64,000 nucleotides of DNA from Pseudoxanthomonas japonensis (GTDB lineage Bacteria; Pseudomonadota; Gammaproteobacteria; Xanthomonadales; Xanthomonadaceae). The stretch lies in NCBI RefSeq assembly GCF_010093445.1, contig NZ_PDWW01000001.1, positions 124,001-188,000 of the forward strand, written 5' to 3'. Shown here piece after piece: positions 1-64,000 of the stretch. The notes below the pieces were generated by a model, which saw only the letters and a list, made by a program, of their open reading frames with translations, was not told the DNA's origin and did not search any database. Position numbers and translations under genes: made by a program. The number at the start of each line of letters is the position of its first letter. Within the stretch, counting starts at the first letter, position 1.

Positions 1-1358
1 GCAACATCGTCTTCAAGCCCACCTGGGACGAAGAGAAGTACGCGCAGGTTGATTTCGGTGTCCGCTTCGACTCGCCGATCTACCAGGTCCGGTTTGGCGC
101 CAAGCGCCGGGAGCATGAGACGGGCCAGCGCATGGGCGGCGTCTCGCTGGCGACCGTCGCAGGCTATGGCAATGCCTTGGCATCGGAGTTCGATCCGCGG
201 CCGCTCCCCAGCAACTACCTGAGCGGGTTCCACAACACGGGCGACCTGGCCAACCGTTTCACCATCGACGGCTGGGCGCTGGCCGATTACATCCTGAGCG
301 GCGACTGGCTCGCACCGTGGCAGACGATGCCGGAGCCAGGCACGTTCAACGATCCCTCATTCGTCTCCAACACCTGGACCGTCACCGAGGACGTCAACGC
401 TGCCTACGCGCAAGCGGACTACAGCTGGAACGGCCTGCGCGGCAACTTCGGTGTGCGCTTCGTGCAGACCGAGTCCAACAGCCTTGGCTGGCAGTGCACC
501 ACCGGCACCGTTTGCGCCGCCGACGGCTACGAGCAGATCAGCGTCCGCAAGAAGTACAACAACGTCCTGCCCAATCTGAATGTCGCCTATGACCTCGCCA
601 ATGACGTGGTATTGCGCGCATCGGCGGCAAAGGTCATCGCGCGGCCGAACTACGGCGACATGTCCAATTACCTGTGGCTGGGTCCGCAGACGCTCACCGG
701 CGGCGGCGGCAATCCGGACTTGGACCCCTACGAATCGAACAATTACGACTTCTCGGCCGAGTGGTACTTCAACGAGAACTCGATCCTGGCGGGTACTGTG
801 TTCTACAAGGATGTGTCCAACTACATCCTTTCCACGACCGGACTGGAAACCCACTTCAACCAGTCAACCGGCTCCGACTCCCAGTTCGTCATCTCGCGTC
901 CGCGCAATGCGGGCAGTGCGAGTATCAAGGGCTTCTCCGCTGCCTTCCAGCAGACTTTCGACAATGGCCTGGGCGTCCTTGCCAACTACACGTACGCCGA
1001 TGCCGAGGCCGACAACGGGGACCAGTTGCCGTTCAGCTCCAAGAGCCAGGTCAACATCAGTCCGTTCTTCGAAGGCGATCGCTGGACCGCCCGCGTGACC
1101 TATTCATGGCGTTCGAAGTACTACACGCAGGTCGACCGCGGCAACTACCTGGTCACCGACGACTACGACTCGCTGGACGCGAGCCTGTCGTTCAAGATCA
1201 ACGACCGTCTTAGCCTGAGCCTGGATGGCATGAACCTGCTCGACACCGAGTACTACACCTACGCCGAAGTACCGGGCATCGCCAACACCGAGAAGCTGGT
1301 GCGTGGCAGCTACCGCACCGGCCGCCGCTACATGGCCTCGCTGCGCTTCCAGTTCTGA
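1..1358 (+). CDS. TonB-dependent receptor, C-terminal part (5' end outside window)
   Basis: Outer-membrane active transporter; the reading frame is already open at base 3, so only about 451 C-terminal residues are visible and the plug domain is missing. The visible part looks like beta-barrel: alternating aromatic/polar strands, a late LSLSLDGMNLLDTEYYTYAE stretch (typical 'N-L-L-D' penultimate strands) and a terminal Phe (FQF), the usual outer-membrane insertion signal. A strong terminator follows. The next gene is a GH20 hexosaminidase lipoprotein, so uptake of N-acetylglucosamine-containing oligosaccharides is a reasonable inference, not proven by sequence. Substrate cannot be read from the barrel alone. 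Confidence 0.9.
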   Translation, partial: NIVFKPTWDEEKYAQVDFGVRFDSPIYQVRFGAKRREHETGQRMGGVSLATVAGYGNALASEFDPRPLPSNYLSGFHNTGDLANRFTIDGWALADYILSGDWLAPWQTMPEPGTFNDPSFVSNTWTVTEDVNAAYAQADYSWNGLRGNFGVRFVQTESNSLGWQCTTGTVCAADGYEQISVRKKYNNVLPNLNVAYDLANDVVLRASAAKVIARPNYGDMSNYLWLGPQTLTGGGGNPDLDPYESNNYDFSAEWYFNENSILAGTVFYKDVSNYILSTTGLETHFNQSTGSDSQFVISRPRNAGSASIKGFSAAFQQTFDNGLGVLANYTYADAEADNGDQLPFSSKSQVNISPFFEGDRWTARVTYSWRSKYYTQVDRGNYLVTDDYDSLDASLSFKINDRLSLSLDGMNLLDTEYYTYAEVPGIANTEKLVRGSYRTGRRYMASLRFQF

Positions 1359-1391
1359 TCTCTCCACCGATGTAGTTCTTTGCTTCCCTCA

Positions 1392-1424
1392 CGGGCCTGG
1401 ACTTGTCCGGGCCCGCTTTTTTTT
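1392..1424 (+). terminator. Rho-independent terminator of the TonB receptor gene
   Basis: A GC-rich hairpin (arms around CGGGCCTGGAC and GTCCGGGCCCG, loop of two bases) is followed by eight T. It lies 34 bases after the receptor stop codon and before the hexosaminidase start. Confidence 0.85.
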
Positions 1425-1458
1425 GGGCATGCTGTGCCCATCGCTACCGAGGACACCG

Positions 1459-3792
1459 ATGAAACGACCCATCGCCCATCGCGCCCTGGCCGGACTGGCC
1501 TTCGCCCTGCTCGCCCTGGCCGGCTGCAAGGACAGGACCGGTGAGGCCGCCGCCGCGGCCTCCACGCCCATCACGCCGTCGTTGATTCCGGCGCCCGTCG
1601 ACCTGCAGACGTCCGCGGGCACCTTCGCCATCGATGGCGACACGCGCCTGTTCGCCGAGGGCGACGCGGCGACGCGCGTTGCGCAACAGTTTTCCGCCTA
1701 CCTGCAGTCGGCGGGCGCGCCTGCGCTGAAGACGACTCGGGAAGACGGCAAGGGCCTGATCCGCTTCGTGCTTGAAGCGGCGGGCGCGGAAGGAACCGGT
1801 CCCGAGGCGTACACGCTGGACGTCACACCGGACGGCATCACGGTGAAGGCGCACGACGAACGCGGCCTGTTCTACGGTGCGGTGACGCTGTGGCAGCTGG
1901 TCACGCAAGGCGACAAGGGCCGCGTGACGTTGCCCGCGCTGCATATCGAGGACGCACCGCGTTTCACGTGGCGCGGCTTCATGCTGGACCCGGCGCGCCA
2001 TTTCCAGCAGGTCGAGGACGTCAAGAAGGTCATCGACGCGATGGCGCTGCACAAGCTCAACACACTGCACTGGCACCTCACCGACGATCAGGGCTGGCGC
2101 ATCGAGATCAAGCAGTATCCGAAGCTCACCGGCATCGGCGGCTGCCGCATTCCCGCGGGTGACGGCGGCAAGGATCCCAAGACCGGCGAGCCGCGCCCGT
2201 ACTGCGGCTTTTACACGCAGGACCAGATCCGCGACGTGGTGAAGTACGCCGCCGAACGCCACATCACCGTGGTGCCCGAGATCAACGTGCCGGGCCACGC
2301 GACGGCGGCGATCTCCGCCTATCCCGAGCTCGGTTCGATCGACACACCGCTGGTGCCGTCGAACGAATGGGGCGTGTTCCCCAACCTGGTCAACGTGGAA
2401 GAACCGACGATCACCTTCCTCGAGAACGTGCTGGGCGAAGTGGTGCAGCTTTTCCCCGGCACCTACGTGCACATCGGCGGCGACGAAGCGGTCAAGGACC
2501 AGTGGGAAGCCTCCGCGCGCGAACAGGCGCGCATGCGCCAGGTCGGCGCGAAGACCGAGATGGACCTGCAGGGGTATCTGGTCGAACGCCTGGAGAAGTA
2601 CCTGTCCACGCATGGCAAGCGCCTGATCGGCTGGGACGAGATCCTGGAAGCGAAATTGCCGCCCGAGGCCACGGTGATGTCGTGGCGCGGTATCGAAGGC
2701 GGCTTGCAGGCGGCACGCCAGGGCCATGACGTGGTGATGTCGCCCTCCAACAAGACCTACCTGGACTACCTGCAGACCGCCTCGCCGAACGAGCCGCCGG
2801 GCCGTCCGGCGCTGATCACGCTGCAGGATGTCTACGGTTTCGAGCCGGTGCCGGCGGAACTGGAAGAGAGCCAGCGCCACCACATCCTCGGCATCCAGGC
2901 CAACCTGTGGACCGAGCACACCCGCACCTTCGCCCGCCTGCAGCACAACGCATTCCCGCGCCTCGCGGCGGTGGCGGAAACCGGCTGGACGCCGGCGGCG
3001 AAGAAGGACCTCGCCAGTTTCATCGCCCGTCTGCCCACGCAGCTGAAGCGCTACGACGCCATCGGCCTGGGCTACGCGAAGACGCCGTTCGAGCCGCTGA
3101 TCGCCACCGAGGACAACCGCAAGGCCGGCACAGCGAAGGTCACCCTGTCCAATCCGCTCGACTACCCGGTGCACTACACCACCGACGGCAGCGAACCGAC
3201 GCAGACCTCGCCGACGTTCGCCGCGCCGCTGGACGTAAAGCTGCCGGCTACCGTGCGTGCGGCCGCGTTCGCCGATGGCCGCGCGCTGGCGCCGGCGTCG
3301 ACGTTCGAACTGACGCCGGCCGCGATGCTGACGCGCACCGACGAGGCGATGGGCGTGTGCCCGGATGCCGGGCGCCTGTTGCTGCGCCTGGAAGACGATG
3401 GCCCGCTGGAAGGCGAGCGCGCGATCTTCAACGCGACGATCTTCTATCCCTGCTGGCAGTGGAACCAGGCCGACCTGGACGGGATCGCGTCGATCAAGGT
3501 GCGTGCCGGCCGCATTCCGTACTACTTCCAGCTGGCCCACGACGAGCCGAACCGCAATTTCGAGCCGGCAAAATCCCCGCTGGGCGAACTGGAGATCCTG
3601 GGCGGCGGCTGCAAGGGCCACACGCTGGCGACGGTGGCGTTGCCTGCCGCACCGAACGCCGACGGCTTCCTCGACCTCGAGGCGGCGCTGCCGGCCGGCA
3701 CCACCGGCAAGCAGGACCTGTGCGTGCGCTTCACCGGCGACACGCGTCCGCAGATGTGGGTGCTGGACCGCATCACGCTGCAGCCGCGCTGA
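1459..3792 (+). CDS. Beta-N-acetylhexosaminidase, GH20 family lipoprotein
   Basis: Releases terminal N-acetylhexosamine from chitooligosaccharides or glycans by substrate-assisted catalysis. 777 residues from ATG 1459; this start gives a lipoprotein signal (LAGC, Cys23), whereas the longer open frame upstream has none. Order: signal (1-23), GH20b-like N domain (about 35-165), catalytic barrel (about 170-530) with the HIGGDE motif whose Asp342-Glu343 pair is the catalytic couple, then a CHB_HEX_C-like region with YTTDGSEPT (about 565-620), then roughly 130 further residues with four Cys. That last part is beyond the usual family length and may be a carbohydrate-binding domain (inference). Lies downstream of a TonB receptor; probably periplasmic, membrane-anchored. 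Confidence 0.93.
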   Translation: MKRPIAHRALAGLAFALLALAGCKDRTGEAAAAASTPITPSLIPAPVDLQTSAGTFAIDGDTRLFAEGDAATRVAQQFSAYLQSAGAPALKTTREDGKGLIRFVLEAAGAEGTGPEAYTLDVTPDGITVKAHDERGLFYGAVTLWQLVTQGDKGRVTLPALHIEDAPRFTWRGFMLDPARHFQQVEDVKKVIDAMALHKLNTLHWHLTDDQGWRIEIKQYPKLTGIGGCRIPAGDGGKDPKTGEPRPYCGFYTQDQIRDVVKYAAERHITVVPEINVPGHATAAISAYPELGSIDTPLVPSNEWGVFPNLVNVEEPTITFLENVLGEVVQLFPGTYVHIGGDEAVKDQWEASAREQARMRQVGAKTEMDLQGYLVERLEKYLSTHGKRLIGWDEILEAKLPPEATVMSWRGIEGGLQAARQGHDVVMSPSNKTYLDYLQTASPNEPPGRPALITLQDVYGFEPVPAELEESQRHHILGIQANLWTEHTRTFARLQHNAFPRLAAVAETGWTPAAKKDLASFIARLPTQLKRYDAIGLGYAKTPFEPLIATEDNRKAGTAKVTLSNPLDYPVHYTTDGSEPTQTSPTFAAPLDVKLPATVRAAAFADGRALAPASTFELTPAAMLTRTDEAMGVCPDAGRLLLRLEDDGPLEGERAIFNATIFYPCWQWNQADLDGIASIKVRAGRIPYYFQLAHDEPNRNFEPAKSPLGELEILGGGCKGHTLATVALPAAPNADGFLDLEAALPAGTTGKQDLCVRFTGDTRPQMWVLDRITLQPR

Positions 3793-3817
3793 CATCCGGT
3801 ACGTTGCAGCAGGGAGA

Positions 3818-3845
3818 AGCCGGGCATGTCCCGGCTTTTCTTTTT
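3818..3845 (+). terminator. Rho-independent terminator after hexosaminidase gene
   Basis: Stem AGCCGGG / CCCGGCT with a 5-base loop, then a T-rich tail interrupted by one C. It sits between two convergent genes (hexosaminidase and the VanZ-like gene, whose stop begins at 3847). Confidence 0.85.
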
Positions 3846-3846
3846 C

Positions 3847-4257
3847 TCAGGCCCGTGCGGGCAGGCGGGCGTCGATCGCCAGCAGCAAGCGGCTGAAGGG
3901 CGTCAGGCGCGTGGCGAATCCGGCCAGGACGCCCAGCGCATTGGCCAGCGCATCCTGCGCATCGGCCATGCGCGTGGCGGTCAGCGATCCCTGCGCGAAT
4001 TCCACCACGATGCCCAATGCAACCAGCATCAGCGCGGCAACGACGCAGCCTCGGCGGGTGGCGAACAGTTGCATCGCGGAGGTCGACAGCAAGGCGTAGG
4101 CGATGAAGTGCTCCACCTTGTCGCCACCCTCCGGCACCGGCGGCAGGCCACTCAGATTGACCAGCGACAGCACGATCACCGCCATGATCGCCACGCACCA
4201 CAGGCCCACCCACAGGCGCGGCCAACGGAACGGCTTCAGCTCGAACACGCGGCTCAC
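3847..4257 (-). CDS. VanZ-like family membrane protein
   Basis: Small integral membrane protein of 136 residues. Shows the VanZ-like signature: an early helix, the conserved GGDKVEHFIAYALLS segment (K-x-x-H-F-x-A-Y), two more helices and VEFAQ...R..D..D...N..G near the C-terminus. The wider family is named for a teicoplanin-resistance accessory protein, but most chromosomal members have no known role. Its ATG overlaps the stop of the upstream methyltransferase gene by four bases (ATGA), so the two are probably translationally coupled. Confidence 0.82.
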   Translation of the reverse strand: MSRVFELKPFRWPRLWVGLWCVAIMAVIVLSLVNLSGLPPVPEGGDKVEHFIAYALLSTSAMQLFATRRGCVVAALMLVALGIVVEFAQGSLTATRMADAQDALANALGVLAGFATRLTPFSRLLLAIDARLPARA

Positions 4258-5438
4258 AGGCGCCAGCTCAGGTCGTTGAACAGGAACGCCGTGCCGAACT
4301 CCACGTCACTCGAGAAGCCCATCACCTGGAAACGCTCGCCCATCTCGCTGGGCAGGGTCAGCCGCTTGGCTTCGTTGCGCAGGCGCAGCAGCGTGGTCTC
4401 GTCCGCGCGCGCCTCGGCTTCGTTCAACCGTTCCTGCAGTCCGTTGCCGAGCAGGAAGTTCGCCTGCGTGGTGTAGCCGGCCAGATCGAAGCCGGCCTGC
4501 GTACCGGCTTCGGCCAGTGCGGTGAAGTCGACGGAGGCCGTGATGTCCTGCAATCCCGGCCACAGGTAGGGATCGTTGTGCACGCGGTGGCGGTAGTACG
4601 CGCGCAGCGTGCCGTCGTCGCGGTCGGGCTGGTAGTACTCGCGCCGGGTGTAGCCGTAGTCGGCGAACAGCATCGCACCACGATCCAGTCCGCCCATCAC
4701 CGCCTGGATCCAGTACGGCAGCTGCGGCAGCAGTTCGGAGCGGTAGCCATCGGGGAACGGCTGTTCCAGATAGCGTTCGACGTGACGCACCGCTGCGGCC
4801 AGCAGTGCATCGGCCGGCCGGTCGGTGCGAACGAAGCGCCCGTCGCCATCCAGCGCTACACCTTCCTCGAACACCTCGCCATCGCGCAGCGTGAAGCGCG
4901 GCGTCGGCAGGGCGTCGATCACCTCGTTGGCGAACAGCACGCCATTCCACGCCCCGGACGGCGGACCATCCAGCCATTCCACCAGATCGAACACCGGCGG
5001 GATCAGGCGTTGTCCCAGCCGCTCGCGCTGCCGCTCGCGCAGGTCGGCGCTGGGCTCGAGGATGGCATAGCGCGCGGGCAGCGCATCGAGTTCGAGCAGT
5101 CGCTTCAGCATGATCTCGGCGAACGCACCGCTGCCGCCGCCGATCTCGACGAACTCCGCCTCCGGACCGATCTGCTGCAATACCGGCGCGATCGCCTGCG
5201 CCACGCAACTGGCGAACAGCGGCCCCAGTTCCGGCGCGGTGGTGAAGTCGCCAGCCTCGCCGAACTTGGTGCTGCCCGCGCTGTAGTACCCCATCCCCGG
5301 CGCATACAGGCTGCGCTCCATGAAGCGCGAGAACGGCAGGCTGCCGCCTTCGGCCACGATCTCCGCGCGGATCAGGGCGGCGAGGTGCGCGCTGTGCGCC
5401 TGCGCGGCGTCATCGGGAAGGGGGAGGTCGGCCTGCAT
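4254..5438 (-). CDS. MidA/NDUFAF7-type SAM-dependent methyltransferase
   Basis: 394 residues, matching the COG1565 family (bacterial relatives of mitochondrial NDUFAF7, which methylates an arginine of complex I). Visible family features: the N-terminal FSRFMERSLYAPGMGYYS and GDFTTAPE blocks, a SAM-binding glycine-rich loop (VEIGGGSGAFA), a later FANEVIDALP block and FADYGYTRREYY. Cytosolic. The bacterial target is not established, so no symbol is given. First gene of a two-gene unit with the VanZ-like gene; divergent from the Anbu gene about 120 bases away. Confidence 0.85.
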   Translation of the reverse strand: MQADLPLPDDAAQAHSAHLAALIRAEIVAEGGSLPFSRFMERSLYAPGMGYYSAGSTKFGEAGDFTTAPELGPLFASCVAQAIAPVLQQIGPEAEFVEIGGGSGAFAEIMLKRLLELDALPARYAILEPSADLRERQRERLGQRLIPPVFDLVEWLDGPPSGAWNGVLFANEVIDALPTPRFTLRDGEVFEEGVALDGDGRFVRTDRPADALLAAAVRHVERYLEQPFPDGYRSELLPQLPYWIQAVMGGLDRGAMLFADYGYTRREYYQPDRDDGTLRAYYRHRVHNDPYLWPGLQDITASVDFTALAEAGTQAGFDLAGYTTQANFLLGNGLQERLNEAEARADETTLLRLRNEAKRLTLPSEMGERFQVMGFSSDVEFGTAFLFNDLSWRL

Positions 5439-5557
5439 GTCGCACCAGAAGCGGGAAACCCCGCCATTGTACGGGCCGTTTCACACTGGCGTGCCGGCCC
5501 TAGCCAACCCCGGAGGGCACGCATAGAATCGTGATGCACAGCAGCAACGGACACGCC

Positions 5558-6388
5558 ATGACCTATTGCGTCGGCATCGAAGTCAACGAAGGCCTGGTCT
5601 TCGCCGCGGATACCCGCACCAGCGCCTCCTTCGACGACGTGCGCGTCTACCGCAAGATGCACGTGTTCGAATGGCCGGGCGACCGCGTGTTCGTCATCAT
5701 GTCCGCGGGCAACCTGGCCACCACGCAGTTGACCATCTCGCGACTGCAGCGCGATGCCGACGATCCCAACGCGGCACGGAGCCTGCGCACGTTCTCGCAC
5801 CTGTACGAAGTGGCGGAGTACGTCGGCGACACGCTCGTCGCCAGCCAGGTGAAGATGAACGACGAGGCGCAGCAGAGTGGCGTCAATGTCCAGTCCACGC
5901 TGATCCTCGGCGGCCAGATCGCCGGCGAGCGCCCCGGGCTGTACATGGTCTATCCGCTCGGCAACTGCATCGCCACCTCACCGGAAACGCCGTACCTGCA
6001 GATCGGCGAATCCAAGTACGGCAAGCCGATCCTCGACCGCATCATCCGGCCGGAGACGTCGCTGGAAGACGCGGCACGCTGCGCGCTGGTGTCGCTGGAT
6101 TCCACCATCCGGTCCAACCTGTCGGTGGGCATGCCGGTGGACATGGCGCTGCTGCGCAACGGCGACCTGAAGATCAGCCAGAAGATGCGGCTGGAAGCGG
6201 ACACGCCCCTGTATTCGGAAATCCACGACACCTGGTCGCGCAAGCTGGAAGCCGCCGTGCACAGCCTGCCGAGGTTCCCGTGGGAGCCTCAGCGCGAGAC
6301 CGAACCGTCGTCCGGCCCGCTGCCGGTGATGCCGCCGCGTCGCGCGCCGTCGCGGCAGGATCCCGGCGACGCGCAAGGGCAGCAGTAA
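5558..6388 (+). CDS. Anbu, ancestral proteasome beta-subunit-like peptidase
   Basis: Member of the proteasome/HslV-like Ntn-hydrolase group called Anbu (COG3484). I chose ATG 5558 because it gives MTYCVGI at the N-terminus, placing Thr2 where Anbu proteins have their presumed nucleophile; an in-frame ATG at 5534 would bury it, and a -10-like TAGAAT at 5524-5529 would leave a 20-base leader. 276 residues. Beta-subunit features: FAADTRTS, VFIMSAGNLA-like strand, later LVSLDSTIRSNLSVGMPVDMA. The C-terminal about 30 residues are Pro/Arg rich. Converges on alpha-E and ATP-grasp genes that co-occur with Anbu in many genomes. Natural substrate unknown. Confidence 0.88.
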   Translation: MTYCVGIEVNEGLVFAADTRTSASFDDVRVYRKMHVFEWPGDRVFVIMSAGNLATTQLTISRLQRDADDPNAARSLRTFSHLYEVAEYVGDTLVASQVKMNDEAQQSGVNVQSTLILGGQIAGERPGLYMVYPLGNCIATSPETPYLQIGESKYGKPILDRIIRPETSLEDAARCALVSLDSTIRSNLSVGMPVDMALLRNGDLKISQKMRLEADTPLYSEIHDTWSRKLEAAVHSLPRFPWEPQRETEPSSGPLPVMPPRRAPSRQDPGDAQGQQ

Positions 6389-6400
6389 GCGCGGCTTTCT

Positions 6401-6488
6401 GTAGGAGCGACGTCAGTCGCGACGGCCGCGATCGTCCTCGACCCTGAAAGATCCGCGTCGCGTCATCGCGACTGACGTCGCTCCCACG
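6401..6488. repeat. Intergenic palindrome, family B (GGAGCGACGTCAGTCGCGA)
   Basis: Imperfect inverted repeat between the convergent Anbu and alpha-E genes: left arm GTAGGAGCGACGTCAGTCGC, right arm GCGACTGACGTCGCTCCCAC. Three further copies lie in the window (19771, 45684, 49766). May act as a bidirectional terminator or REP-like element. Confidence 0.85.
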
Positions 6489-6505
6489 AGGGCAAACACG
6501 CCACC

Positions 6506-7447
6506 TCAACCGTGGAAGTAGCCTTCCGCGATCGCGTCGTGCAGCGCACCCAGGTGCACCTGGATCTGGTCCATGAACTGCGCGGGATTGCGTGTCGCCA
6601 GCACGGCGGGATCGGCATTGCGGGTCAGGCCGATCACGCGGTTGAGGTGGCGGTCCACACCGGGGCGTGGCGGCATCGTCGGCAGCACGCTCTGCATGCG
6701 CGACAGGCAGAAGTGCACGCTGCGCGGGAACTCGTTGTTCTGCAGCAGGAAGCGCAGCGCCAGTTCGGCGGTGACGCGCTGGCGCACGTGGCGGCGGAAC
6801 ATCTGATACCCGGCCAGCGAGCGCAGCACGCTCATCCACTGCATGTTCTGGAACGCCTCGCGGTCGTCCTCGTTGCGTGGCCTCACCAGCCCCGACGCAC
6901 CCGCGTCCATGATGCGCGTGGTCATGTCGGCCTGTTCCAGCGCCGTCCCCAGGCGCAGGAACTGGTAGCCGATGTCGCGGCTGACGTTGGCGCTCAGCAG
7001 GCCCGACACCTTCAGGCAGCCATCGACGATGCGTTGCAGGAACTCGAGCCGGTAACGCCGGCTGAGGCTGCGTTCCCCCTGCGCATCGATGTAGAGGTGC
7101 AGGTCGTTGATCGCTTCCCACACGTCCTGCGGCAGCGTGTCGCGGATGCTGCGCAGGATCTCGCGTGCCGAGTCGACCGACGTGCGCAGCGACGACGGAT
7201 TGCGTTCGTCCAGCAGCAGGAAGCGGATCACGTCCGCATCGCCCGCTGCTTCCGCCGTTTCCGGATGGCACTGCTCGAAGCACTCGCCGGCGCCGACGGT
7301 ATCGATCATCGGACGCCACGCGAACCGCACCGAGCGCGGCATGTCGAGTTGCAGCTGGCTGCCCACACCGACCAGGCGCGCGGTGTTCTCCGCGCGCCGC
7401 ACGTAGCGGCTGAACCAGTAGAGGTTGTCGGCGACGCGCGACAGCAT
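6506..7447 (-). CDS. Alpha-E domain protein (DUF403)
   Basis: 313 residues, mainly alpha-helical. The N-terminal MLSRVADNLYWFSRYVRRAE is the hallmark start of alpha-E proteins, and WEAINDLH and the central arginine-rich helices fit the family. Function is unproven; family members co-occur with circularly permuted ATP-grasp, transglutaminase-like and Anbu proteins, and have been proposed to take part in a peptide-ligation or tagging pathway. Its ATG shares one base with the stop of the ATP-grasp gene (TGATG), so expression is probably coupled. A transglutaminase-like partner is not found next to it here. Confidence 0.88.
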   Translation of the reverse strand: MLSRVADNLYWFSRYVRRAENTARLVGVGSQLQLDMPRSVRFAWRPMIDTVGAGECFEQCHPETAEAAGDADVIRFLLLDERNPSSLRTSVDSAREILRSIRDTLPQDVWEAINDLHLYIDAQGERSLSRRYRLEFLQRIVDGCLKVSGLLSANVSRDIGYQFLRLGTALEQADMTTRIMDAGASGLVRPRNEDDREAFQNMQWMSVLRSLAGYQMFRRHVRQRVTAELALRFLLQNNEFPRSVHFCLSRMQSVLPTMPPRPGVDRHLNRVIGLTRNADPAVLATRNPAQFMDQIQVHLGALHDAIAEGYFHG

Positions 7448-8901
7448 CAGGCAGCCTCCTCGTCGTCGGACAGGTCGACCACCCACGTGTCCTTGGCGCC
7501 GCCACCCTGCGACGAATTGACGACCAGCGAGCCCTTCACCATTGCCACGCGCGTCAGCCCGCCGGTGGTGACGTAGGTGTCCTGCCGCGACAGCACGAAC
7601 GGGCGCAGGTCGATGTGGCGCGGCGACGGTCCCTGCTTGGTGACGATGGGCGCGGTGGACAGCGCCAGCGTCGGCTGCGCCATGTAGTTGCGCGGATTCG
7701 CCTCGATCAGCGCCTTGAACTTCTCGCGCTGCCGCTTCGTCGAGCGCGGACCGATCAGCATGCCGTAGCCGCCGGACTCGTTGGCCGGCTTCACCACCAG
7801 CTTCTCGATGTTCTCCAGCACGTACCTGCGCTCCTTCGCGTTGTGGCAGAGGTAGCTGGGCACGTTGGGCAGGATGGGATCCTCGTCGAGGTAGTACTTG
7901 ATCATCTTGGGCACGTACGCGAACACGACCTTGTCGTCGGCGACGCCCGCGCCCGGCGCATTCGCCAGCGCCACCTTGCCGGCGCGCCAGCTGCGGATCA
8001 GGCCGGGCACGCCGAGCACGGACTCCGGATGGAACACCTCCGGGTCGATGAACAGGTCGTCGACGCGGCGGTAGACCACATCGACGCGCTTGGGGCCATA
8101 GACCGTGCGCATGTAGGTGCAGTCGTCGTCGGCGACGAACAGGTCGCTGCCTTCCACCAGTTCGATGCCCATCGCCTGCGCCAGGTAGGCGTGCTCGAAG
8201 TAGGCGCTGTTGAACACACCCGGCGTCAGCAGCGCGATCACCGGCGAGTCGCCGGGACGCGGCGACAGCGCGGCGAGGGTGTCGTAGAGCTGGCTGGGGT
8301 ACTCGTCGACCGGCAGGATGGAACTGGTCTCGAACAGCTCCGGGAACACGCGCTTGGCCACCATGCGGTTTTCCAGCATGTAGCTGACGCCACTGGGAAT
8401 GCGCAGGTTGTCTTCCAGCGCGTACAGCGTGCCGTCGCCGTCGCGCACCAGGTCGGAACCGCAGATGTGCGCCCATACGCCAAGCGGCGGCGTGATGCCG
8501 ACGCACTGCTCGCGGAAGTTCACCGAATCCTTCAGCAGCATCGCCGGGAACACCTTGTCCTTGACGATCTGCTGCTTGCCGTAGATGTCGCCGATGAACA
8601 GGTTCAGCGCGCGCATGCGCTGCTTCAGGCCGGCTTCGGTGCGCTGCCATTCGCTGAGCGGGATGATGCGCGGGATCAGGTCGAACGGCAGTGTGCGGTC
8701 GACGTTGCGGCCGTCGGAATACACGGTGAAGGTGATGCCCTGCACGCGCGCCACCACGTCGGCGGCCAGCTGGCGTTCGGCGAGTTCGCGGCCCGACAGG
8801 CCGGCGAGGTACTCGACCAGGCGTCGCGCGGCCGGTCGCGGCCGTCCATCGGCCTGGATCAGTTCGTCAAAGGTCGTGGTGCGGTACTTCGCCCAGTCCA
8901 T
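7447..8901 (-). CDS. Circularly permuted ATP-grasp type 2 protein (DUF404/DUF407)
   Basis: 484 residues, start ATG 8901 giving MDWAKYRTTTFDEL. Family features: the early TFDEL segment, LPFDLIPRIIP, the IYGKQQIVKD block, VGITPPLGVWAHICGSDLVRDGDG, LEDNLRIPSG and VLENIEKLVVKPANESGGYG (ATP-grasp nucleotide-binding elements). ATP-grasp enzymes make amide-type bonds through acyl-phosphate intermediates; the substrate of this subfamily is unknown. First gene of a two-gene unit with alpha-E, and functionally linked to Anbu by genomic co-occurrence. Confidence 0.9.
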   Translation of the reverse strand: MDWAKYRTTTFDELIQADGRPRPAARRLVEYLAGLSGRELAERQLAADVVARVQGITFTVYSDGRNVDRTLPFDLIPRIIPLSEWQRTEAGLKQRMRALNLFIGDIYGKQQIVKDKVFPAMLLKDSVNFREQCVGITPPLGVWAHICGSDLVRDGDGTLYALEDNLRIPSGVSYMLENRMVAKRVFPELFETSSILPVDEYPSQLYDTLAALSPRPGDSPVIALLTPGVFNSAYFEHAYLAQAMGIELVEGSDLFVADDDCTYMRTVYGPKRVDVVYRRVDDLFIDPEVFHPESVLGVPGLIRSWRAGKVALANAPGAGVADDKVVFAYVPKMIKYYLDEDPILPNVPSYLCHNAKERRYVLENIEKLVVKPANESGGYGMLIGPRSTKRQREKFKALIEANPRNYMAQPTLALSTAPIVTKQGPSPRHIDLRPFVLSRQDTYVTTGGLTRVAMVKGSLVVNSSQGGGAKDTWVVDLSDDEEAA

Positions 8902-9084
8902 TCGCCCTTTCCGCTGTCCCTCGCCGGCACATCCGACGAAGGGTGATGCGTCGCAACATGCACGGTCGGCGTGCGCGCCGTCAAGCCTCCGTGCGCCGCG
9001 CGCATCGACTCACCTTTTTGATGTCGGCGTGCGCCATTCCGGTGCAAAGCGGGGACAATGCCGGCTCCCGTCCCGGAGCCCGCC

Positions 9085-9822
9085 ATGTCCACGCCGCGTC
9101 GTGTCGTCCTGATCACCGGCGCCGCCCGCCGCATCGGCGCGGCGATCGCGCGCCGGCTGCATGCCGAGGGTTACGACGTGGCGCTGCACTACCGCGGTTC
9201 GGCCGGCGACATGCAGTCGCTCGTGGCCGAACTGGAAGCGGCGCGCGCGGGCAGCACGCTGATGCTGCAGGCCGACTTGGCGGTCTTCGACCGGCTGCCG
9301 GAACTGGTGGCGAAGACCGTCGGCCACTACGGTCTGCTGGATGCGCTGGTCAACAACGCATCGGCGTTCTATCCCACGCCCGCCGGCAGCACTACGCCGG
9401 CGCAGTGGGAGGAGCTGTTCGGCGTCAACGCACGCGCCCCGTTCTTCCTCGCGCAGGCGGCCGCACCGCATCTGCGTGCCGCGCGTGGCGCCATCGTCAA
9501 CATTGCCGACATCTACGCCGAGAAGCCGCGCGCGGACCTGGCGGTGTACGCGGCATCGAAGGCGGCCTTGCTGGCGGTCTCGCGCGGACTGGCGGTCTCG
9601 CTGGCGCCGACGGTGCGGGTGAACGCGGTGTCGCCCGGCGCCATCCTGTGGCCGGACGGCGGCATCGATACGGACATGCAGGCGAATCTGCTGGCGCAGA
9701 CTCCGCTGGGACGCGTCGGCGATCCGTCCGACATCGCCGGCACCGTGGCCTGGCTGCTGAGCGATGCGGCGGCCTATGTCACCGGCCAGGTGATCCACGT
9801 GGATGGTGGCCGGCACCCGTAG
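9085..9822 (+). CDS. folM: Pteridine reductase (FolM-type SDR)
   Basis: NADPH-dependent short-chain dehydrogenase reducing dihydropterins/dihydrofolate or dihydromonapterin. ATG 9085 has a GGAG six bases upstream. 245 residues. The cofactor loop is TGAARRIG (residues 11-18), the arginine-containing TGxxxRxG form of pteridine reductases instead of the usual TGxxxGxG; NNASAFYPTP also matches PTR1. Catalytic set inferred: Asp142, Tyr155, Lys159. It converges on folK-folB, which supports a folate/pterin role. The TAG stop lies inside the end of an intergenic palindrome. Confidence 0.87.
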   Translation: MSTPRRVVLITGAARRIGAAIARRLHAEGYDVALHYRGSAGDMQSLVAELEAARAGSTLMLQADLAVFDRLPELVAKTVGHYGLLDALVNNASAFYPTPAGSTTPAQWEELFGVNARAPFFLAQAAAPHLRAARGAIVNIADIYAEKPRADLAVYAASKAALLAVSRGLAVSLAPTVRVNAVSPGAILWPDGGIDTDMQANLLAQTPLGRVGDPSDIAGTVAWLLSDAAAYVTGQVIHVDGGRHP

Positions 9823-9925
9823 CGTGCGCCATGCGCACGATCGCGGGACATCCATTCGCGGGCGCGCTGGTCAACCTCATGCCGAGAGCGGCCACCACGC
9901 GGTCGTGCGCGCAGCGCACGCTACG
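9818..9925. repeat. Intergenic palindrome, family A (CGTAGCGTGCGC)
   Basis: Inverted repeat filling the space between convergent folM and folK. Left arm CGTAGCGTGCGCCATGCGCA begins inside the folM stop (TAG 9820-9822). Right arm TCGTGCGCGCAGCGCACGCT continues into CTACG, which contains the folK stop on the other strand (9921-9923). Related copies occur at 34614 and 34828, with half copies at 14170 and 52740. Confidence 0.85.
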
Positions 9926-10406
9926 GGAGCGGCACCACGTGCGACGGCGTGTCGTGGTCGGGATGTTCGCGCCACAGCGCCGCCAGCGTGCGACCACTGC
10001 GTGGGTCGACCATGTCGGGAGCGATCTCGGCCAGCGGCAACAGCACGAAGGCATGCTTCAGCTCGTCGCGCGGCAGGCGCAGGTTTCCCGGCCCCTGCAT
10101 CACCCGGTCGTCGTACAGCACGATGTCGATGTCCAGCGTCCGGTCGGAGAAGCGCGGGCCGCTGCGGTCGCGGCCATGCGCGTCCTCCAGCGCATGCAGC
10201 CAGGCGTTCAGCGCGAGCGGATCGAGGTCGCTGTCGATCACCGCGGCGGAATTCAGGAAGTCGGTGCCGTCGAAACCGACCGAGCGCGTGCGATAGACCG
10301 GCGACAGCAGCACATCGCCGAAGCGCTCGCGCAACGCCGCGACCGCGGCGCGCAGGTGCCGCTCGGGCTCCACGTTGCTGCCCAGGCTGAGATAGGCTTT
10401 TCCCAT
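9921..10406 (-). CDS. folK: 2-amino-4-hydroxy-6-hydroxymethyldihydropteridine pyrophosphokinase
   Basis: Transfers pyrophosphate from ATP to 6-hydroxymethyl-dihydropterin in folate synthesis. 161 residues from ATG 10406 (MGKAYLSLGSN, the classic HPPK start); the longer open frame upstream overlaps folB and has no family match. Motifs: SLGSNVEPE, VYRTRSVGFDGTDFLNSAA, and GRDRSGPRFSDRTLDIDIVL with the paired Asp that bind Mg-ATP. Follows folB with a two-base gap, so the two are one unit. Confidence 0.93.
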   Translation of the reverse strand: MGKAYLSLGSNVEPERHLRAAVAALRERFGDVLLSPVYRTRSVGFDGTDFLNSAAVIDSDLDPLALNAWLHALEDAHGRDRSGPRFSDRTLDIDIVLYDDRVMQGPGNLRLPRDELKHAFVLLPLAEIAPDMVDPRSGRTLAALWREHPDHDTPSHVVPLP

Positions 10407-10408
10407 GG

Positions 10409-10768
10409 TCAGGCCGGGCGTACGCCGCGTTCGATCAGCACGCCGACGTTGCGCGCACCGGTGACCGCGCCGGGCTTGCTCAGCTTCAGCCGCACCCACG
10501 CGACACCGAAGTCCTCGCGGATGATCTCCGCGCAGCGTTCGGCGAGCGTCTCCACCAGCCCGAAGTTCGCCTCCTCGACGAAGGAAATCAGCCGCTTCGA
10601 CACCGCCTTGTAGTCCAGCGTGTGCGCGATGTCGTCGCTCGCCGCCGGCACGCGGTTGTCGAAGGCCATTTCCACGTCCAGCGCCACGGTCTGGCGGATC
10701 CCGCGCTCCCAGTCGTAGATGCCGATGACGGTCTCGATGCGCAGGTCTTCGATGAAAACGATGTCCAT
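10409..10768 (-). CDS. folB: Dihydroneopterin aldolase
   Basis: Converts dihydroneopterin to hydroxymethyl-dihydropterin plus glycolaldehyde, the step before FolK. 119 residues from ATG 10768 (MDIVFIEDLRIETVIGIYDW). Family features: GIYDWERGIRQTVALDVEM near the N-terminus with the conserved Glu, DYKAVSKRL, and FGLVETLAERCAEII carrying the E-x-L-A active-site segment; KPGAVTGARNVGV is the usual C-terminal block. Placed directly before folK; a pteridine reductase gene converges on the pair. Confidence 0.93.
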   Translation of the reverse strand: MDIVFIEDLRIETVIGIYDWERGIRQTVALDVEMAFDNRVPAASDDIAHTLDYKAVSKRLISFVEEANFGLVETLAERCAEIIREDFGVAWVRLKLSKPGAVTGARNVGVLIERGVRPA

Positions 10769-10820
10769 GGATAGCTCGGGATGCGGGAGCGGGAATGGTA
10801 CGCGCAATCGATGTCCGCGC

Positions 10821-12086
10821 TCAGCCCGCAGCCGCCATGCCGGCCGTCGCCGAGACGCCCTGCAACCCGCGCACGTCGGCACCTCCCGGCTGCTGGAACA
10901 CCTGCAGCCCGAACTCCGGCAGGATCGCCAGCAGGTGGTCGAAGAGGTCCGACTGGATGCCTTCGTACGGACCCCACGCTACCGTGCGCGTGAAGCAGTA
11001 GATCTCCAGCGGCAGACCGGTCGGGCCGGGCGGCAGCTGGCGCACCAGCAGCGTCATGCCGTCGTGGATGTCGCCGTGCGCGCGCAGGTAGGCCTCCACG
11101 TAGGCACGGAACGTGCCGAGGTTGGTGATGCGGCGCTGGTTGACCGGCTCGCGGCCCTGTTCGGCCAGGCGCGCATTCCATGCGTCCAGTTCGCCGTCCT
11201 TGCGTTGCAGGTAATCGCCCAGCAGCCGGAACCGGCGCAGTCGCGCCTGTTCCTCCTCGCCCAGGAAACGCACGCTGTTCTGGTCCAGGTGCAGCGCGCG
11301 CTTGATCCGGCGCCCGCCGGACTCGCTCATGCCGCGCCAGTTCTTGAACGAGTCGCTGATCAGCTTCTTGGTGGGAATGGTGGTGATGGTCTTGTCCCAG
11401 TTCTGCACCTTGACCGTGTGCAGGGCGATGTCGATGACGTCGCCGTCGGCGTTCTGGCTGGGCATCTCGATCCAGTCGCCCACGCGCACCATGTCGTTGG
11501 AACTGATGGTCACGCTGGCCACCAGTGACAGCAGGGTGTCCTGGAACACCAGGATCAGCACCGCCATCATCGCGCCCAGGCCCGACAGCAGGATCACCGG
11601 CGAGCGGTCGATCAGGGCGGCGACCATCAGCACCGCCGCGATGACGAACACGATGATCTTCAGCAGCTGCAGGTAGCCCTTGATCGGCTTGTCGGCCGCA
11701 TCGGGCCGCCGCTGGTAGACCTCGTTGGCCAGGTCGAGCGCGGCGGCGATGGCCAGCGCCACCGTCAGGATGATGAAGGCGAAGCAGACGTTGCGGACCA
11801 CCGCCACCAGCATCGCCGGCAGGTCGGGGACCAGGGCGACGCCGGCGGCGAGCACCACGGCAGGGACCACGTTGGCCAGCCGCGGGATCACCCGCAACCG
11901 TACCTGGTGGTCGCCCTGGCCCAGCGGAAGCGTGGTCAACAGGCGGCGCAGGCCACGCAGCAACACGCGCTTGGTGATCCAGTTGGCCAGCCAGGCCACC
12001 AGCACGAGCGCACTGGCGACGACGAGGGTGTAGGCCCAGGGATAGGGCGCAAGGAGGGCGCGCAGGGCCTCCAGCTGTTCGGTCAT
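10821..12086 (-). CDS. MscS-family mechanosensitive channel, YbdG-like
   Basis: Inner-membrane channel thought to open under membrane tension and contribute to osmotic-shock survival. ATG 12086 is preserved as start because AAGGGG lies about 7 bases upstream; 421 residues, near the 415 of E. coli YbdG. About five membrane helices in residues 15-200, the pore-lining helix around LLSGLGAMMAVLILVFQDTL, then the beta domain NDMVRVGDWIEMPSQNADGDVIDIALHTVKV split as in YbdG, and a soluble C-terminal part. The stop lies about 50 bases from the folB start. Confidence 0.88.
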   Translation of the reverse strand: MTEQLEALRALLAPYPWAYTLVVASALVLVAWLANWITKRVLLRGLRRLLTTLPLGQGDHQVRLRVIPRLANVVPAVVLAAGVALVPDLPAMLVAVVRNVCFAFIILTVALAIAAALDLANEVYQRRPDAADKPIKGYLQLLKIIVFVIAAVLMVAALIDRSPVILLSGLGAMMAVLILVFQDTLLSLVASVTISSNDMVRVGDWIEMPSQNADGDVIDIALHTVKVQNWDKTITTIPTKKLISDSFKNWRGMSESGGRRIKRALHLDQNSVRFLGEEEQARLRRFRLLGDYLQRKDGELDAWNARLAEQGREPVNQRRITNLGTFRAYVEAYLRAHGDIHDGMTLLVRQLPPGPTGLPLEIYCFTRTVAWGPYEGIQSDLFDHLLAILPEFGLQVFQQPGGADVRGLQGVSATAGMAAAG

Positions 12087-12210
12087 TCCGTTACCCCTTG
12101 AGGTGGTTCTTGCGCGCCCTGCAGCCTGCATTGCGCAGGAGGACGCGTCGGTTGGCGGAGCGGACACCCTACCCGCACCGCCTTGAACCTGAACGGAATT
12201 CGCCGGCTTG

Positions 12211-13254
12211 TTACGGTGAGCCGACCACGGCGACCTGGGGCAGCGTGGCCATGTCCCAGCGCGGCGTGACCTTCACTTCCGCGGTCTCATGCTGCCCCGC
12301 TTCCAGCCGCAACGCGCCGGCGAAGGCGATCATCGCGCCGTTGTCGGTGCACAGCGATGGCCGCGGAAAGCAGGCACGGCCGCCGCGCTTGGCCGCCATC
12401 TCCTGCAGCTTCGCGCGCAGGCGCTTGTTGGCGCCCACGCCGCCGGCGATGACGATGACGTCGCTGCCGGCTTCGTCCAGCGCGCGTTCGCACTTGATCG
12501 CCAGCGTATCGACCACGGCGTCCTCGAAGCCACGCGCGATGTCGGCGCGGGTCTGCTCCGACTGGTCACTGTCGCGCCAGGCCAGCAGCACCTGGGTCTT
12601 CAGGCCACTGAAACTGAAATCCAGGCCAGGCCGGTCGGTCATGGGCCGGGCGAACCTGAAGCGGCCGGGGGTGCCCTTCTCCGCCAGGGCCGCCAGCTGC
12701 GGGCCACCGGGGTACGGCAGGCCCATCATCTTGGCGGTCTTGTCGAAGGCCTCGCCGGCGGCGTCGTCCAGCGTCTCGCCGAGCAGGCGGTAACGGCCGA
12801 TGGCGTCCACGGCCACCAGCTGGGTGTGTCCGCCGGAGACCAGCAGGGCCACGAAGGGCGCGTCCGGCGGGTCGTCTTCCATCAGCGGCGCCAGCAGGTG
12901 GCCTTCCATGTGATGGACGGCCACGGCGGGGACATCCAGCGCCCAGGCCAGCGAGCGGGCCACGCCCGCCCCGACCAGCAGCGCCCCGACCAGGCCAGGG
13001 CCGGCGGTGTAGGCCACGCCCTCCAGGTCCGCGGTGGTCAGGCCGGACTCGGCCAGGGTCTGGCGGATCAGCGGCAGCAGCTTGCGGACGTGGTCGCGGC
13101 TGGCCAGTTCCGGCACCACCCCGCCGTACTCGGCATGCAGGGCGATCTGGCTGTAGACCGCATGGGCGCGCAGGCCGGCGGCACCGGCCAGGCCGGTGTC
13201 ATAGACGGCCACGCCGGTTTCGTCGCAGCTGGTTTCGATACCGAGGACTTTCAT
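12211..13254 (-). CDS. tsaD: tRNA threonylcarbamoyladenosine synthase subunit TsaD
   Basis: Transfers threonylcarbamoyl to A37 of tRNAs that read ANN codons, with TsaB, TsaE and TsaC. 347 residues. [19 protein letters not shown] is the standard N-terminus; metal-binding His115 and His119 are in [26 protein letters not shown] and [12 protein letters not shown] are present. Divergent from rpsU with 135 bases between, the conserved tsaD-rpsU arrangement of gammaproteobacteria. Confidence 0.97.
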
Positions 13255-13312
13255 GCGGGGGATCTGGTGGCTCGGAAAGGGGAGGGCAAGCCGGCTGGAC
13301 GCCCGGGGTGGG

Positions 13313-13340
13313 TTGCAGCGACGGCTTCGGTCGCTATAAT
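13313..13340 (+). promoter_or_regulatory. Sigma-70 promoter of rpsU
   Basis: -35 TTGCAG (13313-13318), 16-base spacer, perfect -10 TATAAT (13335-13340), about 50 bases before the rpsU start. One of the clearest vegetative promoters in the window. Confidence 0.8.
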
Positions 13341-13389
13341 ACGCGGCTCACCGGGCGTGCCCGGACCGTTTACACCACCGAGATTACGT

Positions 13390-13605
13390 ATGCCCAGCGT
13401 CAAAGTCCGCGAAAACGAGCCGTTTGAGTTTGCGCTGCGTCGCTTCAAGCGCACCTGCGAAAAGGCCGGCGTCCTGGCCGAAACCCGCAAGCGCGAGTTC
13501 TACGAGAAGCCGACCCAGGAGCGCAAGCGCAAGGCCGCTGCTGCGGTGAAGCGTCAGCTGCGTCGCAGCTCGCGCGACGTCACCAAGCGCCAGCGCCTGT
13601 ACTGA
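13390..13605 (+). CDS. rpsU: 30S ribosomal protein S21
   Basis: 71 residues, the full family length. The N-terminal [20 protein letters not shown] and the strongly basic C-terminal half ([14 protein letters not shown]) are typical. S21 sits on the 30S platform near the 3' end of 16S rRNA and helps initiation. First gene of what is usually the rpsU-dnaG-rpoD macromolecular synthesis operon; here yqeY, a GNAT gene, a YihY gene and an antisense D-lactate dehydrogenase separate it from dnaG. Confidence 0.97.
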
Positions 13606-13624
13606 GCCGCGTCGCTTCGCACGA

Positions 13625-13655
13625 AGCCGGCACGCGCGAGCGTCGCCGGCTTTTT
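13625..13655 (+). terminator. Rho-independent terminator after rpsU
   Basis: Stem AGCCGGC / GCCGGCT with a 13-base loop and T5, then a second T run. It separates rpsU from yqeY and may be only a partial stop. Confidence 0.75.
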
Positions 13656-13713
13656 GTGTTTTTGGCGTCCCGCGCCCGCGGGCCGTCTCTTCCCTGTTCC
13701 CCCGGAGCACACC

Positions 13714-14160
13714 ATGTCCCTGAAACAGCAGCTCACCGATGACATGAAGGCCGCCATGAAGGCCGGCGAGAAGGACCGCCTGGCGGTCATCCGCCTGATC
13801 AACGCCGCCATCAAGCAGCGCGAAGTCGACGAGCGCATCGAGCTGGACGACGCCGCGGTGCTGGCCGTGCTGGAAAAGATGGTCAAGCAGCGCAAGGATT
13901 CGGTGAGCCAGTTCGAAGCCGCCAACCGCGAGGATCTGGCCGCCATTGAGCGCGCCGAACTGGCGGTGATCGACACCTACCTGCCGGCCAAGCTGGGCGA
14001 GGCCGAGATCCTGGCCGCCATCGAGGCCGCCATCGCCGAGACCGGTGCCACCGGCCCGGCCGACATGGGCAAGCTGATGGGCGTGCTGAAGCCGCGCCTC
14101 GCCGGCCAGGCCGACATGGGCCAGGTCTCCGCGCTGATCAAGAAGAAGCTCGCGGGCTGA
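13714..14160 (+). CDS. GatB/YqeY domain protein
   Basis: 148 residues from ATG 13714 with CCGGAG just upstream. YqeY family: MSLKQQLTDDMKAAMKAGEK start, VIRLINAAIKQREVDER, QFEAANREDLAAIERAELAVI and the GPADMGKLMGVL helical tail shared with the GatB C-terminal domain. Thought to bind tRNA or tRNA-related partners; exact role unknown. Its place between rpsU and dnaG is common in gammaproteobacteria. Confidence 0.92.
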   Translation: MSLKQQLTDDMKAAMKAGEKDRLAVIRLINAAIKQREVDERIELDDAAVLAVLEKMVKQRKDSVSQFEAANREDLAAIERAELAVIDTYLPAKLGEAEILAAIEAAIAETGATGPADMGKLMGVLKPRLAGQADMGQVSALIKKKLAG

Positions 14161-14210
14161 ATGGCGCTGGTGTGCGGAGCGCACGCTACGCAGCAGATCG
14201 CGGCGTCCTC

Positions 14211-14280
14211 GTAGAGCCGAGCTTGCTCGGCTCCGCCCGCCACGCACGGCCGGGAGCAGCGGAGCAAGCTCCGCTCTACG
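14211..14280. repeat. SMAG-like GTAG palindrome, family C
   Basis: Begins GTAGAGCCGAGCTTGCTCGG and ends GGAGCAAGCTCCGCTCTACG: two small hairpins inside a longer inverted repeat that starts with GTAG and ends with CTAC. A second copy is at 58812. Resembles the GTAG elements described from Stenotrophomonas. A half copy of the family A repeat lies just before it (14170-14190). Confidence 0.85.
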
Positions 14281-14290
14281 CGCACCACCG

Positions 14291-14296
14291 TACAAT
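14291..14296 (+). promoter_or_regulatory. -10 box (TACAAT) placed for a leaderless GNAT transcript
   Basis: TACAAT ends six bases before ATG 14303, so transcription would start at or next to the start codon. No -35 is obvious because the family C palindrome ends just upstream. Confidence 0.5.
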
Positions 14297-14302
14297 TGCG
14301 GC

Positions 14303-14797
14303 ATGAACCATCCCGAGATCGTCCTGCGAGCCGCGACGCCGGGGGATATCCCGCAGATCCTCGATTTCATCCGCGGCCTGGCCGAGTACGAAAAGCTCGC
14401 CCACGAGGCCGTCGCCACGCCGGCCCTGCTCGAGACGCACCTGTTCGGTGAGCGTCCCGCCGCCGAAGTCGTCATCGCCGAAGCCGATGGCGTACCCGCC
14501 GGCTTCGCGCTGTTCTTCCATTCGTTCTCGACCTTCCTCGGCCAGCCGGGGCTGTACCTCGAAGACCTGTTCGTGCTGCCGGGCCATCGCGGGCTCGGCA
14601 TCGGCAGGCGGCTGATGGTGCATCTGGCGCAGCTGGCCGTGGCGCGCGGCTGCGGCCGCTTCGAGTGGTCGGTGCTGGACTGGAACGAACCCGCCATCCG
14701 TCTCTACCGCAGCCTCGGCGCCGTGGGCCTGGACGAATGGACCGTGCAACGCGTCACCGGCGAGGCGCTGCAGGCGCTCGCGCGCAGCGATGCGTGA
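14303..14797 (+). CDS. GNAT-family N-acetyltransferase (diamine acetyltransferase-like)
   Basis: 164 residues covering one GNAT domain. N-terminal VLRAATPGDIPQILDFIRGLAEYEKL, then FFHSFSTFLGQPGLYLEDLFV and the acetyl-CoA loop PGHRGLGIGRRLM (motif A, Q/RxxGxG/A), then RFEWSVLDWNEPAIRLYRSLGA. This layout resembles the spermidine/spermine acetyltransferase (SSAT) branch; the amine substrate is inferred only. Lies in the rpsU-dnaG interval after the family C repeat. Confidence 0.85.
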   Translation: MNHPEIVLRAATPGDIPQILDFIRGLAEYEKLAHEAVATPALLETHLFGERPAAEVVIAEADGVPAGFALFFHSFSTFLGQPGLYLEDLFVLPGHRGLGIGRRLMVHLAQLAVARGCGRFEWSVLDWNEPAIRLYRSLGAVGLDEWTVQRVTGEALQALARSDA

Positions 14798-14855
14798 AGC
14801 GCACGACCACGTCGCCATAACGAACTGCTGACGTCGCCCTTGGCACGCTCGACGC

Positions 14856-15809
14856 ATGGAACGTCGAGCCTCCTTCCGCACCCTGCGCGCACGGGCACGC
14901 GATGCCGGCGAGCGCGCCAGCCGCAGCCTGCCGGCGGCGCTGATACGGCGCTTCGTCGAAACCGACCTGATGACGCAGGCGGCGTCGCTGTCCTTCTATG
15001 CGCTGCTGTCGCTGGCGCCGCTGCTGATCCTGTTGCTGTGGCTGACGGCATCGCTGTATCCGCCCGCGCAACAATCGCTGCTCGACCAGATCCAGCAGCT
15101 CGCCGGGCCCAGCGCCGGCACGGTGGCGGAGACGGTGATCCGCAACGCCAGCGACCGGCCGGATGTCGGCTCCCTGGCCGGATGGTGGAGCACCGCCCTG
15201 CTCTTCGTCGGCGCCACCATCGTCTTTGCCCAGCTGCAGGGTGCGCTCAACCTGATCTTCCGCACCGATGCGCAACGGCTCAGCGGCGTGATGGCCTGGC
15301 TGAAGAAGCGCGTGTTCTCGCTCGGCGTGGTGCTGGCCATCGGCTTCCTGCTGGTCGTCTCGATGGTCGCCACCACCGCGCTGCAGGTAGTGTTCGCGCG
15401 ACTGCCGTCGCTGCTGCCCGCGCTCGGCTACATCACCACGCTGCTGCTCTACGCGCTGGCATTCGCCTTCTTCTACCACTACCTGCCCGACCGGCGCGTG
15501 GCGTGGAAGCAGGCCTTCCTGGGCGGCGCCATCACCGCGTTGCTGTTCGCCGCCGGCCGTTACCTGATCGGCCTGTATCTGGCGGAAGCCGCGCCCGGCA
15601 GTGCTTACGGTTCGATGGGCGCACTGGTGCTGTTGCTGGTGTGGATCTACTACGCCAGCGTGGTGTTCTTCGTCGGCGCGCTGATCACCGCGGTGATCGA
15701 TGAGCGTTTGCACGTGCGGCGGCAGCTGTCGCCTGCGCAGGATACTCCGGCTGCCGGTCCGCTTCCGCCCAGTGACGGCATTTCGACGTCTGCCCGATCC
15801 CCGGATTGA
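14856..15809 (+). CDS. YihY/BrkB family inner-membrane protein
   Basis: 317 residues with about six membrane helices. Family features: DLMTQAASLSFYALLSLAPLLILLL near the N-terminus (A-A-x-L-x-Y-x-x-L-x-x-x-P), FVGATIVFAQLQGALNLIF and the C-terminal YGSMGALVLLLVWIYYASVVFFVGA. Once misannotated as RNase BN; true role unknown. The last 125 bases overlap the 3' end of the convergent D-lactate dehydrogenase gene, and the C-terminal 40 residues are hydrophilic tail. Confidence 0.88.
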   Translation: MERRASFRTLRARARDAGERASRSLPAALIRRFVETDLMTQAASLSFYALLSLAPLLILLLWLTASLYPPAQQSLLDQIQQLAGPSAGTVAETVIRNASDRPDVGSLAGWWSTALLFVGATIVFAQLQGALNLIFRTDAQRLSGVMAWLKKRVFSLGVVLAIGFLLVVSMVATTALQVVFARLPSLLPALGYITTLLLYALAFAFFYHYLPDRRVAWKQAFLGGAITALLFAAGRYLIGLYLAEAAPGSAYGSMGALVLLLVWIYYASVVFFVGALITAVIDERLHVRRQLSPAQDTPAAGPLPPSDGISTSARSPD

Positions 15810-17460
15810 AGGTGTTGGTGGGATCGAGCGCGCGATAGAACGCGGCCAGCGCCGGCTTGGCGCGATAGAGATGGCCGACGTTGTGCTCGGCGGGATATTC
15901 GGCACCACGGGCGTCGAGCAGGTCCCACAGGCGATGCTCCACCGCCAGCGGATCGGCACCCTTCCTCACGATGTAGTCCTGGTGGAACACGTGGCAGAAG
16001 AAGTGCCCGTAGTAGAGCCGCGCCACCATCGTGGTGGCCAGCTCGGCCGGCAGGGTTTCCACCCACGCGCGGTCGTCGCGGCGAAGGGCGATGTCCAGCG
16101 CGACGATGTCCTCGACCTGCGCGGCATGCACGGCGCGGTAACGCACGGCCGCGCCGGCCACGGCGAAACGCAGCAGGAAGGCCTTGCGACCTTCGTCCGC
16201 ATTGCAGGCGAAGAAATCACCCTCGCGCTCACCGAAGAAGCGCTGCAGGAACGCGCGCGTCGCCTCCGCATCGCGCGTCGACACCTTCAGCAGCAGATGA
16301 TGCTCGTAACGGTCGCGATAAGCGCGCAGCCGCGGCGGCAGATGATCCGGCAGCAACGCGGTCAGCGCCTGCAGCGCACGGTCCGCCAGTCCCGGCACGC
16401 CGAACCGCTCGCACCAGCCGTCCATGCGGCTCTTCAGTGCGAACGCCGCCGGCACCTTGTCGGTGCCGAAGCGGTCGATCAGCAGGAAGGTGTCCTTGCC
16501 GTAGCGGTCGCCGATGTCGAACGCGTCGCGATGCAGGTACTCGCCCGCGATCGGCAGCCGCTCGAAGGCGGTCAGCAAATGCCGGCGTACCTCGGTGAGA
16601 TCGTCCGGCTCGTTGCTGCCGATGTAGAAAACCGACGCGTCGTCCTTCTCGAACGTATCCAGGCGGACCGCGAACACCGCCAACCGTCCCGCGCAGCCCG
16701 AGGCCTCGTGCAGGCGCGAGGGATCGGCGTTGTAGCGCGCGGGCGTGGGTGCATCGACCTGGCGCACGTGGTCGGCGTAGTACGGATCCGACGCCGCCTG
16801 CGCCGGATCGTGGACGACCGCGTCCGCGCCGTAATCGCCGGCCTGCAACCGCGACAGGATCTCTTCGGGCGTATCGCCCAGCGCGATGCCGAGATGGTTC
16901 ACCAGCCGCAGCACACCTTCTTCGTCCACCTGCGCGTACAGCGCCAGCTCGGTATAGGCCGGCCCACGCCGCACCAGCGCACCACCGGAGTTGTTGCAGA
17001 CGCCGCCGAGTACGGACGCGCCGATGCACGAGGAGCCGATGACCGAATGCGGCTCGCGGCCCAGCGGCGCGAGCCGCTTCTCCAGCACATCCAGCGTCGC
17101 GCCCGGCAGGCAGACGACCTGGCGCCCGCCGTCCAGCAGTTGCACGCCGGTCAGGCGCCGCGTGCTGACCAGCACGATGCCGCGGTCGTAGCCGTCGCCA
17201 TCCGGGGTGGAACCACCGGTCAGCCCGGTATTCGCCGCCTGCATCAGCACGATCCGCCCCGCGGCCACCGTGGCCTGCAGCACCCGCCACAGTTCCAGCA
17301 GCGTGCCGGGACACGCCACCGCCAGCACCGGGCCGTCGCCGAACCGATAGCCCTTGCGGTAGCGCCGTGTCGCGCGCTCGCCCGTCAGTACGTGCGCGCG
17401 GCCCACGGCCTCGCGCAGCTGCGCCAGCAGGACGTCGTCGGAAGGGACATGAACGGACAT
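15685..17460 (-). CDS. dld: Quinone-dependent D-lactate dehydrogenase
   Basis: Peripheral membrane FAD enzyme oxidising D-lactate to pyruvate and passing electrons to quinone. 591 residues from ATG 17460 (MSVHVPSDDVLLAQLREAVG); the open frame runs much further upstream but that part is antisense to dnaG. FAD-binding type 4 region with PGTLLELWRVLQ, MQAANTGLTGGSTPDGDGYD and SSCIGASVLGGVCNNSGG; a membrane-binding domain follows; HNVGHLY and DPTNTFNPGIGQTSK close the protein as in E. coli Dld (571). Overlaps YihY convergently by 125 bases. Divergent from dnaG. Confidence 0.93.
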   Translation of the reverse strand: MSVHVPSDDVLLAQLREAVGRAHVLTGERATRRYRKGYRFGDGPVLAVACPGTLLELWRVLQATVAAGRIVLMQAANTGLTGGSTPDGDGYDRGIVLVSTRRLTGVQLLDGGRQVVCLPGATLDVLEKRLAPLGREPHSVIGSSCIGASVLGGVCNNSGGALVRRGPAYTELALYAQVDEEGVLRLVNHLGIALGDTPEEILSRLQAGDYGADAVVHDPAQAASDPYYADHVRQVDAPTPARYNADPSRLHEASGCAGRLAVFAVRLDTFEKDDASVFYIGSNEPDDLTEVRRHLLTAFERLPIAGEYLHRDAFDIGDRYGKDTFLLIDRFGTDKVPAAFALKSRMDGWCERFGVPGLADRALQALTALLPDHLPPRLRAYRDRYEHHLLLKVSTRDAEATRAFLQRFFGEREGDFFACNADEGRKAFLLRFAVAGAAVRYRAVHAAQVEDIVALDIALRRDDRAWVETLPAELATTMVARLYYGHFFCHVFHQDYIVRKGADPLAVEHRLWDLLDARGAEYPAEHNVGHLYRAKPALAAFYRALDPTNTFNPGIGQTSKCRHWAEADRQPEYPAQATAAAARANAHRSPR

Positions 17461-17514
17461 GGCCGCATGGTAGCGCGGCGGCTCCGCGGCCCGGCATGGC
17501 ATCCTATGCGCCCC

Positions 17515-19254
17515 ATGGCCCGCATCCCCGACGCCTTCATCGACGAACTGCTCGCCCGGACGGATATCGTCGAGGTGGTGGGCGGGCGCGTGCCGCTGAA
17601 GCGGCAGGGCAAGGAATACTCGGCCTGCTGTCCGTTCCACGACGAGCGCTCGCCGTCGTTCACGGTGTCGCCGACCAAGCAGTTCTACCACTGCTTCGGC
17701 TGCGGCGCGCACGGCACGGCGCTGTCGTTCCTGATGAACTACGACCGCCTCGAGTTCCTTGATGCGGTGGAGGAACTGGCGCGCCGCACCGGCATGGAAG
17801 TGCCGCGCGAAACGCAGCAGCGCAACGAGAACAACGACACGAAAGACCTGTTCAATGCCCTGGAAGCGGCGGCGCGCTTCTTCCAGCGCAACCTGGACGG
17901 CAGCGACAAGGCCAAGGTCTACCTGCATGGCCGCGGCGTGGATGCGGCGATCCGCACGCAGTTCATGATCGGCTATGCGCCCGACGGCTACTCCGCGCTG
18001 AAGGATGCGCTGGGCACGGACGAACGGCGGATGAAGTTGCTGGACCGCGCCGGCCTGTTCTCGAAGAACGACCGCGGCCATGTCTACGACAAGTTCCGCG
18101 ACCGGGTGATGTTTCCGATCCACGACCGGCGTGGGCGCGTGATCGCGTTCGGCGGCCGCGTGCTGCAGAAGGACGACGGCCCGAAGTACCTCAATTCGCC
18201 CGAGACCGCGCTGTTCCACAAGGGCCGCGAGCTGTACGGCCTGTGGCAGGTGAAACAGGCCAACCAGAAGATCGCGCGACTGGTCGTCGTCGAGGGTTAC
18301 ATGGACGTGGTCTCGCTGTTCCAGTTCGGCGTGAAGGAAGCCGTGGCCACGCTGGGCACGGCGACCACGCCGGAACACGCCGAGCTGCTGTTCCGCAATG
18401 CGCCGGATGTGTACTTCTGCTTCGACGGCGATGCCGCCGGCCAGCGCGCCGCCTGGCGCGCGCTGGAATCGGTACTGCCACGCATGAAGGACGGGCGGCA
18501 GGCGTTCTTCCTGTTCCTGCCCGACGGCGAGGATCCCGACACCATCGTGCGGCAGGAAGGCGCGGCCGGATTCGACGCGCGCCTGCAGCAGGCGATGCCG
18601 CTGTCGCAGTTCTTCTTCGACGAACTCGCCAAGGACATCAAGCTGTCCACGCTCGACGGCAAGGCGCGCCTGGCCGAGCGTGCGCGCCCGCTGCTCGCGC
18701 AGATTCCCGACGGCGCATTCGGCGACCTGATGCGCCAGCGCCTGACCGAGATCACCGGCGTCGGCGCCGGCAACACGAACACGACGTCCGCCACGCCACC
18801 GGTATCTGCACGACGCGCGGCGCCTTCGCAGTCCGGCCACAACAAACCGAGCCTGGTCCGCAGCATCATCGTGCGCCTGCTGCACAAGCCGTCGCTGGCG
18901 CTGGCGATCGAGTCGACGCACGGCTTCTCCGCGCTGCGGCTGGCCGGCATGGAACTGCTGCTGGAACTGATCGACCTGGTGCATGCGCGGCCCGACATCA
19001 CCACCGGTGTGCTGCTGGAACACTTCGCCGAGCGCGACGAGGCCGCGGCGCTGCAGAAGCTGGCGATGCAGGACCTGCCCGGCGACGAGGACAGCTGGCG
19101 CCAGGAAATGCTCGACGCCGCCGTGCAGCTGGAAAAGCAGATGCTGCAGCAGCGGCTGGACGAACTGCAGGCCAAGCAGCGCAGCATGGGCCTGGACGAA
19201 ACCGACAAGTACGAACTGCGCACCCTGCTGCAGGCCCGCATCGGCCGCCACTGA
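17515..19254 (+). CDS. dnaG: DNA primase
   Basis: Makes RNA primers at the replication fork. 579 residues from ATG 17515 (MARIPDAFIDELLARTDIVE); an in-frame ATG at 17506 would add three residues. CHC2 zinc finger: Cys39, His42, Cys60, Cys63. RNA polymerase core with YAPDGYSALKD and FRDRVMFPIHD; Toprim VVVEGYMDVVSL and FCFDGDAAGQRAAWRA; C-terminal DnaB-binding helical domain from about residue 430. Only a weak ribosome site is visible. rpoD, its usual downstream partner, is absent here. Confidence 0.97.
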   Translation: MARIPDAFIDELLARTDIVEVVGGRVPLKRQGKEYSACCPFHDERSPSFTVSPTKQFYHCFGCGAHGTALSFLMNYDRLEFLDAVEELARRTGMEVPRETQQRNENNDTKDLFNALEAAARFFQRNLDGSDKAKVYLHGRGVDAAIRTQFMIGYAPDGYSALKDALGTDERRMKLLDRAGLFSKNDRGHVYDKFRDRVMFPIHDRRGRVIAFGGRVLQKDDGPKYLNSPETALFHKGRELYGLWQVKQANQKIARLVVVEGYMDVVSLFQFGVKEAVATLGTATTPEHAELLFRNAPDVYFCFDGDAAGQRAAWRALESVLPRMKDGRQAFFLFLPDGEDPDTIVRQEGAAGFDARLQQAMPLSQFFFDELAKDIKLSTLDGKARLAERARPLLAQIPDGAFGDLMRQRLTEITGVGAGNTNTTSATPPVSARRAAPSQSGHNKPSLVRSIIVRLLHKPSLALAIESTHGFSALRLAGMELLLELIDLVHARPDITTGVLLEHFAERDEAAALQKLAMQDLPGDEDSWRQEMLDAAVQLEKQMLQQRLDELQAKQRSMGLDETDKYELRTLLQARIGRH

Positions 19255-19264
19255 GGAGTCCGTG

Positions 19265-19747
19265 ATGACCCGTTTCGCCTTTCTGCTATCGACCTTGCTG
19301 GTGGGCTGCGCATCGTTCGCTGCGCATGCCACCGACTTCGCCCAACCCCAGCCCGGCCTGCACACCGGTGGCCAGCCGTCGCAGGACGATCTTGCGCGCC
19401 TGAAGTCCGAAGGCGTGCGCACCGTGATCGACCTGCGCGGGCCGCAGGAAGACCGCGGCTATGACGAGGCCGCCGAAGCGCAGCGCCTGGGCCTGCACTA
19501 CATCGCCCTGCCGATCGCCGGCAAGGACGACGTCACCCCGGCGAATGCGAAGGCGCTGGGCGATCTTCTGAAAGCGCAGGACGGCGACGTGCTGCTGCAC
19601 TGTGCGTCCGGCAATCGCGTTGGCGCGCTGCTGGCGATGGACGCGGCGGCGCGGGGCGTCCCGCGCGAGGAAGCGCTGGAGCTGGGCCGCAAAGCGGGCT
19701 TGAAATCGCTGGAGCCGGTGGTAGCGGAGCAGTTGGGCAAGCCCTGA
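19265..19747 (+). CDS. DUF442/tyrosine-phosphatase-like exported protein
   Basis: 160 residues. N-terminal signal of about 22 residues, with LVGC at 12-15 that could be a lipobox. The mature part has GLHTGGQPSQDDLARLKSEG and VIDLRGPQED, typical of the DUF442 (beta-lactamase-hydrolase-like) phosphatase fold, and the active-site loop HCASGNR with Cys113 and Arg118 (C-x4-R, the DUF442 spacing, one shorter than classical C-x5-R). AGGAG overlapping the dnaG stop gives good initiation, so it is probably co-expressed with dnaG. Substrate unknown. Confidence 0.8.
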   Translation: MTRFAFLLSTLLVGCASFAAHATDFAQPQPGLHTGGQPSQDDLARLKSEGVRTVIDLRGPQEDRGYDEAAEAQRLGLHYIALPIAGKDDVTPANAKALGDLLKAQDGDVLLHCASGNRVGALLAMDAAARGVPREEALELGRKAGLKSLEPVVAEQLGKP

Positions 19748-19770
19748 CGTGTCACCGCCACGATGCCCGT

Positions 19771-19839
19771 TGTGGGAGCGACGTCAGTCGCGATGACGCA
19801 TTCATGGCGCTCATTTCGCGACTGACGTCGCTCCCACGA
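19771..19839. repeat. Intergenic palindrome, family B copy 2
   Basis: TGTGGGAGCGACGTCAGTCG at left and CGACTGACGTCGCTCCCACG at right, near-perfect inverted arms between the convergent phosphatase-like and ctaB genes. Confidence 0.88.
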
Positions 19840-19849
19840 CCAGCAATCA

Positions 19850-20788
19850 CTAACCCGCCGGCACGAACTCGATGCCGGCCGACGCCGCCGCGGGCCGCAG
19901 CAGCGGCATCACCCAGTGATCGACCAGCAGGAAGGCGAACAGCGCCATCAGGTAGACGATGGAGTAGTTGAATACGCGCATCGGGAAAAACTCGTCCGGC
20001 GGATCCAGCAGCCGCCACGCATACCAGAGGAACACCGCGCCGAGCACCAGCGCGCCACCCAGGTAGAAGAAGCCGCTCATGCCGAACACGACCGGCAGCA
20101 CCGTCACTTCGACCAGCAGCACCGTGTAGAACAGGATCTGCCAGCGTGTGTAGGTCACACCGTGCGTCACCGGCAGCATCGGCACCAGCGCGCGTGCGTA
20201 GTCCTCGCGACGGAAGATCGCCAGCGCCCAGAAATGCGGCGGCGTCCACACGAAGATGATGAGCACCAGCAGCAACGCATGCGGCCAGTCCCACTCGCCC
20301 TGCATGCCGGTCATCGTGGCCCAGCCCAGCAGCGGCGGCGCCGCGCCGGCGATGCCGCCGATGACGATGTTCTGCGGCGTGGCCCGCTTCAGGAACACGG
20401 TGTAGATCACCGCATAGCCGATCAGCGAGGCGAACGTCAGGATCGCGGTGATCGTGTTGACCCAGACCACCAGCACCGTCATCGACAGCGCCGCCAGCAC
20501 CAGCGCGAACGCCAGCGCCTGCCAGGGCTTCACCTGCCCCTGCACCAGCGGACGCCACGAGGTGCGCGCCATCTTGGCGTCGATGCGCGCATCGAGCAGC
20601 TGGTTGATCGCGGCGGCGCTGGACGCCGCCAGCCAGATGCCGAGAAAGCCGAGCGCACCGCGCAGCAGCTCGGCGCCGTCCGGCAGGCCGTCGATGGCGA
20701 GGAACATGCCGACGATCGCGGTGAACACGATCAACGCCACCACGCGCGGCTTGGTCAGGTCCCAGTACTGGCGGAACGTCGAGGCCAT
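19850..20788 (-). CDS. ctaB: Protoheme IX farnesyltransferase (heme O synthase)
   Basis: Membrane prenyltransferase that adds farnesyl to heme B, giving heme O. Also named cyoE. 312 residues from ATG 20788 ([20 protein letters not shown]). UbiA-type motifs: [20 protein letters not shown] (N-x-x-x-D-x-x-x-D) and the second [21 protein letters not shown], plus [20 protein letters not shown]. About eight membrane helices. ATG shares one base with the ctaA stop (TGATG), so coupled. Last gene of the oxidase assembly group. Confidence 0.95.
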
Positions 20789-21936
20789 CAGTCGGGCCTG
20801 CGCAGGCGGGCGGTCAGCGAGACCATCGTGAACAGCAGCAGCACCGCGCCGGCGTTGTGCGCGACGGCGACCGGCAGCGGCAGGTTGAGCTTCACGTTGA
20901 GGATGCCCAGCGTGACCTGCGCAGCGATCAGCACGACCAGCGTCAGCGACCAGCTGCGCATGCCGGGCGTGCGGAACAGGCGCAGCGCCAGCGCCAGCAC
21001 ATACAGCGCGACGATCACCGCCATGATGCGATGGCTCAGCTGGATCGCGATGCGCGCGGCACCGTCGAGCACGCCGCCTTCGTAGTCCACGCCGATGCCA
21101 CGCCACAGCACGAACGCCTCGCTGAAATCCGCAGGCGGCGCCCACTGGCCCACGCACTTCGGGAAATCCATGCCGCAGGCCAGCGCCGCGTAGTTCGCAC
21201 TGACCCAGCCGCCCAGCGCGATCTGGATGCCGAGCAGCACCAGCCCGCCGATCAGCCAGCGCCGCAGCACGGTCGCATCGGCCAGCGTGATCGGCCGGTC
21301 GGTGGCGCGCCACGCCATCCACACCAGCAGCGAGAACGTGGTCAGGCCGCCCAGCAGATGGCCCATCACCACGATCGGCTTCAGCAGCCAGGTCACCGTC
21401 CACATGCCGAGCAGGGCCTGGAAGATGATCACCGCCAGCGTCAGCGCGCCCGCGCGCGCCAGGTCGATGTTCGACCAGCGCAACGCGGCGAACAGCAGGA
21501 CCGCTTCGCCCAGGATCGCGAGCACCGACGCTTGCACGTGTGCGCCGTGCATGTACAGCGGAATCGCCGCGCCCACGAGACCGGCGGCGACCAGGATCTG
21601 CGCGATGCCCCAGCGCCGGCGGCGCGCCGCCAGCAAGGCCAGCACCAGCACCAGCACGCCCAGCGAGGCGGCGAGGTGGCGGTGCACCTGCTCGCGCCAG
21701 GCCTTGTGGGTTTCGAACGGACGGATCTCGCTGGCGACGTGCGAGGCGGCTTCGTCCACGGCCTTCGGCCATGCCGCGCGCCCGTAGCAGGTCGGCCAGT
21801 CGGGGCAGCTGAGGCCGGCATCGGACAGGCGCACGAAGGCGCCGAACACGACGACGCACAGCGTCAGCGCGACCGCCAGCCAGGCGATGCGATGGAAATG
21901 ACGGTAGATAACGGGACGTGCGACGGCATTCATCAT
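20788..21936 (-). CDS. ctaA: Heme A synthase (COX15/CtaA family)
   Basis: Oxidises heme O to heme A for the aa3 oxidase. 382 residues if ATG 21936 is used (21933 is an equal alternative; nothing clear decides). About eight membrane helices, with the [19 protein letters not shown]-terminal motif and its second-half counterpart [19 protein letters not shown], and the heme-ligand His residues in helices near [16 protein letters not shown] and IQLSHRIMA. Lies between the Sco-like gene and ctaB. Confidence 0.93.
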
Positions 21937-21955
21937 CGGTGATTCTGGCGGTGGC

Positions 21956-22528
21956 TCAGATGAGCTTGATGAGCTTGGCAACATCGGTGCGCAGGTGGCC
22001 CGGATCGAAGCCCGGGGCATAGCGCAGGATGATGAAGCCGTGGGGATCGATCACATAGACCGGCGTACCGGCCGCATCGTCCACCTGCGGCAGGCGCGTG
22101 CGCAGCGGATCGTCGGCGCGCACCAGGCGCAGCGCGGAGTGGCGTGGCGCATCCGCGGGATAGTCGCCAAGCCACAGGATGTCGACCTCGTCGGCGTTGT
22201 GGCCGAACAGCTGCCACACGGTATCCAGGTCGGTCGCCAGCTTCGTGCACGCCTGCGTGCAGCCCGGTGCCGGTGCGGCGACGATGCGCCAGCGACGCTC
22301 CGCCGGTTTCCAGTCATAGCGGCCGCCATCGGACAGCGACAGCGTCAGGTCGCGCGCGTCCGCCGGGGGCTGCAGCATCTGGCCGTGGTTCTTGTGGGCC
22401 GCCGGCTGCCAGCCGGAGAAGCGCAGCAGGCCGGCGCCGAACACGGTGCCGAAGAACAGGGCGAACAGGCCGACGAGCATCCACCGCCCGCGACGCCGCT
22501 GCGCGGGATCGAATGGTTTTGGGTCCAT
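21956..22528 (-). CDS. Membrane-anchored Sco-like (thioredoxin-fold) assembly protein
   Basis: 190 residues: short cytoplasmic N-terminus, one membrane helix (about 17-37), then a periplasmic domain. The domain has GCTQACTKL, a C-x3-C in the place of the Sco/SenC copper motif (usually CPxxC), and ends VYVIDPHGFIILRYAPGFDP, the Sco/thioredoxin-type beta strand with D-P-x-G. Genes like this sit between SURF1 and ctaA in many gammaproteobacterial oxidase loci, usually called hypothetical. A copper-chaperone or thiol role for subunit II is an inference. Confidence 0.7.
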   Translation of the reverse strand: MDPKPFDPAQRRRGRWMLVGLFALFFGTVFGAGLLRFSGWQPAAHKNHGQMLQPPADARDLTLSLSDGGRYDWKPAERRWRIVAAPAPGCTQACTKLATDLDTVWQLFGHNADEVDILWLGDYPADAPRHSALRLVRADDPLRTRLPQVDDAAGTPVYVIDPHGFIILRYAPGFDPGHLRTDVAKLIKLI

Positions 22529-22611
22529 GGGCGCATTTTCTCACGCCCGGGCGATCATTGCCCCTGTCCGAGAACCGGATGCCGCGGACGAACGGCCACC
22601 GCGCCTCCATT

Positions 22612-22719
22612 CCGTTCGTGGTGAGCTTGTCGAACCACGCGCTTTGCGCTGGATCGACATGTCACGATCACCTTGCCCTGCCCTCGAAAAGCGTGGTTCG
22701 ACAAGCTCACCACGAACGG
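22612..22719. repeat. Intergenic palindrome, family E (CGTTCGTGGTGAGCTTGTCGA)
   Basis: Arms CCGTTCGTGGTGAGCTTGTC ... and ... GACAAGCTCACCACGAACGG are perfect complements over about 26 bases, about 55 bases apart. Fills much of the 227-base gap between SURF1 and the Sco-like gene; the same strand order suggests read-through past it. Confidence 0.9.
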
Positions 22720-22755
22720 GGTTACGGGGATTCAGCGCGCCTGTCCCGTGCTCGC

Positions 22756-23487
22756 TCAGCGACCCTGTCGCGCCCCCCTCCGGCTGCGCCAGGTCAGCAC
22801 CAGCGCGGTAACGAACACCGCGCCCGCCAGCCCGAACCACTGCACGGCATAGCCGATGTGCCGCTCCGGCGGCAGCGTGTTGGGCAGGATGTCGAGGTCG
22901 CGGGCGTAGCCCAGCGTCAGGTCGGGATCCAGCTTCAGCACGCGCGGCGCCAACGAGGACAGGCCCAGCGCCTGGGCGATCTCCTGCGGCTGCAGCGCGA
23001 TCACCAACAGGCTGCCATCTGGCTGCGCGCTGGGCGGCGCCTGGGCGATGCCCTCCGAGGGCGGCGGTACCAGCAGGCCCGCCACACGATGCTGCCCCGC
23101 CAGCGGCGCCACGGCCGGCATCGTGCGATCGCCCGGCACCGGCAGCCAGCCCAGCTCGACGAGCAGCGGTGCTCCGGCATTGGGCTGGAAGACACGATAG
23201 GCGCGTACGCCAGGCTGGCGATCACGCGTCTGGTTGTCGAGCAGGATCGCCGGCGCAGGCAGGAACTCGCCCTCGCCCGCTACCCAGTCGTACGCCTGCG
23301 ATCGCGCCCTGTCCGCGGCCAGCCCCAGGGGCTGCACCTGGCGCTCGGCCAGCACGCGCGTGGTTTCCGCCTGCATCGCCTCCTTCTGTTCGGCCCGGCC
23401 CCACTGCCAGGCGCCAAGGCTGCCGAACAGCGACATGGCCAGCACGGCCAGCGTCCATCCCATCGGCAGCGGCATGCGACGGCTCAT
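22756..23487 (-). CDS. SURF1 family cytochrome oxidase assembly protein
   Basis: 243 residues with a helix at each end (about 8-27 and 215-235) and a periplasmic domain, the SURF1 layout. Matches: SLGAWQWGRAEQKEAM near the first helix (LGxWQxxRxxxK), VRAYRVFQPNAGAPLLVELGWLPVPGDR and RHIGYAVQWFGLAGAVFV at the end. Surf1 helps place heme a in oxidase subunit I. In line with ctaA/ctaB; DUF2909 is divergent from it. Confidence 0.92.
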   Translation of the reverse strand: MSRRMPLPMGWTLAVLAMSLFGSLGAWQWGRAEQKEAMQAETTRVLAERQVQPLGLAADRARSQAYDWVAGEGEFLPAPAILLDNQTRDRQPGVRAYRVFQPNAGAPLLVELGWLPVPGDRTMPAVAPLAGQHRVAGLLVPPPSEGIAQAPPSAQPDGSLLVIALQPQEIAQALGLSSLAPRVLKLDPDLTLGYARDLDILPNTLPPERHIGYAVQWFGLAGAVFVTALVLTWRSRRGARQGR

Positions 23488-23576
23488 CGGCTGCGTCCGA
23501 ATGTCGCACCCACCATCGGCTCACGCCGATGGCGCGATAATGCGCGCCTCACTGCCGAGGTCCCGACGAGGACGCC

Positions 23577-23798
23577 ATGAACGATTCGCTGAAAACCCTG
23601 CTGATCATCGCCTTCCTCATCCTCATCGTCTGGAACCTGGGCGCGGGCCTGTACTACATGCTGGTGGACAAGGGCGAGAGCAAGCGCACGGTGAACGCAC
23701 TGACCCGACGCATCGCGCTGTCCGTCGGCCTGATCCTGCTGGTCGTGCTGGCCATCAAGATGGGCTGGATCCAGCCGCACGGCATCAATCCCGGCTGA
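23577..23798 (+). CDS. DUF2909 twin-transmembrane protein
   Basis: 73 residues, two membrane helices (about 7-28 and 46-64) with a short basic loop and a C-terminal GWIQPHGINPG, matching DUF2909. These proteins belong to the cta oxidase locus but have no known role. It lies on the opposite strand to all other genes of the locus, divergent from SURF1 and convergent with ctaE. Confidence 0.85.
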   Translation: MNDSLKTLLIIAFLILIVWNLGAGLYYMLVDKGESKRTVNALTRRIALSVGLILLVVLAIKMGWIQPHGINPG

Positions 23799-23803
23799 GA
23801 GCC

Positions 23804-23922
23804 GTGATTCGCAACTGGTGATGCGTGATTCGTAAAAGCAAAGAGCGACGGGATCTCCGTCGCTCTCGCTATGTGTGGTGCTTTCGCCGTCAGCGAATCA
23901 CCCATCACGAATCACGAATCAC
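23804..23922. repeat. Complex inverted repeat between DUF2909 and ctaE
   Basis: GTGATTCGC/T occurs at 23804 and 23825; its complement (GCGAATCAC, CGAATCAC) occurs three times at 23893-23922. The centre has a strong hairpin AGAGCGACGG/CCGTCGCTCT (23842-23866). The last arm contains the ctaE stop codon. Position between convergent genes suits a bidirectional terminator. Confidence 0.7.
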
Positions 23923-24797
23923 AACACGTAGACGAACAGGAACAGGCCCAGCCACACCACGTCGACGAAGTGCCAGTACCAGGCGACGGCTTCGAAACCG
24001 AAGTGGTCGTCCTTGGTGAAATGGCCCTTGGCGCAGCGGAACCAGATGATCGCCAGCATGATCGTGCCCAGCGTCACGTGCAGGCCGTGGAAGCCGGTCA
24101 GCATGAAGAACGTGGAACCGTAGATGCCCGAGCCCAGCGTCAGGTTCAGCTCCTTGTAGGCGTGGATGTATTCCTCGGCCTGGAAGAACAGGAACACGCA
24201 GCCCAGCAGCACCGTGGCGCCCAGCCAGATCAGCAGCTGGCTGCGGTGGCCGGCCTTCAGCGCGTGGTGCGCGATGGTGATGGTGACGCCCGAGGTCAGC
24301 AGGATCAGCGTGTTGAGCAGCGGCAGGCCCCACGCCGGGATGGTCTGGAAGTGGCCACCGACCTGGCCCGGACCGGCGCTCGGCCATGCGGCCGAGAACC
24401 CTTCCCACAGCAGGCTGTTGGTCATCACGCCGTCGCCTTCGCCGCCGAGCCACGGCAGCGACAGCGTGCGCGCATAGAACAGCGCACCGAAGAACGCGGC
24501 GAAGAACATCACTTCCGAGAAGATGAACCACACCATGCCCATGCGGAAGGACACGTCCACCTGGCGGTTGTAGCTGCCGCTCACCGACTCGCGGATCACG
24601 TCGCCGAACCACATGAACAGCGTGGCGCACAGGCCCACGACGCCGGCGTAGAACGTCCACATGCCCCACGACAGGTCGTTGAGCCAGCTGGCCACGCCGA
24701 ACATCGTGATGAACATGGCGATGGAGCCCACGAACGGCCACTTGGAGCTGTGCGGCACGAAGTAGATGTTGGCGTCTGGCGACGAGGCGTTTGCCAT
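23919..24797 (-). CDS. ctaE: Cytochrome c oxidase subunit III
   Basis: Seven-helix core subunit of the aa3 oxidase without metal centres. 292 residues. Family features: SKWPFVGSIAMFITMFG, FGDVIRES, MGMVWFIFSEVMFFAAFFGALFYAR (helix III, conserved E), LLNTLILLTSGVTITIAHHAL, and FHGLHVTLGTIMLAI with the final WYWHFVDVVWLGLFLFVYVL. Follows ctaG by about 30 bases. Confidence 0.97.
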   Translation of the reverse strand: MANASSPDANIYFVPHSSKWPFVGSIAMFITMFGVASWLNDLSWGMWTFYAGVVGLCATLFMWFGDVIRESVSGSYNRQVDVSFRMGMVWFIFSEVMFFAAFFGALFYARTLSLPWLGGEGDGVMTNSLLWEGFSAAWPSAGPGQVGGHFQTIPAWGLPLLNTLILLTSGVTITIAHHALKAGHRSQLLIWLGATVLLGCVFLFFQAEEYIHAYKELNLTLGSGIYGSTFFMLTGFHGLHVTLGTIMLAIIWFRCAKGHFTKDDHFGFEAVAWYWHFVDVVWLGLFLFVYVL

Positions 24798-24825
24798 GGC
24801 GATGCTTCCGGTTGCTAAGGCGAAG

Positions 24826-25404
24826 TCAGGGTGCCGCGAGCGGCTTTGGCGACGCCGTGCCCGTGCCGATCTGCGCGGTCAGGGCGTCGTTCTTGAAGAA
24901 GGTATACGACAGGGTGATGGTCTTCACTTCCGCCGGCAGGTCCTGGTCCACGATGAAGCGGACCGGCATGTCGCGGCTTTCGCCGGGCTGCAGGGTCTGG
25001 GCGGTGAAGCAGAAGCACTCGGTCTTGGTGAAATAGCCGGACGCGCGCGCCGGCGCGACCGACGGCACTGCGCTGCCCACGACCGCCTTGTCGCTGTCGT
25101 TGCGCGCGAAATACTTGGCTTCGTACAGCTCCCCGGGCACGACCTGCATGGTCAGCTGCTCCGGGTTGAACGCCCACGGCAGCTTGGAGTTCACGCCACC
25201 GTCGAACTGCACGGTGACGGTGCGTTTGGCCTTGGCCGCCGCTGCCGCCGCGACCTGTCCCGGTCCCTGCTCCAGGCGGATGCCGAACACCTTCTCGCAG
25301 GCGATGCGGTACAGCGGCACCAGCGAGAACGTCAGCACGAACACCGCCATCGCCACGCCGACCAGCTTGAACAGGCCCGCCGAGTTGGACTTGCCGGCCG
25401 TCAT
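24826..25404 (-). CDS. ctaG: Cytochrome c oxidase assembly protein CtaG (Cox11)
   Basis: Delivers copper to CuB of subunit I. 192 residues from ATG 25404. One N-terminal membrane helix (LVGVAMAVFVLTFSLVPLYRIACEKVFG), then a periplasmic Ig-like domain with FNPEQLTMQVVPGE and the copper-binding CFCF motif in KTECFCFTAQTLQPGE. Overlaps the upstream 44-residue gene by four bases (ATGA). I rejected the longer open frame because that part is the neighbour read in another frame. Confidence 0.95.
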   Translation of the reverse strand: MTAGKSNSAGLFKLVGVAMAVFVLTFSLVPLYRIACEKVFGIRLEQGPGQVAAAAAAKAKRTVTVQFDGGVNSKLPWAFNPEQLTMQVVPGELYEAKYFARNDSDKAVVGSAVPSVAPARASGYFTKTECFCFTAQTLQPGESRDMPVRFIVDQDLPAEVKTITLSYTFFKNDALTAQIGTGTASPKPLAAP

Positions 25405-25535
25405 GCGCTCAGCACCGCGCGACCGATGAAGGCCGCGAAGATCGCGAAGGCGATGCCGCCGATCACCCACGCGGTCCGCAGCACCGCCTTGCGGCGGCGT
25501 GCGAGCTCTTCGGGAGTGAAGGCGGGGACGTTCAT
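25401..25535 (-). CDS. Cytochrome oxidase small assembly protein, 44 residues
   Basis: Short gene between ctaD and ctaG. ATG 25535 gives MNVPAFTPEELARRRKAVLR, then one hydrophobic helix (about 22-40) ending GRAVLSA, stop TGA 25401-25403. The stop overlaps the ctaG start by four bases, and it begins 19 bases after the ctaD stop, so the spacing fits an operon gene well. Similar tiny single-helix proteins at this place in betaproteobacterial and xanthomonad oxidase loci are annotated as small assembly proteins. Role unproven. Confidence 0.78.
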   Translation of the reverse strand: MNVPAFTPEELARRRKAVLRTAWVIGGIAFAIFAAFIGRAVLSA

Positions 25536-25554
25536 GCGGCCGGGCTCAGGCGTG

Positions 25555-27186
25555 TCAGTGCGTCACGTCGCCGTGCGCCAGGTCGCCGTCCTTGATGACT
25601 GGCGGCGTGGTGAAGGTGTGGTGCGGCGCCGGCGACGGCACGGTCCACTCCAGACCCTTGGCGTTTTCCCAGGCGCGGGCTTCGGCCTTGGCGCCGTTGC
25701 GCAGCGAGGCCCACAGGATCGCGGCCATCATGAACGGCGTGACGAACATGCCGAACGCGCCGATCGAGCTGATGAGGTTCCAGTCCGCGAACACCGGGTT
25801 GTAGTCCGGGATGCGGCGCGGCATGCCGGCCAGGCCCAGGAAGTGCTGCGGGAAGAACAGCAGGTTGACGAACACGATCGTCCACCAGAAATGGAACTTG
25901 CCCCAGAACTCGTTGTACATGCGGCCGGTCCACTTCGGCCACCAGTAGTAGGTCGCCGCGATGATCGAGAACAGCGCGCCGGTCACCAGCACGTAGTGGA
26001 AGTGCGCCACCACGAAGTAGGTGTCGTGGTACTGGAAATCCGCCGGCACGATGGCCAGCATCAGGCCGGAGAAACCGCCGATGGTGAACAGGATGACGAA
26101 GCCCACGGCCCACAGCATCGGCGTCTCGAAGGACAGCGAGCCGCGCCACATCGTGCTGACCCAGTTGAACACCTTCACGCCGGTGGGGATGGCGATCAGC
26201 ATGGTGGCGAACATGAAGTAGATCTCGCCGCCCAGCGGCATGCCCACCGTGAACATGTGGTGCGCCCACACGATGAACGACAGGAACGCGATCGACGCGG
26301 TCGCGTACACCATGGCCTGGTAGCCGAACAGCGGCTTGCGGCTGAAGGTCGGGATGATTTCCGACACCACGCCGAACGCCGGCAGGATCATGATGTAGAC
26401 CTCGGGGTGACCGAAGAACCAGAAGATGTGCTGGTACATCACCGGGTCGCCGCCGCCGGCCGCATTGAAGAAGCTGGTGCCGAAGAACTTGTCGGTCAGC
26501 AGCATGGTCACTGCGCCCGCCAGCACCGGCATGACCGCGATCAGCAGGAACGCGGTGATCAGCCAGGTCCAGCAGAAGATCGGCATCTTCAGCAGGTCGA
26601 TGCCCGGCGCGCGCATGTTCAGCACGGTGGCGATGATGTTTATGGCGCCCATGATCGAGCTGACGCCCATCATGTGGATCGCGAAGATGGTGAACGCGAC
26701 GTTGTAGCCGCCCTGCAGCGACAGCGGCGGGTACAGCGTCCAGCCGCCGGCGGGCGCGCCGCCCGGCAGGAACAGCGACATCAGCAGCAGGGTGAAGGCG
26801 AACGGCATGATCCAGAAGGACCAGTTGTTCATGCGCGGCAGCGCCATGTCCGGCGCGCCGACCTGCAGCGGGATCATCCAGTTGGCCAGGCCGACGAAGG
26901 CCGGCATCACGCCGCCGAAGATCATGACCAGCGCGTGCACGGTGGTCATCTGGTTGAAGAATTCGGGGCTGACGAACTGCAGGCCCGGCACCATCAGTTC
27001 GGCACGGATGATCACCGACATGCCCGCGCCGATGATGAACATGATGAAGCTGAAGATCAGGTAGAGGGTACCGATGTCCTTGTGGTTCGTGGAGAAGAAC
27101 CACCGGTCGATGAAGCCCTGCTGGTGACCGTGATGATCGTCGTGCCCGTCGTGATGGGAATCGTGGGCGACGTTGGAGTTGGCCAT
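25555..27186 (-). CDS. ctaD: Cytochrome c oxidase subunit I
   Basis: Catalytic subunit with heme a and the heme a3-CuB centre. 543 residues, twelve membrane helices. WFFSTNHKDIGTLYLIFS, FWFFGHPEVYIMILPAFG (CuB His-Tyr pair region), VWAHHMFTVGMP (CuB His-His) and YHDTYFVVAHFHYVL (heme His ligands) are all intact. The first 25 residues are unusually His/Asp rich (HDSHHDGHDDHHGHQQ). Part of ctaC-ctaD-small gene-ctaG-ctaE. Confidence 0.98.
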   Translation of the reverse strand: MANSNVAHDSHHDGHDDHHGHQQGFIDRWFFSTNHKDIGTLYLIFSFIMFIIGAGMSVIIRAELMVPGLQFVSPEFFNQMTTVHALVMIFGGVMPAFVGLANWMIPLQVGAPDMALPRMNNWSFWIMPFAFTLLLMSLFLPGGAPAGGWTLYPPLSLQGGYNVAFTIFAIHMMGVSSIMGAINIIATVLNMRAPGIDLLKMPIFCWTWLITAFLLIAVMPVLAGAVTMLLTDKFFGTSFFNAAGGGDPVMYQHIFWFFGHPEVYIMILPAFGVVSEIIPTFSRKPLFGYQAMVYATASIAFLSFIVWAHHMFTVGMPLGGEIYFMFATMLIAIPTGVKVFNWVSTMWRGSLSFETPMLWAVGFVILFTIGGFSGLMLAIVPADFQYHDTYFVVAHFHYVLVTGALFSIIAATYYWWPKWTGRMYNEFWGKFHFWWTIVFVNLLFFPQHFLGLAGMPRRIPDYNPVFADWNLISSIGAFGMFVTPFMMAAILWASLRNGAKAEARAWENAKGLEWTVPSPAPHHTFTTPPVIKDGDLAHGDVTH

Positions 27187-27217
27187 GTGCTTACTCTCTT
27201 GCAGCTAAATCGGACGA

Positions 27218-28156
27218 TCAGCCCTGCGCCGACGGCGCGGGGGTCTCGGCAGCGGAGGCGGAGGCGGCGGCGTTGGCCGGGGCGGCTTCCGCAGGCGCGG
27301 TCTCCGGAGACGGTGCGGCCGGTGCCGGTTCGGCGGCCGGGGCAGGCTTCTTCGAGGCCAGCCACTGCTCGAACTCGGCCTTCGGCACCGCCTTCACGAC
27401 GATCGGCATGAAACCGTGGTCCTTGCCGCACAGTTCGGCGCATTGGCCGCGGTAGACGCCCGGTTCCTTGATGTCGGTCCAGGCCTCGTTGACGATGCCC
27501 GGGATGGCGTCCTGCTTCCAGCCCAGCGCCGGCACCCACCATGCGTGGATGACGTCGTCGGCGGTGATCACGAAGCGGATCTTGGTATCGGTCGGCAGCA
27601 CCAGCTGGTTGTCGACGTCCAGCAGGTAGTGCGGGTTCTTCACCAGGTCGGGCTTCTCGCCGCTCTGGCGGATGCGGTCGGACTCGCGGTCCAGACGGCT
27701 GGTGAAGGACACGTCCTCACCCAGGTACTCGTACTTCCACATCCACTGGTAGCCGGTGACCTTGACGGTCATCTCGGCGTCGCGGGTGTCGTACATGGCG
27801 ATCAGCTTGGCGGTCGCCGGCCAGGCCATGACCACCAGGATCAGCACCGGGATGACGGTCCAGATGATCTCGGCGGTGGTGTTGTGGCTGAACTGCGCGG
27901 CCACCGCACCCTTGGACTTGCGGAACTTGAACATCGCGTAGCCCATCGCACCGAACACGATGATGCCGATCACGATGCACACGATCAGCGCGATCATGTG
28001 CGCGTCGTAGGCATGCTGCGAGGACGCGGTGACGCCCTTGCCCATGTTCAGCTGCCACCGGTGCGGGTCAGCCGACTGCGCCCAGGCCAGCGCCGGCATC
28101 GCCAGCAGCGTGCACGCCATCGCCAACCGCTTCCACATCCCATTCACTTGCGTCAT
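27218..28156 (-). CDS. ctaC: Cytochrome c oxidase subunit II
   Basis: Receives electrons from cytochrome c at the CuA centre. 312 residues: signal peptide (1-26), two membrane helices (about 50-75 and 93-115), then a periplasmic cupredoxin domain with VIHAWWVPALGWKQDAIPG and the CuA-binding YRGQCAELCGKDHGFM. The last about 45 residues are an Ala/Pro/Glu low-complexity tail with no heme-binding motif, so it is not a fused cytochrome c type. Second gene of the unit after DUF2244. Confidence 0.97.
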   Translation of the reverse strand: MTQVNGMWKRLAMACTLLAMPALAWAQSADPHRWQLNMGKGVTASSQHAYDAHMIALIVCIVIGIIVFGAMGYAMFKFRKSKGAVAAQFSHNTTAEIIWTVIPVLILVVMAWPATAKLIAMYDTRDAEMTVKVTGYQWMWKYEYLGEDVSFTSRLDRESDRIRQSGEKPDLVKNPHYLLDVDNQLVLPTDTKIRFVITADDVIHAWWVPALGWKQDAIPGIVNEAWTDIKEPGVYRGQCAELCGKDHGFMPIVVKAVPKAEFEQWLASKKPAPAAEPAPAAPSPETAPAEAAPANAAASASAAETPAPSAQG

Positions 28157-28174
28157 TGCCTAGACCCCAATGCG

Positions 28175-28651
28175 TCATCGGTTGCGGCCGCTCGCGGCCG
28201 CCAGTAGATCCTGCAAGGTCTCCGCCAGCTGCCGCCGCTCGGCCGGTCCCAGGAAGTCGCCCACCTGTACCTGCCTGCCACTGGAAGCCAGCGAAATCCT
28301 TTCGCCTCCCCGCGCGATGCCCAGGCGTACCCAGTACGGGTGCGCACGGAACACCAACCCTCCGCCGGAGGTGGTCACCTCCACCGCGTCGGGCCCGATG
28401 CGGATCTCCTCGCCCCGGTCGCCATGGCGCCACGACGCATGCAACGCCGTGGCCACGATGGCCGAATGGAGCAACGCAAAGGCCGGCGCGAAGGCATTGC
28501 CTCCCCACCAGCCCAGCACGGCGACGACCCACATCGCACCCGACAATGCCGCGAACAACATCACGAACTGGCGGCGCGTCAGCGCCCGCGGCGGCCGCAG
28601 GCGGACCTGCGCGCCGTGTCCGTCCCACGATGACGGCACCACTTCGATCAT
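28175..28651 (-). CDS. DUF2244 integral membrane protein
   Basis: 158 residues if started at ATG 28651 (MIEVVPSSWDG); the frame opens upstream to 28720 without a clear ribosome site. Two membrane helices (about 28-70) followed by a soluble beta-rich part with ALHASWRHGDRGEEIRIGPD and RFxxYWVRL-like sequence, matching DUF2244. It precedes ctaC in the same orientation, the common place of this family. Function unknown, presumed oxidase related by context. Confidence 0.8.
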   Translation of the reverse strand: MIEVVPSSWDGHGAQVRLRPPRALTRRQFVMLFAALSGAMWVVAVLGWWGGNAFAPAFALLHSAIVATALHASWRHGDRGEEIRIGPDAVEVTTSGGGLVFRAHPYWVRLGIARGGERISLASSGRQVQVGDFLGPAERRQLAETLQDLLAAASGRNR

Positions 28652-28914
28652 GTCGCCCGCCACACGATCCGGGCTGCGGAAAACCGCTGAATGGTAGCTC
28701 CCGAGCACAGGGGGCGGCAAGGTGCATTGATCGAGGACAAGGCGCCGTGGCCCGCGTTCGAGGGTGCGGCGCGCGCCTACGGCGGCGTTCCGCGACGTGC
28801 GTCACCGCCTCGCCCAGCGACACGCCCGAGGCCCGCAAACCCCGCACGACAGGCATATCCGGGCTGCCCGCGCGGCCCTAAACTAATGGACTGCCTTTGG
28901 ACTGCCCCGCCGTC

Positions 28915-31900
28915 ATGTCGACCCCTTCGCCCGTCCCGTCGCCCGCCGCCCCGATGGCCGGCGCCATCGTCTCCCCCGAGCTTCCCGCGCCTCCGGCCGC
29001 CCTGCGGGCCGCCATCACGGCGGCCTGGCTGCGCGACGAGACCGAGCATGTCCACGAGCTGCTGGAACAGGCCCGCCTGCCGGCCGACGAGCAGATCCAG
29101 GCGCAGAAGCTGGCCGTGGACCTGGTGAAGCGGGTCCGCGCCCGCGCGCAGGACCAGGGCGCCATCGAAGCCTTCATGCGCCAGTACGACCTGGGCAGCG
29201 AGGAAGGCGTGCTGCTGATGTGCGTGGCCGAAGCGCTGCTGCGCATCCCGGACCAGGAGACCGCGGACAAGCTGATCCGCGACAAGCTGGGCGATGCCGA
29301 CTGGGAAAAACACCTGGGCCAGAGCGACTCGGTGCTGGTCAATGCCTCCACCTGGGGCCTGATGCTGACTGGCAGGCTGGTCAACCTGAACGACCTGACC
29401 CGCGCCGACGTGCCCGGCGCCTTCAAGCGCCTGGTCGGCCGCGTCGGCGAGCCGGTCATCCGCCTCGCCGTGCGCCAGGCCATGCGCATCATGGGCCACC
29501 AGTTCGTCATGGGCCGCACCATCGACGAGGCGCTGGCCCGCAGCCGCAAGGGCGAGAATGCCGACTACCGCTACTCGTTCGACATGCTGGGCGAGGGCGC
29601 GCTGACCACGCGGGACGCCGCCCGCTACCTGGAGGCCTACCGCCAGGCGATCCATGCGATCGGCCGTACCGGTCCCTTCGCGGACGTGTTCGCGGCACCG
29701 AGCATCTCGATCAAGCTCTCCGCGCTGCACCCGCGCTACGAGCACGCCAAGCGCGCCCGCGTGATGAAGGACCTGGCCCCGGCCATCCTGGAACTGGCGC
29801 AACTGGCCAAGTCCTACGGCATCGGCTTCACCATCGATGCCGAGGAAGCCGACCGCCTGGAGCTCTCGCTGGACCTGATCGAAGCGACCTTCGCCGACGC
29901 CTCACTCGATGGCTGGGAAGGCTACGGCCTGGCCGTGCAGGCCTACCAGAAGCGCACGCCGTACGTGATCGACTTTCTCGCCGATCTCGCCCGCCGCGTC
30001 GGCCGCCGCATGCCGGTGCGCCTGGTGAAGGGCGCGTACTGGGACGCCGAGATCAAGCGTGCCCAGATCGACGGCCATCCCGGCTACCCGGTGTTCACCC
30101 GCAAGCCGAACACCGACGTGTCGTATCTGGCCAATGCACGCCGCATGTTCGACCACGGCGATGCGCTGTACCCGATGTTCGCTACCCACAATGCGCAGAC
30201 CATCGCCGCGATCCACGCGCTTTCCCTTCTCCCTCCGGGAGAAGGTGCCCGAAGGGCGGATGAGGGTGCGGGGCATCCTGGTGCCAGCGCTCGCGCCTTA
30301 CCCTCTCCCCAACCCCTCTCCCGGGGGGAGAGGGGCTTTGAATTCCAGAAGCTGCACGGCATGGGCGACGACCTGTACGCCGAAGTGGTGCCCAAGCACC
30401 GCCTCGACACGCCGTGCCGCGTGTACGCGCCGGTCGGTTCGCACGAGGACCTGCTGCCGTACCTCGTGCGCCGCCTGCTCGAGAACGGCGCCAACAGCAG
30501 CTTCGTCAACCGCATCACCGACGAGAACGTCGCCATCGAGGACCTGGTGCGCGACCCGGTGCAGACCGTGTCGGAATTCGAGTCCATCCCGCATCCGCGC
30601 ATCCCGCTGCCGGTCGACCTTTTCCGGAGCCAGCCGGCTCCCATCGCCTCTTCTGACAGGAACAACTCCATGGGCGCCAACCTCGCCAACGACAACGACC
30701 TGCGTGCCCTGGCCGAGCGCATCAACGCGTCGGTGAAGCCGTGGCGCGCCGCGCCGCTGGTGCCGGGCGCGGTCGTGTCCGGCAACGCGCTGCCGGTGAC
30801 CAATCCCGCCGACCGCCGCCAGACCGTCGGCGAATGGCAGCCGGCCGACAGCGCCGCCGTCGAGAAGGCGCTGGCGAATGCCGTCGCCGCGCAGCCCGCC
30901 TGGGACCGCACGCCGGCCGCCAGCCGCGCCGCGATCCTCGAGCACGCCGCCAACCTGCTGGAACAGCGCCTGCCCGACTACATCGCGCTGTGCGTGAAGG
31001 AAGCCGGCAAGACCATCCCCGACGGCGTCGCCGAAGTGCGCGAAGCCGTCGACTTCCTGCGCTACTACGCCGCCCAGGCGCGCGCACAGTTCGGCGCGCC
31101 GGAGCACCTGCCCGGCCCGACCGGCGAATCCAACCAGCTGCAGCTGCAGGGCCGTGGCGTGTTCGTCTGCATCAGTCCGTGGAACTTCCCGCTGGCGATC
31201 TTCCTGGGCCAGGTCAGCGCCGCGCTCGCCGCCGGCAACAGCGTGATCGCCAAGCCGGCCGAGCAGACCAACCTGATCGGCCATGCCGCGGTGAAGCTGC
31301 TACACGAAGCCGGCATCCCCGAAGCCGTGTTGCAGTTCCTGCCCGGCGACGGTGCCACCGTCGGTGCCGCGCTGACCAAGGATCCGCGTGTCGCCGGTGT
31401 CGCCTTCACCGGCTCCACCGAGACCGCGCGCGCGATCAACCGTGCGCTCGCCGGCCGCGAGGCCGGTCCGATCGCCACGCTGATCGCCGAGACCGGTGGG
31501 CAGAACGCCTTCATCGCCGACTCGTCGGCACTGCCGGAGCAGTTGGTCAAGGACGCGATGGGCTCCGCCTTCACCTCCGCCGGCCAGCGCTGCTCGGCTG
31601 CGCGCGTGCTGTTCGTGCAGGACGACATCGCCGACAAGGTGATGACTATGCTGGCCGGCGCGATGGACGAACTGAAGGTCGGCGACCCGGGGCTGCTGTC
31701 GACCGACGTCGGCCCGGTGATCGATGCCGATGCGCTGAAGATCCTGGACGACCACGCGGCCCGCATGGCCAACGAAGCGCGCCTGATCAAGCAGGCGAAC
31801 GCAGGCGATGACACGGCGCACGGCACGTTCTTCGCGCCGCGCGCGTGGGAACTGACGTCGCTGGACCAGTTGCAGAAGGAAATCTTCGGGCCGGCCCTGC

Positions 31901-32229
31901 ACGTGGTGCGCTGGAAGGCCGACCAGCTGGACGCGGTGATCGACCAGATCAACGCCACCGGCTACGGCCTGACGCTGGGCGTGCACTCACGCATCGACGA
32001 GACCATCGATCGCATCGCCGCACGGGTGAAGGTCGGCAACGTCTACGTCAACCGCAACCAGATCGGCGCCGTCGTCGGCGTGCAGCCGTTCGGTGGCCAG
32101 GGTCTCTCGGGCACCGGCCCCAAGGCCGGCGGTCCGCACTATCTGCCGCGCTTCGCCACGGAGAAGACGGTCACCGTTAACACCACGGCGGCCGGCGGCA
32201 ACGCGTCGCTGCTCACGCTGGGCGAATGA
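28915..32229 (+). CDS. putA: Bifunctional proline dehydrogenase / P5C dehydrogenase
   Basis: Oxidises proline to glutamate in two steps. 1104 residues from ATG 28915 (a TTG six codons upstream is possible). No N-terminal ribbon-helix-helix is seen, so probably catalytic only, not an autorepressor. PRODH barrel about 85-545: FTIDAEEADRLELSLDL, YQKRTPYVIDFLADLA, VRLVKGAYWDAEIKRAQ, KLHGMGDDLYAEV. P5CDH about 600-1080: NFPLAIFLGQVSAALAAGNS, FTGSTETARAI, the catalytic Glu in AETGGQNAF and catalytic Cys893 in AGQRCSAARV. Residues about 437-474 are encoded by an inserted palindromic repeat, in frame, between AIHAL and FEFQKLHG. An ideal terminator follows. Confidence 0.95.
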   Translation: MSTPSPVPSPAAPMAGAIVSPELPAPPAALRAAITAAWLRDETEHVHELLEQARLPADEQIQAQKLAVDLVKRVRARAQDQGAIEAFMRQYDLGSEEGVLLMCVAEALLRIPDQETADKLIRDKLGDADWEKHLGQSDSVLVNASTWGLMLTGRLVNLNDLTRADVPGAFKRLVGRVGEPVIRLAVRQAMRIMGHQFVMGRTIDEALARSRKGENADYRYSFDMLGEGALTTRDAARYLEAYRQAIHAIGRTGPFADVFAAPSISIKLSALHPRYEHAKRARVMKDLAPAILELAQLAKSYGIGFTIDAEEADRLELSLDLIEATFADASLDGWEGYGLAVQAYQKRTPYVIDFLADLARRVGRRMPVRLVKGAYWDAEIKRAQIDGHPGYPVFTRKPNTDVSYLANARRMFDHGDALYPMFATHNAQTIAAIHALSLLPPGEGARRADEGAGHPGASARALPSPQPLSRGERGFEFQKLHGMGDDLYAEVVPKHRLDTPCRVYAPVGSHEDLLPYLVRRLLENGANSSFVNRITDENVAIEDLVRDPVQTVSEFESIPHPRIPLPVDLFRSQPAPIASSDRNNSMGANLANDNDLRALAERINASVKPWRAAPLVPGAVVSGNALPVTNPADRRQTVGEWQPADSAAVEKALANAVAAQPAWDRTPAASRAAILEHAANLLEQRLPDYIALCVKEAGKTIPDGVAEVREAVDFLRYYAAQARAQFGAPEHLPGPTGESNQLQLQGRGVFVCISPWNFPLAIFLGQVSAALAAGNSVIAKPAEQTNLIGHAAVKLLHEAGIPEAVLQFLPGDGATVGAALTKDPRVAGVAFTGSTETARAINRALAGREAGPIATLIAETGGQNAFIADSSALPEQLVKDAMGSAFTSAGQRCSAARVLFVQDDIADKVMTMLAGAMDELKVGDPGLLSTDVGPVIDADALKILDDHAARMANEARLIKQANAGDDTAHGTFFAPRAWELTSLDQLQKEIFGPALHVVRWKADQLDAVIDQINATGYGLTLGVHSRIDETIDRIAARVKVGNVYVNRNQIGAVVGVQPFGGQGLSGTGPKAGGPHYLPRFATEKTVTVNTTAAGGNASLLTLGE
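30223..30336. repeat. Family F palindrome (two hairpins) inside putA
   Basis: Hairpin 1 CCTTCTCCCTCCGGGAGAAGG, linker with GGATGAGGGTGCG, then hairpin 2 CCCCTCTCCCGGGGGGAGAG. The same order occurs in the intergenic copies at 34686 and 45022. Here it keeps the putA frame open and encodes SLLPPGEGARRADEG ... PSPQPLSRGERG. Confidence 0.9.
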
Positions 32230-32267
32230 CGCCTTAGCCGCTTCATCTCACAAAGGACGCTGCATGA

Positions 32268-32297
32268 AGCCCCGCTCCGGCGGGGCTTTTTCTTTTT
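32268..32297 (+). terminator. Rho-independent terminator of putA
   Basis: Perfect stem AGCCCCGC / GCGGGGCT, loop TCCG, followed by TTTTTCTTTTT. About 40 bases after the putA stop. The remaining 180 bases to the diguanylate cyclase gene show no other clear signal. Confidence 0.92.
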
Positions 32298-32478
32298 GCG
32301 TGACCCACGGCACTGACACCGCGGGCAGCGCGCGGCGATGCTGCGGATCCATGGTCGCCGCCGCCGAGTACATGGCGCGCGTGCGCCAGCATCGGGGCGA
32401 TGCCACTGCCGGATTGCGCCGTATCCTGCGTTCTGGCATCGACAGGAAGCTCCACGGCCAGCAAGGCCCCGACGACGC

Positions 32479-33639
32479 ATGACGACCGACTTCTACAACC
32501 TGCTGCTCAGCGATTGCGCACTCGCTGCCGTGCTGCTCGCGCTGTTCTTCTACGTGGGCAAGGTGTCGCGCGGCGTACGCGGCATCGCCACGTGGGGCGT
32601 GGCGCACTTCCTGTACTCGCTGGGCGCGGCGATGCTGGACGGCACCGCGCAGACCCTGGAGCGCGCCGGCAACGAGTCGCTCGCGGACGGCATCGCCGGT
32701 GCCGGCGGGTTGCTCGCCTGCGCCGGCCTGGTCGGGCTGGCGTGGTCGATCATCCAGTTCGTGCAGCAGCGCACGCTGGCATGGTGGGAACGGGGACTGC
32801 TGCCGCTGTGCCTGGCGTTCTCGCTGGCCGGCGTCGTGCTCGGCGGCGGTGTCGAGGCCCAGGGCGCGGCGATGAGCGCCACCGAGGTGATCGTGCTGCT
32901 GGTGATGCTGCGCCACCTGGTCGTGCTGCGCGTGGCGCCCGACCACGTGCCGGCACGCCTGATGATGGCGGGCTGCGTCGTGCTGCTGTGGCTGTACGGC
33001 GGCGACCTGCTGGCGGCGCTGACCGGCCGCTACGGTCCCAATCCGATGTGGGTGAACCTGGACCTGTCGATCTGGTTCATGCTCAATTTCTGCATGCTGA
33101 TGCTGGCCAGCTTCCGTGCCGCGGAGCCGTTACGGCGCAGCGCCCTGTTCGATCCACTCACCGGCGCGCTGAACCGGCGCGGGCTGGACAACGAGTTGCA
33201 ATCCCTCGGTGGATGGGCCGCCTCCGAACACGGGCTGGCGGTGATCGCGCTCGACCTGGACCACTTCAAGGCGGTCAATGACGACCACGGCCACGAAGCC
33301 GGCGACCTGGTGCTGCAGCGGTTCTCCGACGTGGTGCACGGCTGCATCCGCAGCGGCGACCTGTTCGCGCGCCTGGGTGGCGAGGAATTCATGCTGGTGA
33401 TGCGCGACACGCCGCCGGACACGGCGCACGCACTGGCAGAACGCATCCGCCAGCAGGTGATGGCGCTGGAATTCGCGCCGAGCGGCCATGATTTCCGCGT
33501 TACCGTCAGCCTCGGCATCTCCTTCACCGCCGACCGCGATGCGCCATACGACACGCTGATGCGGCTCGCCGACGAGGCGCTGTACGCCGCCAAGCACAAA
33601 GGCCGCAACCGGATCGAGGTACGCTGGCATCCCGCCTGA
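32479..33639 (+). CDS. Membrane diguanylate cyclase (GGDEF domain)
   Basis: Makes cyclic di-GMP. 386 residues from ATG 32479. Residues 1-215 hold about six to seven membrane helices without a recognised sensor domain; the GGDEF domain is about 220-380. The active loop is GGEEF (300-304), a functional variant, and an inhibitory-site RSGD lies just before it, so the enzyme should be active and feedback inhibited. LDLDHFKAVNDDHGHEAGD is the nucleotide/metal segment. The SMP-30 gene starts 13 bases later. Confidence 0.93.
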   Translation: MTTDFYNLLLSDCALAAVLLALFFYVGKVSRGVRGIATWGVAHFLYSLGAAMLDGTAQTLERAGNESLADGIAGAGGLLACAGLVGLAWSIIQFVQQRTLAWWERGLLPLCLAFSLAGVVLGGGVEAQGAAMSATEVIVLLVMLRHLVVLRVAPDHVPARLMMAGCVVLLWLYGGDLLAALTGRYGPNPMWVNLDLSIWFMLNFCMLMLASFRAAEPLRRSALFDPLTGALNRRGLDNELQSLGGWAASEHGLAVIALDLDHFKAVNDDHGHEAGDLVLQRFSDVVHGCIRSGDLFARLGGEEFMLVMRDTPPDTAHALAERIRQQVMALEFAPSGHDFRVTVSLGISFTADRDAPYDTLMRLADEALYAAKHKGRNRIEVRWHPA

Positions 33640-33652
33640 CCACGAGATCGCC

Positions 33653-34606
33653 ATGCCACTGCACTCCCGCCTCGCCATCGCCCTGCTGCTGTGCGGCGCC
33701 GCGCCGCTCGTCCACGCCTCGGCGCACCGCTCGGTCTGTCCCGCCGATCCGGGTCGCGCGCCCTCGGGCGACATGACCGCCACGCGCGTGGCCGCCGCGG
33801 TGGTCGACGACGACCAGGACCGCCTCTATGAAGGCGCGGTGTGGACGGACGGGGGGCTGTACCTGTCGGACTTCGTGCACGCCGGGACATTCCCGTCGCG
33901 CATCCGGCGATTCACGCCGCCGGACGGCTGGGCGACGGCGGTCGAGGACAGTGGCAGCAACGGCCTCGCACTGGATACCGAAGGCCATCTCATCGCGGCC
34001 ACGCACGACCGCAAGCAGGTGGCGCGCGTGGACCTGGCCGACGGCACACGGTCATCACTCGTTTCCACGTTCGAGGGCGCGCCGTTCAACTCGCCGAACG
34101 ACCTGGTGATGGCTGCCGACGGCACGCTCTACTTCACTGATCCGGACTACCAGCGCAAGGCCGCGCCGGGCGGGCAACCGCGCACGCGCGTCTATCGCCA
34201 TCGCGACGGCAAGACGACGGTCGTGGACGACAGCCTGCGCAATCCCAACGGCATCGCCCTGTCGCCTTCCGGCGACACGCTGTACGTGGCCGGCGGCACC
34301 GGCGACGGCGACGTGTTGCGCACCTATGCCATCGAGGACGGCGTGCCAGGCGAAGGCCGCGACCTTGCGCGCATCAGCGGCGGCGACGGCCTGGCCATCG
34401 ACTGCCTGGGCAACGTCTACGTCACCGAGCATGGCGAACAACGCGTGCGCGTGTTCTCGCCGACTGGCGAGGTGCTGGCGACGATCCACGTGGATGCCAA
34501 CATCACCAACGCCGCATTCGGCGGCGTAGACCGCCGCACGCTGTTCCTCACCGGCGCGGCCAGCCTGTGGTCGATCGACCTGGACGTGGCGGGATTGCCG
34601 TACTGA
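33653..34606 (+). CDS. SMP-30/gluconolactonase-like exported protein
   Basis: 317 residues with a signal peptide (cleavage after about HASA, residue 24). The mature protein is a six-bladed beta-propeller of the SMP-30/gluconolactonase/LRE family: EGAVWTDGGLYLSDF, SNGLALDTEGHLIAATH, FNSPNDLVMAADGTLYFTDP (metal-ligand Asn), NPNGIALSPSGDTLYVA and GDGLAIDCLGNVYVTEHG (metal-ligand Asp). Probably a divalent-metal lactonase or hydrolase in the periplasm. Likely co-transcribed with the upstream cyclase. Confidence 0.87.
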   Translation: MPLHSRLAIALLLCGAAPLVHASAHRSVCPADPGRAPSGDMTATRVAAAVVDDDQDRLYEGAVWTDGGLYLSDFVHAGTFPSRIRRFTPPDGWATAVEDSGSNGLALDTEGHLIAATHDRKQVARVDLADGTRSSLVSTFEGAPFNSPNDLVMAADGTLYFTDPDYQRKAAPGGQPRTRVYRHRDGKTTVVDDSLRNPNGIALSPSGDTLYVAGGTGDGDVLRTYAIEDGVPGEGRDLARISGGDGLAIDCLGNVYVTEHGEQRVRVFSPTGEVLATIHVDANITNAAFGGVDRRTLFLTGAASLWSIDLDVAGLPY

Positions 34607-34613
34607 CGGCGCC

Positions 34614-34672
34614 GCGTGCGCTGCGCGCACGATGCAGGCGTTCGTCACCGCGCGTCGTGCGTGGCGCACGCT
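34614..34672. repeat. Family A palindrome copy 2
   Basis: GCGTGCGCTGCGCGCACGA and TCGTGCGTGGCGCACGC arms about 20 bases apart, directly after the lactonase gene. First element of a 370-base gene-free stretch that is almost all repeats. Confidence 0.8.
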
Positions 34673-34685
34673 ATGTGTGTCCGAT

Positions 34686-34797
34686 CCTTCTCCCGCCGGG
34701 AGAAGATGGCGCGCAGCGCCGGATGAGGGTGCGTGTGCCGCCGAACCGTCACCGCATTAACTGCCCTCACTCCACCCCCTCTCCCGCGAGGAGAGGG
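34686..34797. repeat. Family F palindrome, intergenic copy
   Basis: CCTTCTCCCGCCGGGAGAAG, then GGATGAGGGTGCGTG, then CCCTCACTCC and CCCTCTCCCGCGAGGAGAGG. Same two-hairpin order as the copy inside putA. Confidence 0.85.
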
Positions 34798-34827
34798 CGT
34801 CAAGGCACCCTGCCGAGATGGAGCTGG

Positions 34828-34893
34828 CGTAGCGTGCGCCGTACGCACGACGCGCGATGACGGGTTCATGCATCGTGCGCATACCACGCTACG
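34828..34893. repeat. Family A palindrome copy 3
   Basis: Left CGTAGCGTGCGCCGTACGCA, right CATCGTGCGCATACCACGCT followed by ACG. Lies between the family F copy and the fadL terminator. Confidence 0.8.
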
Positions 34894-34926
34894 TCGGATT
34901 CCGTTGTCGCGCAGGCCACGGACAAA

Positions 34927-34954
34927 GAAAAACCCCGCCGAGGCGGGGTTTTTC
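34927..34954 (-). terminator. Rho-independent terminator of fadL
   Basis: AAAAACCCCGCC-GA-GGCGGGGTTTTT: a strong short stem with A and T runs on both sides, so it can act in both directions. It ends about 22 bases from the fadL stop. Confidence 0.92.
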
Positions 34955-34976
34955 GTGGCTCCAGTACGCGCTGCGA

Positions 34977-36356
34977 TCAGAACTTGTACTGCATCGACAC
35001 GCCGAACAGGTTGGCGCCACCGTCGTACTGGCCGACCAGGCGCGAACCGCTGGACGACAGCAGGTCGATCTCCGGCTTGTCCGCCAGTTCCAGGCGCACG
35101 TAGCTGGCGTTGAGCTCCAGGTTGTCGCTGACGTTCCAGCTCAGGCCCAGCGAGTACCAGTTGCGGTCTTCGTCGGGCATGCGCGGGGTGCGGTGCGCAC
35201 GGGCGACCGGGGACTCGTCGCGCGCGATACCGGCACGCAGCGTGAAGCGGTCGTTGAGCGCGAACTCGCCGCCCAGCGAATAGAACCAGCTGTCGTGCCA
35301 GTCGTAGTTCTCCACCGCGTCGGCCTGCAGCGGGTTGTCGAACTCGATGCGGATTTCCTTCAGCGAATCCCAACCGGTGTGCACGCCTTCGGCCATGATC
35401 GCGAAGCGTTCGGTGGCCTGGTAGGTGGCGCTGAAGGTGTGGGTGGCCGGGGTGGTCAGCTTGGCGCCGCCGCCGTCGGTCGGCTTGTAGATCGCATTGC
35501 CCAGCACGCCGCGCACGTTGGCCGGCACCTCGAAGGTCGCCGTGCCGCGCAGCTCGTGGTCGATCTCGGAACGGTACGAATAACCCAGCGACAGCTTGTC
35601 GGTCGGGCGCAGGCTGATGCCGGCCAGCCAGCCGAAGCTGTTGTCGGTGCCGGAGATGCCGGCGACGCCGTCGTTCTTCTGCGGGCCGAACGGGGCGGCG
35701 ACCGGGTTCGGGGTGACGCACAGCGCAACCGCCACGCGGCAGACGCCGGCGCCGAAGTCCACGGCGTTGGTCAGGGTGACGTCGGCGTGTTCGTAGATCA
35801 CGCCCAGGCCCACCGACGCGCGGTCGCTCAGTTCCAGCGAAGCGGCCAGCGTCAGGTCGACGATCTTCACGTCGGATTCCAGCGCGTGGTAACGGCCGAC
35901 CCAGTCGGACTCGTAATCGGTCTTCAGGCCGAACGGCGCGCTGATCATGGCGCCCAGGGTGACGTACTCGAACTGGTCGCTCAGCGGCAGGATGAACGAC
36001 ATGGCCGGCACGGCGGCGATGTCGCCGGCGTCTCCGCCGTCACCACCGCGCAGCGGCTGCTGCAGGGCGGTGCCGGCCGCGGCGGTGCCGCCACCGGTGA
36101 ATTCGAACGACAGGTCGATCGCGGTGACGTCGGCCTGGAAGGTCTTGTCGGTGAAGGTCGACATCATGGCGGGGTTGTTGACCACCACCGAGGCGTCGCC
36201 CTTGGCGGAGGCCGAACCGGCCATCGCGCGGCCCTGGGCCTTGACGCTGTTTTCCTTCAGCTGGAAGGCGGCGGCGTGGACATCGCCGTAGGCGAGCACG
36301 CCGGCGATGCCGAGCGCCAGCGCGGTGACGCGGGTCAGGTTCTTGGTGAATTCCAT
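34977..36356 (-). CDS. FadL-family outer membrane long-chain fatty acid transporter
   Basis: 459 residues from ATG 36356 (MEFTKNLTRVTALALGIAGV), preceded by GGAGAG. Signal peptide ends near VHAAA; mature start AFQLKENSVKAQGRAMAGSAS with the N-x-x-x-x-G-x-A-x-A-G pattern and VVNNPAMMSTF is diagnostic of the FadL hatch. The rest is a barrel ending YKF. Imports long-chain fatty acids or hydrophobic compounds. A sigma-70 promoter and an overlapping inverted repeat are visible about 105 bases upstream. Fatty acyl supply could feed the ole pathway, but that link is only an inference. Confidence 0.92.
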   Translation of the reverse strand: MEFTKNLTRVTALALGIAGVLAYGDVHAAAFQLKENSVKAQGRAMAGSASAKGDASVVVNNPAMMSTFTDKTFQADVTAIDLSFEFTGGGTAAAGTALQQPLRGGDGGDAGDIAAVPAMSFILPLSDQFEYVTLGAMISAPFGLKTDYESDWVGRYHALESDVKIVDLTLAASLELSDRASVGLGVIYEHADVTLTNAVDFGAGVCRVAVALCVTPNPVAAPFGPQKNDGVAGISGTDNSFGWLAGISLRPTDKLSLGYSYRSEIDHELRGTATFEVPANVRGVLGNAIYKPTDGGGAKLTTPATHTFSATYQATERFAIMAEGVHTGWDSLKEIRIEFDNPLQADAVENYDWHDSWFYSLGGEFALNDRFTLRAGIARDESPVARAHRTPRMPDEDRNWYSLGLSWNVSDNLELNASYVRLELADKPEIDLLSSSGSRLVGQYDGGANLFGVSMQYKF

Positions 36357-36452
36357 CTTTGATCTCTCCGGAGACGTGGGTAATGAATCGTCTGCGTCGC
36401 CTCTGGCCGGGGTGTGTAATCCACCTTTCGGCCTGCCGGAAGCCCCTCCCGA

Positions 36453-36468
36453 CATACGACGCCGTATG
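36453..36468. promoter_or_regulatory. Candidate repressor operator at the fadL start site
   Basis: Inverted repeat CATACGACGCCGTATG (6-base arms, 4-base centre) placed right after the fadL -10 box, over the expected transcription start. Such placement fits a TetR-like repressor; the protein is not identified. Confidence 0.5.
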
Positions 36469-36469
36469 C

Positions 36470-36497
36470 AGTATACCCGCTAACTAAACGCTAACAA
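36470..36497 (-). promoter_or_regulatory. Sigma-70 promoter of fadL
   Basis: On the minus strand: -35 TTGTTA (36497-36492), 16-base spacer, -10 TATACT (36475-36470). Confidence 0.7.
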
Positions 36498-36580
36498 TCC
36501 GCTGTAAGTCATTGCCCCTATTCAGTTTCGTTACGGCGCACCATGGGCAGCCCGTCGATGACCCGGTACAGTGCGGCCGC

Positions 36581-37273
36581 ATGTTCGTCTCGCTTCCTTC
36601 CCGCCGGAAACCGCACGTCCGCTGGGCCACGCCCGCCCTGCTGGTCCTGCTGTCCGCCGCCTTCTGCTGGGCGCTGACACTGGGGGACGCTGCCCAGGGC
36701 CACCTGCTGACGCGCTGGGGGGCACTGACCGGCGGCATGGTGGCGCCCGAGGTCTGGCTGGCCTCGCTGCAGAGCGGCACGGTGCTGCGGTTGTTCACTG
36801 CGCTGTTCCTGCACGCGGACTGGGCCCACCTGCTGGGCAACCTGGTGTTCCTGCTCATCTTCGGCCTGCCCTCCGAACGGGCGATGGGGCCGTGGCGGTT
36901 CCTGCTCCTGTTCCTGGTGGGCGGCGCCGTCGCCAATGTCGCCGCCGTGCTCAGCATCGGTACGCCGGACCGCGTCATCGTCGGTGCCAGCGGCGCCATC
37001 TCGGCAGTCATCGGCGCCTATCTCGCCCTGTTCCCTACCGCCAAGCTCGGCGTGGTGCTGCCGCTGGGACTGTTCCTGGAATTCGTCAAGGCACCCGCGT
37101 CGCTGCTGATCGGCATCTGGGCGCTGCTGCAGGTGGTGTTCGCCTACACCGGACCGACGCTGGGCGCGGTGGCGTGGTGGGCACACATCGCCGGCTTCCT
37201 GTTCGGCGTGGTGTTCGCACTGTTCGTGCGCGCCGCGATCGCGCGGCGCATGCGCAAGCGGCAGGGATACTGA
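36581..37273 (+). CDS. Rhomboid family intramembrane serine protease
   Basis: 230 residues from ATG 36581 (MFVSLPSRRKPHVRW), a start that leaves a TACAGT -10-like box eight bases upstream; the longer frame opening at a TTG (36512) adds nothing conserved. About six membrane helices. FLHADWAHLLGNLVFLLIFG is the HxxxN helix; catalytic Ser137 is in VGASGAIS and His202 in WWAHIAGFLFG, so the dyad is complete. Cleaves single-pass membrane proteins within the membrane; substrate unknown. Confidence 0.92.
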   Translation: MFVSLPSRRKPHVRWATPALLVLLSAAFCWALTLGDAAQGHLLTRWGALTGGMVAPEVWLASLQSGTVLRLFTALFLHADWAHLLGNLVFLLIFGLPSERAMGPWRFLLLFLVGGAVANVAAVLSIGTPDRVIVGASGAISAVIGAYLALFPTAKLGVVLPLGLFLEFVKAPASLLIGIWALLQVVFAYTGPTLGAVAWWAHIAGFLFGVVFALFVRAAIARRMRKRQGY

Positions 37274-37290
37274 AGGCAGGAGTGAACGTG

Positions 37291-37345
37291 GAGGAGTGAG
37301 GAGTGAGGAAAAGCGGTGTGCTCCCCCTCACTCCTCTCCACTCAC
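37291..37345. repeat. Inverted GAGTGAGG / CCTCACTC repeat
   Basis: GAGGAGTGAGGAGTGAGG faces CCTCACTCCTCTCCACTCAC across about 17 bases between the rhomboid and DUF1820 genes. Low-complexity palindrome of unknown role. Confidence 0.6.
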
Positions 37346-37348
37346 TTC

Positions 37349-37354
37349 TATAAT
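37349..37354 (+). promoter_or_regulatory. -10 box (TATAAT) placed for a leaderless DUF1820 transcript
   Basis: Perfect TATAAT ends six bases before ATG 37361, so transcription would begin at the start codon. No ribosome-binding site fits between them. Confidence 0.6.
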
Positions 37355-37360
37355 CCGCGC

Positions 37361-37681
37361 ATGAAGAACACGCTCTACAAGATCACCTTCCACAACCACA
37401 CCAAGGTCTACGAGCTGTACGCACGCAGCGTCGCTGCCAGTGGCCTGTGGGGCTTCACCGAAGTCGCCGAGCTGGTGTTCGACGTGCACGAAGGTCTGGT
37501 CGTGGATCCCACCGAAGAGCGCCTGCGCGACGAATTCGGCGGCACCAAGGTGCTGCACCTGCCGATGCAGAGCATCATCCGCATCGAGGAAGTGGAGCGC
37601 AAAGGCCAGTCGGCGATCCGCGACGCGTCCACCGGCGAAAAGGTCGTCACGCCGTTCCCGATGCCGGCGAAGCCACGGTAG
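37361..37681 (+). CDS. DUF1820 family protein
   Basis: 106 residues from ATG 37361 (MKNTLYKITFHNHTKVYELY). Matches DUF1820: TKVYELYARSVAASGLWGFTEVAELVF, EERLRDEFGGTKVLHLPMQSIIRIEEV. Cytosolic, function unknown; conserved in gammaproteobacteria. The start codon sits six bases after a TATAAT box, suggesting leaderless expression. The next gene begins 12 bases downstream. Confidence 0.87.
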   Translation: MKNTLYKITFHNHTKVYELYARSVAASGLWGFTEVAELVFDVHEGLVVDPTEERLRDEFGGTKVLHLPMQSIIRIEEVERKGQSAIRDASTGEKVVTPFPMPAKPR

Positions 37682-37693
37682 GGGTCCGATCCA

Positions 37694-38032
37694 ATGTCAG
37701 AGCCAAGCCATCAGCATTTGTGGTTTGACGGGCCGCACGGCCAAATGTTGAGCGTCCTGATCAACGGCGACTCGGGTTGGTTGATGTACATCCGCCAGCC
37801 CGGGGATGCAGGATTCAGTTCGCGTAACCCGGAGTATGATGGTCCGGCTAATGCATTGATCGACTACGTTATAGATAACGGACAGCGTGATCAGTATCCA
37901 GCTTCGTGGGCGCTGCCTGTACCTCTGATCATGCGAGCGATCGAGTACTTTCAGTCAACGGGTTTGCGACCACCGTTTATCGCGTGGCACGACGACTCAC
38001 ACGGCGAATGGGCGCCAGCCACAGCGCTCTGA
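37694..38032 (+). CDS. Possible Imm1-type immunity protein (orphan)
   Basis: 112 residues. Not certain, but the layout resembles Imm1 immunity proteins: SEPSHQHLWFDGPHGQML at the N-terminus, GWLMYIRQPGD strand, and a C-terminal LPVPLIMRAIEYFQSTGLRP followed by PFIAWHDD, like the Imm1 'a-x-x-x-F-x-x-T-G-x-R-P-x-x-x-x-W' end. Codon use is less GC-biased than in neighbouring genes (e.g. GTTATAGATAACGGA, CATTTG), hinting at acquisition. No toxin gene is adjacent. It could also be an unrelated small protein. Confidence 0.55.
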   Translation: MSEPSHQHLWFDGPHGQMLSVLINGDSGWLMYIRQPGDAGFSSRNPEYDGPANALIDYVIDNGQRDQYPASWALPVPLIMRAIEYFQSTGLRPPFIAWHDDSHGEWAPATAL

Positions 38033-38069
38033 CCGTGCGTTACATCGTACGCGTTGTATGCACAGCGCC

Positions 38070-39419
38070 TCAGCGCAGCTGCTTGTCCGACGACGCCCGT
38101 GCGGTCGAAGCCACTTTCTTCAACTCCACCAGGGCGGCATTGATCGGTGCATCGCCATCCAGCACGTCGCCGGGCGCGTAACCCGCGGCGCCTTCCTCGT
38201 CGCCGCGCAGATGGCCCGGCAACGTCGCTTCGGTGATGTAGAGCTGGCCATCCTGTTCGACCACCGAGCCCGGCTTGGCGTCGGCGACCTCGGGCTTCAC
38301 CACCACGTCCGGGACGATGCCGCTGGCCTGGATCGACTTGCCGCTGGGCGTGTAATAGCGCGCCGTCGTCAGTTTGACCGAGTCGCCGTTGTCCAGCGGC
38401 AGCACGGTCTGCACCGAGCCCTTGCCGAAGGTGCGGCTACCGACCACGCGTGCACGGCCGTTGTCGCGCAGCGCGCCGGCCAGCACCTCCGACGCGCTGG
38501 CGGAACCGGCATCGACCAGCACCACCACCGGCGCGCCGTTGAGGCGATCACCCGGCGTGGCATCGAACTTGGAATCGCTGATCGACATGCGCCCGCGCGT
38601 GCTGACGATATTGCCCTTGTCGAGCAGGTCGTCCGCCACCTGCACCGCGGCGAGCAGCAGGCCACCGGGATTGCTGCGCAGGTCCAGCACCAGGCCGCGC
38701 AGCTTGCCGCCCTGCTGCAGCTTGTCGATCTGCCGCTGGAACTCGGCGGCGGTATCGGTCTGGAACGCCTTGATCCGCACGTAGCCGTAGCCCGGCTCGA
38801 GCATGCGGCTGGCCACGCTGTTCACGCGGATCGTTTCGCGGGTCAGGGGCACGTCGAACGGCTTCGGCGTGCCGTCGCGCACAATGGTCAGCACGATCTT
38901 GCTGCCCGGCACACCGCGCAGCGGCTCCATGCCGTCCTCGGCGCTGATCGGCTTGCCGTCGATCGCGGTGATCAGATCGCCGGACTTGATGCCGGCCTTC
39001 GCGGCAGGCGTGTCGTCGATCGGCGATACGACCAGCAACGTGCGGTCGGGTTGCTGCATCAGTTCCACGCCGATGCCTTCGTAGGCGCCGTTGGCCTGTT
39101 CGTCGAAGGCTTCGGAATCGGCCTTGTCGAAATAGGTGCTGTGCGGGTCCAGGTCGAGCAGCAGGCCGCGGATCGCGGACTGCATCAGCTTCTCGTCCTC
39201 GACCGGCTCGACGTAGGCTTCCTTGACCGCGTTGAACACGGCCACGTAGCGGCGGATCTCCTCGAGCGGCACCTTCGGCGCATTCTCCGCGGCATCGGGA
39301 TCGTCGCTGGGCGCGACCACCGGCGGCGTCTCCGGCGATGGCGCCTGCTGCTGCGCCCACACCGGCAGCGCGGCGAGCAGGGCGACGGTCAGGAGGGCCA
39401 GGGGAAGACGCTGCAGCAT
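38070..39419 (-). CDS. C-terminal processing peptidase, S41 family
   Basis: 449 residues: signal peptide (1-22), helical N region, PDZ domain (about 110-190; GIGVELMQQPDRTLLVVSP) and S41 protease domain. Ser308 in GSASASE and Lys333 in FGKGSVQ, 25 apart as in E. coli Prc, form the dyad. Periplasmic peptidase that trims C-termini, in related bacteria acting on murein hydrolases. Third gene after gpmI and envC, an order shared with many gammaproteobacteria. Confidence 0.93.
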   Translation of the reverse strand: MLQRLPLALLTVALLAALPVWAQQQAPSPETPPVVAPSDDPDAAENAPKVPLEEIRRYVAVFNAVKEAYVEPVEDEKLMQSAIRGLLLDLDPHSTYFDKADSEAFDEQANGAYEGIGVELMQQPDRTLLVVSPIDDTPAAKAGIKSGDLITAIDGKPISAEDGMEPLRGVPGSKIVLTIVRDGTPKPFDVPLTRETIRVNSVASRMLEPGYGYVRIKAFQTDTAAEFQRQIDKLQQGGKLRGLVLDLRSNPGGLLLAAVQVADDLLDKGNIVSTRGRMSISDSKFDATPGDRLNGAPVVVLVDAGSASASEVLAGALRDNGRARVVGSRTFGKGSVQTVLPLDNGDSVKLTTARYYTPSGKSIQASGIVPDVVVKPEVADAKPGSVVEQDGQLYITEATLPGHLRGDEEGAAGYAPGDVLDGDAPINAALVELKKVASTARASSDKQLR

Positions 39420-39538
39420 GCGCGGAACTCCGGATAGGGCGGACGATGGACACCGCGAACGCCCGCGGAGTTCATCCGGATTATGCGTGAAGCCGCGCAG
39501 GCGGGATGTTCAAGCCGGGTTACGGCCGGCGGCGCCGT

Positions 39539-40795
39539 TCATCGCCGCTGCAGCCACGAGGACGGATCGACCGGCTGGCCGTTGCGGCGCAGTTCGAAGT
39601 ACAGCGCGGCCTGGCCCTGTCCACCCGACGTACCGACGCGCGCGACCGCATCGCCGCGCTTGACCCGGTCGCCGCTGTCCTTCAGCAGGCTGTCGTTGTG
39701 CGCGTACAGGCTCATGTAGCCGTTGCCATGGTCGAGGATCAGGATCAGGCCGTAGCCGGTCATCCACTCGGAGAACACCACCGTGCCATCGGCCACCGCC
39801 GTGACCGGCGTGCCGGACGGCGCGCCGATCAGCACGCCCGTACTGGCACGGCCATCCGGCAGGCGGCCGCCATAGCGCGCCAGCAGGTTGCCCGAGACCG
39901 GCCAGCCCAGTCCGCCGACCTTCAGTGCAGGCGCGGACGCGACCTCGGGGCGCGGCGCGGCGGTGCGGGGGCTGCGCGTCGCGGTGCCATTGCCTTCGCG
40001 CTTCTGTGCGGCCGCCGCTGCAGCGGCTTCGCGACGCGCGGCGGCACGGCGTTCGGCTTCGGCGCGCGCCGCGGCTGCACGCAGGTTCTTCAGCAGCGTT
40101 TCCAGCGAACGCGCATCCTGGCCGAGCGCCTTTTCCTTCGCCGCCCGGTCCTGGTAACGCTGGTCCAGGTCGGCCATCAGGCTGGCACGCGCCTTGCGGT
40201 CCTTCTCCAGCTGCGCGACCTGGCCGCGCTGCTTCACGCGTGCCGCATCCAGCTCGGCCTGGCGGGCGACGATGTCGCGCTCCACCTGGTCCAGCGCCGC
40301 CAGTTCGGTATTGAGGGACTCGATGCGTTGCGCCTGGTCGCGCTGCACGTAGCGGTGGTAGGCGAGCAGGCGATTGGCGTCCGCCACGCGGTCCTGCGAC
40401 AGCAACACCTTCAGCGGGGCATCGTCGCCACGCTGGTAGGCGGCGCGCACCAGCGCGGTCAGCTGCCTGCGCTGCGCCGCCTGCTGGCCCTGCATGGCGT
40501 CGCGCTTGCGCTGCAGCTCGTCCAGCGCCGCGGCTTCGCGGCGCAACGCGGCTTCGGTGTCGGACAGCGAACGCGTGGTGCGTCCGACCTGCTCATCGGC
40601 ATCGCGCAGCTGGCGCGACGCGGCACCGCGCTCGCTTTCCAGCTTGCGCCGCTCCTGCGCGATCGACTTCAGTTCGCTGCGCACGCGCTGCAGCTTCTGC
40701 TCGGCCTCGCGCGAGTTCTGCGCCGGCGCGGTCGCGACGAGCGACAGTCCGGCCAGCAGGACGACGGCAGCGAACGCGCGTGCGCGATACGGCAT
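39539..40795 (-). CDS. envC: Murein hydrolase activator EnvC-like (degenerate LytM domain)
   Basis: 418 residues from ATG 40795. Signal peptide (1-26), a long coiled coil (about 28-265) with heptad-like E/Q/L/R pattern, an Ala-rich linker, then a LytM/M23 domain (about 300-418). The M23 metal ligands are missing: the H-x-x-x-D position reads ASTGVLIGAPSG and the H-x-H position SLYAHN lacks its partner, as in E. coli EnvC, which activates amidases and does not cut peptidoglycan. Start overlaps the gpmI stop by one base (TGATG). Confidence 0.92.
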   Translation of the reverse strand: MPYRARAFAAVVLLAGLSLVATAPAQNSREAEQKLQRVRSELKSIAQERRKLESERGAASRQLRDADEQVGRTTRSLSDTEAALRREAAALDELQRKRDAMQGQQAAQRRQLTALVRAAYQRGDDAPLKVLLSQDRVADANRLLAYHRYVQRDQAQRIESLNTELAALDQVERDIVARQAELDAARVKQRGQVAQLEKDRKARASLMADLDQRYQDRAAKEKALGQDARSLETLLKNLRAAAARAEAERRAAARREAAAAAAAQKREGNGTATRSPRTAAPRPEVASAPALKVGGLGWPVSGNLLARYGGRLPDGRASTGVLIGAPSGTPVTAVADGTVVFSEWMTGYGLILILDHGNGYMSLYAHNDSLLKDSGDRVKRGDAVARVGTSGGQGQAALYFELRRNGQPVDPSSWLQRR

Positions 40796-42351
40796 CAGGC
40801 GTCGATCAGGCTGCGGCCGCTCATGGCGGCCGGCTGCGGCAGGCCGAGCAGCTGCAGCAGCGTCGGCGCGACATCGCGCAACGCGCCACCGCTGCGCAGC
40901 GTGACCACGGGCGCGCCTTCCGGCTGCACCAGCACCAGCGGCACCGGGCCGACCGTGTGCGCGGTATGCGGCTGGCCGGTGGCGGGGTCGCGCATCATCT
41001 CCAGGTTGCCGTGGTCGGCGGTGATGATCATGGCGCCGCCCGCCTTGCGCACGGCGGCATCGATCGCACCCACCGCCTTGTCCACCGCCTGCGCGGCGAG
41101 GATCGCCGCCTGCAGGTCGCCGCTGTGGCCGACCATGTCGGGATTGGCGATGTTGCAGACGATCGCGTCGAAGCGGCCCGCGCCGATCGCGTCGACCAGC
41201 TTCTCGGTCAGCTCGGGGCAGCTCATTTCCGGCTGCAGGTCGTAGGTGGCCACCTTGGGGCTGGGGATCAGGATGCGCTCCTCGCCCTCGAACACGTCCT
41301 CGCGGCCGCCGCTGAAGAAGAACGTCACGTGCGCGTACTTCTCCGTTTCCGCGATGCGCAGCTGGGTCAGGCCGTGTTCGGCCAGCAGCTCGCCGAAGGT
41401 CTCGCGCAGGTCGTCGGGACCGAACGCCACCGGTGCGGGCAGCTTTGCGTCGTACTCGGTCAGGCAGACGAAGCGCGCCAGCGCCGGCACGCGCCGCTCG
41501 AAGCCGTCGAATGCCGGCGACACGAACGCCGCCGTCAGCTGGCGCGCGCGGTCGGCGCGGAAGTTCATGAACACCACCGCATCGCCATCGGCCATCGGCT
41601 GCGCGCCCTCGATGACGGTCGGCAGGACGAATTCGTCGTTCTCGCCGCGCGCGTACGCATCTTCCAGCGCGGCCACGCCGGTCGCGGCGCGATACTCGGC
41701 CTTCGCTTCGACGATGGCGTCCCACGCCAGCTGCACGCGGTCCCAGCGCTTGTCGCGGTCCATCGCGTAGTAGCGGCCGCTCACCGAGGCGATGTGCGCG
41801 TTGCCGAGCGTCGCGCACAGGTCCTGCAGGGCGCGCAGGCTGGGCTCTGCGGACTTCGGCGGCGTATCGCGGCCATCGAGGAAGGCATGCACCGCCACGC
41901 GCGGCACGCCCTGGCGCTTGGCCAGTTCCAGCATCGCGAAGAGGTGCAGCTCATGGCTGTGCACGCCACCCGGCGACAGCAGGCCGAACACATGCAGCGT
42001 CTTGCCGTCCGCCTTGGCCGCCGCGCAGGCTGCGACGAGCTCGGCGTTGGTGTAGAAGCTGCCGTCCTCGATGGCGGCGTCGATGCGGGTCAGGTCCTGG
42101 TAGACGATGCGGCCCGCACCCAGATTCATGTGGCCCACCTCCGAATTGCCCATCTGCCCGTCCGGCAGGCCCACGTGGCGGCCCTCGGTATGGATCAGCG
42201 TGTGCGGCGCGGAGGCCAGCAGGCGGCGCCAGTTCGGCAGCTCGGCCTGCGCCAGCGCATTGTCCGTGGGGTCTTCACGATGCCCCCAGCCATCCAGGAT
42301 CAGCAGCACGACGGGCTTGGGACGCTTCACGGACGCAGGGGATGCGGACAC
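40795..42351 (-). CDS. gpmI: 2,3-bisphosphoglycerate-independent phosphoglycerate mutase
   Basis: Glycolytic interconversion of 3- and 2-phosphoglycerate using two Mn ions. 518 residues. [19 protein letters not shown] (metal Asp), [15 protein letters not shown] with phosphoserine Ser70, [23 protein letters not shown] and [10 protein letters not shown] (metal D-H) are all present. First gene of gpmI-envC-ctpA. Confidence 0.97.
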
Positions 42352-42486
42352 GGCAGGATTCCAGTGACTTCAGGCAGGTGACGATTGTAGCGAAGCATGG
42401 TGCCATCCATCCCGGTGCAACGGCGTTTAAACCCTCGGGTAAGCCAGCGCATCAGACCGATACGAGACCACCCGAGAGGCAACCCC

Positions 42487-43152
42487 ATGATCCGTCCCCG
42501 CACCGCCCTGCTGCTGACCCTGGCCCTGGCCACCACCCCTGCGCTGGCCCAGCAGGAAATCTCCAAGGTCAACGGCAGCATCACCGCCGACGCCGGCCAG
42601 ACCTATGGCGACCTGGATACCGTCAACGGCAGCATCCGCATCGGCGATGGCGTCACCGCCGAAGACGCCAGCACGGTCAACGGCAGCATCACCGTCGGCG
42701 ACAAGGCCGTGGTGCAATCGCTGGAAACCGTCAACGGCGCCATCCGCACCGGCAAGGACGTCAACGTCCGCAAGGATGTCGAAACCGTCAACGGCAGCAT
42801 CTTCATCGACCGCGGCGGCGTGGTGGGTGGCGATGTGGAGACTGTCAACGGCGCCATCGGCCTGGTTGCCACGCAGGTCGGCGGCAGCATCGAGACCGTG
42901 CTCGGCGACGTCACCGTCGGCGTCGGCTCGAAGGTGCGCGGCGGCCTGCGCGTGCAGAAGTCCAACGCCGGCTTCTTCAACACCAACAGCAAGAAGGTGC
43001 CGCGCATCGTGATCGGCCCCAATGCCGAAGTGAACGGCCCACTGGTGTTCGAGCGCCCGGTCACCCTCTACGTGCACACCAGCGCGAAGATCGGCCCGGT
43101 GACCGGCGCCACCGCCAAGCCGTTCAGCACCGACACCGCGCCGGCCGAGTAA
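42487..43152 (+). CDS. Exported VNGSI-repeat protein, probable beta-helix
   Basis: 221 residues from ATG 42487 (GAGAGG upstream). Signal peptide ends at ALAQQ. From residue 24 there are at least six repeats of about 15-20 residues built on (E/D/S)TVNG(S/A)I: KVNGSITAD, TVNGSIRIG, TVNGSITVG, TVNGAIRTG, TVNGSIFID, TVNGAIGLV, fading to a VLGDVTVGVGSKVRGG turn. Such V-N-G-x-I ladders suggest a right-handed beta-solenoid (bactofilin- or DUF4097-like). No function recognised. Flanked by gpmI (divergent) and an M28 peptidase. Confidence 0.75.
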   Translation: MIRPRTALLLTLALATTPALAQQEISKVNGSITADAGQTYGDLDTVNGSIRIGDGVTAEDASTVNGSITVGDKAVVQSLETVNGAIRTGKDVNVRKDVETVNGSIFIDRGGVVGGDVETVNGAIGLVATQVGGSIETVLGDVTVGVGSKVRGGLRVQKSNAGFFNTNSKKVPRIVIGPNAEVNGPLVFERPVTLYVHTSAKIGPVTGATAKPFSTDTAPAE

Positions 43153-43160
43153 GTCGTTCC

Positions 43161-43196
43161 GCCCCCTCCCCCGCCTGCGGGGGGAGGGATGGGGCG
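43161..43196. repeat. Partial family F palindrome
   Basis: GCCCCCTCCCCCGCCTGCGG followed by GGGGAGGGATGGGGC: one hairpin of the family, just after the VNGSI gene. Confidence 0.65.
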
Positions 43197-43269
43197 GGGG
43201 CGCCGTCCTTGCAAAGCCCGACCCGCCCATTCCCGCTAGAATCGGGATTCCGTTCGTTGAGGAATCCCG

Positions 43270-44967
43270 ATGTCCCGCAAGTTGATGCTGGTGCTTGCCA
43301 CCGCGGCCGCCCTGGCCGCGTGCAAGCAAGAATCCGCGGCCCCGGCGCCCGAGGCAGCCACGCCGCCCGCCGCCGCCCACACCTTCACCGCCGACATCAC
43401 CGAGGGCGACTTCGCCGACATGGTGAACACCCTGGCGTCCGACGAGTTCGAAGGCCGCGCGCCCGGTTCGGTCGGCGAAGAGAAAACCGCCAACTATCTC
43501 GAAGCGCAGATGAAGCGCATCGGCCTGCAGCCGGGCAACAACGGCAGCTACTTCCAGGACGTGCCGATGGTGGAGACCACCGCCGACGAGGCCGCGACCA
43601 CGCTGTCGCTGACCACCTCGACCGGCAAGCGCGACCTGAAGTTCGGCACCGACTACGTGATCGGTACCCGTACCGGCCAGACCGACGTCAAGCTGGATGC
43701 CAGCGACCTGATCTTCGTCGGCTACGGCGTGGATGCGCCAGAGCAGCAGTGGAACGACTACGCCGGCCAGGACTGGACCGGCAAGACCGTGGTGATGTTC
43801 GTCAACGATCCGGGCTTCCACAGCAAGGACGAGACGCTGTTCGGCGGCAACCGCATGACCTACTACGGGCGCTGGACGTACAAGTTCGAAGAGGCCGCAC
43901 GCAAGGGGGCTGCCGCCGCGCTGATCGTCCACGACACCGATGGCGCCAGCTATGGCTGGGACGTAGTGAAGAATTCGTGGGCCGGCCCGCAGTACGACCT
44001 GCCGGCCAAGGACGATCCGGAGAAGCGCATCCCGCTGCAGGGCTGGCTGAGTGCCGAAGCCGCCAAGCAGCTGTTCGCCGATGCCGGCCTCGATCTTGAG
44101 GCCGCCTACGCCAACGCCGGCAAGCGCGGCTTCAAGCCGGTGCCCCTGAAGGCGAAGGCATCCGTGGCGCTGAAGAGCAGCATCACCGAGAAGACCTCGC
44201 GCAACGTCATCGGCGTACTGCCGGGCACCAGCAAGCCCGACGAGGCCGTGCTGTACATGGCCCACTGGGACCACCTGGGCAAGCACGAAGGCGAAGAAGG
44301 CGACAACATCTACAACGGCGCCGTCGACAACGCGACCGGCGTGGCCGGCATCCTCGAGATCGCCGAAGCCTTCGCCCACCAGGATCCGAAGCCGGCGCGC
44401 TCGGTGGTGTTCGTGGCGGTGACGCTGGAGGAATCCGGCCTGCTCGGCTCCAAGTACTACGTCGCGCACCCGACCTTCCCGCTCAACAAGATCGCCGGCG
44501 TGATCAACCTCGACGCGATGAGCGTCGGCGGCAAGTCGCGCGACTTCGTCGTCACCGGCAAGGGCAACTCCGAACTGGAAGACATGCTGAAGGTCTACGC
44601 CGACCAGCAGGGCCGCGTGCTCGCCGAGGAAGGCAACCCGGCCGGTGGCTACTACTTCCGCAGCGACCACTTCAACTTCGCCAAGGCCGGCGTGCCCGCG
44701 CTGTATGCCAAGGGCGGCAACGACCTGCTGGACGGCGGCGTGGAAGCCGGCAAGGCGGCCAGCGAGGAGTACGCCAAGCGTTACCACCAGGCCAGCGACG
44801 AAGTGCACGACGGCTGGAAGCTGGACGGCGTGGTGCAGGACCTGCAGGCGCTGTACGGCGTCGGCAAGGACCTGGCCGTCGAGGACACGTGGCCGAACTG
44901 GTACGAAGGCAACCCCTTCAAGGCCGCGCGCGACACGATGATGAAGGCGGAGCCGGCGAAGAAGTAA
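43270..44967 (+). CDS. M28 family metallopeptidase lipoprotein
   Basis: 565 residues. Lipoprotein signal LAAC (Cys18). N-terminal catalytic segment with LASDEFEGRAPGSVGEEKTA, a protease-associated insert (about 135-290), then the di-zinc M28 core: His332 in AHWDHLG, Asp353 in GAVDNATGVAG, Glu387-Glu388 in TLEESGLLGS, NLDAMS and SDHFNFAKAGVPAL with the last His. All ligands are present, so an active aminopeptidase is likely. A -10-like TAGAAT (43237-43242) and a GGGATTCC/GGAATCCC palindrome precede the start. Confidence 0.92.
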   Translation: MSRKLMLVLATAAALAACKQESAAPAPEAATPPAAAHTFTADITEGDFADMVNTLASDEFEGRAPGSVGEEKTANYLEAQMKRIGLQPGNNGSYFQDVPMVETTADEAATTLSLTTSTGKRDLKFGTDYVIGTRTGQTDVKLDASDLIFVGYGVDAPEQQWNDYAGQDWTGKTVVMFVNDPGFHSKDETLFGGNRMTYYGRWTYKFEEAARKGAAAALIVHDTDGASYGWDVVKNSWAGPQYDLPAKDDPEKRIPLQGWLSAEAAKQLFADAGLDLEAAYANAGKRGFKPVPLKAKASVALKSSITEKTSRNVIGVLPGTSKPDEAVLYMAHWDHLGKHEGEEGDNIYNGAVDNATGVAGILEIAEAFAHQDPKPARSVVFVAVTLEESGLLGSKYYVAHPTFPLNKIAGVINLDAMSVGGKSRDFVVTGKGNSELEDMLKVYADQQGRVLAEEGNPAGGYYFRSDHFNFAKAGVPALYAKGGNDLLDGGVEAGKAASEEYAKRYHQASDEVHDGWKLDGVVQDLQALYGVGKDLAVEDTWPNWYEGNPFKAARDTMMKAEPAKK

Positions 44968-44991
44968 GCCGACGGTTCCGATGAGATACGG

Positions 44992-45016
44992 AAACGGCGC
45001 CGAGAGGCGCCGTTTT
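44992..45016 (+). terminator. Rho-independent terminator of the M28 gene
   Basis: AAACGGCGCC-GAGA-GGCGCCGTTT stem followed by TCTGTTTCTTC. 24 bases after the stop codon. Confidence 0.85.
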
Positions 45017-45021
45017 CTGTT

Positions 45022-45208
45022 TCTTCTCCCCGCTTGCGGGGAGAGGTGCCCGGCAGGGCAGATGAGGGGCGAGCGCAATGGTGTTCCGCGCAATGTCTCT
45101 CCGCCCTCATCGAACTCGGCAATGCGAGCGCGCAGATTCAAGATGATGCCTCCGCTCTCCCCTCACCCGCCCTTCGGGCACCCTCTCCCCGCTGCGCAGG
45201 GAGAGGGC
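45022..45208. repeat. Long family F palindrome copy
   Basis: Starts TTCTCCCCGCTTGCGGGGAG, has GGTGCCCGGCAGGGCAGATGAGGGG, and ends CTCACCCGCCCTTCGGGCACC then CCTCTCCCCGCTGCGCAGGGAG. Fills most of the 300-base gap before the MAPEG gene. Confidence 0.85.
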
Positions 45209-45271
45209 AACCGCCCATGGACGCCTTGCCGCCGTACGCACTACCCTGCGCCCTCCTCGGAGGGAAAATTC

Positions 45272-45664
45272 ATGTCGATCGCTTACTGGTGCATCCTGCT
45301 CACCGCCCTGCTGCCCTACCTGTGGGTCTTCATCGCCAAGCGTTCCGGCGAGCGCTACAACAACCGGAACCCGCGTGCGTGGGTGGCCAAGCAGGAGGGC
45401 AACTACAAGGTGCAGCGCGCCAACGCCGCGCACCTCAACGGCTTCGAAGCGTTCCCCGCATTCGTGGCCGGCGTGCTGATGGCGCAGCTGGCAGGCGTGC
45501 CGGCAGACACCGTCACGCAACTGGCCATCGGCTTCGTGGTGGCGCGAGTGCTGCATGGCGTGTTCTACCTCGCCGACAAGCACACGCTGCGGAGTCTCTC
45601 GTGGCTGGTCGGCATGCTGTGCGCCGCGGCGCTCATGGTGCTGGCGGCGATGCGGGTGGCGTGA
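45272..45664 (+). CDS. MAPEG family membrane protein
   Basis: 130 residues from ATG 45272 with GGAGGG upstream. Four membrane helices. MAPEG features: N-terminal helix LLPYLWVFIAKRSG, then RANAAHLNGFEAFPAFVAGVL (R-x-x-x-A-x-x-N-x-x-E-x-x-P) and ARVLHGVFYLADKHTLRSLSW (R-x-x-H-x-x-x-Y). The family covers glutathione- and eicosanoid-related enzymes; bacterial members mostly have no known substrate. The preceding 100 bases are a repeat, so it probably has its own promoter. Confidence 0.88.
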   Translation: MSIAYWCILLTALLPYLWVFIAKRSGERYNNRNPRAWVAKQEGNYKVQRANAAHLNGFEAFPAFVAGVLMAQLAGVPADTVTQLAIGFVVARVLHGVFYLADKHTLRSLSWLVGMLCAAALMVLAAMRVA

Positions 45665-45683
45665 GGCAACCTGCAGGATCGGA

Positions 45684-45750
45684 TGTGGGAGCGACGTAAG
45701 TCGCGATGAGGCGTTACTGGTGGCCTATCGCGACTTACGTCGCTCCCACA
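45684..45750. repeat. Family B palindrome copy 3, covarying variant
   Basis: TGTGGGAGCGACGTAAGTCG and CGACTTACGTCGCTCCCACA. The arm base change (CAGTCG to AAGTCG) is matched by the opposite arm (CGACTG to CGACTT). Confidence 0.88.
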
Positions 45751-45775
45751 CCTGTCACCGCGCCCCATGGATCAG

Positions 45776-46504
45776 CTACCTCAAATCCCCTTCCCACCCG
45801 AACAGCGCATACGCCTTCACGAACTCCGCATCCAGCGGCGCGACTGCCTCGATACGCTCGCCGGTCGACGGATGCGGGAACGACAGCCGCACCGCGTGCA
45901 GCAGCATGCGATGCACGCCGTGCATGCGGAAGTTCCGGTTGTGGCGGCCGTCGCCGTGGCTGGTGTCGCCGATCAGGTGATGGAACGCGTGCTTCAGGTG
46001 CCGGCGGATCTGGCGGAAGCGGCCGGTTTCCGGCTGGCAACGCAGCAGCGCATAGCGTGAGGTCTTGAAGTCGCCCGATGGCAACGGCAGATCTCCGGTC
46101 GCCAGGCGCACGAAGCGCGTCAGCGCCGGCTTCTTCTCCGGCTTGCCGGGGCCGCCATCGATGGGATGGTCGACGATGAAATCCGGCTCCGGCCAGCCGC
46201 GGCATATCGCCAGGTAATCCTTCTCCACCTCGCGCGACATCAGCACCTTGCCCAGCGTGGACGCGCTGTCCCGGTCGAAGGCCACCAGCAGGCAGCCGCT
46301 GGTGGCGCGGTCGAGGCGGTGGATCAGGAAGATCGGCTTGCCGAACTGCGCGCGCAGGCGGTCGGCGACGAAGTCGGTCTCGCCGCGCGCCAGCTTGCTG
46401 TCGTGCGCCATCACGCCCGCGGGCTTGTTGACCACCGCGATCTGCGCATCGGCGTACAGCACGGGCAATGCGCCGTCGTCCATGTTCGTCTCACCGTAAT
46501 CCAT
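45776..46504 (-). CDS. RluA-family pseudouridine synthase (TruC-like)
   Basis: 242 residues from ATG 46504 with GGAAAGG upstream; the longer frame is antisense to the M16 gene. Catalytic Asp65 lies in IHRLDRATSGCLL. Also VVNKPAGVMAH, REVEKDYLAICRGWP and GRFRQIRRHLKHAFHHLIGD. No S4 domain, and the length near 240-260 suits TruC, which modifies U65 of tRNA; other RluA subgroups are possible. Divergent from the M16 peptidase gene with 82 bases between. Confidence 0.85.
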   Translation of the reverse strand: MDYGETNMDDGALPVLYADAQIAVVNKPAGVMAHDSKLARGETDFVADRLRAQFGKPIFLIHRLDRATSGCLLVAFDRDSASTLGKVLMSREVEKDYLAICRGWPEPDFIVDHPIDGGPGKPEKKPALTRFVRLATGDLPLPSGDFKTSRYALLRCQPETGRFRQIRRHLKHAFHHLIGDTSHGDGRHNRNFRMHGVHRMLLHAVRLSFPHPSTGERIEAVAPLDAEFVKAYALFGWEGDLR

Positions 46505-46586
46505 GAATCGACCTTTCCTGCAAATCTGCGAAACTCGCGGTTCGCCGCATGCGATGGACGCCCGCGGCCCTGATGGAGGATGGTGG

Positions 46587-49379
46587 ATGAAGTCACCCCG
46601 TTTCATTGTCGCACTCGGACTGGCCGTCACGCTGGCCCTGGGCACCCCGCTGTCGCTGCAGGCGCAGGCCGCGCTGCCGAAGGGCATTGCCGCCGGCCCC
46701 AGCATCGAGGGCATCAGCGAGTACACCCTGGCCAACGGCCTGCGCGTGCTGCTGTTCCCCGACGCCACCAAGCCCACCGTCACGGTGAACCTGGTCTACC
46801 AGGTGGGCTCGGTGCACGAGAACTACGGCGAGACCGGCATGGCGCACCTGCTGGAGCACCTGCTGTTCAAGGGCACGCCCACGCAGTCCGACATCAGCGG
46901 CGAGATGAAGAAGCGCGGCATCGACTTCAACGCCACCACCGGGCTGGACCGCACCAACTACTTCGCTTCGTTCCCGGCCAACACCGACACCCTGGACTGG
47001 GTGCTGAAGATGGAAGCCGACCGCATGGTCCATTCCAACGTCGCGAAGAAGGACCTCGACAGCGAAATGACCGTAGTGCGCAACGAACTGGAAGCCGGTG
47101 AGAACAACCCCGGCGGTGTGCTGTTCCAGCGCATCCGTTCCACCGCGTTCCTGTGGCACAACTACGGCAACACCACCATCGGTGCGCGCAGCGACGTGGA
47201 AGGCGTGCCGATCGACAAGCTGCAGGCGTTCTACCGCCAGTGGTACCAGCCGGACAACGCAACCCTGATCGTCGCCGGCCGTGTCGAACCCGCCGACGTG
47301 CTGGCGCGCATCGCGCGCCACTTCGGCCCGCTGAAGAAGCCGACGCGCGCGTTGCCGCGCTTCTACACGGTCGAGCCCGCGCAGGACGGCGAGCGCGAGG
47401 TCACCGTGCGCCGCGTCGGCAACCTTCGCCTGGTCGCCGCCGCCTACCATGTGCCCGCTGTCGCGCATGCCGACAACGCGCCGCTGGCCGTGCTGGCGAA
47501 CGTGCTGGGCCACACGCCGGGCGGCCGCCTGCACAAGGCGCTGGTTGAAGGCAAGTTGGCGGCCGGCAGCGGTGCCAACAGTGAATCCATGCGCGACCCC
47601 GGCCTGCTGACCGCCGTCGCCGTCATTCCCGCCGATGGCGATGCGAAGAAGACCGAAGCCGAACTGCTGAAGCAGGTCGAACAGATCGCCGCACAGCCGA
47701 TCACGCAGCAGGAAGTGGACGAAGCCAAGCAGCGCATCGGCAACGCCTACGACCTGTACTTCACCGACGTCAATGCGGTCGGCATGGGCCTGTCGGAATT
47801 CCAGTCCGCCGGCGACTGGCGCCTGCTGTTCACCAGCCGCGATGCCATCGAGAAGGTCACCGCCGCCGACGTCAACCGCGTCGCCACCGCCTACCTGAAG
47901 TCGAGCAACCGCACCCTGGGTCGCTTCATCCCCAGCGACACGCCCGAGCGTGTGGAGATTCCCGCCGCGCCCGCCGTCGCCACGCTGGTGGACGGCTACA
48001 CCGGCCGCGCCGCGGTCAGCGCGGGCGAGCAGTTCGATCCCTCGCCGCAGAACATCGAAGCGCGCACGCAGACCTTCACCCTGGGCAAGGCGCTGCGCGT
48101 GTCGCTGCTGCCGAAGAAGACGCGCGGCGGCACGGTGATCGTCGACGCCAACTTCCGCTTCGCCGATGAGGCCGCACTGACCGGTCGTGAAGGCGCGGCC
48201 GGCATGGCCGGTGCGATGCTGATGCGCGGCAGCACGACGATGACGCGCACGCAGATCGATCAGCGGCTGGAGCAGCTGAAGACGCAGGGCACCATCAGCG
48301 GCAGCCTGCAGGGGGCGGCGATCGGCCTGCAGACCCGGCGCGAGCACCTGGCCGACGCGCTGGCGCTGGCCGCCGACGTGCTGCGCCACCCGGCCTTCCC
48401 GCAGGACGAGTTCGAACAGCTGCGCGTGCAGGCACTGACCGGCATGGAGGCGTCACGGCAGGAACCGGGCGCGATCGCCGGCCGGGCGTTGGCGCAGTCC
48501 TTCGACCCGTGGCCGGCCGGCCACCCGTTGCGCAACCGCACGCTGGACGAGTCCATCGCGATGATGAAGGCGCTGAAGCTGGACGACGTGCGCGCCTTCC
48601 ACCGCGATCTCTACGGCACGTCCGAAGGCGAGATCGCCATCGTCGGCGACTTCAATCCCGTCGCCGTGCGCGCGCAGCTGGAACAGCTGTTCGTCGGCTG
48701 GCAGGCCGGCACGCCTTACGCCTCCATCGACACGCGCTACACGGACGTCGCCGCGAAGCAGCAGCGCTTCGAAACGCCGGACAAGCCCAACGCCGTGCTG
48801 CTGGCGCGGCAGAACCTGTCGCTGCGCGTGACCGATGCGGACTACCCCGCGATGATCGTCGCCAACCGCATCTTCGGCGGCGGCGCGCTGAAGTCGCGCC
48901 TGGGCGACCGCATCCGCCAGCAGGAAGGCCTCAGCTACGGCGTCTCCAGCGGCATCCGCGCCGACGACAGTCGCAGCGGCCAGGACGATGCCGGCAGTTT
49001 CACCGTGCAGGCCATCGCTGCGCCGGAGAACATGGCCAAGGTCGAAGCGCTGGTGCGCGAGGAGCTGGACAAGCTGCTGAAGGACGGCATCACCGCCGAG
49101 GAGCTGAAGGACGCCGTGGCCGGCACGCTGACCGAACGCCAGCAGGCCCGCGCCGAGGACGGCACCATCGCCGGCATGCTGACCGACCAGCTCTACTTCG
49201 GCCGCAACATGCAGTTCACCGCCGACCTGGACGCGAAGTACGCGGCCCTGACGCGCGAGCAGGTCAACGCAGCGATCCGCAAGCATCTGAAGGCGGACGC
49301 GCTGAGCGTGTTCGTGGCGGGCGACTTCGCGAAGAAGGCGACGAGTGCGCCTGCCGCGGCACCGGGAGCGACTCCATGA
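46587..49379 (+). CDS. M16 zinc metallopeptidase, two-domain, exported
   Basis: 930 residues from ATG 46587 (GGAGG upstream). Signal peptide ends near LQAQA. First M16 domain about 45-260 with the inverted zinc motif HLLEH (87-91) in GMAHLLEHLLFKGT and the glutamate-bearing helix ELEAGENNP; second, non-catalytic half about 520-900 with FRFADEAALTGREGAAGM and RIFGGGALKSRLGDRIRQQ. Periplasmic insulinase-like peptidase. Overlaps the next small gene by four bases (ATGA). Confidence 0.94.
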   Translation: MKSPRFIVALGLAVTLALGTPLSLQAQAALPKGIAAGPSIEGISEYTLANGLRVLLFPDATKPTVTVNLVYQVGSVHENYGETGMAHLLEHLLFKGTPTQSDISGEMKKRGIDFNATTGLDRTNYFASFPANTDTLDWVLKMEADRMVHSNVAKKDLDSEMTVVRNELEAGENNPGGVLFQRIRSTAFLWHNYGNTTIGARSDVEGVPIDKLQAFYRQWYQPDNATLIVAGRVEPADVLARIARHFGPLKKPTRALPRFYTVEPAQDGEREVTVRRVGNLRLVAAAYHVPAVAHADNAPLAVLANVLGHTPGGRLHKALVEGKLAAGSGANSESMRDPGLLTAVAVIPADGDAKKTEAELLKQVEQIAAQPITQQEVDEAKQRIGNAYDLYFTDVNAVGMGLSEFQSAGDWRLLFTSRDAIEKVTAADVNRVATAYLKSSNRTLGRFIPSDTPERVEIPAAPAVATLVDGYTGRAAVSAGEQFDPSPQNIEARTQTFTLGKALRVSLLPKKTRGGTVIVDANFRFADEAALTGREGAAGMAGAMLMRGSTTMTRTQIDQRLEQLKTQGTISGSLQGAAIGLQTRREHLADALALAADVLRHPAFPQDEFEQLRVQALTGMEASRQEPGAIAGRALAQSFDPWPAGHPLRNRTLDESIAMMKALKLDDVRAFHRDLYGTSEGEIAIVGDFNPVAVRAQLEQLFVGWQAGTPYASIDTRYTDVAAKQQRFETPDKPNAVLLARQNLSLRVTDADYPAMIVANRIFGGGALKSRLGDRIRQQEGLSYGVSSGIRADDSRSGQDDAGSFTVQAIAAPENMAKVEALVREELDKLLKDGITAEELKDAVAGTLTERQQARAEDGTIAGMLTDQLYFGRNMQFTADLDAKYAALTREQVNAAIRKHLKADALSVFVAGDFAKKATSAPAAAPGATP

Positions 49380-49651
49380 GCCAGCATCAGGATGCGAAAC
49401 AGCAGGCGGCCCTCGCCCGCTGGCAGAAGATCCGCGACCAGGGGCCGCTGCGCTTCATCGTGTACCGCGGCATGCTCGGCTGGGGCCTCATCACGGCCGT
49501 GCTGTGGTGCGGACTGATGATGGTGTTCACCGAACGCGAGTTCCTGCCGCTGCTGACCGCGGCGCTGATCGGCTTCCCCATCGGCGGCCTGGTCTGGGGT
49601 GGGGCGATGTGGTTCATGGCGGAAAAGCACCGCGAGCGATCAGAGCGCTGA
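49376..49651 (+). CDS. Small membrane protein, unknown
   Basis: 91 residues; ATG overlaps the M16 stop by four bases. N-terminal soluble 30 residues (MSQHQDAKQQAALARWQKIR), then two membrane helices (about 32-52 and 57-80) and a basic tail KHRERSER. Not recognised; coupling to the M16 peptidase suggests a role in the same process. A hairpin ACGGCCCC/GGGGCCGT with a T-rich tail (49687-49712) follows and may be its terminator. Confidence 0.75.
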   Translation: MSQHQDAKQQAALARWQKIRDQGPLRFIVYRGMLGWGLITAVLWCGLMMVFTEREFLPLLTAALIGFPIGGLVWGGAMWFMAEKHRERSER

Positions 49652-49686
49652 CGAAACGAACGCCCGATGGTTCACTGCATCGACGA

Positions 49687-49712
49687 CGGCCCCGCGAGGG
49701 GCCGTTGTTGTT
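49687..49712 (+). terminator. Probable terminator after the M16 pair
   Basis: ACGGCCCC-GCGA-GGGGCCGT hairpin then TGTTGTT. T-rich but not a pure T run. Lies in a 328-base gene-free stretch otherwise holding the repeats at 49766 and 49877. Confidence 0.6.
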
Positions 49713-49765
49713 CGTGCCGCATGCGCGGATGTTCCCCTCGCGCTGCCGGAAACCCCTTTATCACC

Positions 49766-49830
49766 GTGGGAGCGACGTCAGTCGCGATGAAGCATTACCG
49801 ATAACCCATCGCGACTGACGTCGCTCCCAC
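49766..49830. repeat. Family B palindrome copy 4
   Basis: GTGGGAGCGACGTCAGTCGC and GCGACTGACGTCGCTCCCAC arms in perfect complement over at least 20 bases. Confidence 0.88.
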
Positions 49831-49876
49831 AAGGACCTCCTGCCGCACCTGATCATCACGATGCGTCGAGCGTCAT

Positions 49877-49904
49877 CTCCTTGCCCCGTGCAACGGGGAG
49901 AAGG
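49877..49904. repeat. Partial family F hairpin
   Basis: CTCCTTGCCCCGTGCAACGG then GGAGAAGG: a single hairpin of the family F type, between copy 4 of family B and the EEP gene. Confidence 0.55.
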
Positions 49905-49979
49905 GACGGCATGGCAGCCCCATCGCTCTCATATCGAGTCCTGCGCGCGGGGCTCCGGGCCCGGTCCGGACCGCCGGTC

Positions 49980-50819
49980 TCACGGCAAACGCAGCGTCAC
50001 CACCAGCGGAAAATGGTCGGAGGGATAGCGGCCGTTCCACCGCGTCGTCACCGACGCGACTGATTCCAGTTGCACGCCACGCACGAAGATCCAGTCGATG
50101 CGCTTGTCGGCGTTGCCGGTGAACCCGTGGAACGTGGCCTCGCTACCGTCCACGCGCGGCGCGGTGGTCCACGCATCCTGCAGCGTGCGCGCCAGCACTA
50201 CATGCACCTCGCTGTCTGGCGTGGTGTTGAAGTCGCCCGTCAGTACCACCGGAATGCCGGGCGGCAATGTGGCCAGATACGCGGCGATGGCGTTCGCACC
50301 CTTCACGCGTGCGGCCTCGTCCTGTTCGCGATACGGCAGGTGGGTGTTGAGCAGGTAGAAGCGCTTGCCGTCGCTGCGACGCTCAAACAGTGCCCACGTC
50401 ACCATGCGCGGATACAGATGGTGCCAGGTGATGCTGCCGGGCACGTCGGGCGTGTCCGACAGCCAGAAGTCGCCCGATTCGATCACCGCCAGGCGATCGC
50501 TCCGGTAGAACACGCCCATGTGCTCACCGCCGCCATCGGCATCGCGCCCGCGACCGAACCAGGCGTACTGCGGCAGCTCGCGCGCGAGGTAATCCGCCTG
50601 CGACTTCACCAGCTCCTGTAGGCCGATCACGTCGGGCGCCTGCTCGCGCAGCATCTCCACCGCCAGCGGCTTGCGCGTCTCCCAGTAGTCGGGACCATCG
50701 CTTTCCACCGGCAGGCGGATGTTGAAGCTCATGAGGCGCAACGGCGTGTCGGCCGCCATCGCCGGCATGCTGGCAGCGGCCAGGATCGTTCCGATCAGGA
50801 GGGAGCGCAGCAGGGACAT
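49980..50819 (-). CDS. Exported endonuclease/exonuclease/phosphatase family protein
   Basis: 279 residues from ATG 50819 (GGAAG upstream). Signal peptide ends at MAADT. EEP fold motifs in order: LRLMSFNIRLP, PDVIGLQELVKSQ (metal Glu), WALFERRSDGKRFYLLNTHLP (Asn-His), VVLTGDFNTTPDS (Asp-Asn) and SDHFPLVVTL (Asp-His). Closest in layout to metal-dependent phosphodiesterases of the DNase-I-like group; substrate unknown. Divergent from the unknown secreted gene 80 bases away. Confidence 0.9.
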   Translation of the reverse strand: MSLLRSLLIGTILAAASMPAMAADTPLRLMSFNIRLPVESDGPDYWETRKPLAVEMLREQAPDVIGLQELVKSQADYLARELPQYAWFGRGRDADGGGEHMGVFYRSDRLAVIESGDFWLSDTPDVPGSITWHHLYPRMVTWALFERRSDGKRFYLLNTHLPYREQDEAARVKGANAIAAYLATLPPGIPVVLTGDFNTTPDSEVHVVLARTLQDAWTTAPRVDGSEATFHGFTGNADKRIDWIFVRGVQLESVASVTTRWNGRYPSDHFPLVVTLRLP

Positions 50820-50899
50820 GACGGTCTTCCGATTCGACTCGCGCCAGTATAGGAACTGCGGTAACGTCGCGCTCCATCGGGGAGAGCAGGAGTTCGAGC

Positions 50900-51733
50900 A
50901 TGCAGGGAATGAAGTGCATCGCCATCCGCGCCATGTGGCTGCTGTCTGCCTTCGCATGCGCCCCATTGGCCGTGGCGCAGGAAGACACACCGCCTCGGAT
51001 GGACGACGCGCAGATCGCGCAGGCCATCCTCGATGCGGAGGCGACAGGTCGCGCGATCTACCTGCATGACCAGGCGGCCGCGGTCGCCTCCGACGCCGTG
51101 ATGGAAAACAAGGCATTCCGGCAGGACGGCAAGCAGGGGCGTCTGGGCGGCTGGATCACGGAGCAGCGGGATGCGGGCATCGTGGTGACCTTCCTGAGCA
51201 GCGACGCGGAGCCGCGTGCGCGCTATCGCGTGACGGTGGACAGCGAGGGGAGCGTCATCGGCGACATAGAGGCATTGGCCGAATCCACTGCGCTGACACC
51301 TCATGAGCTCGGTGCCGCGCGTGCGCGCAACACGGCCGCCACCGCGGAGTTCGCTCCCTGTTCGCGCAGCTACAACACCGTGGTGTTGCCCGACCTGCGG
51401 GAAGGCGGCGGCTGGATCGCCTACCTGCTGCCGGGAACGACGAAGCAAGGCATCGTGCCGGTCGGCGGCAGCTACCGGCTCGATCTGGATGCCACCGGAG
51501 AAAGGATCCTGAAGCAGCGCGGCTTCACGCGCAGCTGCATCGTGCTGGAAAGTCCCCGCGACAGCGTCGGAATGATGATCACGCACCTCCTCGACCCCGT
51601 GCCGACGGAAGTGCATGTGTTCTGGAGCCTGTGGGCCGGCAAGCCGATGTATGTCGGAACCTCTGCCGGCCTGTGGAAGATCGAGGATGGCCAGGTGACG
51701 ATGACGTCGCGCCGCGAGGAGAAAAGCCAGTGA
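50900..51733 (+). CDS. Unknown exported protein (277 residues)
   Basis: ATG 50900 has AGGAG seven bases upstream. Signal peptide (about 1-26, cleavage near AVAQE). The mature part has DAEATGRAIYLHDQAAAVASDAV, two Cys (EFAPCSRSYN and FTRSCIVLE) that could form a disulfide, and a C-terminal PTEVHVFWSLWAGKPMYVGT region. No family recognised. Stop overlaps a GTG start of the next gene (GTGA), so the two appear coupled. Confidence 0.75.
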   Translation: MQGMKCIAIRAMWLLSAFACAPLAVAQEDTPPRMDDAQIAQAILDAEATGRAIYLHDQAAAVASDAVMENKAFRQDGKQGRLGGWITEQRDAGIVVTFLSSDAEPRARYRVTVDSEGSVIGDIEALAESTALTPHELGAARARNTAATAEFAPCSRSYNTVVLPDLREGGGWIAYLLPGTTKQGIVPVGGSYRLDLDATGERILKQRGFTRSCIVLESPRDSVGMMITHLLDPVPTEVHVFWSLWAGKPMYVGTSAGLWKIEDGQVTMTSRREEKSQ

Positions 51734-52119
51734 CGGCGCCGTCGCTGCTGGTGGCCGTCCTCGCCCTTTCTCCGGGTGCGGACAACCGTTTCCCACATAC
51801 GGTACCGCCCCTTGAAGTCTCTCCGGATCCTATCGGCGACTGTGCGCGCTGGCGACTCAAGCCGTTCGTCAATCCGTACGGCATCCAACAGCTGTGGCCA
51901 CTGGTGGAAGCGCCATCCCAGGAGCTGATGCTGGCGCAGGAGCGGCCTTTGTCGGATACCGGGGAGGTCGCGGATGGCTATGCACACTTCGTGCATATCG
52001 ATGCCGCCGCACGCGCGGTATACGTGATCGAACAGGGCGGCTTCGCCGGCACCACCAAGGTATATGGGCCGTTGCCGCTGCCCCGCTGCACGCCGTCCAT
52101 CGAGACACCACAGCGCTGA
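51730..52119 (+). CDS. Unknown small protein coupled to the secreted 277-residue protein
   Basis: 129 residues if GTG 51730 is used; it overlaps the stop of the upstream gene by four bases. N-terminal VTAPSLLVAVLALSPGAD may be a weak signal peptide. Two Cys (GDCARWRLKPF and PRCTPS) again suggest a periplasmic disulfide. No family recognised. Similar style (YVIEQGGFAGTTKVYGPLPL) to the upstream protein's C-terminal region is only a loose impression. Converges on the PfpI gene. Confidence 0.55.
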   Translation: MTAPSLLVAVLALSPGADNRFPHTVPPLEVSPDPIGDCARWRLKPFVNPYGIQQLWPLVEAPSQELMLAQERPLSDTGEVADGYAHFVHIDAAARAVYVIEQGGFAGTTKVYGPLPLPRCTPSIETPQR

Positions 52120-52143
52120 CGGCCGCGGTGTCCGCGGCGCGGA

Positions 52144-52710
52144 TCACGCCGAGCGGCGCTGCCCGCCGTGCTTCCCTTCCGCGATCTCCTCCATCAGCTT
52201 GGCGCAGAACGCCGGCAGGTCCTTCGGCGTGCGACTGGTGACCAGGCCCTTGTCGACGATGACTTCGTCATCCTTCCAGGTGGCGCCAGCGTTTTCCAGG
52301 TCCTTGCGGATGTTCGGTACCGAAGTGACCGTGCGGCCTTTCAGCACATCCGCGTTGGCAAGCACCCACGGACCATGGCAGATCGCGCCGACCGGTTTGC
52401 CTGCCTCGAAGAAGCCGCGCGTAAAGGCGAGCGCCTTGTCGTCGACCCGCAGCGCGTCCGGATTGAACAGGCCACCCGGGATGACCAGCGCGTCGTAGTC
52501 CTGCGCGCTGACCTCGGACAGCACATGATCGACCGCGACCTGCTCGCCCTTGTCGAAGTGTTTGAAGCCCTGGATGCGGCCGCCGTCCAGCGAGACCACA
52601 TCGACTTGGGCGTTGTGCTCCTTCAGCGCACGCATCGGCTCGGTCAGTTCGGATTGTTCGAACCCGTCGGTGGCAAGGATGGCGACGCGTTTTCCGGTCA
52701 GGTGGCTCAT
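52144..52710 (-). CDS. DJ-1/PfpI family protein (YhbO/protease I type)
   Basis: 188 residues. RVAILATDGFEQSEL (Glu18), YDALVIPGGLFNPD and the nucleophile elbow AICHGPW with Cys111-His112 define the PfpI branch, comparable to E. coli YhbO. Members act on glyoxal-type adducts or stress-damaged proteins, though the enzymatic activity is debated. Start ATG 52710 is clear. A half copy of the family A repeat (CGTAGCGTGCACCGTGCGCA) lies just upstream at 52740. Confidence 0.92.
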   Translation of the reverse strand: MSHLTGKRVAILATDGFEQSELTEPMRALKEHNAQVDVVSLDGGRIQGFKHFDKGEQVAVDHVLSEVSAQDYDALVIPGGLFNPDALRVDDKALAFTRGFFEAGKPVGAICHGPWVLANADVLKGRTVTSVPNIRKDLENAGATWKDDEVIVDKGLVTSRTPKDLPAFCAKLMEEIAEGKHGGQRRSA

Positions 52711-52817
52711 GGGGGAACTCCGTACGAATGAGCGCCCACCGTAGCGTGCACCGTGCGCACGACATGCGAAGGAATCGTTTCGCCAGCGTCAATGCGCTGG
52801 CGGGACTCACTCCTGCT

Positions 52818-54470
52818 TTACCTGCGCGGCCAGGCCGCCAGCAGCGCCCACAACCCGCCGATGCCCGCGATCCATGCTGCAGCGGGAACATCGAACAGGC
52901 TCGGCCCGCCTGCTTCCAGCGCGTACAGCACCGCCGCGACGATCAGCAGCCCAACGCCGAGGATCGCCGCGACGACGCGCCGCTGCATGCCCTTCATCGT
53001 CTGTGCGAGATCGGCCAGGTCCTTCGACCGCAGCGCCAGTTCGTGCCGGCCCTCGACCTGCTGGCTGAGCCAGGCGTGTACCAGGCGCGGCATGTCCGGC
53101 GCATGGGTCATGATCTCCGGCAGGCGCTTGCGGAACTCCTGCGCGGCGCGCTGCGGGCTGTAGCGTTCCAGCAGGATGCGCTCCAGCACCGGCCGCGCGA
53201 CGGCCCAGATATCGATCTGCGGGTCCAGCTGGCGGCCCACGCCTTCGATGTTCAGCAGCGTCTTCTGCAGCAGGATCAGCTGCGGCTGCAGGGTCAGCTC
53301 GTAGCGCTGCGCGGTACGGAACAGCTTGGCCAGCACTTCGGCCAGCGAGATCTCGCTGAGCGGGCGGGTGAAGTACGGCTCGCACACCGCGCGGGCGGCG
53401 GCTTCCAGCTCATCGATGCGGATGTGCGACGGCATCCACCCGGCCTGCACGTGCAGCTCGGCGATACGGCGATAGTCGCGGTTGAAGATCGCCATGAAGT
53501 TCTCGGCGAGCCAGTACTGGTCGTCGCGCGAGAGCTGGCCCATGATGCCGAAGTCCAGCGCGATGAAGCGCGGATCGGTCTTGCGTTCCGGATCGACCCA
53601 GATGTTGCCGGCGTGCGCGTCGGCGTGGAAGAAGTTGTCGCGGAACACCTGCTGGTAGAACACGCGCACGCCCTTGGCGGCCAGCGCCTTGCGGTCGATG
53701 CCGGCGGCGTCGAGCGCGGCGACGTCGTCGGACGGAATGCCGCGCACGCGCTCCATCGTCATCGCGCGTTCGGCGGTATGCGACCAGATCACCTCCGGCA
53801 CATACAGGTCCGGCGAATCCTGCCAGTTGCGCCGCAGCAGGCTGGCGTTGCCGGCCTCGCGCTGCAGGTCGAGCTCGGCGGCCAGGGTGTTCTCGATCTC
53901 GGCCACGATCTCGCGCGGGCGGATCTTGTCGGCGCTGGGATGCGCGCGCTCGACGATGGCCGCGACGCTCTCCAGCAGCGCGATGTCGCCGGCGATCTGC
54001 TTGCGGATGTCGGGGCGCAGCACCTTGACCACCACCTCGCGCCCGCCGGGCAACGTGGCTGCGTGCACCTGCGCGATCGACGCGGACGCCAGCGGCGTGG
54101 TGTCGAACTGCTCGAACGCCTCGTGGATCGGCCGGCCGAGTTCCTCCTCCACCAGCGCGCGCGCGCGGTCGCCGTCGAACGGGGCGACGCGGTCCTGCAG
54201 CAGGGTCAGTTCTTCGGCGATGTCGGGCGGGATGAGATCGCGCCGGGTGGACAGGATCTGCCCGAACTTGACGAAGATCGGGCCGAGCTCCTGCAACGCC
54301 AGTCGCAGGCGTGCGCCTCGCGGCTGTGCGGCGATCTCGGCCGAGGCGCGCGGAACGAATGGTCGGCCAAGCCGCAGCCAGCGCTCGACCGGCGTGCCGT
54401 CGAGCAGGTCGTCGAGGCGATAGCGCAACAACACGCGACCGATGCGGCTGGCCCGCAACACCGACTTCAT
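52818..54470 (-). CDS. ubiB: Ubiquinone biosynthesis protein UbiB
   Basis: 550 residues. Atypical kinase of the ADCK/UbiB family needed for ubiquinone synthesis. KxGQ signature in [16 protein letters not shown] (K68-G70-Q71), A-rich loop [33 protein letters not shown] and [13 protein letters not shown] (catalytic-loop Asp) plus ALDFGIMG. Two membrane helices at the C-terminus. Start overlaps the ubiJ stop by four bases (ATGA). ubiE, often upstream, is absent here. Confidence 0.96.
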
Positions 54471-55108
54471 GCGCGATGCTCCATGCGCGCGGCGAGGCGG
54501 CCGACGCGCACCGCCATGCGCTCGATGTCATCGCGGATCGCGTCGACATCGTCGTGGAAGGCGTTGAGCTCTTCCCGACCGACGACGTCGCGCGACTCTT
54601 CGGTAACGTAGTCGGCCGCGCTCTCCGCCAGATTGCCGGCGGCAGTGCGGGCCTGCTGCAGGCCACCGCGTACGGCGTTCGCGACCTGCACGCCGATCAC
54701 GTCGCCGAACACGCGGGTGAACGGCAGCGACCAGTCGGGATCGAAGCGGGTGGCGAGCGTCTGCAGGCGGCGCGCCAGGTCGGCATCGCCGGACACCTTG
54801 ACCTTGCCGACGGGCGTGGCGTGGTCGCGGCGGAAGAACGGCAGCTGCCCGAGCAACCCCCCGAGCGTGCTGCGCACGGCGAGGTCGGCTTCGAGCACTT
54901 CGGACGCAGGTCCCACCTGCAGGCGGCCGCCACCCACCATGATGTCCATCGCCAACGGCGGCGCATCGACCTTCAGCTGGATGCGGCGGCCTTCGAGCGA
55001 CAGCAGGGCCGCGGCGGTATCGGGATCAAGCGCGAGCGCCTGGTTGAGTGCGGCTTCCAGTGCGCGGCCGGCGAGCGGCTTGAGGGCTTCGAACGGAGAC
55101 AGGTCCAT
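54467..55108 (-). CDS. ubiJ: Ubiquinone biosynthesis accessory factor UbiJ
   Basis: 213 residues. SCP2-like lipid-binding N-terminal domain (about 15-110; [43 protein letters not shown]) and a C-terminal helical part with a coiled coil ([19 protein letters not shown]), as in E. coli UbiJ. Helps assemble the soluble Ubi complex. Overlaps ubiB by ATGA, so they form one unit. Confidence 0.92.
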
Positions 55109-55222
55109 GCCGCCATTCTAGCGGCAAAGCTTCTGCGCCCCGCCCGCCCGTCTGCCTGCGTCATGCAGGCTCGGGGCGGGCTCGACGGCGTCCTGCCGTC
55201 CCGGCGGAGAGAGACGGTGACG

Positions 55223-55381
55223 TCAGACGCGCTTGCCGCGCAGCAGCGAGATGATCGCCAGGATGACGAAGACGACGAACAGCACCCACGCGATGTTGGT
55301 GGCGGCACCGGCGATGCCGCTGAAACCCAGCACGGCAGCGATGAGCGCGATGACGAAGAAGATGATGGCGTAGCGCAGCAT
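55223..55381 (-). CDS. DUF1328 small membrane protein (YtjA-like)
   Basis: 52 residues from ATG 55381 ([20 protein letters not shown]), two helices with a [20 protein letters not shown] middle and an LLRGKRV basic end. This is the DUF1328 pattern. Stress-related in some bacteria, but the function is unknown. GGAG-type site (AAAAGGAGTTTCC) upstream supports the start. The next 150 bases upstream show nothing clear. Confidence 0.9.
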
Positions 55382-55533
55382 GGAAACTCCTTTTGGCGTC
55401 TGGCCAGTGGTACAGCCGGGAAGTGGCGTGGGCCATGCTGGAACGCGGGGAGTCATCGCCGCGTGAGCGCCGCGCAGCGCGATACGGATGCGCTTAAGCG
55501 TCGTGATCCGTGCGTGAAGGCGGTTCGCGGGTT

Positions 55534-55672
55534 GTACGAGGGGCTTTCAGCCCGCGCCCCGGTCGATCTCGTTTACCCGCGGCGTTGAGCGCGCCGCAGC
55601 GCGACCGGGAGAGTGAATTGCCCGATGCCGGCGACAGTCGCGATGAGAGACGGCGCTTGAAGCCCCTCCTAC
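55534..55672. repeat. Inverted repeat overlapping the oleD stop, family G
   Basis: GTACGAGGGGCTTTCAGCCC at left and GGCGCTTGAAGCCCCTCCTA followed by C at right. The right arm's CTAC contains the oleD TAG stop (55669-55671). Inner part is loosely paired. Confidence 0.65.
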
Positions 55673-56670
55673 ACCGGGTGATCGCGCAACCACGCACGCA
55701 GCCGTTCGAAACCCTCGCCCATCGACACACGCGGCACATAGCCGAAATCGCGCCGCGCCGGCGCCATGTCGTACCAGTGGGCGGTGCTGAGCTGCTCGGC
55801 CAGGAAGCGCGTCATCGGGGGCTCGCCCTTCAGCGGCAGCACGGTCCACAGCGTCTCGCACACCGCGCCGATGCGGTAGGCGGCGTTGAACGACAGCTGC
55901 TTGTCGACGCGTGGCGCGCCCGCCGTCTCCAGCAGCGCGTTGAGCAGCTTGCGCATCGGCCACGGCTCGCCGTTGGAGATGAAGTAGGCCCTGCCCGCGC
56001 ACGCGGCGCCCGGTACGAGATGATCGAAGGCATCGAAGTGCGCCTGCGCGGCGTTGTCGATGTAGGTGGTGTCGACATGGTTCTCGCCACTGCCGACGAT
56101 GCGCAGGCGACCTGCACGCGAACGCGCCACCAGCCGCGGCAGGATCTGGTGGTCGCCCGGGCCCCAGATAAGCCGCGGACGCAGCGCCACCGTCGCCAGC
56201 GTGGCGTCGTTGGCGGCCAGCACCGCCTTTTCCGCGATCAACTTGGTGGTGGCGTACGGCGCCTTGAAGCCTTCGCCATACGGTACGTCGGCCGCGCTGC
56301 CACCTTCGACCGGATGCGTCGCGCGATGCGTCACGCTGGGCGTGGAGGTGTAGACGAGACGACCGATGCCATGCGCGCGGCACGCGTCCAGCACGTTCTG
56401 TGTACCGACCACATTGGCATCGTGGTAGCTCTTGTAGCTGCCCCAGGCCCCGGCTTTCGCCGCGTTGTGGAAGATCGCATCCATGCCCGCGGCGGCATGC
56501 ATGACGGCATGCCCGTCGGCGAGATCGCCCTGCACCTGGCCCACGCCGAGCTCGCGCAGCACCGGGTAGTTCCCGCGATTGAAGCTGATGACTTCATGCC
56601 CGCGTTCGACCAGGCCACGGCACAGCGCCTGACCGAGGAAGCCACCGCCGCCGGTGACGAGAATCTTCAT
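55669..56670 (-). CDS. oleD: OleD, 2-alkyl-3-oxoalkanoate reductase
   Basis: NADPH-dependent SDR that reduces the beta-keto acid made by OleA to a beta-hydroxy acid in long-chain olefin synthesis. 333 residues. Nucleotide-binding TGGGGFLG (residues 6-13), [10 protein letters not shown] (Ser) and [12 protein letters not shown] (Tyr-x3-Lys). 3-beta-hydroxysteroid dehydrogenase-like C-terminus. ATG overlaps the oleC stop by four bases. Annotation as a generic epimerase is possible, but the coupling to oleC fixes it. Confidence 0.9.
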
Positions 56671-58310
56671 GCGTGTTGCTCCAGTTGCGTGTTCGCCCAC
56701 ACGGCCAGCTTCTCGCGGCCGATCTTGGCGTTGTGGCGGATGTCGACGGGAAACCCGGGATGCGGCAGGTAGGCGGCTATGCGGGCGGTGTGCGGATGGC
56801 GTGCGGCGATGGCGCGCAGCTCGGCTTCGATGCGCGACGGATCGGCGGCGACGCCGGGCTGCAGTTCGTAGCACAGCACGGGCGACTGCCGGCCCGCGTC
56901 GCCGACACCGACCAGCGCGGTGCGGCGCACCTGCGGATGGGTGTTGAAGACGGGCTCCACCTGTTCGGTGTAGAGCGGACCGTCGGCGGTTTCCACGCGC
57001 TGCGTCTTGCGGCCGCAGAACCACAGCCGGCCCTCGCCATCGAACCAGCCCACGTCGCCCATGCGGTGCACGATGCGCTCGCCGCCGTCGGCCTGCGTTT
57101 CGCGGATCTTCGCGATGCGGGTGGCGGCGTCGCGGCGGAAATAGGTGTCGGTGGCGGTGGGACCGGCGACGGTGATCTCGCCGACCCCGCCATCGGGCAG
57201 CACCTCGACGCCGGCCCAGTCGGCAATGGCGTCATCGGTGATGCGGATGATGCGGACCTCGTTCGGCGGTACCGCGCGACCGACGCACGTGCCGGCGCCG
57301 GCTTCGGTCGCGGCGCGCGTGGCTTCCAGTTCGCGGCCTTCGATGACGGCGACGGGCAAGCATTCGGTGGCGCCGTACGGCGTCCAGAACTGCCCGGTGC
57401 CCGGCAGCAGCGTGCGGATCTTCGCCACGACCTCCGGCGGCACCGGCGCACCGGCCGACGTCACGCGCTGAACGCTCGGCAATGGCTGGCCGTGATCGGC
57501 GAGCACCTTCATCAGCGCCGGCGAGCCGAACAGCTGGGTCACGCCGAAACGCGCGATGGCGGCGTGCAGCTTCTCCGGATCGGCGCTGGCCGGCCGCGTG
57601 GGATCCATGTCGGGGATCACCGAGGTCAGCCCGAGTGCGGGATCGAACAGCGCGAACGGCGGGAACGTCGGCAGGTCGACGCCACCGGGCTGCATGCCGA
57701 AGGCGTCGCGCAGCAGTTCGATCTGCGCGACGAAGTGGCGGTGGCGATACACCACGCCCTTCGGCACGCCGGTGGAGCCGCTGGTGAACAGGATGCCGGC
57801 GATGTCGTCGGGCGACGTGTCCGCCAGTTGCGGCCCCGCACCGGCACCGCGCGTTTCGATCTTCGCCAGCGTGGTGCCACCCCAGGCCCAGCGCGTGCCG
57901 ACGGTGACGATCTTCGTCGCCGACCTGGCCCAGCCCAGCACGCAGCGCGCGAGCTGCGCCAGCGGGATGCCGATGAAGGCGTCGGGCTCGGCTTCGTCCA
58001 GGCACTGCTTCAGCGCGCGGCGGTCGATGCCGGGATCGACCAGCACCGGCACGGCACCGGCCTTGAACAGCGCGAACATCAGCAGGAAGAACTCCGGCGT
58101 GGGCCGCACCATCACCACGGTGCGCGTGCCACGCCCGATGCCGTACGCACCCAGGCCGGCGGCGATGGCGTCGCTGCGCGCGTCCAGCTGCGCGTAGGTG
58201 AGCTCGCGGGTGTAACGGCCGGCGCGGTCGGGACAGCGCATGGCCACGCGGTCGGGCTGCTCGCGGGCCAGTCGGGGAAGACTGGCGGCGATGTTGCACG
58301 GATCGGTCAT
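56667..58310 (-). CDS. oleC: OleC, AMP-dependent beta-lactone synthetase
   Basis: 547 residues. ANL-superfamily enzyme that converts the beta-hydroxy acid to a beta-lactone with [21 protein letters not shown] is the phosphate loop; [30 protein letters not shown] is the hinge region with the Asp/Gly/Arg motif; conserved Lys in [13 protein letters not shown] near the end. The N-terminal [14 protein letters not shown] fits OleC. Divergent from a YkgJ gene. Confidence 0.92.
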
Positions 58311-58405
58311 GCGGCCATTGTCGCCGCTGGACGGTACTTGCGTCAGCCCGCGGCATTGGCAGAATGCGCGTCCCGCCCGCGCCTCGCCGCCACAGCCGAC
58401 CTCCG

Positions 58406-58786
58406 ATGCATCCCTGCCTGACCTGCGGTGCCTGCTGCGCCCACTTCCGCGTCAGCTTCCACTGGAGCGAGGCGGACCCCGACCAGGGCGGCGTGGTGCC
58501 GATCGAACTGACCGAGCCGCTGCGCGTGCACGAGCGTGTGATGCGCGGCACGTCGCAGAAGAGCCCGTGGTGCGTGGCGCTGGATGCCGACATCGGCCGC
58601 TACAGCCGCTGCACCATCCACGACCGGCGCCCGTCGGTGTGCGCGCTGGTGCCGGCCTCGCTGGAGTTCGGCGAACGCAGCGCGCAGTGCGACAAGGCAC
58701 GGCTGGCGCATGGCTTGCCGCTGCTGGTGGAAGCGGACTGGGTGGGCGTGGTGGAGGCGGAGAAGAATCCGTTGCCGGAGTTCTGA
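58406..58786 (+). CDS. YkgJ-family cysteine cluster protein
   Basis: 126 residues from ATG 58406 (MHPCLTCGACCAHFRV). The C-x2-C-x2-CC cluster, plus SPWCVALDADIGRYSRCTIH and RPSVCALVP, defines the YkgJ/CxxCxxCC family, probably binding zinc or an Fe-S cluster; function unknown. It sits on the opposite strand between oleC and oleB, splitting the ole genes. A TAG/CAGAAT -10-like box is just upstream. Confidence 0.88.
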   Translation: MHPCLTCGACCAHFRVSFHWSEADPDQGGVVPIELTEPLRVHERVMRGTSQKSPWCVALDADIGRYSRCTIHDRRPSVCALVPASLEFGERSAQCDKARLAHGLPLLVEADWVGVVEAEKNPLPEF

Positions 58787-58811
58787 TCTTTCGGCGTCTG
58801 CTCGTCCGACC

Positions 58812-58880
58812 GTAGAGCCGAGCTTGCTCGGCTGCTTCGTGCTTACGCAGGGAAAGCAGCGGAGCAAGCTCCGCTCTACG
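58812..58880. repeat. SMAG-like GTAG palindrome, family C copy 2
   Basis: GTAGAGCCGAGCTTGCTCGG at left and GGAGCAAGCTCCGCTCTACG at right, the same as at 14211 apart from the loop. Confidence 0.88.
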
Positions 58881-58950
58881 ACAGCAGCGAATCAGGCCTT
58901 CCCCTTTGAGAGCAGTGACGGATCCGACGGCAGGCGGTCTACGAAGCCTG

Positions 58951-59039
58951 CGTAGCCCGGGTAAGCGCAGCGCACCCGGGGCACAATGCGACGGCGCCTG
59001 ATTCCCCGGGTGCGGCCTTCGGCCTTACCCGGGCTACGC
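58951..59039. repeat. Intergenic palindrome, family D (GCGTAGCCCGGGTAAG)
   Basis: CGTAGCCCGGGTAAGCGCAG and GGCCTTACCCGGGCTACGC as outer arms; inner CGCACCCGGGG and CCCCGGGTGCGG also pair. Lies between the convergent YkgJ and oleB genes, after the family C copy. Confidence 0.87.
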
Positions 59040-59054
59040 GCTCTCGGGATGGAT

Positions 59055-59945
59055 TCAATCCAACGGATGGCGATCCAGGAAGTCGCGGATCAGCGGCACC
59101 AGGATCTCGTGCTTGTCTTCCAACACGTAGTGGCCCGCGTCCTCGTACGCATGCACCTCCGCGTTCGGCAACGCGGCGCGGAAGCCATCGAGGAAGTGCT
59201 TGTCGAACACGAAGTCCTTCAGGCCCCAACCTAGGAACACCGGGCGATCGGCGAACGACGGCAGCGCCTTGCCCGCCGCCTCGAGCAGCGGCCACGCCTT
59301 GTCCTGCGGACCGAGCGGGATGTCCTGCATGAAGCGGATGGTGGAGATGCGGTTCGCCCAGGTGTCGTACGGCGATACGTAGGCGCGGCGCACGTCGGCC
59401 GGCATGCGCCGCTCCACGCCGATCCACGAGGCGCCGGCGGAGAACGCGTTGAAGCCGCGGATGATCCACTCGCCCACTTTCCAGTCGCGCCCCAGGCCGA
59501 TCTGCCACGGCATCGCCTTCGAGGCGGGCATCGGGAACGCGGCGGTGTTCGTCACGACCAGCCGCTTCACCTGCGCGGCGTGCGACAGCGCCCAGCCGAA
59601 GCCGATCATGCCGCCCCAGTCGTGCACGGCCAGCGTCACCGGACCGGTTATGCCGAGGTGCTCGAGCAGCGCGACGACGTCGTCCACGCGCGACTGCAGT
59701 GTGTACTCGTAGCGGCTGTCGTCCGGCTTGTCGGACAGGCCCATGCCGATGTGGTCGGGCACGATGCATCGGTACTTGTCCGACAGGCCGGCCACCAGCG
59801 TGCGCCAGTAATAGCTCCACGACGGATTGCCGTGCAGCATCACCACCACCTCGCCATCGCGCGGGCCTTCGTCGAGGTAGCTCATCGACAGGCCCGGACG
59901 GACCTCGAAACGTTTAGGGTGGGAGGGATAGCCGGGAAGGTTCAT
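59055..59945 (-). CDS. oleB: OleB, beta-lactone decarboxylase (haloalkane-dehalogenase-like)
   Basis: Alpha/beta hydrolase that decarboxylates the beta-lactone to the cis-olefin. 296 residues from ATG 59945 (MNLPGYPSHPKRFEVRPG); a GTG 15 bases upstream is less likely. Oxyanion loop HGNPSWSYYWR, nucleophile Asp109 in VHDWGGMIGF (Asp, not Ser, as in OleB) and the C-terminal His in AGHYVLEDKHE. Follows the Fic gene by 21 bases on the same strand. Confidence 0.9.
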   Translation of the reverse strand: MNLPGYPSHPKRFEVRPGLSMSYLDEGPRDGEVVVMLHGNPSWSYYWRTLVAGLSDKYRCIVPDHIGMGLSDKPDDSRYEYTLQSRVDDVVALLEHLGITGPVTLAVHDWGGMIGFGWALSHAAQVKRLVVTNTAAFPMPASKAMPWQIGLGRDWKVGEWIIRGFNAFSAGASWIGVERRMPADVRRAYVSPYDTWANRISTIRFMQDIPLGPQDKAWPLLEAAGKALPSFADRPVFLGWGLKDFVFDKHFLDGFRAALPNAEVHAYEDAGHYVLEDKHEILVPLIRDFLDRHPLD

Positions 59946-59966
59946 TCGATGGGTCACCACGTCATG

Positions 59967-61127
59967 TCAGAGGGGCTGCGCGCCTTCGCTCAGGATGTCG
60001 AGATAAGGTTGGTAGGCAAAGATCATGTAGCGCTGCTTCCCCGTGATCTCACGAATGATGCCGAGCTTGCCCATGACATCAAGACCGCGTGATATTGCCG
60101 GCTTGGAGAGGCCCGACTCATCGACGAGCCGGGGAATGGTGCGTAGAGGATTGCGAGTGAATGCCTCATGCAGTTGCAGCACCGTACCCGCGATCCGGCC
60201 GGTTGCCCGCAGACGTTCGCGATCGTCTTGGAACAGACGCAATAGTCGCTGCGCAGTGTCCACCGCTTGGCCCGAAGTCGCGGCCACACCATCGAAAAAG
60301 AAGCGCAGCCATCCCTCCCAGTCGCCCTGCGTGCGTACGGCATCCAGACGCTGGTAGTACTCGTCACGCCGCGACTTGAAGTACAGGCTCAGGTAGAGCG
60401 ACGGCTCATCCAGCAGTCCAGCATCACACAACATCAGGACGATCAGAAGACGCCCCAGCCTTCCATTGCCGTCGAGGAATGGGTGGATGGTCTCGAACTG
60501 CACATGCGCCAAGCCAGCCCGTGCAAGGGGTGAAATGCCATCTTCGGTGGCATGCAGGAATCGCTCTAAGGCATCCAGGCATTCGAGCATGGCATCCGCT
60601 GGCGGCGGCACGAACTGGGCGCGGTCCGGACTAGGGCCTCCTATCCATACCGGCGTCTTTCGGAATTCACCCGGTGCTTTCGAGCTACCCCGTCCCCTGC
60701 GCAGCAGATGTTCGTGCATCTCCCGCAGCAATCGCAACGAGAGTGGAAATTCTCCGCGAAGACGCGACAGACCGTGCTCCAGCGCGTCCATGTAGTTGGA
60801 CACTTCGCGTACATCATCCAACGGGACGCCCGGAGCCTCGTCCAGTTCGAACAGCAGCAGGTCGGACAAGGAAGATTGTGTGCCTTCGATCTGTGACGAC
60901 AGCAGGGCTTCCTTTCGCACGTACTGGTAAAGGAACAACCTTGCATCAGGAAGAATGCGCGTGATGCCCTTCAGCTCGCCCAATGCCACGAGCGCGCGGT
61001 CCCGCAGCACGACCAGACCGTGATCTAGTTGCAGCGGCGGCGCAGGAGGCAGCGGTGCAGGGACGAAGGCTTTGTAAGCCTGCCCGTTCAGACTGCTAAG
61101 AATGTAATTCCCGGTTTGCCGTTCCAT
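59967..61127 (-). CDS. Fic-domain AMPylase with C-terminal winged helix
   Basis: 386 residues from ATG 61127 (a GTG at 61136 is possible). Fic enzymes usually transfer AMP to target hydroxyls. The core motif HPFLDGNGRLGR (215-226) is complete, so it should be catalytic; N-terminal S-x-x-x-E-G (Ser77-Glu81-Gly82, in SSQIEGTQ) is the class II inhibitory helix. Residues about 310-385 look like a winged helix (ISRGLDVMGKLGIIREITGK). The GC content is visibly lower than in neighbours. It splits oleA from oleB, and four TAAGTAACG-type half sites lie just upstream. Confidence 0.9.
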   Translation of the reverse strand: MERQTGNYILSSLNGQAYKAFVPAPLPPAPPLQLDHGLVVLRDRALVALGELKGITRILPDARLFLYQYVRKEALLSSQIEGTQSSLSDLLLFELDEAPGVPLDDVREVSNYMDALEHGLSRLRGEFPLSLRLLREMHEHLLRRGRGSSKAPGEFRKTPVWIGGPSPDRAQFVPPPADAMLECLDALERFLHATEDGISPLARAGLAHVQFETIHPFLDGNGRLGRLLIVLMLCDAGLLDEPSLYLSLYFKSRRDEYYQRLDAVRTQGDWEGWLRFFFDGVAATSGQAVDTAQRLLRLFQDDRERLRATGRIAGTVLQLHEAFTRNPLRTIPRLVDESGLSKPAISRGLDVMGKLGIIREITGKQRYMIFAYQPYLDILSEGAQPL

Positions 61128-61144
61128 ACACCCCACCAGTCACC

Positions 61145-61245
61145 TAAGTAACGAATAATATGATTTTCGTTACTTAAATGGAAGGCGGGACTTCTTGAGG
61201 ATCGATACCGTTACTTAGGCGGTAATGACGGATTTTAAGTAACGG
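61145..61245. promoter_or_regulatory. Four-half-site inverted repeat array upstream of the Fic gene
   Basis: TAAGTAACG (61145-61153) faces CGTTACTTA (61168-61176); CCGTTACTTA (61208-61217) faces TAAGTAACGG (61236-61245). All four share AAGTAACG. The first pair begins 18 bases upstream of the Fic ATG and spans its likely promoter, so binding by the Fic protein's own winged helix is an attractive inference. Confidence 0.75.
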
Positions 61246-61260
61246 CTGGTTGGCCCGTCG

Positions 61261-62277
61261 TTACCACTCCACCTCGGCCATCGTGCAGTTCAGGCCCGAG
61301 CCGATGCCGAGCAGGGCGATGCGGTCGCCCTTCTTCAGCTTGCCCAGCTCCTTCAGCTTGCTCAGCACGATCGGCACGCTGGCCGGGCCGATGTTGCCGT
61401 GCTCGGTGAAGATGGTCATGACCTTCTTCGGGTCGATGCCGAAGGACTTCACGAACGCCTGCGTGTGCGGGCGGCTGACCTGGTGGATGACGAACTGGTC
61501 CAGCTCGTCCACCGCCCAGCCCAGCGCGACCTTGGCGGCGGCGAAGGTCTTGGTGGCCAGCTTCATGCCCTCGATCAGCAGCATGCGGGTGTCGGTGACC
61601 ATGCGGTCCAGGTTGCCGCGGCAGAGCTTGTTCCACTCGGTGGCCGAACGTGTCACGCCGCCCTTGTAGCGCGGGGCTTCCGGGGCCAGCGCGCGGCGCG
61701 TCAGCACCATCGCCACGGCGCCGCAGCCCAGGGTCAGCGCGGCCAGTTCGTCGCGGAACTGCTGCTCGGTGACGTCGGGCGCGTTGAGCCGCTCGATGGT
61801 CTTCTCGTAGACCAGGTTGGCGGTTTCGCCATCGACGACCAGCGCGTAGTCGATCTCGTCGCGCTCCAGCATGCGGGCGGCGATGTCCATGCCGTTGATG
61901 AAGGCGAGGCAGGCGTTGGCGACGTCGAAGGTCTGGCAGTGGTCGCCCACGCCGAGGTTGCCGCAGACGATGCTGGCCGTGGACGGCTCCAGGTAGTCGC
62001 GGCTGACCGAGGTGTTGACCACCAGCCCGACCTTGTCGGCGCCGATGCCGGCGTCTTCCAGTGCCTTCCTGGCGGCCAGCGTGGCGGCGTCGGAGGCCTG
62101 CACGTCGGCGTCCCACAGGCGGCGGGCATGCACGCCGGCAACGTCGTTCAGCACGTCGGTCTTGATGCCCAGACGGTCGAGCGTGGGCTGCAGACGGGCG
62201 TTGATTTCGGCGGACGTCAGCGTGTGCGGCGCATCGATATGCGCCAGTCCCGCGATGGAGACATTCTTGAAGAGCAT
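61261..62277 (-). CDS. oleA: OleA, thiolase-superfamily fatty acyl-CoA condensing enzyme
   Basis: Joins two fatty acyl-CoAs head-to-head to a 2-alkyl-3-ketoacid, the first step of olefin synthesis. 338 residues from ATG 62277 (MLFKNVSIAGLAHIDAPHTL), the length of Xanthomonas campestris OleA; an upstream ATG (62292) adds five. Active-site Cys123 in VANACLAF and Glu97 in RDYLEPST; His in VIHQVSRPHT and Asn in EHGNIGPAS complete the thiolase set. Separated from oleB by the Fic gene. Confidence 0.95.
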   Translation of the reverse strand: MLFKNVSIAGLAHIDAPHTLTSAEINARLQPTLDRLGIKTDVLNDVAGVHARRLWDADVQASDAATLAARKALEDAGIGADKVGLVVNTSVSRDYLEPSTASIVCGNLGVGDHCQTFDVANACLAFINGMDIAARMLERDEIDYALVVDGETANLVYEKTIERLNAPDVTEQQFRDELAALTLGCGAVAMVLTRRALAPEAPRYKGGVTRSATEWNKLCRGNLDRMVTDTRMLLIEGMKLATKTFAAAKVALGWAVDELDQFVIHQVSRPHTQAFVKSFGIDPKKVMTIFTEHGNIGPASVPIVLSKLKELGKLKKGDRIALLGIGSGLNCTMAEVEW

Positions 62278-62400
62278 TGAGGTTAGCGCCAAGGCTCAGG
62301 CGAGGGGGCCGACAAGGGTAACGGCTTCCCGCCTTCACCGCATCTTTACGGGCGTCGCTGGACCCACGCACCCGATCTCAAGCGTGACTCACTTCACACT

Positions 62401-62718
62401 TTATCGGCCACAGCGGTAGGCCGCGAACCGCTGCTCGCCGTTGGCGGGATCGCCCAGCGGCTGCAGGGTGTCGGCCTGCAGGCCCGGCGCTTCGTTGCGG
62501 GCCAGGGTTTCCAGCTCGTCCCGGACCCGCAGGTTGTTGCGTTCGTAGAACGCCACGCTGTCCTTGACCGACACGGAGACCTCGCCGCGCTTCTCGCACC
62601 CGGTCGGCACGGCGCCCGCGCCGACCACGCGAACATTCTTGGCATTGGGGGCGAGATGCACCCAGGTGCAGGCGGACAGCAGGACGGTGGAGGCGGCAGC
62701 CAGCAGGACGAGACGCAT
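62401..62718 (-). CDS. DUF4156-like small lipoprotein
   Basis: 105 residues from ATG 62718, preceded by AGGTG. Lipobox LSAC (Cys17). The mature part has WVHLAPNAKNVRVVGAG, GCEKRGEVSVSVKDSVAFY and a last Cys in AAYRCGR, matching the DUF4156 (RcsF-like small lipoprotein) pattern with two Cys that may pair. Function unknown. Confidence 0.8.
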   Translation of the reverse strand: MRLVLLAAASTVLLSACTWVHLAPNAKNVRVVGAGAVPTGCEKRGEVSVSVKDSVAFYERNNLRVRDELETLARNEAPGLQADTLQPLGDPANGEQRFAAYRCGR

Positions 62719-62821
62719 CGAAGTCACCTAGTAATGTGAGTCGCGGCCATTCTGGCCGATGCCGGATGAATCGATCCGGGCCATGCGCCGCCCCGGAGAA
62801 GGGGCGGCGACACGGACATAC

Positions 62822-64000
62822 TTACTTCTTCGGCTTGCCGTCGGCATCCAGCTCGACCGCTTCGCCCAGCTGCAGCGCGCGGACGGACTCGCCCACCTTG
62901 GACAGGTCGCCCACCACTACCCAAGTCAGCGCGGACGGCGACAGCGTGGCGGCGGCCTTGGCCACGTCGGCGGCGCCGATGGCTTCGTTGCGCGCCTTGT
63001 ACTGCACGATGTAATCGTCCGGCCGGCCGTAGCGCTGGTTGGAGGCGATCTGGCCGAGCACGGCGGACGCGGTTTCGTAGGCGCCCGGCAGCTCCAGCGT
63101 GTTGGCGGCGCGGACCTTGGTGATCTCCTCCGGCGTGGCCGGGGCCTGGCCGGTAGCGAACTGGCTGATTTCCTTCTGCAATTCCTTCATCGAGTCGGCG
63201 GTGCGGTCGCTCTGCACCGCGGCGCTGGCCCACCACGGGCGCTGGCCCAGGCTGTTGCGCGCGCCACTGTAGGAGCCGTAGGCCCAGTGCTTGTCCTCGC
63301 GCAGATTGGAGTTCAGGCGCGAGGTGAACTGGCCGCCGAGCACGCCGTTGGCGAAGTCGAAATCGATCGTGCCGGCATCGCCGGTCGGCGGAACGAGCTG
63401 CGCGGCGTAGACGTTCGACTGGATGGCACCGGGCTGGTCGATCAGGAACACGCGCGGCTTGGCGGCGTTGGCGACCTTGGGCACGGCGGCCAGCTTGGGC
63501 GCGTTGGGTGCGGCCTTCCAGTCGCCCAGGCGGGCTTCCAGCAGCGGCACGATCTCGGCCAGCGTGGTGTCGCCGACGATGGTGATGCGCGCCTGGTCCG
63601 GCTGCAGCCAGTCGCGATGGAAGGCGACCAGGTCGTCGCGGGTCAGCGAGGCGATCGACGCTTCCGTGCCCGAGCCGGTGAACGGAATGGCATACGGATG
63701 GCCCTCGCCGTACAGCAGCGGCGGCAGCGTGCGCAACGCGGCGGTCTGCGGACGCGCCTTCTCCTGCTTGATGCCCGCGATCCAGGTCGCGCGCACGCGC
63801 TCGATTTCCGCCGGCGCGAAGGTCGGACGACGCAGCACGTCGGCCAGCAGGTCCAGCGAAGGTGCGAGCTTGTCGGTCAGCGCCGACAGGCCGACCGAGG
63901 CCGAATCCAGCCCGGCGCCGGTCGTCAGTTCCGCCCCCAGCGATTCCTTGCGGGCAGCGAAGTCGAGCGCGCCGTACTCGCCGGCGCCCTCGTCCATCAT
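62822..64000 (-). CDS. M16 family peptidase, C-terminal part (5' end outside window)
   Basis: 392 residues visible; the coding sequence continues past the window end, so the start and zinc site are not seen. The part shows a second-half M16 domain: FAARKESLGAELTTGAGLDSASVGL, LLADVLRRPTFAPAEIERVR, LYGEGHPYAIPFTG, then FANGVLGGQFTSRLNSNLRE and the R-x-x-x-x-Y-type HWAYGSYSGAR. Likely an exported or paired M16B protein. Terminal sequence ends KPKK. About 100 bases from the DUF4156 gene, same strand. Confidence 0.88.
   Translation of the reverse strand: MMDEGAGEYGALDFAARKESLGAELTTGAGLDSASVGLSALTDKLAPSLDLLADVLRRPTFAPAEIERVRATWIAGIKQEKARPQTAALRTLPPLLYGEGHPYAIPFTGSGTEASIASLTRDDLVAFHRDWLQPDQARITIVGDTTLAEIVPLLEARLGDWKAAPNAPKLAAVPKVANAAKPRVFLIDQPGAIQSNVYAAQLVPPTGDAGTIDFDFANGVLGGQFTSRLNSNLREDKHWAYGSYSGARNSLGQRPWWASAAVQSDRTADSMKELQKEISQFATGQAPATPEEITKVRAANTLELPGAYETASAVLGQIASNQRYGRPDDYIVQYKARNEAIGAADVAKAAATLSPSALTWVVVGDLSKVGESVRALQLGEAVELDADGKPKK

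Follow-up and report, generated by a model that had tools for sequence, protein, structure and literature searches.

A dispersed two-palindrome repeat in frame within putA and other conserved genes of Pseudoxanthomonas

Known in-frame palindromes and the insert in putA

The Rickettsia palindromic elements (RPE) were reportedly the subject of Ogata et al. in 2002. Sections of PMC3733652 describe RPE as palindromic dispersed repeats that also lie in frame inside many unrelated genes. According to the same sections, Rickettsia is the best-known source of in-frame palindromes in proteins, and REPs provide other examples elsewhere; GTAG- and CGTC-tagged REPs and REP dimers occur in frame in conserved genes, including those of Xanthomonas (PMC3733652). 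The recB genes of X. campestris and X. oryzae carry different REPs at about the same site (PMC3733652, section 15). Excerpts of PMC2759123 present the enterobacterial RU-1, RU-2 and RU-3 as small mobile repeats of 103–168 bp that have open frames and are found inside annotated genes. The GGGAATC repeats of Xanthomonas are described in an excerpt of PMC4692102 as a tandem heptamer family that is under-represented in coding regions.

The window, i.e., the whole 64,000-nucleotide stretch of Pseudoxanthomonas japonensis DNA that was analysed, contains a putA gene with an in-frame copy of a palindromic repeat, and two related intergenic copies. The genome under study is referred to as G000. The features are as follows (positions within the window):

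28897..32229, forward strand: putA, bifunctional proline dehydrogenase / L-glutamate gamma-semialdehyde dehydrogenase (NCBIfam and Pfam profiles)
30223..30336, forward strand: in-frame copy of the two-palindrome repeat, 38 codons, SLLPPGEGARRADEGAGHPGASARALPSPQPLSRGERG (BLAST and motif positions; a low-confidence loop in the AlphaFold2 model)
30225..30245, forward strand: palindrome 1, CCTTCTCCC-tcc-GGGAGAAGG (sequence)
30258..30270, forward strand: conserved inner box GGATGAGGGTGCG (aligned copies and motif positions)
30315..30333, forward strand: palindrome 2, CCTCTCCC-gg-GGGGAGAGG (aligned copies), with an extra CCTCTCCC before it at 30302
34686..34797, forward strand: intergenic copy arranged as in putA (73.5% identity)
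45022..45210, no strand assigned: longer intergenic variant composed of the same half-units, inverted in order (half-unit matches only)

The putA open reading frame is TTG-initiated and 1110 aa long, the ATG at 28915 being the more likely start. Its product scores 1617.6 bits against NCBIfam NF008869 (cut-off 747) and has the Pfam domains Pro_dh, in two stretches, and Aldedh; the frame is open over its full length and both catalytic domains are present. As the first-pass annotation reported, the 114 nt at 30223–30336 form 38 stop-free codons in the putA frame, flanked by AIHAL and FEFQKLHG, and correspond to PutA residues 437–474 provided that ATG 28915 is the start. The motifs it quoted are in place (CCTTCTCCC at 30225, GGGAGAAGG at 30237, GGATGAGGGTGCG at 30258, CCTCTCCC at 30302 and 30315, GGGGAGAGG at 30325). 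It had also described the arrangement as common to two noncoding copies, which holds for 34686–34797 but is only partly true near 45022, where the copy is longer and rearranged inside, with only the half-unit matches significant.

The Pseudoxanthomonas repeat may be likened to RPE as a set of dispersed palindromes, with many copies per genome (at least 39 places), that occur in frame in unrelated conserved genes (PutA, FolC, PurL, and HrpB) whose relatives have short loops. RPE differ in host class and sequence, while the Pseudoxanthomonas repeat is an inverted pair of palindromes of about 110–140 bp with seven of its 39 known places in identified genes. With the GTAG/CGTC REPs it shares the in-frame position in conserved genes, recB being a precedent for a reused site; it differs in having no consistent tag at its ends and in that no RAYT link was found. 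From their excerpted description, RU-1, RU-2, and RU-3 resemble it in size class, open frames, and genic copies, in another host. The family is distinct from the GTAG/CGTC REPs, yet, by analogy, of the kind known from them and from Rickettsia.

Anatomy and spread of the repeat family

A 141-nt query (30210–30350) gave at least 50 BLAST matches in its own genome, which merge into at least 39 places; both counts are minima, as 40 of 97 candidates were scored and the 45022 copy lies outside the scored set. The best non-self match, in the same genome, has an E value of 6.6e-33. In aligned copies the parts follow, roughly, the order palindrome CCTTCTCCC-GGGAGAAGG, small hairpin, GGATGAGGGTG, variable core, ACCCTCACCCCAACCCC, and palindrome CTCTCCC-GGGAGAGGGG; the element is therefore a pair of related palindromes set in inverted order. 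Folded as RNA, 30215–30345 gave a z score of −3.2 against dinucleotide shuffles. Searches of 81 genomes from the genus, its family, and its order, with up to 10 candidates scored per genome, gave a match in at least 51. By gene calls from a simple codon model, 32 of the 39 places in G000 are without an identified gene. No match was found among 50,697 phage records. Matches to plasmids comprised 59 records, 45 of them from Rhizobium; two of the 59 span at least 80% of the query, and of the 20 rows listed, 17 are confined to the first ~47–53 bases or to a 61-base part. Among the matches listed from open-licence PubMed Central, no title or abstract reported this repeat family or in-frame palindromes in Pseudoxanthomonas, and RepRanger (PMC12306157), as excerpted, does not mention Xanthomonas or Lysobacter.

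Two PF01797 (Y1, RAYT-type) transposase genes are present in G000. Like a REPIN, the element joins two palindromes, inverted in order, into a single unit. No significant match to it lies within 1.5 kb on either side of the two genes (best E value 0.007, over 14 nt), so copies of the repeat flank neither of them. No consistent GTAG/CGTC tag was seen by eye at the ends of 13 aligned copies from G000, and CTAC (GTAG reversed) stands next to the end in 2 of the 13. A RAYT origin was rejected, since both Y1 transposase genes sit among repeats other than the element; a RAYT may act on the element in trans. The first-pass annotation spoke of a mobile palindrome that had invaded a gene. The invasion is supported, while mobility we infer only, no mobilising enzyme having been found. 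By eye, the two Y1 transposase genes (L061 and L062) adjoin GTAGGAGCGACGTAAGTCGC-type and CGTAGGGCGGGCTCAAGCCCGCC-type arrays.

Genes with the repeat and the history of their loops

Identified genes contain at least seven of the 39 places, both figures being lower bounds; genes were called by the codon model on the surroundings of the copies. The repeat is internal to PutA, FolC (406.8 bits, cut-off 360), PurL (1730 bits, cut-off 783), and HrpB (1110.3 bits, cut-off 546). It is found in the C-terminal tails, past the profile match, of MrdA (681.1 bits, cut-off 455) and MreC (157.5 bits, cut-off 92.75), where the translation frame was perhaps extended into downstream repeats. The seventh (L200) is a probable B12-type ribonucleotide reductase, an assignment that is only probable because the piece resembling the vitamin B12-dependent enzyme scores 46.6 bits against a whole-protein cut-off of 961. 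Profile matches fall into two stretches for Pro_dh in PutA, NF008101 in FolC, and TIGR01970 in HrpB, with one boundary of the best stretch at the insert, and the match of PurL to the solved chain 4l78 splits at the insert; TIGR01499 covers FolC in one stretch. Of 29 loci in relatives (L032–L060), four were called in-gene (PutA twice, HrpB, and a nucleotidyltransferase of G002), which is a minimal count, since the caller placed the FolC copy of G034 (L054) as intergenic. In G002 the element appears, from its sequence, to lie inside a nucleotidyltransferase-like protein (L048; AAGLGERMRPLTD...). The genes mreC and mrdA are near neighbours (L188), both with the repeat family in their C-terminal tails.

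Loops were compared across 38 genomes of the genus, including G000, by cutting them out between fixed flanks wherever these matched; long loops were assigned to the element by eye from peptide and DNA. For PutA, which was not found in G003 and G006 and is of a divergent type in seven of the remaining 36 genomes (about 46–58% identity), the element is present in four (G000, G033, G019, and, shortened, G034). An equally long, unrelated loop occurs only in G025 and G035, with G031 intermediate, and the other 29 loops have 10–12 residues. The case that would have refuted the first-pass annotation, a loop of equal length and unrelated sequence in every relative, is not what is seen, and a long-standing large PutA loop was rejected. 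FolC has 11 long loops and 27 of 3 residues, PurL 12 long (five with the element by peptide and seven others) and 26 of 10–12 residues, and HrpB 11 long and 27 of 5–16 residues (38 genomes each). Loop length is a multiple of three in all 150 loops of the four genes. Beyond the genus, two Lysobacter-type MAGs (L072 and L073) carry a related insert at the same putA site, part of which is repeated in their genomes (14 and 8 matches, putA copies counted). In the PurL gene of G033 (L237), an in-frame TAA was observed inside the repeat-derived insert, the frame being otherwise open over the stretch searched. The PutA loop of G025 (L147) is made of an inverted repeat (GAGAAACGAG, CTCGTTCCTC), which differs from the main element, and folds at z −3.6.

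The comparison with RPE drawn by the first-pass annotation is apt, because a repeat found mostly between genes occupies, in frame, a putA site at which 29 of 36 loops are short, and has in-frame copies in other conserved genes as well. Very probably, this dispersed repeat of two palindromes has entered coding DNA on repeated occasions, and in-frame, stop-free copies in tolerant loops have survived. Changes were counted on a midpoint-rooted FastTree of concatenated flanks, with any long loop as the label and the divergent PutA flanks of seven genomes kept in. The Fitch counts were 4 for PutA, 6 for FolC, 7 for PurL, and 4 for HrpB, and as few changes were needed by 21, 3, 7, and 0, respectively, of 500 label shuffles. 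The long-loop state is therefore patchy yet partly inherited.

The putA loop of G000 is of the G033/G019 type, although its flanks group with short-loop species: putA DNA identity is 90–93% to 14 short-loop species and 83–85% to G033 and G019. The invasion may therefore be no fresh event in G000. Diagnostic sites delimit the shared stretch:

30215..30344, forward strand: G033/G019-like stretch of putA in G000, bounded by sister-like sites at 30204 and 30351

A sister-like site at 30216 falls just inside its left end, and isolated G033/G019-like sites occur at 30148, 30183, and 30567. It is more likely, we consider, that the allele came from the G033/G019 lineage by way of a very short tract than that it arose by new insertion. 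Shared flank codons and core pieces would favour such a transfer. An independent insertion into the same loop is a credible, if less probable, origin. By BLAST, the G000 insert is 86% identical to the putA insert of G019 over 93 nt and 83% to that of G033 over 83 nt. Its identity to intergenic copies is no lower, at 87% across 116 nt for one in G000 and 88% across 117 nt for one in G027, which speaks for a new insertion, as does the size of an imported tract, which would be shorter than 150 bp. Against this, the flank codons (HALS...GFE) and parts of the core (GCATCC...GCGCTCGCGCC) are, by eye, common to G033 or G019, and the insert stands in place of the native short loop instead of splitting it. 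Import is unproved, because intergenic copies match the insert at least as closely as those in the putA genes of G019 and G033 do, and BLAST identity cannot separate transfer from new insertion.

Constraint, structure and fate of the inserts

The pN/pS ratio is 0.46–1.47 in the inserts versus 0.06–0.18 in their flanks, in all eight groups (24 of 31 alleles), the groups having been chosen by insert similarity and pairs within a group being non-independent; the other seven alleles are FolC of G002, G034, G025, and G035, PurL of G026 and G033, and PutA of G034. Constraint on the inserts is thus relaxed, and their ratios would be fitting for a near-neutral passenger. Insert pS is below flank pS in seven of the eight groups, which is unexpected under plain neutrality and may point to constrained or homogenised DNA. 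Against codon-order shuffles, folding reached z < −2 in 28 of the 31 inserts (among them FolC of G035, which is long and of doubtful kinship to the element), in 6 of 9 other long loops, and in 3 of 19 flank controls. With 10 species for each gene, and HrpB of G019 and FolC of G035 left out, two-sided pair changes affect 5 of the 38 pairs in HrpB and 4 of the 28 pairs in FolC. In a close HrpB set of seven species they occur at 1 of 43 pairs, with 19 cells breaking their pair. Covariation as a sign of selected RNA structure is weak, two-sided changes being few.

It is unlikely that the inserts are retained for a function, be it as an mRNA hairpin tuning translation or decay or as a segment for contacts or regulation of the enzyme. 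The folding beyond codon-order shuffles, the reduced pS, and the two-sided changes in the wider HrpB and FolC sets all speak for such a function, but an insert of this origin would form hairpins in any case, most congeners lack it, pN/pS is near 0.5–1.5, and the close HrpB set has a single two-sided change in 43 pairs and 19 broken cells.

In solved relatives, the inserts fall in short gaps: residues 499/508 of 4o8a for PutA, 116/118 of 1w78 for FolC, 595/604 of 4l78 for PurL, and 236/241 of 6eud for HrpB. The PutA insert was thereby mapped onto the PRODH domain, as the first-pass annotation had proposed. An AlphaFold2 model of PutA (556 residues, 42-row alignment), of only moderate quality (mean pLDDT 74.7, pTM 0.79), places it as model residues 409–446 between a helix (399–409) and a strand (448–451). 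A Foldseek search with the model returned PutA structures as best matches (7my9, E value 4.3e-39), which confirms the fold only. In (beta/alpha)8 barrels, helix-to-strand loops lie opposite the active site. By this general rule, the insert, modelled in a helix-to-strand loop of the proline dehydrogenase barrel, would be on the face away from the active site. Its block means of pLDDT are 65, 46, 41, and 69, and the insert is probably disordered; low pLDDT is weak evidence of disorder, since the model is poor outside the insert too, where most of the 100 of 556 residues below pLDDT 50 are found.

The preferred reading, then, is one of repeated entry and survival in tolerant loops. The mostly intergenic two-palindrome repeat would enter genes repeatedly, and the copies that survive would be those in frame, without a stop, and in loops that tolerate a change of length. 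PutA could keep working with some 38 extra, probably disordered residues because the loop that holds them is predicted to lie on the barrel face away from the active site. The insert would then drift almost neutrally at the amino-acid level while its palindromes stay visible. Active mobility of the repeat, and translation and tolerance of the insert, we infer from sequence.

That the long loop is an ordinary fast-evolving one with a merely compositional likeness to the repeat is hardly credible: the PutA loops of G025 and G035 are indeed long and unlike the element, but the DNA match to another copy has an E value of 6.6e-33 and the same pattern recurs in FolC, PurL, and HrpB. Equally improbable are a non-functional putA and an artefact of assembly or sequencing, for although G000 is a 74-contig draft and assemblies fail at repeats, the insert is found at the same site in G033 and G019, as a shortened remnant in G034, and in related form in the two Lysobacter-type MAGs, the full-length frame is open with both catalytic domains, and flank pN/pS is 0.18 in the putA group that includes G033 and G019.

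Other repeats occupy some of the same loops. The PurL loop of G004, G018, and G016 is a multi-copy GGGATTC-type repeat, which by eye resembles the GGGAATC repeats excerpted from PMC4692102 and not the palindrome. A query modelled on the G004 loop, and 90% identical to it, had 127 matches in G004, 142 in G018, 42 in G016, and 49 in G034, and none in G000, G010, and G025 (overlapping matches and both strands counted); PurL of G004, G018, and G016 is among the places matched. In several species a further short palindromic module lies within the inserts of HrpB and FolC; in HrpB it measures, by eye, about 24 bases. A second PurL insert (L185, about aa 840–872; NRESGIGSGQEQ...FSIPHSPLPIP) has a GGGAATC-like look and lies in a second loop, where the matches to the 4l78 chain meet without a gap. 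The peptide LRQAQGDRDE in HrpB (L186, about aa 196–205) looks like a third repeat family. Similar-looking peptides, PVSSTGQA or LVSSTGQA, are found in G033, within both its HrpB and its FolC insert, and in the FolC of G026.

Tentatively, a few enzyme loops may be docking sites that collect any dispersed repeat that arrives, the filled loops passing between species as micro-alleles shorter than 150 bp. PurL would be such a site, with the palindrome in five species and the GGGATTC-type repeat in three, as would HrpB and FolC, with modules nested in their inserts in multiples of three. If this is true, selfish intergenic DNA would be a shared, exchangeable source of new protein sequence. The family lends itself unusually well to comparison: one genus (38 sampled species) has both filled and short alleles of the same loops, in four enzymes with solved relatives. 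The path from selfish repeat to protein, through insertion, tolerance, decay, and transfer, is thus directly measurable in Pseudoxanthomonas.
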